A DNA stretch of 64,000 nucleotides, taken from contig NC_092576.1 of assembly GCF_037975245.1 (NCBI RefSeq), forward strand, positions 1,917,501 to 1,981,500, in the 5' to 3' direction. Under the pieces are notes generated by a model that did no database searches, was not told the origin of the DNA, and saw nothing but the letters and a program-made list of their open reading frames with translations. The DNA is from Apostichopus japonicus (Eukaryota; Echinodermata; Holothuroidea; Aspidochirotida; Stichopodidae). Below are positions 1 to 64,000 of this stretch, piece by piece; the first letter of the stretch is position 1; every line of letters begins with the position of its first letter. The position numbers and the translations under genes were made by a program.

Positions 1-637
1 GTTTTCTCCGGAGATATAGCAGCACCAACGTAAGTCAAAGTAAGGATCACTCTGGTGCTTACACTTAAGGCCTTAATACGTTGGCTAACCCATGTGCCCT
101 AAAGATGTGGCAACAGATTTTGTTATAGCTCAAACCCAGTTTGAAATTGCTCCGGACATGCCCAAGGCTTCAGTTTCTCAAAAGCGGATTTTAGTTTTAG
201 GCTCCAGAAGAGGAAAACCTTACGTTCCATCAATGCATATATGCATGTACTGTAGTTACATGTACTTGTTGTCGCCCTCGTCATTTTCACTTTGCACTAT
301 GGCCATTTTGAATGATGACAAAGGTATTAGTAAGAAAATTAACAGGACAATGATTAATTAGCAAAAAAAGACTAGTATAATGTTTAATGGCAGAGTTAGT
401 GTTAGGCAAACTGCATGATCAACAGAACATAAATAGTAGGGGAATAAGAGTATTGGGAAATTTCTGTGCCGGTTATTTGGGTCATGGATTGACAACGGAG
501 AATGTCATGGAATGAAGTGGCATTCGAGAGGGGGAAAGTACATTCCCTACTTGATAGTAACAAAAGCACATGTAAACAAAATCTCTTAAATGATAATTCT
601 CATTTCAGGACAAATAACACATGTAAAGGTAACAAAC
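1..637. other. intron sequence of the DUF547 gene, no exon seen
   Basis: This stretch follows the donor of the last recovered DUF547 exon (donor GT at 636-637, minus strand). The continuation of the domain (a conserved cysteine/proline block after CGAK) is not encoded here in any minus frame. An 89-codon plus-strand frame at 92-361 has no recognisable family motif and is probably chance. Confidence 0.5.
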
Positions 638-3600
638 CTTAGCTCCGCACACCAATGCAAAATGAACTCTTGGATCGAGCGAACTCATGACAAACTGAAG
701 TCTTGAGTCGCCATCTTTGAAGAAGAGCTCTGGAGATGATGGGTGTGGTCTGTTGCCTGTTGGAGACGAAGAAAAGGATGAGACCAAAATACATTTTTAA
801 TAAATCAGGGCATCGTTTGGCAATTTAAACATCTGCACATTATTAATGATTTATTTAATTAATGCTAAAATGACCATGGAGTATTTATACCCAACCACCT
901 TTGTGTATATGTACAAGTCTTCTTAGAAAACATCAGAGCATGTTTCTGACCAAACACTGATTTGAAAAAGACAAAGAAAGGTCATAATATTTCAAATACT
1001 TGAAAATTAAAATGATGGTAGCCGATGATCAACTGGGCTCACCAGATCGAAATATCTTATGAATATGCATGAAGGTGAATATTCAGTTATATATTTTCAT
1101 ATGTACATTCATACATAATATGCATGTAAATATTTATGATAAGGGTTATGAATATTAATACACCTACATTTGTTCATATTCATGCACACATTAATCTTGA
1201 TAAACATATGAATATTCAACGGTAACTCATAAGAACTTAACCAATGTGTTCAAAGGTAATATACTGTATAATACCTCTCAAAACACCATGTTCAATGTCA
1301 TCTAATGAATATTCATCTCCACTAATGATGTATCCTGTGCTCCTCCAAAACTTCTCCACATCCAACACTGACCTTGGCAAGGTTGGGCATTTGGCAAGAC
1401 CGTGAATTGTTAATGCATTATAAATATCTGAAAACTGTCACATCGGAAAACTAATTCCCATAACATGATGTCAGCAACTTTGCATAGCACAAGATGAGGA
1501 AACAATATCTTAACAGTGGTTTTACCCTGGGCAGTTATGACACATCAATTACAAATCTGCTTCCAAAACTTTCTCCTTTGTGAACCATGTTACGATTTCA
1601 AAAGGCTCGCCACGACCCTTAAATTTCTATTCGTTTTGTGTAAATGGAACCAAATATACTCCTTTGTGTCTGGTTTACACTAAACTACACATGGACTGAT
1701 CCGATTCCAATTAATTGATTGCAATTAATTGCTCATTGATTGAAAGTAAGTAGAACAAAAACACATCACAACTTAAGACATGGGGAAGTTGAATATCAGA
1801 TTTATGTTTACTGTACCAATCAAATTGTTTGGTATTTGAAAACAAAAGCTTGTCAACATTGTAAACATTTACATTTCAATAATAATGATGAAAAATGCTT
1901 TTCGTTCATTCTCAACATTGTAAACATTTACAATTCAAAGGATACTGATGAAAAATGCTTTTCTTTCATTCTCAACATTGTAAACACTTAAAATTCAAAG
2001 GATACTGATGAAAAATGCTTTTCTTTCATTCTCAACATTGTAAACATTTACAATTCAAAGGATACTGATGAAAAATGCTTTTCTTTCATTCTCTTTCAAA
2101 GAGGTCAGGTCAACATGCTGTAAGTCAACTGCTTTCATCTCATAACTTTTAAAGAGGTCACCCTCTTTCAACCGATGATAATCTACACTATGGCCATCTT
2201 CCAGCATAAACTCTCCTTTCATCCTGTAGAGTATTAGAGATGGAAAATTCATTCATACTTGTTAAAAAATCCTCAAGTTGGATTGGTCGGTTGTCGTCAG
2301 CTGACTGGGCAGTAACCTATGGATACTGCACGGTAAACTCACCGGCACATTAATATAAAGTTTCAAGAAGAAAAGAAATCAAATATTTATGGTAGCTGAT
2401 AAGTGAAATATGTTTGGTCAAATAGACTGCTGGTCTGCTGAATTTGAGGATAATTTTATGATTTCTACCTAAAAGGCAGCTTTCATGAAATGTATGTACC
2501 GTGAGATTCTTTGTTTTCCACTATTTAAAAGGTCAGAGACATGGCATGGTCAGAGAGGTAAAAATCACAGAATATGCTGACATCAGGATAATGAACATGA
2601 TGAAGTTACATGGAGGGTTTTGAAGTGGGAGTATCAGGTTACCAACTGTAGTATTCTTCTCGCTGACACAGTGAAGATTGAATCAGATATAGACGAAGGG
2701 ATTTAACATTGGCTTAAACACTTTATTTACATAGAACACAACTCTCCATCGAGGGCGCTCTTTCAAAATTACTTTGATACACTACACCAACTTACCATAA
2801 GTCAGACTGTTTAATTAGGTTCCAAATTTTTGCAACATAATAAACTGCATTGTCAAGAAGGTAAACTAGACTGTATCTAAATATCCTTTTGATAAGATAG
2901 AACCAATTTCCAGACATAAAATATGATCGATGGCTGCATAAGAGCCAGACAAGCTTGGACAGAAATGTTACAGTGTAGTCCTCTTTAAGAATATCCAAAT
3001 GTTTTTCAAAGCTGAGGGCTGGATGTACTGCCCCAACTTTCAACAAATGAAATATGGCAACATTAGATGTGAACCTCTTGAGGGTAGAATAAAGCCTTAG
3101 AACATACAATCTTCCTAATTGCCATATCCATGTGTAGATGTCAAATGGCTTGTTAAGCCTGACACCTCACTTCTGATGAGTGGCCTTGATTTATAGTTTC
3201 AGTATATTTCAGTGTTTCAAAATTTAAAATATGCAGATTGGAAAACCATGGACATATCTGGGATGAAAATCCCTTCTTACGCTGCTGGCAAGGTATTAAC
3301 CATACTACTTCCCGGATACTCATTGCTACCCTATTGTGCTACTGCCGTTATCAAATCGAATATAACAGTGATCACTGGTAATATTAATTAAGAAATTGTT
3401 ATTAATTACTGTCGGAAGATTGTCAATGAGATTGAGTCATCTGAGTGACATGCAAATCACTTTGGTATAAGAAAAAGAAAGAAAAGTGTTCAAGCATTCA
3501 ACTTATATTTTGAATCTGTTTAAACTTCATGGCATTTGATTATTTTCCAGTAATTGTTGACATACCTCAACATTAGTTTTTGTAATTCCCTAGAGACCTC

Positions 3601-3671
3601 CAGGCCAGGGCGAGGTAAGTGTTGATTTAATATATTCATAGCTCCTTTAATCTTGTCAGATGAACATCTAG
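638..3671 (-). CDS. DUF547-domain protein, partial (four internal exons)
   Basis: Four exons splice in frame on the minus strand: 3566-3671, 2066-2223, 1275-1427, 638-756. Every junction phase agrees (AG|G, A|AT, G|GC). The joined reading passes through EVSRELQKLMLR, LEDGHSVDYHRL, VDLTSLKENERKAFFIN, IYNALTIHGLAK, RGNRPHPSSPELFF and LDPRVHFALVCGAK. The motifs AFxIN-IYNALTIHG and DPRVHFALVCGAK are hallmarks of the DUF547 family, whose biochemical role is unknown; animal members often carry extra N-terminal domains (family knowledge). The last exon ends in phase 0 just before the expected SCPPI-like block, so the 3' end lies left of base 1. The 5' exons were not found; they would lie between 3672 and the PSMD2 promoter or be too short to recognise. 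The 2066 donor is U12-like and sits in a 60-bp tandem array. About 178 codons recovered. Confidence 0.85.
1853..2096. repeat. 60-bp tandem array across an exon 3' end and its donor
   Basis: About four copies of a 60-bp unit. The rightmost copy contains the true 3' end of the DUF547 exon (ending at 2066) and its donor. The next two copies (donor blocks at 1997-2005 and 1937-1945) keep the exon end and donor exactly; the leftmost copy has lost the donor. All three minus frames through the array are closed, so the copies cannot extend the exon as coding sequence. Confidence 0.85.
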
Positions 3672-4784
3672 CTATATAGGAAGAAATTAGTAGAAGAAAT
3701 AAATAACTTAGCCATTTTATAAAGGTTTCTTTGAAGCATGTTATTTTGACTTTACAACTTTACTTGTGGGTCAGCTTCCAATATTATGATCGACTTGTCA
3801 GGAAAGGCTCTTTGTTGATGATCTGCGATTGGGAGATTTTTTCTGATTCTTTTTACTGGAGAATATTGAATTAGGGTGTTAATGGGATATTTGACATTCT
3901 GCTCCTACCTTGTAAGTATATGTTTATTAACGTCCAATGCATACTGATTGCTATATGAAACATGAAGACGGATCGGTATGCCTAAATTAAGTCACTGCTA
4001 AACCAAAAGCAAGTACAGTATATTAAACGTAGCCTCTGCCTAGGTAATCTCAAACCTAGCTACTTGCCTGTGTTCTCTGTGCTGTCTTGGCCCAGCCAAT
4101 GCATATATGTCAAATGCAATCAACTTGACGTTTTACTAGAATAGGTACACCTCCAGGCTACAGTAACGTTAGTCTATGGCAAAACGTCAACACATAATAC
4201 TTAGGCCGAAGCTAAGTTAGATCATGCCTAACAGTAACAGTGAGAATAACGTAAGGCTAAGTTGGGGCTGACATAAAGCCTAATCAGTAATGAGGCTAAC
4301 TGTTATTGTTACTGTAAGTGTTAGGCCTAGCCCAGTTTGTGTTAAACTGTCAAAAACTCAAATTTTATTGAGCCATGCCTTGGGCTGATTAATTTGGATG
4401 TTCTCACTTCAATTGTTAGAGTTTCAGCAAGCTTCCCAAGCACAGGAAATTCGATGATTGTGCGCTTTGCATAACATCTAAGTTTTCGGTCATGTGACAA
4501 ATTGTTTCGGTGTTTTCATTTCGCGAAATCGGTATGTTGTACAGCAGCATATAGAGAAACCTACTTTGGAGGTATCATGTCAGCTAAATTATTCCTTTGC
4601 CTCTTTGCGTGTACCAATTCGAACATTTTTGACATCCCATAATGCTTGACGTACTGCAGAAGACATGCAGTATTCGGGAAATAATTAATATTTAAAAGTA
4701 GAACCTAGTAAAAAAAACGGATGTATGCAGTTGGTTGGGATGATAATCACCACCCAGTTAGCTGCTAACAAACTTATCAAGGGA
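3672..4784. other. unassigned: DUF547 5' region, no exon recognised
   Basis: AT-rich sequence upstream (minus strand) of the first recovered DUF547 exon. The missing 5' exons and promoter of that gene may lie here, but no reading frame with family similarity was seen. It ends at the left target duplication of the composite transposon. Confidence 0.3.
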
Positions 4785-6224
4785 TTAAGCGTACGGGACC
4801 ATTTCGGTTTGGGGGGGGGGGCAGAAACTTTTGTTCCCGAAATTTCCCGGGACACTATCTAAGCGGAGCGCCACCATCGGTTGGCGCGTGGCGTACAAGA
4901 ATTTTTGGGGCAAAATATCCCTCTCAGATTGCCGGAAATGGCACTTTTGAGGCCTTGCAAGTTGCATCTAAACATTCTTTATTTTATAATCTCACGTTTA
5001 GAAAGTAACACTTCCCCAAAATTTTGGTAAATTAGAAGAAGGAAAAAATGATAACATCACATTGACGGGGAAAACTAGGACAGTATATTTTTTAACTCCT
5101 ATTTAGTTACGGTATTTATTATTTTAACACAGTACTCAGCTACCCCCAGAAATAACATACATTGTTCAACGACACGTAGGAAGGAAAATATCGCTGTGTC
5201 GGGTGAGACTGCAATTTGTCTCACAAAAACGTATATAAAAAATAACAAAGAATATGATAAACCCAGTGGCGGAGCTAGGGGTATTGGTCAGAGGGGGCGA
5301 GAATTGTCTGTATAGGGCGCTTTTGACACTATCTAAGCGGAGCGCCACCACAGGTTGGCGCGGAGCGTACAGAGTTTTTTTGAGTAAAGATACTCCCTAG
5401 ATCGCCGGAAATGACCCTTTCCGGGCCTTGCTAGTTTGCAGATAAACGAAGAATAAATAGCCTTTAGAGATATTTTGTCAGTAAATTACAGCAAGAAAAT
5501 GTGACAAATGTCAATACTTAGATGAGGAGCGCAATAGAAAAGTCAATAATCGCGAATAAGTAAAAAGTCGTAAAAAGCTGAAAAGGGCGCCAGCAGTACA
5601 TTTGAGTCCGTCAGGGGAGGGGGGGGGGGCATTCGCCCTGACTATATGGACGCTCCGCCACTGGATAAACCTGTACTTTTAGGCTTGTAGGCACTCCCCC
5701 CACCCACCACCCATGAAAAAGAAAATGTTTTTTATATAGGGGCCTTACACTCATGTCTGGGATGTCCAGGTATACAGTTGACTAGTTAGAAAAAAATGTT
5801 TACTGCGTTTTTTTTCACTTCAGAGACTGCTAATCTCCATGCATGCTTGTCACCACGATTGTGAGCGGCGTTCCCTGTTAATAATTTTGGGCGATAGCCG
5901 ATAGTGCAAAAAGCGTGTTAGCCCAAATTAGCTGCGCTTACGGTGGTATTACTCGGAAATATTCGGGCATCATGATGCTAAATAAAGAAAATCATTAGGC
6001 CTATATTAATATTAATGTCACAAAACAAATAACACAGAACGCTCTCCACGGAATTTTCGGGCAAAAATATGAAAAAGATTCGGGCAAGCTACTATATATT
6101 TATATATATTTTTTCTCCTCTTAGGCTGCCCGAATATTTCAGGACTTTTGCCCGAATTTCTTGTCCTCTGGAAATTGGGGGGGGGGGCAGTCTCCCTGCC
6201 CCCCCCCGCCTCGTACGCCTATGA
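4785..6224. mobile_element. 1.44-kb inverted-end DNA transposon relic with 8-bp target duplication
   Basis: The element is flanked by identical 8-bp repeats TCAAGGGA at 4777-4784 and 6225-6232. Its ends are imperfect inverted repeats built around GCGTACG (left TTAAGCGTACGGG, right CGTACGCCTATGA). An 8-bp duplication fits the hAT superfamily. No transposase frame survives, so it is non-autonomous. G or C runs sit near both ends. It carries a roughly 120-bp module (about 4850-4975) that also occurs in two other MITEs in this window, and a complete second MITE is nested at 5264-5663. Confidence 0.75.
5264..5663. mobile_element. hAT-type MITE, 400 bp, nested
   Basis: Terminal inverted repeats CAGTGGCGGAGC at the left and GCTCCGCCACTG at the right. 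Identical 8-bp target duplications GATAAACC lie at 5256-5263 and 5664-5671. End sequence and duplication length match hAT non-autonomous elements. There is no coding capacity. Perfect duplications suggest insertion was fairly recent and occurred after the outer element was in place. Confidence 0.9.
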
Positions 6225-6826
6225 TCAAGGGACAAAACAGAGCAAGGACAGATTATTCTCAAAAAAGATGGTGAATTTCATCTCGATGTAGTTCTGTTCA
6301 CATTAACGTAATATACTTGTAGTCACAACAGTGACGTGCGAGTATCATCCCACACCTCTGTCAGTCAGGCGGGGTAAAGTAATAACACAACCTAGTTATC
6401 AGAATTAATCATAAACCTGGTTTATATGTAACATTGGACCTCTAAATTTTGAGCGTTTTTCTTACAGTGGACCGATTGACCTGGCTCACACCCACACCGC
6501 CAACTTCACTGAACTGTCCACAGTGAAAGGTTCGTGTTTCTACCTGAATTAACATTAATTTTGCCTTCTTCAGTTCGATACAAATCACGTTTATACGGTA
6601 GTATTTGCTTATCTAAATCTTGGCAATACACTATTTTGTAAAAAGGTTGTGAATTCTCATGTTGTTGTAACGCTTGCCTTTGCATGTTGATCGGTAATGG
6701 AAAAAAATTGATGATCCAATCGGCGTTCCATGTACGGCTTTGTTATTATCGCCGTTTGGTAAAGCAATTAGAATCTCATGTTGAAATACTCCTCTCTTCT
6801 ATTCGCTCAATAGCACGGACTGAAAA
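6225..6826 (+). promoter_or_regulatory. probable PSMD2 promoter and 5' UTR region
   Basis: About 600 bp lie between the composite transposon and the PSMD2 start codon. A pyrimidine-rich stretch (CTCCTCTCTTCT, about 6789-6800) lies shortly before the ATG. No TATA box was identified and the exact transcription start cannot be set from sequence alone. The insertion of the transposon just upstream may have displaced or supplied promoter elements. Confidence 0.35.
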
Positions 6827-24895
<18,069 letters not shown>

Positions 24896-27800
24896 AGCAA
24901 GCCAGCAAATAATTATTCGAATGGTTATGCAACGGATTGGAGCAACGCTGTCGAAAGATACGACTGATATTTAAACTTTCTTTTTGTAGTACAGAGTTTG
25001 TACTTGCAATGTTGAGGTGTTATGTCTAAATGTTTTACCAGCTTCGTACCACCTGTTTTAGTATCAGGAGTTAACAAGAAAGCTCTAAAAAAGGCTCGGC
25101 AAACGACAAGTGTTCAATGTTAAGGGCAGTGACCCAGGCTCAACTCACAGAGAGCTGTAAATTTGGAAGACAAATTCTGTGATGTCTTTTTTGAGTCGAC
25201 GGCCCCAAAAAGATTTGATGCAGTAAGTGGTAAATTTGAAGGTCTCTCAAGAAATTTACTGCTTAACGATTGCTGTCGCTAAATTCCAATACTGCTTAAA
25301 TGGAGGATTCGTTGCCATAATGTCCATTAAGAGACAATAATAATATTCATTGGGTCTACATGTGATCTCTAGAAGACACAATATCAGAACCAGCTATTTC
25401 TTGGTTGCAACTTACCTGTTACTTGTCATTGACAATGTACTTTGTTAATTTCCCAAGACCGGCCTATTTGTTCCCCAATTTCACATCTTTTCGCTTTTGA
25501 TTTCTATTGAAGCAGTCACAAAGTCCTACATATCACCTGATTCAGGAAACAAAAGATATGATGCCCTACTTATATGCTAACCAAAAGAGAAGGTAGTTTA
25601 CTATGCAAAGCTTAGGTTCCAAGTTTTCACATACATGTTACCTGTTAGGCTAACATGATCATCTTCAGTTCCACAAACAGTTCATTTCTCAAATAGCATG
25701 TATAGTAGGCAACCCCATTCTTCATAGGAATCAATTTCTCATGTAGCTAGTTAAGGCAAAGGAGTGAAGTAACCCAGTTAGATTACAGGTTTGGAAAGGG
25801 GTGGGGGCAGGAAGGGAGGGACTGCAGAACAGTCTTGTCAGAGTGGAACATATGATAAGCCTTGGGGAAGAGGTCATATTTTGATATATCTGGAATAAGT
25901 AAAATGGTTTCAAAGAAGAATCGCACTCATGCCCTTAAGACCTACATTGACATTTAGTAGGCTACATTTATTCCATAATTTACAGGAAGTGAGCAGAATG
26001 TTTGTTTTGATGTCTTGTGGAGGAAATATGTCAAAAGATATAGCAATCTACTCCAAGAGAGATTAAGCTTATATCTGATAAATCTTCACAAAAGTATTTG
26101 CACTCGATATCGAGGAAATGAAACAAGTAATATAACTTTGATGAATGATAGAGGTCTCATGTTAATGTTTACAAATTGTTGGTGAAATAAATAAAAAAGA
26201 CAAAGAATTTTGTATAACACATTTATATATTATAATGGAGTTGTTTTTAATTTTTTGTTATTTAACAATTTTAAAATCGTTCAACTCCCTTATTTTCTAT
26301 GACACATTGCTACATGGTAGTGCAAAATTACAGTGGCCTTTCTTTTATCTGTAAAGTAAATCAAACTCACCCAAGGAATTTTCCACAACTCTTCTTAATT
26401 TTTTTATCCAACAACTAATCTGGTATCAAGGGGACATACATTTAAAGACAAAATGGGATTAGTATGAATTAGTTGCCATGATGACCAGGACAAGATTTTG
26501 AAATTCCTAACAAGTTATTTTATCCATTGGGTGGTGTGTCAGCATTTTCCTGACGATCACATTATTTGGCCAATAAAATTGTAAACTTTATGAAACATTC
26601 ATCGTCCTTAACTAAAAAAAATTCTTACCAAACAAGATATGAAGCTAGTACACAGAATACCTAACAAACCCAATTAATAAACACAAAGAGAGCGGGTCAG
26701 TTTGATAACTGTCAAAATGATATACCATGGAATTGAGCAAGAAAGTGGATTGATTAGAATGTCAAACCAGTGACCAAAACTTGGAAGCTCTGCTAAAAAA
26801 AATTCTCTGCTCTGTTTTCCATTGTTTATAATATCTGTCAGTTTTCCATTTACTGATAAACTGTATGTTAGTATACATTAAACTCCGTTTGTTAGATGGA
26901 ATGAATCGTAGCGATATAAAAACATTTTTTTTTTGCTCAATGCACAAGAAAGCAATATCCTATTATTCTTAACCCATTGAGATAAGAAACTTTTTTTTTT
27001 CTGACAGGCTCCAGAATGGAGTGTATATTAGGTCTAGTGAAAGGTTGTGCTCATAATGCCTTGGTGGTACACCCCCACCCCCTGGATGGATGCAGGAGTC
27101 TAGTCCTATTGTTTCACATAGGATGAAACAAGTGAAAGATGCCCTTACTTTATACATGGATCAGTTTTAAAATCATCCCTCTAGAATCAAGTCCCATAAA
27201 GAAGTTGCAATAGTCCGTTTCCACTTTCTGCCGAATTTACTCGAGTAGGTACAATGTCTATTCATGAGAGTAATGAAACCTTTATCAGGCACAAAGATTC
27301 ACATGGTACGTCTCCTGTTTAAACTAGATAAGACCCACATACCAGCACCCTCTGTTGAATTTGGGCGGCGCTAGAAACCTTATTGTCAGTACTCCTAACA
27401 TGTCAGTTGAATAATTCATTTTGGAAACTTCTACAAGGTAAGCTAATATCTTCGACCTAATACTGATTCCCTTGAAAACAATGATGGCTGAAAACAATGT
27501 TTGAGTTTTATCTCGATTCAGTGCTCTCCTACCCATCCAACCCCTCCACTGCCCCCTCCACTGCCCCCTCCACTGCCCCCATCACCCTTCTAACCATGTA
27601 ACCTAATTGTGCAACATGCAAAGTAAAACATGAAAAGCCTCCCCTAGTACACACCCCAGACAAACTTGGGTTCCTTCACAAAATACAAACAAGGAATATA
27701 TATATATATGTGTATTAATTTTTGTTCTCACAGTACTCCATTGTAATACTTTATTACCACATTCGATAAAACTCTACCCACCTTCATTCCATAAAATTAA

Positions 27801-28523
27801 CTTACTAAATACATATTTTTTTTCAATAACCATATCATATTTAATTTGACAAGGACGAGCATCTGTTGATGACAATATATATATATAACGAAGCACTGGC
27901 TTTGGAGAAAAAAACTGAAAACAATTGCAAGAATAGTTGTGAACGCTACCAAGGCCGTGTCTGACAAAATCATGAAAAAGTTATAAACTGATTCAAATTA
28001 AATATGACATGAGGTGGAATTTCCAGTGGCATTCTCCCACCCAAAGTAATCTTCATTCCACAAACTTATGCAGTCCACTCGAAATTACAGATATACCTAG
28101 GTGGAATCCTAGCATGCAATGTTCATTAAAGTCTCCTTCACAGCCTCCTCCTCACCCCCCCCCCCTTCACTAGATATGTTTGACTTGATACGAAACGTCT
28201 CTCTCCTACATCATAGAAATGCGGTACCAGCAGCTGTGATGGAACACCATTTAATTATAACATTATATATTTAGTTATAACACACGACAGAATTTTGATA
28301 AACGGTTCCTGAAGTGAACAACAGAATGCTTTCTTCCTATCAATCCCATACATGCACCCTTAGAGTATACAGCTATCCCAGTCCTGGTCTATAAACATCC
28401 ACACATTCATCCATACAAAGAAAGGTAGTCTAGTTTCCCCAAACAGTACTGGCACGAGGTTCAAAATTTGAGGAGGGGGTTGTGTAATAAGGTGCCAACA
28501 TTCACGGTGAGGTATTGCACAAT
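24896..28523. other. convergent intergenic region: 3' UTRs of PSMD2 and ATP6V1C
   Basis: No coding exon is recognised. AATAAA at 26186-26191 (overlapping a second at 26190) is the best PSMD2 polyadenylation signal I see, implying a 3' UTR of about 1.3 kb. On the minus strand, the complement of TTTATT at 27750-27755 is a possible signal for ATP6V1C. Short frames here have no family motif. Two small TA-rich runs occur near 27700 and 27875. Confidence 0.45.
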
Positions 28524-31500
28524 TCATTTCTTTTCCCAGAAGTTGATGTTGATAGGGTAGTACACATATGGATAATATTCATTGTTGACCATAAAGCCAG
28601 GAAGGTCAAAGTTTGCCTGTAAAGAAAACGAGGACATCACATTCAACTGATCAGCTTTAAAATGTTGACAACAGGTGTTGCATCTATATATACAGTGGAT
28701 CAAACAATATTATTGGTTGAATTTGGAAGACTCTTGGATGCACCCAACGAAGTCTACTGAAACTAAAGAATTTGCTCAATTAAAATATTTTACACATCTT
28801 AATGCTCTGTACACTATTAGGTCAGAAACTTTTGCTAACATGAGTGTAAGTCAAGTCATACGGTCCACAACTTCCATTTCTCAAGTAAAGTCATTGACTC
28901 ATGTCACCATATTATCTCTATGGAGGAAAATCTTGATGAATTTCATAGTTGAAACTTCATATTTGAAATCCATTTTTGAAAGTCACTGAATATTTCAACG
29001 CTCACCAAATAAATGCAGGCTAACCAGTTTGTCCCAATAGTGCAAAGTCTAATGTCCATGAATTGCATTGCCAAATAAATCCATTATTCTCATGGTTTTT
29101 TGAGCTGTTTAAGGTTATCATGGTTTCACTGAATATAAAGGACTATACCTCTGAGACGGTGTTTGCTGTACCGCTAGTGTCGAGGTGAGAGTAGAGATCT
29201 TTCAACATCTCCCTTAATCTCTTTTGTGTCTTCTTGTAAGGGTGGAGTAACATGGCCTGGAAGTTGACGGGCAAACCATACCTAAGCAGGAGAAGACGAG
29301 AGTAGAGGAGAATCATCCCTGTTCTGAAACGCAGCTATGCAATTGGCTAGGATGATTAGGGTCTACTATGAATATGTTAATGTGACATAAATATTATACA
29401 CAAAGAGGAAAGCCACCCTAAAAATCAAAATCTCTTTGAATGTTAACTTTCTTCATCACTTGCTTACTGGTGAATGAAAGGAGGGAAAAATCCAGATCGT
29501 TGACTACCTTCTCATTGTTCAATCAAAGAAGAAAAAGCCTCTCACCTTAAAACAGATTCCACGAACACTCTGATAGCCTTCACATGGATCCAGGCAGTAA
29601 AACATTCACTGAAATTAATCTTCAACCATCTGACCAAAGGACCCTGAGACAAGATAATTAAAACAAAGTATATTACATATTTTTTGGGGGGAAGATATTA
29701 ATTCCTCCAAATAGCCGAATAAAAATTCAATATTCAAAGTTTGGATGTGGGTGAGACCATGTGGGTGTCAGAAGGCAATTATAATAAAGGTAATTAACGC
29801 ATGATCGGACAGACAACAATTTTATTTCAATTTGTTCCTAACAGCATTAAACGTTAACAATAGTCAACACAAGTTTTAACCACTGTTGAACTGGAAAAAA
29901 TGATAGTTTTAACACGTAATATCTCTGTGGCCAGTAGTTGCCATAGACAAATCAAAATGCCATAAGCCTTTGCCATGCCACTTGTATCTCAAATGGGCTT
30001 AGTTGGACTCCACAGAAAACGGCAGGTTTCCCTGTTCACACAGTATTCATACACTGATAAAGACGTAACCCCTTATCACGCTGTATTCATACACTGATAA
30101 AGAAGTAATCCTATCAGGCCATATTCAGACATTGATAAAGAAGTATCCCTTATCACGCAGTATTCATACACTGATAAGGAAGTAATCCTTATCACGCAGT
30201 ATTCATACACTGATAAGGAAGTAATCCTTATTACGCAGTATTCATACACTGATAAGGAAGTAACCCTTATCACACAGTATTCATACACTGATAAAGAAGT
30301 AATCCTTACATATTGCTTGTTTTTGTCCGCAGTCAGTTTGTCTCGTTCGTTCTTCCCAGCTGCGACTTCCTCCTCGCTATAAGTAAAGTCTCGGACAATA
30401 AATCTAACAAGAGGAATTTGAAATCAAACGAAACGATTATTCAACGATGGAGTTTCTTGTTTTCAGAAACTAATCCTAAATTTATGAAGAAAACATGTAC
30501 CATTAGGATTAAATTTATTACATTATACTGTTTTAAAATGAAAACAACTAAAAGGCTGGGAGATAATGGCATCTTATTTGAGCGGCATCCTTATTTCTAC
30601 TACATGTCTACTGCTGTAAACAGCAACAATTCCTGGCAGAACAAGTCAGTGTTACAATAATGGAGACAAAATCATATCATCATATCATCTCCGCTAGGAT
30701 TGTTTGAATCAGATAAATTAATTGATGATGTTTCATGGAAGATTGACCATAAGGACATATGCCTAGCATCCTTGGACAACTGTCCCAGAATGTAATTACA
30801 ATTACACTGGCAAAGGATCCTCATACAGACAGTCAAAATTTGTTCAATAAAAAAGATAAAAATTGTTTAAATAAACTCATTAGTTTCTAGATTACTTTAC
30901 TTTCTAGGCAATATGATAAATATTTTTTACTTTAACATATTACATACTCATAATTAATAATCATTTTAATGTCTTACATATTCATTGTAATCTTTAATTT
31001 GAATGTCTTGCATATTCATTATAATAATTTTTAATTTGAATGTCTTGCATATTCATTATAATAATTTTTAATTTGACCTTACATATTCATTTTAATCATT
31101 TTTAATTTTAATGTCTTGCATATTCACTATTCTACCTAATATTATTTCATCATACTAACTTGTTTTCTCTGGCATGGAGTTTGTATTCATCAACGACTTT
31201 CTTGAAGAGAGTCACTGTGAAGAGGGAATTTTCAGAATCTGACGAGATTTTCCTGAGAAGAGGGAAGAAAAATAAAATTACACAAACAATTCCTTCTATA
31301 ACGAGGAGAATTTTCTTTCTCATAAAATACAGTAAGCAAGTGACTGGCTCCAGCCGATAGGCGGGTGAGTTATTTTTATTGGGGCACTGCCAGATTTGGC
31401 CTACTTGACTTGCTCACTCCTGTGTTACATACGTAGTTGACTGAGTTATATTAACAGCAACATCAACTACAGAACATGTTGTGTCTAACAATTTTAACTC

Positions 31501-34500
31501 CATGACTTCTGGTGCAATTTCCATTTATATAAAAAAGTAACACATTGAGTCTTCAGTTTAAACTAAATCAATCCATTCATGGTAGAAGGAGTGTGGTTAT
31601 CAGCAGCTTAGTGAAAGCTGAATGCATAACAAGGCTTTGAGACAAATCTAGTGGCTTACTTTGATGACTGTGGTACCACCATGTCCGAGAGAGTTTCATA
31701 TTTGTTGTTCCAATCATCTTCACAGGATCTGAAAGAAAACAATCAACATAAACTTAGGCTAATTTGATAGAGAATAGTTCTAAATAACCTCATTCCTACA
31801 GTCTTTTTCAAAGAAATCTCTTTTGATTGAAATGGACTACCTTTTGTGTTATCATGTGTACAAACTTTCAAGGCTTGACCTCTGCTGACCACAAATGACC
31901 ATTGAACTTTAAAGAAATGAATAGGGTTCTCTTTTTCAATAAGACGAATTCACATACCAAGTATGAAGTTAATCCAACATCCACTGTTTGTCGAATACAC
32001 TTACACACCCACACATGCCATTGATTGCATAGATTCCTTCTGCTTCCAGCAAGGAATCAAAAATATATTTTCTGCCAAAAAAGAAAAGAATTAAAACAAA
32101 CTAATTCACACCAAATAAAAAGGGACCACAAAAGAGCTAGAACCAGGGTTAACTTCAACCCGGTCCTCTTGGCATAAAGAGGAAATAACCATAGAGGGCA
32201 GGCTGCAGATAAATAAATCTGACTTTTCTGAAGACTTACTTCTGAACGACGACAAGCAGAGTGGTCAAGTATTCTGAGTTGGTGACGAAATGCTCCTTGT
32301 TAACCAATTCTCCTAAATTCCTGGTCAGCAAGCTACCACTGTTAAGTAAGGAGAATAAGAAACCAATCATGATTATCACCTAATCACATCATATCAAATA
32401 AGTACTATGGGTGAAAATTAAGACAAAGCAACGGGGGACCCACGTAGAATATTCATTCAATTCTCAAGAAACTTCTGGTTTATAGCAAGATTACCACTGT
32501 GTAGAACAGAGAAGAGCAACCAAATGTCAAATTATTATTTCATTAGCACAGTACAAATTTATAATGCAGCAAAACAGGTACTAATGTTGAAAACCAGGTT
32601 ACCATCAAAGTTTAGATCATGTGTAACTCTCACTCTACAGAAGGGAAGGAACCAACCATGGAGGGTCATGTGACGTAATCCTAGGCGCTACTAACATATT
32701 ATCTAACCCTTTATCAGTTTAAAGAGATAAGCCTTTCCAAAGACGACAGAACGCCACTATATACTGTGTACTTACACTGATTTCCTCTCTAGAGTTTGGA
32801 GTGTTCCCTTGAGATTATTGTAGGAATGGGCTTTAGTCTTCAAATCTGCATCCACTTGAGAAACTTGCTGCAGATGTTTAAAAGGAAAAAAAAACCAAAC
32901 ATACAATGTGATGCATAGAAATTTATAGATAAATAATGGCCACCATGAATGAAAGCAGATAATACTAAGTATGTGACTTTATTTTTTCTACCATTGCAAC
33001 ATGATGACCATATATATGAGAAATTTGCATACCACAAATATTAGAGACCATTTTTCATGTAATTTTGATATCTGACATTAGGGCCGTTTTATTATCCCCT
33101 TAGTCTTAAATTAATGAATGTGTAACATTATGCTGAGTGAGTACATGTAAGGATAGGATGTGTTAACATTCACTGAGACATCATTCTGAAATATCCGTTT
33201 ATTAAGTGAACTATTGAAACCTTACCACATATTACACTTTAGTGCTAACCCTAACACACTGCTATATATCAGAGTGACTGTCTTCTAAGTTACTTTCTTT
33301 GCTAATTATTGCTTTTAGATTTGAATAACTGTTCAACAGCTTATTTAATTTGCTACCAATTGCTGCTATATAGTCTTAGTGACTATTTTCTAGTTAACTT
33401 TGTCTTTTAAAGATTTCTTCTACACTTTCTGAATGACCATCTTCTTGTTAACTTAATTTGCTAATAACATTTTGTTATATTTTCTGTGTGACTATTTTCT
33501 AGCTTACTTAATTTGCTAATGATTTCTGCTATATTTCTGCGTGACTATTTTCTAGCTTACTTACTTTGCTAATTATTTCTGCTATATTTTTGAGAGGTTG
33601 TTTAATCGGGTATTTGGCTAAATCCCACTGGAACCTCGTCATATAGGATGTCAAATCAGCTGAAGAATGAAAAAGAAAGATATAAGACTGAATTATTAAC
33701 AACTCATGTCTTCAAATGAACAATGTTTCTTCAATGCCATAACTCAGGACCAAATGAAGATCAAAAATTGTATAATTGTTGTTAAATATGATTTGAAGAG
33801 TATATAAAAAAGTTGGCAACTATACATGATAATTTTTAAAATGATAGGTGTCATCATTGTGGGCACAACTAAAGTTATCAAGCACTATCAAGATACATTC
33901 ATTAAATAGTAAGCCTCTGTATGTAGCAGTGGGTACTGATTTTGAAGCTAAATTCAGTAAATTGCTATTCAGTCACAATTAATTAACTTACTTCCATTAG
34001 CAAGGAGATTTCCAGCAAGTTTTTCGCCATGGTCTTCTAAAACTTCACCAAGATACTGCGAGAGCTTGTGTGTGACACTAGAAAGAAACAAGTAGAAAGA
34101 TTGCATTAATGTTTTAAGTTGTTAACATTCTACCAATGACTTCACAAAGATACTTCGAAAGCCAGTGCTTGACACTGCAAATAAACACACTAATAGTGAG
34201 TTCTAAACAACAGGCCCAACAAATGTATCAAGGGTCCATTGGTAGCCATTCATACACTAGAAGGAGATTTACAAATAGTGAGTATACAAACTCAGGCTCA
34301 ACAGATGTATCAGGGGCCTGTTGGGAGTCGATCATAACATTTGAAAGGGATTTACAAATGGTACTTGCAACAACAGGCCCAACAGATGTACAGTATCAGG
34401 GGCCCATTGGGAGCCATTCATAACACTAGAAAGAGATTTACAAATGGTGAGCTTGCAACTTAGGCCCAACAGATAGCAGGGAAATAATGTGTAACACTGG

Positions 34501-35045
34501 AACAGTTTCAAACTCAGGCCCAACAGATATTGAGGGATGGTAGGGGGAGGGGGGGGGAAGGGGTGTTTGTGCCACTGGAGAGGATCAAATTATTGATGAA
34601 TTTCTGTTCATCAGCATCACAATATTGAAACGTTTCAGCAATTACATCAGTGACAAAAAGAATGCTATTTCAGGAATCCTGACAAAAGGTTTTAAAGGTA
34701 ACTAAGTGGACACTCAGTAAACGTGAAACTTGTCTTTACCTGAGATGAATACAAACTAAGTCATCTCATATATTTATTACTAATTAGCAGTACTGACAAA
34801 AGATAATTCAGGAGAAATTAATTTTCAACTCACTTTTCTACATAGCCGTCTAACTTTCCCAGCTCATCAGAGAGACCCACCAGTATATCCAGGGTACCAA
34901 CCTTCAGGTCTGGTAATGAAAATTTACTATTATGTGAGAGAGCTTGACCCCTGGCCACCGTGCATTGATTTAAACGTTCCCATGTTTGCTGGGTGGTCTT
35001 CTCTCCTGGTGCGGATATGAGCCAAAATTCAGTAGAAGCTGTCAT
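28524..35045 (-). CDS. ATP6V1C: V-type H+-ATPase subunit C, complete, 11 coding exons
   Basis: Exons in coding order: 34834-35045, 33992-34077, 33565-33659, 32776-32867, 32240-32338, 31660-31728, 31160-31252, 30310-30403, 29546-29643, 29149-29281, 28524-28616. They total 1164 nt, or 387 aa plus stop, against 382 aa in human ATP6V1C1; all phases agree. Diagnostic blocks are [13 protein letters not shown] at the N terminus, [88 protein letters not shown] and [14 protein letters not shown] at the C terminus. Subunit C is the elongated V1 subunit that joins peripheral stators to the membrane sector; its release accompanies reversible V1/Vo disassembly (family knowledge). The ATG follows a CTCTCTCAG acceptor, so a non-coding exon probably precedes it; a donor at 36292 (GAG|GTACGA) fits. 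Invertebrates usually have one C gene, so I do not choose C1 or C2. Confidence 0.96.
30015..30309. repeat. 39-bp minisatellite abutting an ATP6V1C donor
   Basis: About seven copies of a unit with GCAGTATTCATACACTGATAA and GGAAGTAATCCTTA. Because 39 is divisible by three, the minus strand shows an open frame repeating [13 protein letters not shown]; this is not a gene. The array starts immediately after the donor of exon 30310-30403, and the unit's GTAATCCTTA end resembles that donor flank. Confidence 0.9.
30935..31145. repeat. 40-bp AT-rich tandem array, ATP6V1C intron
   Basis: About five copies of TTTAATTTGAATGTCTTGCATATTCATT-like units, split here as TTTAATTTGAATG plus TCTTGCATATTCATT. It ends about 15 bp from the donor of exon 31160-31252. 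Confidence 0.75.
33280..33600. repeat. 55-bp tandem array copying an ATP6V1C exon end
   Basis: Five to six copies of a unit whose minus strand reads as the end of exon 33565-33659 (ATATAGCAGAAATAATTAGC) followed by intron. The true donor is GTAAGT at 33564. In the copies the GT is changed (for example TTAAGT), so they look unable to splice. Confidence 0.8.
34134..34525. repeat. 87-bp tandem array and a decayed copy of an exon start, ATP6V1C intron 1
   Basis: 34134-34185 is about 80% identical to 34041-34092, which holds the start of exon 33992-34077 and its acceptor. It continues into about four copies of a unit with CAGGCCCAACAGATGTATCA, GGGGCCCATTGGGAGCCATT and ACACTAGAAAGAGATTTAC. The last block derives from the acceptor flank. 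Confidence 0.8.
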
Positions 35046-36345
35046 CTGAGAGAGTTAAAACGATTTGACAATTTTTTTAAAATTTCTTCAACAATTTTAT
35101 GTTTACGAGTCCATCGTGATACACTAAAGCTTTTTACTCTCAATTATATTTTTGCTCTAACGATGCCAGACATTCAAAATATAAAATGTTATGATGTCAC
35201 AACGTCTTCAGTAAGGGAAAATGCTTTGAAGATGGCATTATGTGACCATTTATATGATGTTGCCATGTTATATCAGGCAACTTTGTGATTTCATAGATGA
35301 TTTGATGATATCTCTTCAAAATGAAATAGGCCCCTAGAATTTAAGCTTGTATTTTAGAAGGTCTTTGAGTCAAAATGCTATTCAAGAAGAAAACACTAAT
35401 CACATATAGGCCTAAATGCATTTCACTTTACTGTAAAATTTCAGTTAATGGGTGTTCTTCAAGACAGAGCTCCACAGTACAAAATCGACATGAACGCCTT
35501 ACATTTTTATGGCCTAGAAAAAAGTTGCAATAAGATGGGCTATTACATAACATGCCAAATTAACATAAAAAAGTTACTTAACTTGCAATGTAACAACATA
35601 GCCTTCCTACACACCATTAGAATACTTTGGCCTTTTATTGGCCCAAATGATGCACATGCCACAGATATGGTTATTAGGCTTGACATAGGTCTAACTCAAA
35701 GTCTAACTTAGGACTTACCTAGCCTAATCAAACATAGGCCTAGGCTAGGCCTAATTTAGTTTTGTTAATGTTTCATCCTCCCCTAGGTCAATATTGTTAA
35801 CATTAGTACTAGCTATCTTAAGTACTAACAAACGCGTATGGACAAAAGAGTAACATTACATGTATGGTGCAGACAAGCTATTGCTAATGCTAGCCTAGCT
35901 TCGACCTACACAGTAACCTACAAATACATAGGCCTAGCCAAGTTCGACCTTACGTTACTGTGTGCTATTCGAACCGTGTGGAATCTTGGGTCGGTCAACA
36001 CAAGTGTGGCTCAGAAAATTAAACACCCTAACTGCACGACAGTAAGAGAAAGTTATCTTATTACTGTGTATTTTAATATGAAGTCTTTTGCACTGTATTT
36101 GTGTGCTCGCTATGTATTGTGACAATTCAAAGTGTAGCCTATATTATTCGATAGACCTCTCGCTCATGTGACCTGATGATCGAAATGAAAACAAGATTAC
36201 ACATAACAAATCTAGCACCATCAGTGTGCAAGGGTCAAATCAATATCAGTCGTTCTTATAAAGAAGTAACAAGTAATTACTTAAATCGTACCTCAATGGG
36301 TCTAGTTTGAAACAGCTTTCTCCAACATGGCTAAAAGTAACAATA
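35046..36345 (-). other. ATP6V1C 5' intron and probable non-coding first exon
   Basis: The coding exon is preceded by an acceptor-like CTCTCTCAG. A minus-strand donor GAG|GTACGA at 36291-36292 would end a short leader exon (about 36292-36340). An AUG in that leader is followed by a stop after eight codons, so it would be non-coding or hold a very short upstream frame. Plus-strand frames in this intron show no family motif. Confidence 0.5.
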
Positions 36346-36545
36346 TTCTAGAAATTTTTAGCGGTATGGGAGAAAGTTTTGAACACAAATTTCTATAATT
36401 GTATTCATTCTGTGAGACATCAAATCTACGGCAGGGAATTTCCCTATCCCGTGTACTTACTCATACACGCAATCCGTAGCGTAAAGGATTCCCATTGCAT
36501 TTTAGTGTGATGTTTACAGACTTCGCTAGCTTACTGTTATTTTTT
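36346..36545. promoter_or_regulatory. possible bidirectional promoter, ATP6V1C / SNRNP35
   Basis: Two housekeeping genes diverge from this roughly 200-bp gap, if the leader exon of ATP6V1C is near 36340 and that of SNRNP35 near 36550. No TATA box is evident. The exact starts are inferred, not seen. Confidence 0.35.
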
Positions 36546-37905
36546 GTACCAGGGTAACAATAACAGATCATTGTTCGCGTCTAGTCTCGCAGAACTGCAC
36601 ACGGTCGATCCTACAAGTGGGTTATTTCACCAGAAGATCGGATGCAAGCTTCCACAAGAACTAGCCCTACATATGTCCAGCGCAAGAAAGGCCAATACTG
36701 GCAATAGTAAGAAGTCATTGTTAGTAGGCTACAGTTGTTACATATTCATATCGTAAGATAGGGAGGCATATCATTTATGTACATGTAGGCCTATATTTTT
36801 TATTCTTCTTAACTTAAATGAGTAGGCTATAATCCCACGCACTAGAGTTTGTTCAGTAGCCTATCACAGTAGCTTAGGTTCATGCCTTGGCTTAGATTTA
36901 GACTCTTTTTTAGAGTAAATGTCAAGTCTGCATGAAGGATGATAATTTTCCCTGATCTTGGGTTAAAGCCTATCAAATGCTTACTGCATTCTCTCAAGTC
37001 TAGGGCATATGCCTATATTATAAGCATGACTTAAAAGGTACAGTAGCCTAATTAGGCCTACTGTACAGGTACTGTATATAGCATATTTGTTATTGGAAGC
37101 TGTTATCAGATAAAATCACAAACTTTACATTCTAGGATTAAAAGATGAAGAAATCATCATTCTAATGTTTGGACATGACTGAAGGGAATGGTTGATGACA
37201 TTAATCTTTCACCTAAATCCCTCACCTCTGTTTCATGAGCTTGGGTTTATAGTTAGACCACAACTATGGTGTACACCCCCCCCCCCCCCGCCCCCATGTA
37301 ACCCCACACAACAAATCATGAGTATAGTAACTAGCACAACCTTGTGTTTATAGCTACTAACATAGTATCAAACCTAACCTTACCTAATTTATGGTCTAAA
37401 TATGCCTCAGAAAGCATCATTTGACTTCTAAACAATTAAATTTCTTTCTGAGGGAGGACCTCCACAACTCCTTTATACATCGTCGAATCCCCTCGGTCCA
37501 TTCTATAAAGGTTCCTCTCACTATACTTAAATCAGTCAGGGGAAATTTGGAATTCCCCCGCTCGCCAGCTTTGAAATCCCATGGAGCTACAGCTGGGAAT
37601 TTGTGTGTTCTATCCAGTGCATCACTCTGATATCTGGTGACCTAAACTGAGTATGCTGCATTCTGAGTCATTAATGAATTTGATGCTACTGTATATACAG
37701 TTGCTTCTATTTGCATCTTTAGACTGCCCCCGTAATATTAACTTCACTACCAGAAAAGACTCTATATACTCTATAGCTGTGGTCTTTGTTTCAGAAAATT
37801 AGAACATACACTGACTCCCTTAAGTACAAAAAAGTAGTATAAAAACACATTTTCATACAATGTATTTCATTTGTCATCAGTTGCAGCTGAAAGAGATTTT
37901 TCACA
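36546..37905 (+). other. SNRNP35 5' leader exon (possible) and first intron
   Basis: 36546-36707 is less AT-rich than its flanks and ends at AATA|GTAAGA, so it may be the non-coding first exon. An acceptor TTGTCATCAG just before 37881 would join it to the exon carrying the start codon. The 70-codon frame at 36544-36756 has no recognised similarity. A C-run lies at about 37276-37289. Confidence 0.35.
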
Positions 37906-40900
37906 ATGACTCAAGGAAGTTGGTCTCGTTATTTGAAAGTCTACGACCCACTGAAGGCAGGCAGCATAGATGGAACGGACACTAGACCACACGACAGAGG
38001 CATCGAGAGGGCGATAGAGGTGAGGTTGTATACATGTATGTATGTATTTTAGATCCTCCTGCAAGCAGGAACTCGTGAAGAAGCCATCATTGGCTTATCA
38101 AAGCCGCACGCTGACCGAAGTCAGTCTCTTAGATTTATATTTTAAAATCCATGATTATTAATTGTCAATTGTCAACAACTCTGTAACTGGAAGACATACA
38201 TTAATCTTGGGTTGACTCGAACTCGGGACCTTATGATTGAAAGGCACCGTAGTTAACCACTGAGCTAACAATCCTAACACTGAGCTAACATTCAAGGTTG
38301 AAAGCCATTTCAATCTATTGAAATCATTCAAGGGAATGTAACTATTGTTACTACGAAAACCATGGATATGAGTTTAGACATGCAGCTGTAATTATATCAC
38401 TTGCTTGAACTCACATATAAACCTGAAATTGATTTCAAGCGATACATGAAAATCATCAGGTATTACGCCATAATTGTCAACATTTATCAACGATCTAGAT
38501 TCCTGCATGCTCTGGCCCTCCTAAAATATTTCAGTGGCCAAGAATATTTACTTGTGAAGCAGTTTTGAATTCTCTAAGCGTTCTCTTATAAAATACTACA
38601 TGTTTCCTGTGTCCAAAAGCTGTCATATATATCTTTGCGCTTGTATAGCAATTTGCTCATTTTGGGATGCAACACGGGATCAATAATTCCCTGGATTGTG
38701 CTTTAGAAGAGCCTTTCCTGTGCTTAACAAATCTGCATATTTATTGTGAAGTGCATTTAGTATCCTCAGTGTTTTCATCAAACATATCGACAGTTGAAAT
38801 CCCATCAAAATGAAACAGAAAAAAAAAAGATCTTTCCATGATATTGCTCTGCTTTAATCTGTCTTTTCTTTTGCTTCTTTTAAAAAGCTCTTTTTCCAGA
38901 TTTGTTGGTTAAAATATAGTTTTGCATTATTTTTCATTGGTTCTTTACTATTTTACATATTTTACTTTCCAGTCTGTTTATGTTCCTGACAAGAATCTAC
39001 AAAGCGATCCTATGAAGACGCTCTTTGTGGGGAGACTTAATCCAGAAACAACAGAGGAGACCCTGCGTAAGGTAAAGTATCAACATCCTGTCATTGGATG
39101 GAAAAGGAAAATTTTGTATCATTTTCAACTTTTTTTAATTTATTACCAAGTGTCCAAAATCAAGAATATAAATCCAAACAGTGTTGCTTGAACTCTGTTT
39201 AATTTAATCATAAAGAAAAAAATTAAAGCACCATTCATGTTTCGATAAAACTCTTGAGATGGACTGAGCCTGATGAGATGGGTGGTCAGGGTCTATACAG
39301 CTCCGATTGACCCGGGGTCAGTTTGCTGGGCGGGGGGAGCTGATTTTGACGAAACCTACAAACTTGGCACAATTTTCCGTTTGGTATTGATTAAACCTGG
39401 TTTATGTCTTTACTCATATACTGATTTCTTCTTTGTGATGTCTGGTTATTTTTCTGTTTAGGATACCTCCCTATTTTTCCGCAGGCTTTTTCAAAATATG
39501 GTGAAATAAAATCCTTGAATCTGATCAGAGATATCATCACTGGATTTTCCAAACAGTATGCATTCATCGAATTTGATTTGCACGGAGATGCGGACGAAGC
39601 CTGTCAAGAGATGCATGGCAATTACCTTGACAACCACAATATATTCGTCGACTGGGAGTGTGGGAGGGTTTTCCCAAAATGGCTGCCGAGACGTTTAGGT
39701 GAGTTCGGTTGATTTTCCCATTGCGGTATCTGTAGGTAGCTATGAAATTACTCACATTACCACAGTGGAGATCGGGCAATGCAATTAATTTTAAAAGCTT
39801 CTTAATTCAATAGTTACCGTAGTGATGACCCATTCCGACAATGTCAATTGTTTGCATTTTTCAAATTTTCACAACATTTGTATGAGAAAGAAGGTTGAGA
39901 AAGGTCAAACTTGCCAAGTACACAGTATTTAGTGTTTTTTTTTTCTCACTTTTTTGTTCTGTCCACCCGCAGGTCATTATAATAATAATTCTTACACTTT
40001 TCAAAGCAACCATAAACATGAAGCCTAAACCTAGCACTCTTATGTGTCCATCTAGGTTTTACTGGTCTTGTTTTTTTTTGTTTTTTCGTTAAAGCTCGGA
40101 GAGCGGTTCCCAGCAAATTTACCAATCCTATTGGCTTTTACTCAAAATAAGATTGCAATTTCTAAAAATTCCTAGAAATTTGATTTAAGACTATTAAAGC
40201 TGTTAAATTGAAGAGAAAGAACTACTTTACTTTCAAAATGTTTCATATAATGTTGTTTTTATAATTTTATCTTATTCTCATCAGGGGGAGGACTTGGAGG
40301 CAGGAAGGAATCTGGACAGTTAAGATTCGGAGGGAAAGATCGACCGTTTAAGAAACCTTTCATATTAAGTAATACTGGTCAGGGTGCTGGTAGAGGCAGA
40401 GAAGAGATACGTGGATTTGAAGAGAAGGCCCAAAGGGGGGACGGTAGGGGTAGAGATGTCAAGGAGATGGATAGGGGATACAACAGAGACAAGGGATACC
40501 GTAGTACTAGGAAAGAAGGAAGCTATGAACCTGAATACAGGGAGAGAAGGGGCGATAGAAGCAGGGACAGACAGAGGGACGGGTACAGGGAGAGAAGCCA
40601 GGAGAAGGAGACTGACAGGTACAAGAGGCGTGATAGGGGCAGGGATAAGTATGAGGATAGGGATGGTTACCATGACGACAGGGGTAGTTACAGACGAGAC
40701 GATAAAGAGAGATACAGAGATAGAAGAAGAGATAGGAAAGAATCAGAGGAGAAAGTGAGTAAGAGGAGGAGGAGAGGTGACTCCGAGGAGAGGAAAGAGA
40801 GGCAAGATGGGAGGAATGAACGATCAGAGAGATATGGGCAGACGAGGAGGTTCACGGAAGAAAAGGTGGCGACCCGAGAAGGAAATGGATCGCCCGATAG

Positions 40901-41039
40901 AGACGATAGGAGGAAAAGACGGTTTATAGAGGGGAAACGAGAAGGGACATCAGAGTATTCTGAAAGATACACAGAGGGCGAGAAGAAGCCTTGGAGCAGG
41001 AGAAAATTCACTGAGACGAAAGGGGAAGAAGATCCATGA
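37906..41039 (+). CDS. SNRNP35: U11/U12 small nuclear ribonucleoprotein 35 kDa protein, complete, 4 coding exons
   Basis: Exons: 37906-38019, 38973-39071, 39485-39698, 40285-41039; 1182 nt, 393 aa plus stop, all phases consistent. The N terminus carries [13 protein letters not shown] and HDR, diagnostic of U11/U12-35K. One RRM spans about residues 50-130, with RNP2 LFVGRL at 55-60 and RNP1 KQYAFIEF at 94-101. Then come [19 protein letters not shown] and [13 protein letters not shown], matching the human protein after its RRM. The protein is the minor-spliceosome counterpart of U1-70K and helps U11 recognise U12-type donors (family knowledge). Two oddities: RNP1 has Gln where Gly is usual, and the charged Arg/Glu/Asp tail (about residues 170-393) is much longer than in human (246 aa in all). 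Confidence 0.95.
38029..38290 (-). mobile_element. tRNA-derived SINE, minus orientation, SNRNP35 intron 1
   Basis: Read on the minus strand, the head is tRNA-like: GTTAGCTCAGTGGTTAAC (A box) and GAGTTCGAGTC (B box). The body includes GGCTTCTTCACGAGTTCCTG, and the end is a (CATA)n tail, seen as GTATGTATGTAT on the plus strand. The tail and body match the SINE at 42228. The element begins about 10 bp after the exon 1 donor. Confidence 0.8.
40285..41039 (+). other. SNRNP35 terminal exon encoding the RE/RD tail
   Basis: This single exon codes for the conserved [21 protein letters not shown] segment and then about 220 residues dominated by Arg, Glu, Asp and Lys, with repeated RDR, RER and YRDR units. 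Purine-rich codons (AGG, GAG, AGA, GAC) create long open frames in other registers (for example 40384-40758 plus, 40688-41182 minus), which are shadows. Alternating basic/acidic tails of this kind mediate protein contacts in the spliceosome (family inference). Confidence 0.85.
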
Positions 41040-41340
41040 ATTGGAAGGTGCTGATTGGTTGTAAAGTAAGTAGGCCAACTACTTCGGTTGCCATGTGCAA
41101 CAGAGGTGGGTTGCCATATTTTATTGTATGCAAAAGAATTAAAGCAAAATAGAGAATTTGCAATCGGCCTGGTTAGGGGCATGGCAGGGGATGTTTATAT
41201 GTTTTCTCATACACATAGAAACAAGGCTTATATCAGGGTCATATCAGAAGGACACACTGCTGTTTCTCTATTCACATATAGAACTGGTATATATACATGT
41301 ATTGGTTGTGTCATAATAATGTTGACAAGTTTGGGTCCTA
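41040..41340 (+). other. SNRNP35 3' UTR
   Basis: No coding exon is seen after the stop. AATAAA at 41348-41353 lies at the border with the SINE and could serve as the polyadenylation signal; another at 41924-41929 would place the whole SINE in the 3' UTR. Confidence 0.45.
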
Positions 41341-41745
41341 TCAATCTAATAAATAATAATAATAATAATACGCAGTTCTTATAAAGCGCAAATACACACT
41401 TAAGTCTCAATGCGCTGATTATTAACCCCTGGTCATTGGTAACTTGTCACACCCACACACCAAAGTGTGCACAATTCAATCAATCTCTCCTGGGGCACCA
41501 CAGTGCACCACAACCACGTGTCCCCCGGGGGACATCCCATAGGGTGCAGCCACAAACCGGCGCACGCAACTATATTTACAAGTTACCTCGCAGGTCCCCA
41601 TTTATACACCTGGGTGAAGAGAGGCAATGGAGATAAAGCGCCTTGCCCAAGGACACAACGCAATGATCTGGCCAGGGCTCGAACCTGTAATCCTTAGATC
41701 ACAAGTCCACTGCCTTAACCACTTGACCACAACGCCCTCCAAATA
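41341..41745 (-). mobile_element. tRNA-derived SINE, about 400 bp, minus orientation, with (ATT)n tail
   Basis: On the minus strand the head starts GGAGGGCGTTG and has a good polymerase III A box TGGTCAAGTGG (41719-41729) and B box GGTTCGAGCCC (41675-41685). The body contains CTTGGGCAAGGCGCTTTATC, and the 3' end is an ATT repeat (AAT repeat at 41353-41370 on the plus strand). A 5'-truncated relative in the other orientation lies at 49535-49785. Confidence 0.85.
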
Positions 41746-42227
41746 GGGCCATGTTGTAGTGTTATAATGTAATGTGTTATGATAGTTGTGCTCCTACCAG
41801 ATATCCTTGCATCTAACATGTATCTGTGATTGTATTTTGAGAGAATAACCCTTGCGAGGAAGTTTTCAGATTAGTCAACAATGAAAGATGCATATCTTTG
41901 GGGTAATTAGACAAAACTTATAAAATAAATTATTAGGACAAAAACAATCATGTGAGGTGACCATCCCAACCGCTGTGCTCCAAGAAGTTCATTTGTCGCA
42001 TATTTCAGTCAGTCATATTCCATTAAAACTAGGTTTACCCCACCCCCCTTCCCCCAAACCCCCCCCCCAAAAAAATAAGAATATGAACATCAACAATGTA
42101 CAACTTTGTTGCTGCAAAAACTAGATATATTTTATTCTAAACAAACTTTACAAACTGTTGTATCAAACATAATTTGTCGTTATTACAAATAATTACAAAT
42201 AATTACAAATAATATTACAAATAATAA
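41746..42227. other. intergenic, no gene seen
   Basis: AT-rich sequence between two SINEs, with C runs near 42045 and a short ATTACAAATA repeat at 42180-42225. AATAAA at 41924-41929 may end SNRNP35. Confidence 0.4.
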
Positions 42228-42478
42228 AGGCGGAGTGTATAGCCTAGTGGTTAACGCCGGCGTCTCCCAGTCATGAGATCCCCGGTTCGATTCCCTGCCG
42301 ACAGCAATGTGTGTCGTCTGGCAAGGGTGTTGTTCAATAACAACTTCCCGACATGGACGTTAAATGGATGTGTGCCGAGAGATTGGCTACGGTCAGCTTG
42401 CGAGTCTATAAGCCTCCATGGCTTCTTTCGCGAGTTCCTGCTTGCGGGAAGATCACTATACATACATACATACATAAT
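42228..42478 (+). mobile_element. tRNA-derived SINE, about 250 bp, with (CATA)n tail
   Basis: The head has A box TAGCCTAGTGG (42240-42250) and B box GGTTCGATTCC (42284-42294) spaced as in a tRNA, then a body with GGCTTCTTTCGCGAGTTCCTG (split GGCTTCTTTCG / CGAGTTCCTG), ending in CATACATACATACAT. The same family as the minus-strand copy at 38029-38290. Confidence 0.85.
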
Positions 42479-44342
42479 TTAGCAGAAACCATCGTAAAAG
42501 CTTTGAAAATCGGAAAACACAAGCAGATTAAGTTCTGTGAATGTCATTTATATGATAATGCTGCATTCATATTTACCATAAAAAGACAACGCTCTACATA
42601 AAACCCCAGACTGCATTTTGTAGTATTCACACCAATTCACAGCACCCATTTTGTTCAATCGCAACTCAAACCATCCTTATAACATCATGTAGTTTCTGTA
42701 AGTTGTATCTGTTCATCATTAGTGTGTTTGTCTGTTTGATATCCATTGAAGTTCGAAGACCATTCACATTTACACTCAAAACACACTGCGTCAAGTACTC
42801 GGTGTCTGCCAAATTCCCTCACCCTAACAACTGTTTCGATCCAACCCATAAGTCGATATCTATGTTTTTTATGTTTTTGAACATATCAAAATTTCATAAT
42901 TTGCAAACTTGAAAAATTCTTACCACAACAAGAGAGAAGAAAAGAAAGTAAAATATAAAACGAAATTATCAAAATAATTTTGTGAAATTTAAATAGTTTT
43001 ATTGATATATCTAGTATAAAGTAAGCTCTTAGCATCACAGTTTGTGAAGTTCTGCTAAGAAGGAAGCAGAAATCTAAAGGAAATCAGGCTTCTGCATTTG
43101 GTCCCGGAACATTCCGCAGGAAACATCCAAACTGCAAATTTTCATTTTAAGGTCTAAACATATACCTGTTACTAGGTTATAAGGTATTTACAATATCACA
43201 ACAGACAGGTTTGTATTTGGGTTCGCCGAAATATAAATGATTAGTTCTGATGATGAAAGAGATCAAAAGTAGAGCTTAAACAGTTTAAATTCACTTCTTT
43301 TTCTTATTGACATACTTTACAAACTGAATCTTGAGAATAAATAAACAAACAAAACACTAAAATACATGCTTCTCCTGAGAACTGCATTAGCACACAATAG
43401 GGACATATGATAAAACAATAGAAAGAAAGATCACATTACAAATATTTAAATTACAATGGATTGATTGTTAAATACATGTCTTAACTACAAATCTAATGAA
43501 CAGAAGGAAAGAAGAAAAAAAAAGACATGAAAAATAAAAAAATGAAAAATATTGAAAGATTTTTTTACATTTTATAGAAAAAGCAAGGTGTTTAAATGGG
43601 ACTCTATTTAATGTTTTTAAAAGAACCATTTGTCAATATTTTACAAGACTTTATTCAACAGCATAAAATACAAGAGAAATAACAAAAAAAATAACCACAA
43701 AAAAGACACTCTTTAGTATAAGGCATTTTTTTTGGGGGGGGGGGGGGGAACCTTTGTTTTACTGCATTTTAAATCTGTACACTTTTGATTTGCTTTATTT
43801 ATAAATTAAAATAAAAAAAGGAGAATTGAGTCTGTTTATACTGTTGTTTCCCTCAACTCAACTACATCAGTAGAAGGATACAATAGCCGATAATGTTGCT
43901 TAAAATGGGTACTATATATATTGGTCAAAGCTTAACCATGATATGTTCATATTCTAACCTAGTAGGGATGTGTTGAGTACACTTTTTCCATCAAACTCCA
44001 GATTCTTATTTATAGGAAGGAAGGATTGTGTCTAGGTAAAGAAGGGTGGATTCCTGGAGATGCATTTCAGTTCATAGATCTGTCTGTTTGTCGTCAAAGT
44101 CGGTGTGATATGTTAGCTACATTGCCTAGCCACTGCTGTCACATGTTGAGCTACAATATATACATGTTACTAAGGAATAAATGTCCTTACTTTGTGACAA
44201 AGTCAGGAGACCAATACTAGGGGAAATATTACAACCTAAGGAAACCTAATTAAACCTAATTAAAATCGCTGATTGTTCTCTTATTATGACAGTGTATTAC
44301 AGTAACTGTTGTTAGGAATGAGAAGGTTCATAGCAGTCTCCT
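42479..44342. other. intergenic, AT-rich; possible RFX6 3' UTR part
   Basis: No supportable exon. TTTATT at 43794-43799 (AATAAA on the minus strand) is a candidate RFX6 polyadenylation signal. A G-run lies at about 43735-43748. The 60-70 codon plus frames at 42703 and 44026 have no family motif. Confidence 0.4.
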
Positions 44343-44720
44343 TTAGTTCTTTCCCAAAGCACTTGGGACGGTCAATAAGAAGTCGTTGATGATCTGCTGG
44401 TAGATAGCTGGTGCATCAAGCTTCAAGTGGGTTGCAAACCCAACCATGGGAGGGACAGAGTTCTCATAAAGTTCCTTCATCCATTCCCACAAAAATACCC
44501 GCCATGATAGCTTCCTTTTACAAGGCATGAGTGGTGATATGTGCTCATACCCAGCAATAGCTAAATCCCCTAGCACACATCTTAGTCCATACCGTACATG
44601 TGTGGCAAGGAGGAACAGTGTTGCCATCTGTCGGTAGTGTGGTACATCCGTTTCCATCTGGTTGGTATATAGCCTGGCCCTCCTGGAGGGAGAAATATCC
44701 AACAGCAATCTCCTCTTAGT
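44343..44720 (-). other. 126-codon open frame in the RFX6 3' UTR, function unknown
   Basis: Directly after the RFX6 stop, in a different frame, a reading frame stays open for about 126 codons. It begins after a TGA at 44721-44723. The first ATG-coded Met is well inside (METDVPHYRQM), leaving about 100 residues. The sequence is protein-like in composition (RLYTNQMETDVPHYRQ, RVFLWEWMKELYEN, APAIYQQIINDFL), but I recognise no family. It could be a decayed coding exon, part of a transposon gene, or chance. Confidence 0.3.
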
Positions 44721-47700
44721 TCATACCAAAGACACTGGAGATGGGCGGTAGGGAGTCGGTACCACCAGTGGGTAGTGCGGGTACATCTGGTGGCAGGGGA
44801 CTGGTGTTGACCGTTCCCAGTTGAGTGATATGTGGTGTGTCTTGGGTGTAGGGGCTGGTGCCCACCATTTGATGGTAATCTGTGGTATGTCCATGTAATC
44901 TCACATTGGATGCAGTCACAGGTGCTGCAATGGACGATTCTGTTTCACATGATTGAAAGGAAAGAAGAGAGGCAATGAATAATTTAGTTAGTTTTAGCCA
45001 AAAAATAAAACACATGATTCTTTGAAAACTTCTCAGCCGTGCACAATAATTGTTTTTTTCAACCACATATGCACTTTCTACTTCAAACAACTTGCTTGAT
45101 TTTTCTCAATATGCTCTCATAAGCAGTTACTAAAATAAAGTGTATATAAAGGGAAGTACAAATGTAAAAGAAAAGATTTAAAAATAGCTAGTTAGCAAAG
45201 AGTTAATTATGAATGTAAATGTTCCGCAGATATTCAAATTGATGTGTACCGTACAAGGATGGTAGTCTGTACAGTATATCTGAGATTCTGCTCCCTATAT
45301 ATGTGTTGCTTCACATCTTATTGCTGATGTAGCTATATGGCGGTCGGCAGCAGTCCACATCAAACGGTACAAAATCTTACCAACCAGTACCATTTTGAAA
45401 TTGATATCTTTCAGACCATTACGAATCTGTATTTTAATTAACATATTTCTGACCAGCAAATCGCTGATTGCTAACACCTGTACTTATTTGCCACCATTAA
45501 AGAGAGAATTGAATTCTAAGCATGTTAACATAGTGACCCAAACTAGCCAGGATATTGAATCAAAACTGCAGTGTGAATTGTCTCCCTCGAAAGGTAATGA
45601 GGGCGGTAATGAAGAACTCAGGGAAACGAAAACTGGCTGAACTTGTCCAGTGTACATCTCTGCTTCTTTATATACTTTCTATGTTTAAAGTTTTCCCCTT
45701 TCATAATTCCTTTTTCAAGGTCCGACCATACAAGCGGGATAGTTACCTCTGGTGTTGTATCCGGGCCCGGAGATAGAATCGTTTGGACTCGGATAAGCAG
45801 GGTGGTTGACCCTTGACCTCTGTTCATCTCGTTGAGAGTAATTTCGGCTGATGACGGAGACTCTTTGAACGTTTGGACGCGGACCAGAAGTGAACCCGTC
45901 TGCACTCTGAGAGACAGGGTTTTGGAAAGAGTAACCTGAGAAAACAAAGGCAAACACGAACAGTAATAGAGATTAGTTTTGAAGATCTGATGTTTTCACA
46001 GCCTAGTTTTTTATTTTATGGGTGATTGTTAGCCATGTTTTGAATGTTAGGTTATAACAGTTACTGTGTGTGAGATTTCGATTCTAGTGGAATGTTCTTC
46101 AAATGGCGAACTGAAAGGAAAACAGACATAGGACAATTGTAATATGGACAGACAATTTTGATTGGATCAATTGAGCAACGAAAAGAGTAATATTAGAAAG
46201 AACAAGACAGGCAGTGAGTTGAAAGGAAGCAATACACGAAAATGTTGCAGGATGGCTATTTGTGAACATGTTTTTTCTCTCTCTCACTATGATTCCAGTT
46301 TTAACATTAATTGAGACACGTACCAGCTGAGGCTGCGTTATATCCGTTGATTGATTGTCCCAGTCCATTAGCGCCCTCTTGTATCTCCATGGTAGCACCC
46401 GTCCCCTTGGTACCCACTGCACAGCTCCGATAGTAAACGTCATCCTGGGTAGGGTCCATGGGACCGTACGGACCAGATGATCCGTCCCGGCTGTAGTAAG
46501 GCAAATTAGAATAGCTGGAGTATAACACACTAGGAGGATAATAGGACGAATAAGGTCCGAAATAGCTGCCGCTTCGAAACGACGGTTGGTAACTTTTACC
46601 AGACTGGTCGAAATATAGATCGCTATTAGCCAACGGTTGGGTGTGGACGTTACTAGAGGGCGGCATCATATTATAATTCTGACTGATGACGCTGTTTCTC
46701 ATTGATGACATCACAATGGGCGACATCGGTGGCGTCAGCATGCTACTCCTCGAGGGGTAACTTCCGTTATTGATGGCGTGCTGTTGGTAGGGCGTCATGG
46801 CGCCCGGTAGGTCTTTGTCATAGGACATGGACTGGTACTCCATGAGGCCTTCCCGGTTGTACCTTTCGGAGTAATCCTCTCGTTTACAGTTTGTGACGTC
46901 ATTGGTGTCTTCACTGTGAATCTTAGAGGGAGCTGTTCTGTTTGCTAGGAAACAAGAGCCCGGCTGATTTTGGAGTGGCCTTGGTATGTTGTCTAGTTCT
47001 GGAGGAGAAAGGAGGGAAACAATTGGGCACTTACATTTTTAGATGAGATAAATTCAAACAATTTGAATTTCAGTACATTTTTATTTTGATGATATAACAA
47101 GAGGATCAATAGTCCTACCTGTTTCTGTTACGTTAGGTAATATTTTAAGGGAAAGTTCGCATTTTCTGTGATTTTTTTTCACCTTGATCATTGTAAAAAC
47201 TCTGCATAATTGTTCACATGTTTTATTAATTGGCATGTGGGATTAATTCATGTTGTAGGTTTTTAATTTTCGGAATAAATTTTTGGTCCTTTTGAAATAT
47301 TTCTCCAAACCCCAAACCGGAGATTGATTTACCATTCGGCCAGTTGGACCTGTGTCCTGCACCGATCTAGACAGCCTCGAAAATAAAAGTGCAAACGAAA
47401 CGATGCAATGAGGGGGAAAAACTAAACTATTAAAATATTCAACAAGTAAACCCATCGGTACATGTTTTTTTTCTTTTTGGTCCGTTCATATTGATTTCCT
47501 CATTCCAGTCTACGGCAGATAGAACGCTACGAATTAAATTTAAACAAATGCACCTTACTGCGCATTCACGGTATAAAACATATCAACTGCGTTAATGCAA
47601 ATCCAACGCGTAGCTATGTTGCATTTTTACTACCAGTTAAGCGCTCTTTCAATTTACGGTCCTCACAGGGCCACTAACAGGTGAATCCGGCTCCCGGTCC

Positions 47701-50700
47701 ATACCTCCTATCCCATAATAGTCATTGTAATCGGGACATTTATAAGGGGTTAATCAACGGTCTAGCGTGCGTTACTCACAGGATTAATGCACGATCGGGG
47801 GATAATGCAAGCGATGCACGAGGGCGGAGCCCGAGTGCATCCAGCGATAGCATTAACACCCGGAGTGCATTAATCATGTGAGTAACGTACGCTAGACCGT
47901 TGATTAACCCCGTTCATTCATACACTACCATTTGTGTGGGGGAAAAATCATAAAACAAAACATTTTTGGTTACATATAACCAAAGATTTATTAAAGTGAT
48001 GCCCCGTAATTTTACCGTGCGTTACTCACAGGATTAACCACGGTCAGCTGACCTGAATGGACCAATAGGATTTAGGAATCTTTACTAAGTATGCATTAAA
48101 GTATATTCAACTATGGTTTCCTTGAAATAAGTGACTGTTATTGAAGCTCACCGGCTGCTTTTGTGTGTTTCTCCAGCCTGTTCTGCAATTCATTTTCTTT
48201 GTCATTGTTAAACTGTGATTCCACTGCAAGGAGGATGTATTCATCCAGGAGCATCCGTATTAAGTGAAATGATGCTACAAGTCAAAAAGAAAATATATAA
48301 TAAAATATTGAAATCTTAACGAAAACAATTGATTTGACTGCATTTTCGGTGTATTTTTAGTTTCTTGGTAAAGTCAAAACGATATACACGCTACCGTGTC
48401 AGTCTGTGTCTGAAACACGGGACCAAGTGATTGTTCTCGGGAACGGGCTTTGCCAGATATGGGCAACTAAGATCTTCTCTCTGTTCCTTCATTTCCTACC
48501 CATACATCTCGTTCTCCCAAGTCGCGAAAACGTTTTGAGCCGAAGGTGAGAGACTTGAACCACGTTGGTTTAAGATTTAGCCTGTCGCTAATTATGATAT
48601 TAATAACCATGAATGGCTATGATAAAACAATACACAAATCGATTAGTTTATAGATGTCCTTCATTGTTTAATGTTTCTACACGAATAAGCTTAGGACATT
48701 TTAACATATTTCAACAATGATACTATACAAGTCCCGTCCAAAGTTAATACGTACCAAAACTCTTTGCGTTGTTTAGTGTTAAATTATGCATAACTCTGGC
48801 ACCAAAGAAAGACCACTTTAATAAAAAGTCTTGCGCCCTCTTCTTTAATGACTTTCCATTTTGTTTGCTGGGCTGTAGAAAAATAAATATAAATATATAA
48901 TTAATGGTGCCTCTGATGAGAGCAATGGTTTTAAATTAACGCGAGCACGACGGTGGCATTTCAACACCACTGAGCATTTGGTTCGCTCCTGCCTCGAATC
49001 TCATTTGAACCTATTTGGTATTCAAAGTGGATATCGCGACCCTTCCAGGAATCGTCGAAACTTTTCTAAGGTCGACCCAAAAGTTCGGGAGATAAAACCT
49101 TTAACATAATTGTCTTCACCTTTCACAAAATATAACACCATTTTGAAACTCAGCACCCTTCAACTTAACGATAAAAAATTTCACAAACTCTGGGAAAATA
49201 TTTAACTCCATCCCGTATAGGCCCCTTCCTCTAGGCCATCACATCCACCAATGCAAGGTCGACATGGTGTAAATTGGGATCAACAATCCAAACAAACATT
49301 TACCTTGATCACTTTTGTTTCGACGACTTGATCAAGCCATTCGGTGAAAGCCTCTACGGTGGCTTGCTTCTTGAGTAATTCTCTAAAGTCCCTCAGAACT
49401 AATGAATTGAAAGCTGTAGAAGACGAAAACAAACATTGAATATGATGACTCAACTGAGAATAGTGTAGATCAGGATGTGGGCTTGTGACCTATAAGGTTT
49501 GCAATGCAGGTGAGTCGAGTCCTGAATAGATCATGTTTTGTATTCTTGGGCAAGGCACTATATCTCCATTTGCCTCTCTTCACCCAGGTGTATATATGGT
49601 GACTTGTGAGGTAACTTGTAAACACAGTTGCGTGCGCCGGTCTGCGGCTGTACCCAGGCTATGGGAAGTACCCCAAGGGGAACTCGTTTAGATGTGGTGC
49701 ACTGAAGTGCCCCAGGAGGGATTGTTTGAATTGTGCACACTTTGATGTGTAGGTGTGACAAGTTACCAATGACTATAGGTCATGTGTTGTAAGTCTTGTG
49801 AAGGGGGCCTTGGCCTCAAACAAGACTGTAAACCTTCAACTTTAACGTTAACCTTAACTGTTCACTTAGAAATGGAATTATTGTGTTGAAATAGCAAGAG
49901 TAGTGATAGTAAAGAGCGGGGCCACCGGACAAAATTGTTACCGGCGGTCAGATCCAACCAAGTTGACGCTGGGCCCTGAAACAAGCGGAGCATTTGCCAA
50001 CTAGAATGAAACAATATATAGCATCTTTTGTATTACTGAAATTGTACTACTTTCCAGGGGACTCAGTTCCCCCATTGGTCCCACCCAGTGACAGCCAGAC
50101 GCCGATGGTTTCTGCTGTCTCATAACTCTCTTAAAATGACAACGTCATCTGGTTATACGTTTCTGTACTATACTCACATTCTGCGTTAAGTTCGTTGTCA
50201 GGATCCTCCGTGCTGGTTGTTAACAGTGCCTGCGATCCGATATTGTTTAAGTCAACTTTCTCTAGATCGGATCCCATTTGGTCCACTGTTTCTTGATCGA
50301 ATAGAACTGGCCGTGCGGTCTATATATGGTGAAAGGAAAGATGTGCACGTGTTAATTGAAATGATTGAATGTTATATTGTTTGTAACTGATTCACTTGTA
50401 CACAAACTTTATCCTGCCACGCACTCAGTTCTCCTTCGGTCTGGAAGGCATCTGAACTTTAACCTCAGCACGAGCATCCTTATGCTTATGCTGACTAGAT
50501 TAGTAGTGTTGTGTTCACTGTCTGTAATATAATTAGCAAACTATAACTACACTCTTTATCATATTTATAACTCTTACATTATGTTCACTTCATACTACCC
50601 CATCCCTCACCCACCCCTCCCCACCCCTCCACCACCCCTCGTGATTCGCTTAACATAAAATCAATCCATCTCTCCATTAATCTTACGCCAGTGGCATATT

Positions 50701-53700
50701 TCCTACTTATCGTATGTTAGATCGACTTTACCATCCAGTGTGAATACCCAGCTGTCTCCACCAGAGAAGGTTATAATGTTATACAGCAACTGTACATATA
50801 CTGTCAATATGATTGTCTTCAAGCATGGCATTCTTTAGAGCAGTATATATTTCGTGGTACTTTAGCATAACGATATTGTCCCAACTTTCTGACTTCAGTA
50901 AGTTTACTTCGGGACTTCATAATTATTCATGAAATCATACATACGTCATTCCATTATTTGCATATTACCTGTGCAAGATGAAGGAAGGAAGTTTGTCGTT
51001 TCAATGACTGGACAAATCTCCTAGCAACCGTTATCTTGGCATCTTGTAGATTCTCCGGTAAACTTTCCATAGCAGTCTGTAACCACTTCTCCCATTGGCT
51101 AGCGAAACTTCTGATCTCTGACAGAAGACTGCAAGAGAAATTTAAAACAGGACCATGATGAGGTGACAAAGTTCAAACCGCGCATTTATGGTGGAAGAGG
51201 ATTGAATCGGAAGGGGTGGGAGGGGGGGGGGGTTACTAAGGGCGGGGCGGGTAGAATTAATCCTCTATGCATTGCGTTCTTTTTAAGAAACGTCACCCAA
51301 CAAAGAACCTTGGCACAAAAACTAAACAACTGATTCGCTCCAGGGGGGTAGAAAACTTCCAAAAAGTGGGGAAGGGGGGGGGGATACAACATCAGAGGGG
51401 CACTTTCTCATTCCACAACCACCACTCGTTATGCTATAAACCAATACACACCGGCCATATTACTTGAATATATATGAAATGTTAGTATGCTATCAATACT
51501 GTTATGGTGCACGTGAATAATTAAAATCAAATATTAAAATTAACAAAGGCTTAAGATATCCAAAAGAAGGGGCACATTTTATTTGCCAGTAGGGCACATT
51601 CGCTATTTTGGAAACAAGTAGCGGGCACGTGTCCCCAGTGCCCCCCCCCCCGTCTCCTACCTCCTGATCCGTTCTCAAGTCCGTCAACCCCTTGCACTGA
51701 AACGGTGACCGTGTGGTCATCGTCGATTCGTGACGATTCCCTCAGACAAAGGAACAGAAACTACACACAATATCATTCAAAATGGTGAGAAGAGATATGC
51801 ATTGCGTATACCGCTAATTATTTTGCAATTAACAGAAGGAACTGACATTTAAGTAAATAACGGAAATATGAGTCATACAAAACTAAAATTGACATTTACA
51901 GTGATGGTAATCAATAAATACCCTGTATCAAAACAAGGTATTATAATTTGTCAAAATTAGCGGGAATAAACCTTGGTGGAAATGTTCATAAAATGTCTTA
52001 CTTTTCGGGCATTTCTTGCATCGTGGCCGGTATAAGTATGTCAATGGTTGTCTTGTACAGTATAGAGTCACATATGCAAATTAGATCGACGACGATGTTA
52101 TTATCAACCAATGGGAGCAAATGATCGGGCATTCCTTGCCAAAAGTGAAGTAGAAAATTTGGAATCTAGAAATTCAAAATAAAATATTTTAGATTAGAAA
52201 TATAACGATATTACACATAAAAACAATTTGAAAAGTTTGCTACTCGTAATAAATATATGAAATATATGTTGAAACCGACTCTTCTCTCTCGTCGGTTTAT
52301 TTCATGTTTTGTGTACTCCTGCAATACGGTTAGTCCATGTGAAACATTAACCAATCAGACGCGGGTATTTTCTGTGACGTATTGTATATTCATTAAGAAG
52401 ATGTTGTAAGACACTACGGAGAAGTGACAAACCTTAGTTTCCCTTAAGATAATTATTTCCTATAAAATATTTCTGGCAGCCAAGCTTTGTCAATACTATG
52501 TCTCCTTTTTTTGAGAAATTCTAGTTTCCGAACCACGAAATGCATATGACATGCCCTTGACCTATTCGAAGTCATAAAAAAGTATCCCCAATATACGCTT
52601 TCTAGAATCAACCAATCAGTGAAGAACTTTCACTCATGTGAGACGTTGGCCTACCGTGTCTTCTTCGAAATTTCGACGAAAGAGTTAATATAGAAACCGT
52701 ACTTTGTAAACCTTACGACTGTCGTAATTAATCATTGACTGTGTGTGCAAGTTAGATGACAGTTACAACAATTCTTACGTCAGTGAATGTGAAACAAAGG
52801 CTTGGGTTATTAGCAAAGTTCCCGAGTATCCCTTGTTATTAATGACGCGAGCTCACTGGTCACGTGAATGAAGGATCATTCACCGATTGGTTGTCTCGAC
52901 ATTGGTTGATCGTGTGACTAAGACAACGGTTAGATCAACTCGATTTGATATTAATCAAGGATTACTTTTGGCGGGGAAAAATAACTTTTGATATGTTCTT
53001 GACCGTACTATCGGTATAGCTAAATCAGCTGGACTACAAAAGCTAGTATTAGTTCTATTTTTTCGCTCTCTCTTTTTTATTTTTGCCTTTTCCTTTCTTA
53101 ACTGCGATATTCAAGTAGAAGATACTCTTTCTATTCATAACTAATATACTTACTTCATCGAAAGCAGCGTTGATTACTGTATCTAGGATGCACTGACAAT
53201 GTGTTTTGTACATAACCAGTAGCGTGTCTGCCTGTAATGGGAAGAGGAAATCAAAATATCAAAACTCTTTCATCAAAATTAAAGGAGAACAATTACACAT
53301 CAGACCGCTAATGTGACGTCATGATATGTTTGGTGCATAACACACGCCCATTATCTACCGGCCCGGGCCTCTTCTAGGGGAGGCGGAAGAAAGTTGAATA
53401 ATGGTGGAGGGTGCAGACAAGCTTCGAGGAACAATAGGACATGTGACATTCATGGTCTTGTTTGAAAATGGGATCCTCCCTTTCCCTTTCCATTGCTATA
53501 CGCTCCCCTTGTCCTCTTCTGTTTCTTAACGTTTATTTGACACAACCCATTGCTATATACGAAATGGGTAAGACGAATGACCCTACATATATTATAACAT
53601 AAACTAAATTAATGCATTTTCTTACCTTTTCTTTCGATATCGTAAATGGGAGGATTAAGTGTTCTGCATTCGGGAATTCTGGTAATAAAGTACCCGTCTT

Positions 53701-56700
53701 TGAAGCTAGTGAATATTTTCTCGTGAAACCTCCCTGTGTAGAAAATCATGTAAAATGAATATATGGCAACAGTATTAAACATTTGAAACAGAGAGCGTGC
53801 TTTTGAATGCAATTTTAGTTTAATTTCTGTTTATGTTCCCTCTGACAGAAAGGACTACAAAACAGACTACTGTAAGGTTTCACTAATCAAGGGCTCTAAA
53901 AACATCGCTCGTCATTTCTCCAACCCCCCCCCCTCCCTTCCTCCCAAACACACACAACAAACTGACGCTGACCACTGTAAATCTTACTAGATATGGGATT
54001 GGAACCCCACCCCTCCGTCCCACCTTTCCTTACCCTTCTCCCATCATTCTGCTTCTGTTCTCAGTTCGATGGTAAGTCACACATATTAGGAAGGAAGCTA
54101 TTGTAAATACTTTGATTTGTGGGCTTGCACAATAAAAACTATAAACAAAAACCTGTAATCTCAAATATGGCAGAATCCAGCCCCCTCACTCTCCCCACCA
54201 ATCAAAAATTTACAAAAACCTCGCGTGGGCACTCACGCGCTTATAACCTGCAACCTTTTACTAAGATAATAACCTTGATGGAACTTGCTTAGTAATATAT
54301 ATGTTCAGACAGCTAAATGCTATACACAGCACGATAAACCCAACACGTGACATTACATACCTCTCTAACAAAAACTTCTCAATAACTTGGAATTTATTAT
54401 TATTTTCCCGTCACATAATTATATTCTTATGAAGAAACATCCCACACAGACCATCCCATCATAAACACAGTTACATGAACGCTTTCAAATATTTACCGAC
54501 TAATCACCTCTTCTCCAACCCGCATGCCCCTTTCCCGAACAGTCCACCCCCCCCCCCCCCCACATACACTTTCGATCCTTATAATAATTGCGCTTATTCA
54601 ATACCCCGTAGCAATGTCGTTTGCGATTACTATTGTGTCATTATTTTGTGGAAATAACCTTAAAGACAGTCCGCTATACCCTTCCTTCTAACATATACAT
54701 CGGGGTTATGACGTGTAACCTTGTATATACTGCTCATGTAGGTGTGCACAGTGGACTGATTATTTGCTCACGTGCAAACCTTCTTGATAACTTCTGCGTT
54801 TCGTTATCTGACTTTTCATACATTTCAGTATTGTAAATTAAATTATGCCTATAGTACCGATCAGATTATAAACGAGAATACAACTAATAAGCTAGGCTAT
54901 ATTAACCATATACCGTCACACAATGCCTAATGTCAGTCTCCATATTTAATTAAAGAAAAGAGAAAAAAAATATTCACTCCTCAAAACTAACATTACAACC
55001 ACTTGAGATTTAAAAAAAAACTTGTAAGTTTAAAAAGATCCTTCCAAAAAATTTTATTAAAAAATTTTCACAACAAAAAGTGATAAAAAAAGAAAAGAAG
55101 AAAAAGCGGGTTCGGTTTTTTGCTCGTCGGATTTGATTAAAGAAAAGAAGGGGAAAACACTAGGCAGGATAATGATACGGCTGTAAGCGCTTACGTTTCT
55201 TAAGTGGTTGAAGACTGCGGCTTACAAGAGTGAGGCGTAATTACAGTCTTAATCCTTCCTAGTGCTTATTGACATTAGCAAGTTAATACGAGAATCGGAA
55301 GAAGTTGGTAAACAGAGTGAAGAAGAGTATCGTAAAGGTTTCGAGAATGAGAGAAAGAGAAAGAGAGATGGAGACAGAGGTGGAGAGGAGAGAGAGAGAA
55401 AATTTGTCCACTCTAACCAAAACGTGTATCGAAGTGCAATAATGCATGAAGCCTGCACGGTGGCGCCTCGATACTTATTAAAGTGATATAACGAATTTAC
55501 GCGTTTAAAGAAGGATGTATAGACGCATAAAGATGTGACGCGTTGAAATATTTACTTCTTGACGTGAAGGACAGACGTATATTGAGACACACAATACACA
55601 TAGACACATATAGGTGTCTGTGTACTGAAATAAATAATGCTACTGCAGCAGTTTTTAACTAATTTAACTGCCAACAAAGTGATACGTTGATCGAGCTTGT
55701 CTGTAGTTTTGCTTGCTTTTTGGGGGCAAACGTTTACCCAGGATTGGGTAAAATGTTTGTACAATCTTTTAGAGTGAGTCACGAAAAGAAAGGACGTTTG
55801 AAAAAACCACGTGTGTTGACACTTAATGAGATAAGGTATAAAGAAGAAGTGAGGGCGTCTTCCAGTATGGTTAAGCGGTAGGAAATTATTCCTGTTGTTA
55901 ACAAGATGGTGGTGCTTTAGGAATGTAAACGTTGTGCGAAATTAAAGTACTATTACTGTACGTAGTATGAAAATACTGTTGGGTAAAGCTTTGAGGTATT
56001 GTATTGTTAACGCGCAACTGAAACAAGAGGGTGGATCATGTTATATCGACACCCTTCAAGTAAACAGTAAAATGATTACACAAAAAGTAAGGTATATTTG
56101 ATGTGAAAATAATGTTTCTGTTTGCCAAAAGAGAATATTGATTTCGTCAGGGAGTCTTTTGTTTTCTCTCTCCCTTTTACATTTTTGTACTATAAATATT
56201 CCTACCGAAGCTTTTATACACCATGATGGCAATCTACAGATGAACTGAGAAAACTACAGATGTCCTTCACAAAAGGCCTGACGATAAGAGAGACAGGGGT
56301 GGGGCGGGAGGGGTGTACAACTTCGAGGTCCCTAATAATGCAAATTAGCGATTCAAAGAGGTACGCCCGTTGATAGAATCGTTCCCGGTCTCAACCTGGC
56401 TTTCCACACTACTGCATGCAACTGAACCAGCAAAGATAATGGTGCTAATTTTCCTACCAACTATTTGGAACATTGTCAAATATTGTTTGATTTCCCGAAA
56501 TGCAAAATGGATTTCATAACTAACTAGAATTTCATGTAAAACTGATGGTCTTGAATGATGTGTGATATAAGAATGTGAAATCGTGTGTATATTGTGACTG
56601 TTAGGATACATATTTGGGAACATTGGTATAAACTAAACGAATAAGAAAAAGATGAATTTGCTGTCTATCGAATAAACAAGAGGCAAAGGAGGAATAGCTG

Positions 56701-59440
56701 CCTACCTGCTAAGCCTGGTACGTATCCTTGATGGGGCACGTGGAGGGGGTTTTTCCCCAAACAGACTACCGTGTGCCCTCCCCCACACAAATTTTGTGCA
56801 ACCACCAAGATTTCCCCTTTAACCCCCCCCCCCCCTCGCCCACCCCCACAAGTCGGACGTCCTGGCTATGGGATCTGCTACAGTATACTTAAAACCATAT
56901 ATATATATATATATATATATATTAATATATGTGTGTGTAGGCTATACGTAGCATAGAACCTAACGTTACAAAACCTGTATAGTTTTGAATTATTTATTCT
57001 CGTTTGACTTCACCATATATCCTATAGCTTTTAGATAAATTCTTATAATAAGTTGAAATACGTGCAAATATTGTTGCACTTTACTCTCTCGTGGCGTTCT
57101 CATCTTCTTCCCTTTTCTTCTTTTTGGTTCTAGTGATGGATCGATTACATTCCCGTCGCTTTTCGCTCGATCTTATAATTTGCGAACACAACTTTTTTTT
57201 TTCTCAAGCCCCTTTTGTGTTTTTTTGTGTTTTTTGTTTTAATGTGTGGGAATAAAACCAACTGGTTTCCGTAGCAGCGCCGGCATTTCGTTAATTTTGT
57301 TCGACAGTTTTCGTTGACATAACACTCTCTTAACTAAAGAATTCGTTTGATGAAAAATTTATACGAAAGAAAAAGAGATATATGGGGAAAAAAGTCAGAC
57401 ATTGTTAAAGGGACTGTACAGCCTACGTACGTGTACTTAACTTCTTTTTTTTTCAAATTTTAAAAGGAATATTTCGGGAAGACCGGCTAGGAAGAATTCT
57501 GACCAAATCATTGCCTTCGAAAATAATACGGAGAAGGAAGGAAGGAAAGGGCAGAACGGACGCTGCTATACATTTCGCTCCCATTCCCTCCTCCTAATCG
57601 AAGATGGCGAAACAATGCCTTCTTACGCACCCCCCCCCCCTACCCCATTCATTTACGTACGCCTCCCCGCGCACGGGCAACCGTTTTCTTTTTTATATAG
57701 AAAGTTTTGACATCAACACAAAACTGTTTCATAAGGGGAAAAGCCAAACAAAAAACAAATTCCAGCGATTATTTAGCAGACAACAAATGTTAATTAAGTA
57801 GAACGCCATAGGCCCTCTTTAATCCCAGATATCATGTTGACAATTTTCAATATTTAGACATTTTTCTTGGTTTTTAGTAATTTCGATGCAAAATAATAGG
57901 TGACTGTTTCTTGTCTTAGTTTGATTGATTGTCAAGTCAAGGAGAATTTTAATTTTTGTCGTTTACCAAAAAGAGAGCAAATATCGTCAAAATTAATTTA
58001 AAAAGTACTAATCCAAAAGAAAATTTCGTCTAGAACGGAAGGACATTGAGCAAAATTAAAATATATGGTTCATCATTTGTCAGTAATGAGGGTTTTTTTG
58101 TTGTTGGGGGAGGGGATTTGAATAATATTGATGATCCAAGGAACGCGCCAAAGGACAAAGACAATATGATATATTATTTTTGTTTTGCGATTGCAATATA
58201 TCAAAATTATTTACAAACATTTCGTAGAAGTTAGAAATTAACCGAGTAGTGTACATGTCAAGAGAGTTAAATATTATTGCGCGAAAACGTGGAAGCTTTG
58301 CCAGTACCGTGTAGTATAGAGGGAGCCCTTTATATCTTGTCAAGCGCAACTATCACGGATTATTGTTCTGCTTGTTAAAACAAATAACTCTTTTAACAGC
58401 TCGACTTTTTAGAAGATCAATCATTGTTTTTCTGTCTTTATTTCTTCCAACAACTCCCAAAACTAATCTCATCACTGAAACATAACTGTTTCATAACCGT
58501 AACGAGACAAACAAGCACAGTGCACTTACATAATATATCTTATCTATCCCCCCCCCCCCCCACACCCGCCAATTTTCTACGCCGCAGTGGAAGCTTCGAT
58601 GATCCATGCAATAAAAGTCCATTTTTCTGTCACGTCACAACTTTTTATTCAATTTGATTTCAACTTTATTATTATCCCAAAGAAAGGTAAATACATAAAT
58701 TGGTTGATGTCGGTGGTTTTATAGAGGGACAGGGTAAATTACCTCAAAGGAGACTTTACAAGCGCCAGTGGCCTAAATTGCTACGTTTACTTTAATTATA
58801 TATAGTGTTTTAGCCTATTATCATAGTAGAAATTAGTACTACTCCTTTTAAGGGAATATCTTGAGGAATTAGAAACATTTTATCCGCAAAGGTCAATTGT
58901 TTTTTTTTTAAACTCAGCAATTCATATGCCATTAAAGGTACCCGGGTACATGGATATAGATGACAGATTTACAAGACAATGAACTATTGTATTAATGACA
59001 ACACATGCATGAATTAATATTAAACAATAGACACTTTTACAATGAATGACCTTCCAACTTTTGCTGAAATTAAAACACAAATGCTTACCTCACTGTTCAA
59101 TCTTGCTCCGGAAAACCTAAGAAGACAAAAAATAGTAAATATTGAAAATGAAAAAAAAAATGGTACAACCAAACGTGTTTTTGGTCCGGGAAGGGGAAGG
59201 TAGCAGAGGGGGTATAAATGTGTTATCACAAAATTATATTACATTTAGCAATATCCACATTGCAACCTTCATAAGTCATATTTGAGGAAACTGAAACCAT
59301 TATTAATAATTCACCATTACCACATGTACAACAGCTCTCGTCATACAGTCATACGTCATACAGTTCTTAATGAGTTTGGTTGCATTAGGATCAACCGGAC
59401 ATAAGAAATATTGTACTGTTAGTTTGGCCCATTTGGTGTT

Positions 59441-59508
<68 letters not shown>

Positions 59509-62500
59509 TGTTAAAGTAATGCGGGCGCATTTGTTTCAAAGCACGGAATTTTATCAATTTGACTCATTGGCTGACGTCACAAACCGCTATATACCTTAGC
59601 GATGTCATCGAGACGATAAACAATTTATCTTATCAAACAAAAATAAAACAACAAAGCATGCAGTATTTTCAAATCGTTTGTGAGACCTTTTTCTTGATTA
59701 CGTAACTACGGCATCAACAAGAAACATCAAAGGTTAGCCGACTGTGTCCACAAATTGTTAAAATAAAAAGAGGTCATTTTCGTTATCCTTAGGTAAATCG
59801 AAGATCATCATAAATAGTAGAATATCTCTGACTCTTTGTTTGGCAGGGTAAGATTAAGGGGGTATAAAGGTATCCTCTGATTCCGGAAGAGAGGGGCAAT
59901 TATCCCTCAATAAGTGATCCCTTTTTAGGCTTGATGACAGTAATACAAATTTGAGTAACAGCACCGTAACGGTAATTTGTATTAACTCTTACCATTGAAA
60001 TGGCATGACGTAACGTGAACATGAATATTCAGTGTGTTATTGTCAGCCAGTACGTTTAGAACAATGTATTAATTCTAATACTACTATATAGATTGTCCAT
60101 TCATAACCACGCTGCAAAACACCAGTACTGACAGTTTCTAACCATTATCTAATACTTCATGATATTCGTACTGTTTATACTGTCAGTACAAGTGCTTTGA
60201 AGCGGGACATAAAATTACAATATTTCAAAGATTTTCAAAACCGGTTATGTTATTGAGTATATATCTCTGAATGTATATATACTTTTATCGTCTCTCTTGA
60301 TATTTTCGAACACATATCCCAAGCAAGGTTGCCGCTGTTCGATTAGGTCCCCCCCCCCCCGAGTGGCAGAGCGTCTCAGTTATTCATTGGATCATTAAGC
60401 TCTGCTCCTTCCCTTTTTAAAAGCTATTGCCCCCCCCTCCCCCCCCCCCCAAGAAAAAGTGAACACAAATTGCCTTTGTACCGTTGTTTTGTTTTCGGTT
60501 AAGTAAGACTTCAACAATAAGTAGAAACATATTTGTAAGCACAGTCAATTTTATCGGCAGTGACATGAACAGGTTGCTAGCATCTTAGCTGCGCTGCACG
60601 TCAACTGGATCTAATTAGCCAGATTTACTTAATTTACTTGATATCGGCCTAATTAACGCATCTCGATCTGGGCTATTGTCTTTAGTACCTTTTCGATAAT
60701 ACAGTAACAAAATATACCATTAATCAACTCTAGAAAATAATTGTATTAACTAAAATTTACTAAGGAAAGAAAGAAATTCTCAATTTGCATCCCAATCTAA
60801 TATCTAAAATGTACGTTAAATCTAAAATGTACCCGCTGTGTAATAAAACTGTCTCTACTTGGAGACTTCAAAAACATGGTTCGAAGAGGCACACTTTTTA
60901 AAATCTTGAAACCGTACGTGGAAACCAGAATAAAAACTTTTACACGTTTCTAAGATGTCATAGTAACACACGAACAGCTTAAAAAGTTTATGGTATGATG
61001 TCAAGATGGCGGAAACGTAACCCAGTCATAAAACTATTAAAGTCGATGCGAAGAAAGGGTTAAAGGGCTAATTAGATCAGTCTCGGGAGGTCAAGTAAAG
61101 GTAAAGGGTCCACATTAATGGACTGGTGGAGGTTTAAAAAGGAAAAGTCACGCGACACTTACGTGACAAAGATGAAGAATTGTTGGTACAAGCAACTATA
61201 TATAATATGAATCCATGCATCGATACATAATATATCTATATTCTTTTTGAAACATCCATATTAGTTTAAACTAAACTGTATGGTAATCAAATAAAGAATG
61301 TAAAATAATTAATTTATGGTAAAAGTTCTATGCTAGGCAACATGATCAAGGAACCTTTGAGGATGTGGGGTGGGTTTGAAGGGGGGGGGGGGGGGAGGCC
61401 TATAACCAAGATGGGCTAATGCATAAACAGTCATATAACCATTGATCCTGATGGAAAACTTGGAAAGCAAAAACGCTTGAATTTTCAAATATATTTACTT
61501 TGTTCTATATTTCTTTAGTTTGTTCATCTCTTTGCTTTGAGAGAGACTGCATAGGTAAAAGGCACGCCATTCCCCCTTCCTCTACCACAAGAAAGTCAGC
61601 GATATAAAAAATAACTATGGTAAAACAAACAGTCTGATAGCCAGAGGCGACGAGATCGAGTTCGGGCACTGGGAACAACTTAATGTATGTATCAATAATC
61701 CCATATTTGGCAGTAACCCTTTAATGAACCCCGACCCGGGGGTGTACCCCGACCCAGACCCCATTACTCCCCTCAGACCTCCTGATAGCATGCTCGATCG
61801 TCCTGAGTATATGTTATTGTTTTTGTGCAAATTTATGATAAAATAGATCTGACAATAACTGAGTAGATGACGTTATCATGACAAAGACACTGGAATGGTA
61901 AACTTGTTTGCTATATATATTAAGTAATACCCCGTAAAAATATGTTATCCACAGAAAAAAATGTCAAGTCTTCCCCTACCTAAAACAAAATCTGAACTTT
62001 GATGAGCTGTGTGTACAGAGAACATATTAACAGCTCTACAAACTTTCCAAATGTGTAACATTACAAGGAAAAATTATCAACCGCCCCCTCAAAAAGAAGA
62101 AGAAAAAGATGATAATAATTATAGAAAGGTAAAAGTTTGGAAGCATTTCCACCCACTTTGATGTATTTCCTGGAAAAGGGAACCAAAGTTCGACTTCCCC
62201 TTAAAAGTGGGACAATCAGAGTTTCAGGAATGGAAATGATCTAAACTCTGACGAAACAGTTATACAAAAGAAAGCTAAAGATTAAAATACCACTTAAAGG
62301 AGACATATCACTGTGGTAATGTAGTGTAAAGTATTGCTGTGCCATCAGATATATGTGTATACAAATATATATATATATTGTAGTTTTTATTTTATTTCGT
62401 TGGAATTCTTGAAAGCGGGAACAGTTATAGAAACATTATACTAACAATAAAATCTTACTATTTTTGTTCGTATGTTACATTTCAAGTCTCAAATTCTGCC

Positions 62501-63029
62501 TAAAGACGTTCTTAACTTAAACATTATGTGACCGATAGAAATGAAGTGTTTGTTTCGTTATTTCTAACGATAAATGTTTAGAAATATAGACACAAAAAAA
62601 AAAACACACATAGGAATAAAATATTGGGAGTCAAACTTTAGTTCGTGCTTTAGATTAATTTATTAAGAATATGATAATTATGTTTACCTTGTAAGTCCCT
62701 TGATAGAGTAGACTGTGTGGTAGTAAGCACTCGTCTCCTTAATGCCTATCCCATAATAATGATACCTATCGAAGAACAAAGCAAAATAAAAAGAGAGTTA
62801 TTTTTAAACCTAAAAGTATGTATCACACAAACTGGGAAAGCCCCCCCCCCCCAAATTTTTATTTATTTTGCTAAGTAATAACTTTGATAATATCGACGTA
62901 TCATTTAGCACTGATTTGTTTTGCTGAACCTTTAAGATACCGAACATGAATATGTATATATACTTACTTAGAATGTCCTCTCGTTCCCAGTCTCCTTGTC
63001 GTTAAGTTTGGAAATTTTTGTCTAATTGT
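44716..63029 (-). CDS. RFX6: RFX6-type winged-helix transcription factor, 3' part (14 exons)
   Basis: Exons in coding order: 62968-63029, 62688-62765, 59089-59116, 53626-53733, 53154-53231, 52002-52165, 50969-51128, 50178-50319, 49304-49413, 48755-48872, 48152-48274, 46324-46998, 45747-45935, 44716-44939. All phases agree; 2259 nt, 752 aa plus stop. The first exons encode the end of the RFX DNA-binding domain ([36 protein letters not shown]). The extended dimerisation region follows: [84 protein letters not shown]-terminal marks typical of RFX6 rather than RFX4 are [20 protein letters not shown] and the end [12 protein letters not shown]6 binds X-box motifs and in vertebrates controls endocrine pancreas and gut development (family knowledge). 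Human RFX6 is 928 aa, so roughly 175 N-terminal residues lie past base 64000. Confidence 0.95.
46999..48151. other. RFX6 intron with a palindromic element
   Basis: No exon is seen. The intron holds the palindrome at 47746-47911 and a related fragment at about 48015-48050 (CGTGCGTTACTCACAGGATT). Confidence 0.6.
47746..47911. mobile_element. palindromic MITE-like element, 166 bp
   Basis: The outer arms are nearly perfect inverted repeats: GGGGTTAATCAACGGTCTAG at the left and its complement at the right, extending about 45 bp with two mismatches. The inner part is a weaker palindrome centred on GGGCGGAGCCC. A partial arm reappears at about 48018-48040. I could not find a convincing target duplication, so the superfamily is unassigned. 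Confidence 0.7.
49535..49785 (+). mobile_element. 5'-truncated SINE, plus orientation, RFX6 intron
   Basis: The segment from TTGGGCAAGGCACTATATC to GTGTGACAAGTTACCAATGA matches the body of the SINE at 41341-41745 in opposite orientation. The tRNA-like head is missing. Confidence 0.8.
53734..59088. other. large RFX6 intron, no exon seen
   Basis: A 5.4-kb intron between the 28-nt exon and exon 53626-53733. It contains C-runs (53925, 54547, 56822, 57632, 58548), a short TA repeat at about 56899-56920, and a purine-rich stretch at 55290-55400 that opens an RKR/EEE frame. Nothing in it can be supported as a gene. Confidence 0.6.
59089..59116 (-). CDS. RFX6: 28-nt micro-exon of RFX6
   Basis: Flanked by TTCTTAG acceptor and GTAAGC donor on the minus strand. 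With the preceding AG it encodes [10 protein letters not shown], which lines up with RFSGSKLKNE in vertebrate RFX6. Inclusion keeps the frame between exons 62688-62765 and 53626-53733. It is separated from its neighbours by introns of 5.4 and 3.6 kb, so gene predictors are likely to miss it. Confidence 0.85.
59443..59507. repeat. (AT)n microsatellite, about 64 bp
   Basis: An uninterrupted AT dinucleotide run in an RFX6 intron. The frame repeating IY on the minus strand is produced by it. Confidence 0.95.
59508..62687. other. RFX6 intron, no exon seen
   Basis: About 3.2 kb of AT-rich sequence with C- or G-runs at 60350, 60431 and 61381. No conserved frame or RNA gene was recognised on either strand. 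Confidence 0.6.
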
Positions 63030-63674
63030 CTGTAAAGGAGAAAATAAAGCAACATGTTTGAAAAGAATTTGATAAACTATACGGACAGACAGACAGACAA
63101 GTTTCATGTGTGAGGTGACGTAGAGTTGCTACAGATACATATCACAGAATATAGTCTTGACCTGTTTTAGCATCCACCTCCTTCCCCCACCCCACAATAA
63201 AAGGAAAGAAAGAACAACACTAAACAAGGTAGTTAAAAATACCTCGCCTTATTTCGTAGAAAACAACTATATAAGTGCAAAAAATTGCAAAGGCAAGAAG
63301 TTGGGAAACCGACCAACTTCGGCTGAAGTAATATGAGCTTATTTAATCCTATTAGCCACAAAAATAGTGCGACTGTTCGTCATAATAATTCCTGACAAAA
63401 CTTTCAGAACAAGAAAACAAGAATAAAGGAAAACCAAAAAATATTTGTACAAAACCCCCTTATTGTGTGTCAAATGATGGAGTTGGGGGAAGGGCTAGAA
63501 GGAAGAGGTTGTCGCGTGAGGTTAAGTTCTGAAACACATTCTGCAAATGGATTGTTACCAGGTTAGATATAGATACAATCTCATCGAAAGCAAACATATA
63601 AGTGTAAATCCCCATTTGCGGATCAAAAACAAAAATACCGTCCACAATATGACCAATTTTGAAATCTTTTGTTA

Positions 63675-64000
63675 GTGGGTCAACGTGAACTACGGTCCAA
63701 TATTATATATGTACTGTTTCAATGACCCACATTAAACACTTTTCTCTCAGTGGCAAAAGTAAGCTAAGCATCAATATTATACATGAACTGTTACATTGAT
63801 CCACATTAAACACTTTCTTCATAGTGGGTCAACGTGAGCTACGTTTCTATATTATACGTTGTCTGTTTCATTGACCCACGCTGAACACGTTTATGCTCAG
63901 TGGGTAAAAGTGAGCTACGTTTCAATGTTATACATGGACTGTTATATTGACCCACAACGAACACTTTTTTGTAGTGGGTGGAACGTGAGTATACGTTCGA
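63675..64000. repeat. 74-bp tandem array with inverted repeats in each unit, runs off the window
   Basis: Four full copies and part of a fifth. Each unit opens with GTGGGTCAACGTGAGCTACG and holds TTGACCCAC about 50 bp later, so each unit can fold on itself (GTGGGTCAA pairs with TTGACCCAC). It lies in the RFX6 intron upstream of exon 62968-63029 and continues past base 64000. Confidence 0.85.

Follow-up and report, generated by a model that had tools for sequence, protein, structure and literature searches.

Minisatellites that run across exon-intron junctions recur in the sea cucumber Apostichopus japonicus, and they are probably ordinary intronic arrays, tolerated at 5' splice sites (donors) and rarer at 3' splice sites (acceptors) because of the signals at intron ends. 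The comparison of donors with acceptors suggests, with the reservations given below, that donors tolerate arrays better. In the stretch analyzed here (the window, 64,000 nt of contig NC_092576.1), junction-spanning repeats occur at four donors and, in degenerate form, at one acceptor; two more donors with such repeats belong to CCT8, a gene on another chromosome.

Gene models for five genes in the window supplied 48 introns and 100 junctions. A second, independent set from the same genome comprised eight chaperonin genes with 81 introns and 162 junctions, its 103 exon rows having been reduced to 89 by removal of 4 zero-length and 10 doubtful terminal exons. Ab initio exon prediction alone proved too permissive, with 32 of 53 exons exact in a leave-one-out trial. 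The 200 kb of flanking DNA held 12 candidate exons beyond the window, and a 5-kb run of N lies immediately to the left of it. The array tally is confined to modelled introns; in the interval counts (20 in the window, 28 in the chaperonin set, 48 pooled) two-copy pairs stand as intervals of their own, the split PSMD2 exon 16 array enters as two, and two insert-internal intervals are included. The null models for the tests on the 12 TRF arrays permit arrays that reach into exons. Translations of PSMD2, ATP6V1C and CCT8 with the exon-proximal copy spliced, aligned to solved orthologues, are unbroken at the array junctions. The features of the window are listed below, downstream copies of a donor being termed decoys.

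1850-2093, minus strand: 60-bp minisatellite, 4 copies, across the DUF547 exon 2 donor (exon 2066-2223; intron 1428-2065)
10741-11113, plus strand: 68-bp minisatellite in PSMD2 intron 4, off-junction, its splice sites lying 180 and 105 nt away
11421-11778, plus strand: 130-bp minisatellite across the PSMD2 exon 5 donor (exon 11219-11446), with decoy donors after 11575 and 11705
11841-12544, no strand assigned: transposon-like insert within the PSMD2 intron 5 array; ends inverted, CAGGGATGTAAGT...ACTTACATCCCTG; 6 bp, TACCTG, probably duplicated at the target
12545-12690, plus strand: final copy of the PSMD2 exon 5 array, past the insert, with a decoy donor after 12557
21064-21393, plus strand: 116-bp minisatellite starting 12 or 19 nt (by method) past the PSMD2 exon 15 donor
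22116-22148, plus strand: end of PSMD2 exon 16 (exon 21963-22131) and its donor, the stretch repeated downstream
22149-22429, no strand assigned: transposon-like insert; ends inverted, CAGGCGCGTAGCCA; 8 bp, GTGGTAAA, duplicated at the target
22447-22876, plus strand: second part of the PSMD2 intron 16 array, unit about 96 bp, with a decoy donor after 22512
23232-23362, plus strand: 33-36-bp minisatellite, 4 nt past the PSMD2 exon 17 donor (TRF)
30026-30308, minus strand: 39-bp minisatellite, 1 nt past the ATP6V1C exon 8 donor (TRF)
30931-31130, minus strand: 37-bp minisatellite, 29 nt past the ATP6V1C exon 7 donor (TRF)
33259-33594, minus strand: 53-bp minisatellite across the ATP6V1C exon 3 donor (exon 33565-33659)
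34042-34451, minus strand: 86-bp minisatellite in ATP6V1C intron 1, at exon 2 (33992-34077)

A preliminary description of this DNA had proposed duplication across junctions in three genes, and much of it agrees with the gene models. The DUF547 array that it placed at 1853-2096 covers the exon 2 donor and holds 28 exonic nt, the ATP6V1C array at 33280-33600 covers the exon 3 donor, and the junction copy noted at 22494 in PSMD2 was recovered at 22497-22535, where the end of exon 16 and its donor are repeated with an insert between original and copy. The PSMD2 array given as 11424-12690 does span the exon 5 donor and includes 26 exonic nt, but its reading as one continuous array is rejected because a transposon-like insert lies inside it. 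A second copy of this insert was not found in 264 kb; the insert at 22149-22429 has eight related pieces elsewhere in the 264 kb. Likewise, the ATP6V1C array given as 34134-34525 reaches across the exon 2 acceptor, 36 nt into the exon, but does so by way of a single weak, degenerate copy (34139-34187). The description also had arrays starting exactly at donors (21052, 23228 and 30309). These in fact start 12 (19 by a second method), 4 and 1 nt inside the intron, and a search among their repeats (arrays at 21064, 23232 and 30308) found neither the exon end nor the donor repeated. The junction-spanning arrays called by TRF have units of 53-130 bp in about three to six copies, and the copies in the window arrays are diverged, with 68-94% matches.

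Arrays had been thought to meet junctions more often than chance would allow. A general enrichment of this kind can be rejected: 60-mers with a nearby copy numbered 5/100 at junctions against 57/600 in introns of the window, and 5/162 against 209/1500 in the chaperonin set, P-values against intronic 60-mers being nominal because these overlap one another. Local duplications cover 8.0% of intron bases in the window and 9.6% in the eight chaperonin genes. Array edges as a whole were not raised in the chaperonin set either, with 7 of 28 within 30 nt of a junction (5.0-8.9 expected; P >= 0.22 in 12 of 12 tests of the total). A genome-wide lack of edge enrichment is what the preliminary description had named as grounds for giving up its claim, and such a lack was found here only within a sample of 81 introns from 8 genes.

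The part of the claim that stood is an excess of donor edges in the window. Seven of 12 TRF arrays spanned a donor or had, on the donor side, an edge no more than 30 nt from one, where 1.1-2.2 were expected (P <= 0.0013), and acceptor edges numbered 0/12. Three of the 12 spanned a donor (0.6-1.4 expected, P 0.018-0.15); for spanning of either end, P was 0.12-0.56. When all 20 window intervals were counted, 8 had donor edges within 30 nt (1.9-4.2 expected; P 0.00025-0.035 over 4 of 4 nulls), and a donor excess at the spanning and 15-nt thresholds appeared under only two of the four nulls each. The chaperonin set gave 6/28 donor edges (2.5-4.4 expected), a marginal result (P < 0.05 in two of the 12 donor tests), and the pooled figure was 14/48 (5.8-8.6 expected, P 0.00025-0.027). 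There may be a mild excess of arrays at donors.

The contrast between donors and acceptors does recur. Among 60-mers with a copy scoring at least 40, both sets together gave 10/130 donors, some matching on one side of the junction only, and 0/132 acceptors (Fisher P 0.0008, nominal, window included). Arrays spanned 7 donors and 1 acceptor (P 0.07), and the chaperonin set alone yielded 5/81 donors and 0/81 acceptors (P 0.059). The earlier suggestion that repeats at splice sites are tolerated is supported to this extent, since donor arrays recur at CCT8 exons 10 and 11 and acceptors are seldom touched, though a strict count requiring 5 nt on either side to lie inside the array is weaker (donors 6/129, acceptors 1/129, P 0.12).

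CCT8, from the chaperonin set, is the most striking case. The donors of these two consecutive exons lie inside arrays with units of 121 and 46 bp and are accompanied by 8 and 7 decoys, and at exon 10 seven of the eight decoys score the same as the true donor (3.7). Similar equality is seen in PSMD2, where the decoy after 12557 matches the exon 5 donor (11.0 for each); the decoy after 22512 exceeds the exon 16 donor (11.5 vs 7.4). In DUF547 the donor GTATCCTTT is kept in two copies and lost from the deepest one. Over all decoy places examined GT is kept in 21/27, and a stop lies in the extension at 27/27, which is weak evidence because introns of such length usually contain an in-frame stop.

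Several other accounts of the arrays have to be weighed. A donor-linked mutational process, acting for example on transcribed or U1-bound donor DNA, might seed duplications at or just inside donors, as the window and pooled donor edges and the three arrays starting 1, 4 and 12 nt into introns would lead one to expect. Yet the chaperonin donor edges are marginal, and duplication coverage has no peak at donors (first 10 intron nt 3.2% vs 13.9% at 200-400 nt in the eight genes, 10.8% vs 14.4% in the window); we consider such a process unlikely, and the local mutational process of the preliminary description found no support, intron sequence being duplicated at least as often as junction sequence in both sets. 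It is similarly doubtful that the copies are functional, as tissue-specific alternative donors or regulated poison extensions. Human paralogs offer a precedent in boundary repeats that yield alternative splicing (available text of PMC2812944), and the retained GTs, the decoys that match or beat the true donor (PSMD2 exons 5 and 16, CCT8 exon 10) and the stop that use of any decoy would add are in keeping with function; against this, GT is found at 0/5 decoys of ATP6V1C exon 3, unit and copy number vary between genes, and most of the host genes examined have housekeeping roles.

Arrays in several introns of one gene could also recall an introner, an intron-like mobile element, with insertion at donors. 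That the arrays share a mobile unit is rejected, however: 13 array sequences compared with 264 kb at E <= 0.001 had no common unit and no match away from their own place, except between two halves of one split array; the DUF547 array, compared with the 671.6-Mb genome, found only itself among the matches listed; and units at spanned junctions carry the exon end of their own gene. Taken together this makes an introner extremely improbable. Repeat regions are prone to collapse or false expansion in assembly, but the divergence of window copies, the interruption of two arrays by inserts with target duplications and the recurrence of the pattern in CCT8 make an artefact very hard to credit. A bolder reading, to which we give a small but real chance, is that donors of essential genes, and not acceptors, are repeatedly amplified into arrays in which as many as nine 5' splice sites are near-identical, and that mutation perhaps mildly favors donors. 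If so, they would constitute a natural genome-wide experiment on spliceosome choice among many equal donors, and introns would steadily gain length through them.

In the account that we favor, of ordinary intronic minisatellites, tandem duplication by slippage or unequal exchange would be frequent in introns, and an occasional duplication would take in an exon end and donor by chance. With local duplication affecting 8-10% of intron bases, some arrays fall across donors. Donor arrays would survive because the true donor remains the upstream-most copy and use of a decoy would introduce a stop; the exon-proximal donor is presumably the one chosen in RNA. Indeed, the available text of PMC9225289 reports that under exon definition the upstream of two equal 5' sites is used exclusively, and introns exceed the 250 nt given there in 46/48 cases in the window and 74/81 in the chaperonin set. 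Selection may be the source of the asymmetry: acceptor duplications are most likely rarer because the branch site and pyrimidine tract fill the intron end, and because a decoy acceptor would precede the true one in the transcript. Site choice alone fails to explain the spared acceptors, since the preference for upstream 3' sites is significantly reduced under exon definition (same text).

Boundary-spanning minisatellites are already in print for lancelets and human paralogs (PMC3087553, PMC3902484, PMC2812944, in the portions available). The "mirages" of PMC3087553 and PMC3902484 are minisatellites across exon-intron boundaries of amphioxus Adh3 and globin genes, as well as troponin C and PGBD5. 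Like them, the arrays described here consist of minisatellite-sized tandem units, tens to about 160 bp, that take in an exon end and splice site (save those at 21064, 23232 and 30308), with the splice signal kept in many copies. Unlike them, they are found in one genome at five junctions of the window and two of CCT8, with a donor bias, whereas PMC3087553 has both 5' and 3' boundaries; the sea cucumber genome, at 671.6 Mb, is larger than those of lancelets; amphioxus mirages were tested for haplotype copy number and mRNA, and the sea cucumber arrays are known from the DNA of one haplotype. The internal tandem repeats of PMC2812944, in human genes within segmental duplications, are likewise minisatellite-like and at exon-intron boundaries, but their number varies among recent paralogs and their alternative splicing and new introns have RNA support; here other, conserved genes are seen at the DNA level. 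Downstream donors with an in-frame stop ahead also resemble the latent 5' splice sites of "Suppression of Splicing" (available text of PMC8996931), though those are scattered and the decoys repeat the true site in tandem. What is accessible of PMC4039745 links intronic minisatellites of C. elegans to alternative splicing, not to boundaries.

Searches of the open-access literature on echinoderms, sea urchins and sea cucumbers found nothing on boundary minisatellites in those animals among the results listed, and in one open-access library no test of their chance frequency was found. In the tandem-duplication model of intron gain, the duplication reportedly carries splice signals. Such gain, as in potato RdRp (PMC4974935, in part), makes a new intron, whereas the arrays here lengthen an existing one. 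The present counts compare a rate with a null for a further genome, and the boundary arrays largely follow from the commonness of intron arrays, with acceptors spared. Equal-donor arrays such as that of CCT8 exon 10 raise the question of whether splicing invariably takes the most upstream site.

U12-type introns have the donor consensus RTATCCTTT and a branch site, TTCCTTAAC, close to the acceptor. By this consensus DUF547 intron 2 has a U12-type donor, GTATCCTTT, at its true donor and two decoys, and the best match to the branch site in its last 42 nt is 5/9. PSMD2 intron 19 has both elements, the donor GTATCCTTT and a 9/9 match to TTCCTTAAC 14 nt before the intron end.

Five gene models in the window supply a sample of 48 introns (41,232 nt), 49 donors, and 51 acceptors:

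DUF547 gene, partial: minus strand, 4 exons seen
PSMD2: plus strand, 20 exons, 899 aa
ATP6V1C: minus strand, 11 coding exons, 387 aa
37906-41039: SNRNP35-like gene, plus strand, 4 exons
RFX-family gene: minus strand, 14 exons seen

The PSMD2 and ATP6V1C models align over nearly their full length with solved 26S proteasome subunit 2 and V-ATPase subunit C, respectively. Pfam gives only RRM_1 for the SNRNP35-like gene (215 residues submitted), whose similarity suggests a U11/U12 snRNP protein. The remainder of the DUF547 gene is unreadable because a 5-kb run of N (C16:1912501-1917500, on the contig carrying the window) directly adjoins the window. Further along this contig, at C16:2072330-2073494, lies a long open exon that by eye resembles part of a NACHT-type receptor.

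All of the arrays in the preliminary description were recovered by TRF. Its claim that arrays span exon-intron junctions holds for four donors, each array including 16-30 nt of exon; on the acceptor side there is only a single weak copy (34139-34187), upstream of the ATP6V1C exon 2 acceptor. Three arrays said to start exactly at donors actually begin 12, 4, and 1 nt into their introns (21064, 23232, and 30308), and a search of these for a junction copy found none. The spanning arrays, and the transposon-like inserts that split two arrays, are as follows:

DUF547 exon 2 donor: array, 60-bp unit
PSMD2 exon 5 donor: array, 130-bp unit
PSMD2 exon 16 donor: array, ~96-bp unit
ATP6V1C exon 3 donor: array, 53-bp unit
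11841-12544: insert, probable 6-bp target duplication
22149-22429: insert, 8-bp target duplication GTGGTAAA

Since the inserts interrupt them, the two split arrays are probably older than their inserts. PSMD2 intron 10 also holds an (ATG)n microsatellite of ~62 units (16719-16901), and a 76-bp minisatellite near the window end (63667-63998), upstream of the first RFX-family exon seen, was excluded from the counts.

Whether such placement exceeds chance, as had been proposed, depends on the measure. When junction-centred 60-mers were compared with sequence within 1.5 kb (score >=40), 5 of 100 had a nearby copy, every one a donor, against 57 of 600 random intronic 60-mers (0/600 when intronic 60-mers were scored against a distant 3-kb stretch); window junctions are therefore duplicated no more than intron sequence. 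With 12 TRF arrays placed at random and reach into exons permitted, three spanned donors (0.6-1.4 expected, P 0.018-0.15), seven had edges within 30 nt of donors (1.1-2.2 expected, P <=0.0013), and none had acceptor edges. Forbidding exon entry brought every edge test below 0.01, though spanning is then impossible by construction. A second, rule-based set of 20 intervals gave 8 donor and 2 acceptor edges within 30 nt (1.9-4.2 expected for each; donor P 0.00025-0.035). Taken together, these tests show a donor-side edge excess in the window and no firm excess of junction spanning.

An independent set was drawn from a PF00118 family search of the whole genome (671.6 Mb, 35 contigs; the window starts at C16:1917501). 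It comprises CCT2-CCT8 and HSPD1, eight chaperonin genes on eight chromosomes other than that of the window; another multi-exon match on C17, and matches on C3 and at C8:490794 without clear multi-exon structure, fall outside it. Spliced alignment to human proteins gave 103 alignment rows, from which 89 exons were kept, with 81 introns (68,541 nt). The CCT8 model, the sole one so compared, aligns end to end with solved CCT8. Copies were found for 5/81 donor, 0/81 acceptor, and 209/1500 intronic 60-mers. Among the five donors, both junction sides are copied in two (CCT8), the exon side only in one (CCT8), and the intron side only in two (HSPD1, CCT6). Of 28 arrays, six had an edge within 30 nt of a donor (2.5-4.4 expected) and one within 30 nt of an acceptor (2.5-4.5 expected). 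With donor P 0.034-0.27 and total P at least 0.22, these genes do not clearly reproduce the excess of donor edges seen in the window; what stands of the proposed enrichment is the window donor excess, and neither the junction 60-mers of either set nor the total edges in the eight genes bear it out. Duplication coverage rises from 3.2% at 0-10 nt from donors to 13.9% at 200-400 nt, and near acceptors is 0.0% at 0-10 nt and 0.3% at 10-30 nt.

Pooled counts, which include the discovery window, are higher at donors than at acceptors.

Donor and acceptor counts, window plus independent set
60-mers with copy, score >=40: donors 10/130, acceptors 0/132, P 0.0008
60-mers with copy, score >=37: donors 11/130, acceptors 1/132, P 0.003
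Arrays <=15 nt from junction: donor 11, acceptor 1, P 0.006
Arrays <=30 nt from junction: donor 14, acceptor 3, P 0.013
Arrays spanning junction: donor 7, acceptor 1, P 0.07
Strict count (5 nt each side inside array): donors 6/129, acceptors 1/129, P 0.12

The independent set alone (5/81 against 0/81) gives P 0.059.

Boundary-spanning minisatellites are already known as a class from amphioxus and human paralogs. The amphioxus reports describe such "mirages" at both boundary types, with splicing seemingly undisturbed (PMC3087553, PMC3902484); a report on human paralogs describes affected splicing (PMC2812944). The sea cucumber arrays resemble the amphioxus mirages in both sequence criteria, as minisatellites and as boundary-spanning. 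Stronger examples than those of the window lie elsewhere in the genome. Two consecutive CCT8 exons are followed by arrays of decoys (downstream donor copies), located within C21:16408001-16421000:

8663-9655: 8 decoys
9983-10530: 7 decoys

Downstream of exon 10 are eight copies of the last 21-62 nt of the exon plus donor. Six of them agree in 93-99 of 97-102 positions (121-bp unit); for the other two the figures are 50/61 and 54/62. Exon 11 has seven copies downstream, with a 46-bp base unit. A 137-bp CCT8 duplication also extends 87 nt into exon 8. Across 27 decoy places at six junctions, GT is kept in 21, and extension meets an in-frame stop in all 27. All five ATP6V1C decoys have lost GT, and at PSMD2 exon 16 a decoy outscores the true donor, 11.5 to 7.4.

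How might such arrays arise? Local tandem duplication is abundant in the intron DNA of this genome. Of 13 array sequences compared with 264 kb, none had a match at E<=0.001 away from its own locus, apart from the two parts of a single split array, and the DUF547 array was its own only match listed in a genome search that skips very common words; by the same 264-kb comparison, the insert at 22149-22429 has eight related pieces elsewhere. Array units are thus gene-specific, which favours local slippage or unequal exchange over a mobile element. A duplication crossing a donor would leave the true donor upstream-most. Where minigenes spliced by exon definition carried two equal 5' sites, only the upstream one was used, according to a report that gives a limit of roughly 250 nt (PMC9225289). 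In the window 46/48 introns exceed this limit, as do 74/81 in the independent set, and donor duplications would then be nearly neutral. For acceptors, the same report gives an upstream preference overall that is significantly reduced under exon definition (PMC9225289), so decoy acceptor choice may go either way; acceptors would more likely be spared through lost room for the branch site and pyrimidine tract than through site choice.

Two introns have U12-like features. Judged by the U12 consensus, the last PSMD2 intron (24301-24821) has the appearance of a classic U12-type intron: its donor is GTATCCTTT, and its branch site, TTCCTTAAC, lies 14 nt upstream of its end. The DUF547 array carries GTATCCTTT in two decoy copies (donor boundaries 2006 and 1946, minus strand) and reads as a tandem array of U12-like donors; its host intron has no clear U12 branch site (5/9 match). 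The SNRNP35-like gene (37906-41039) neighbours these genes.
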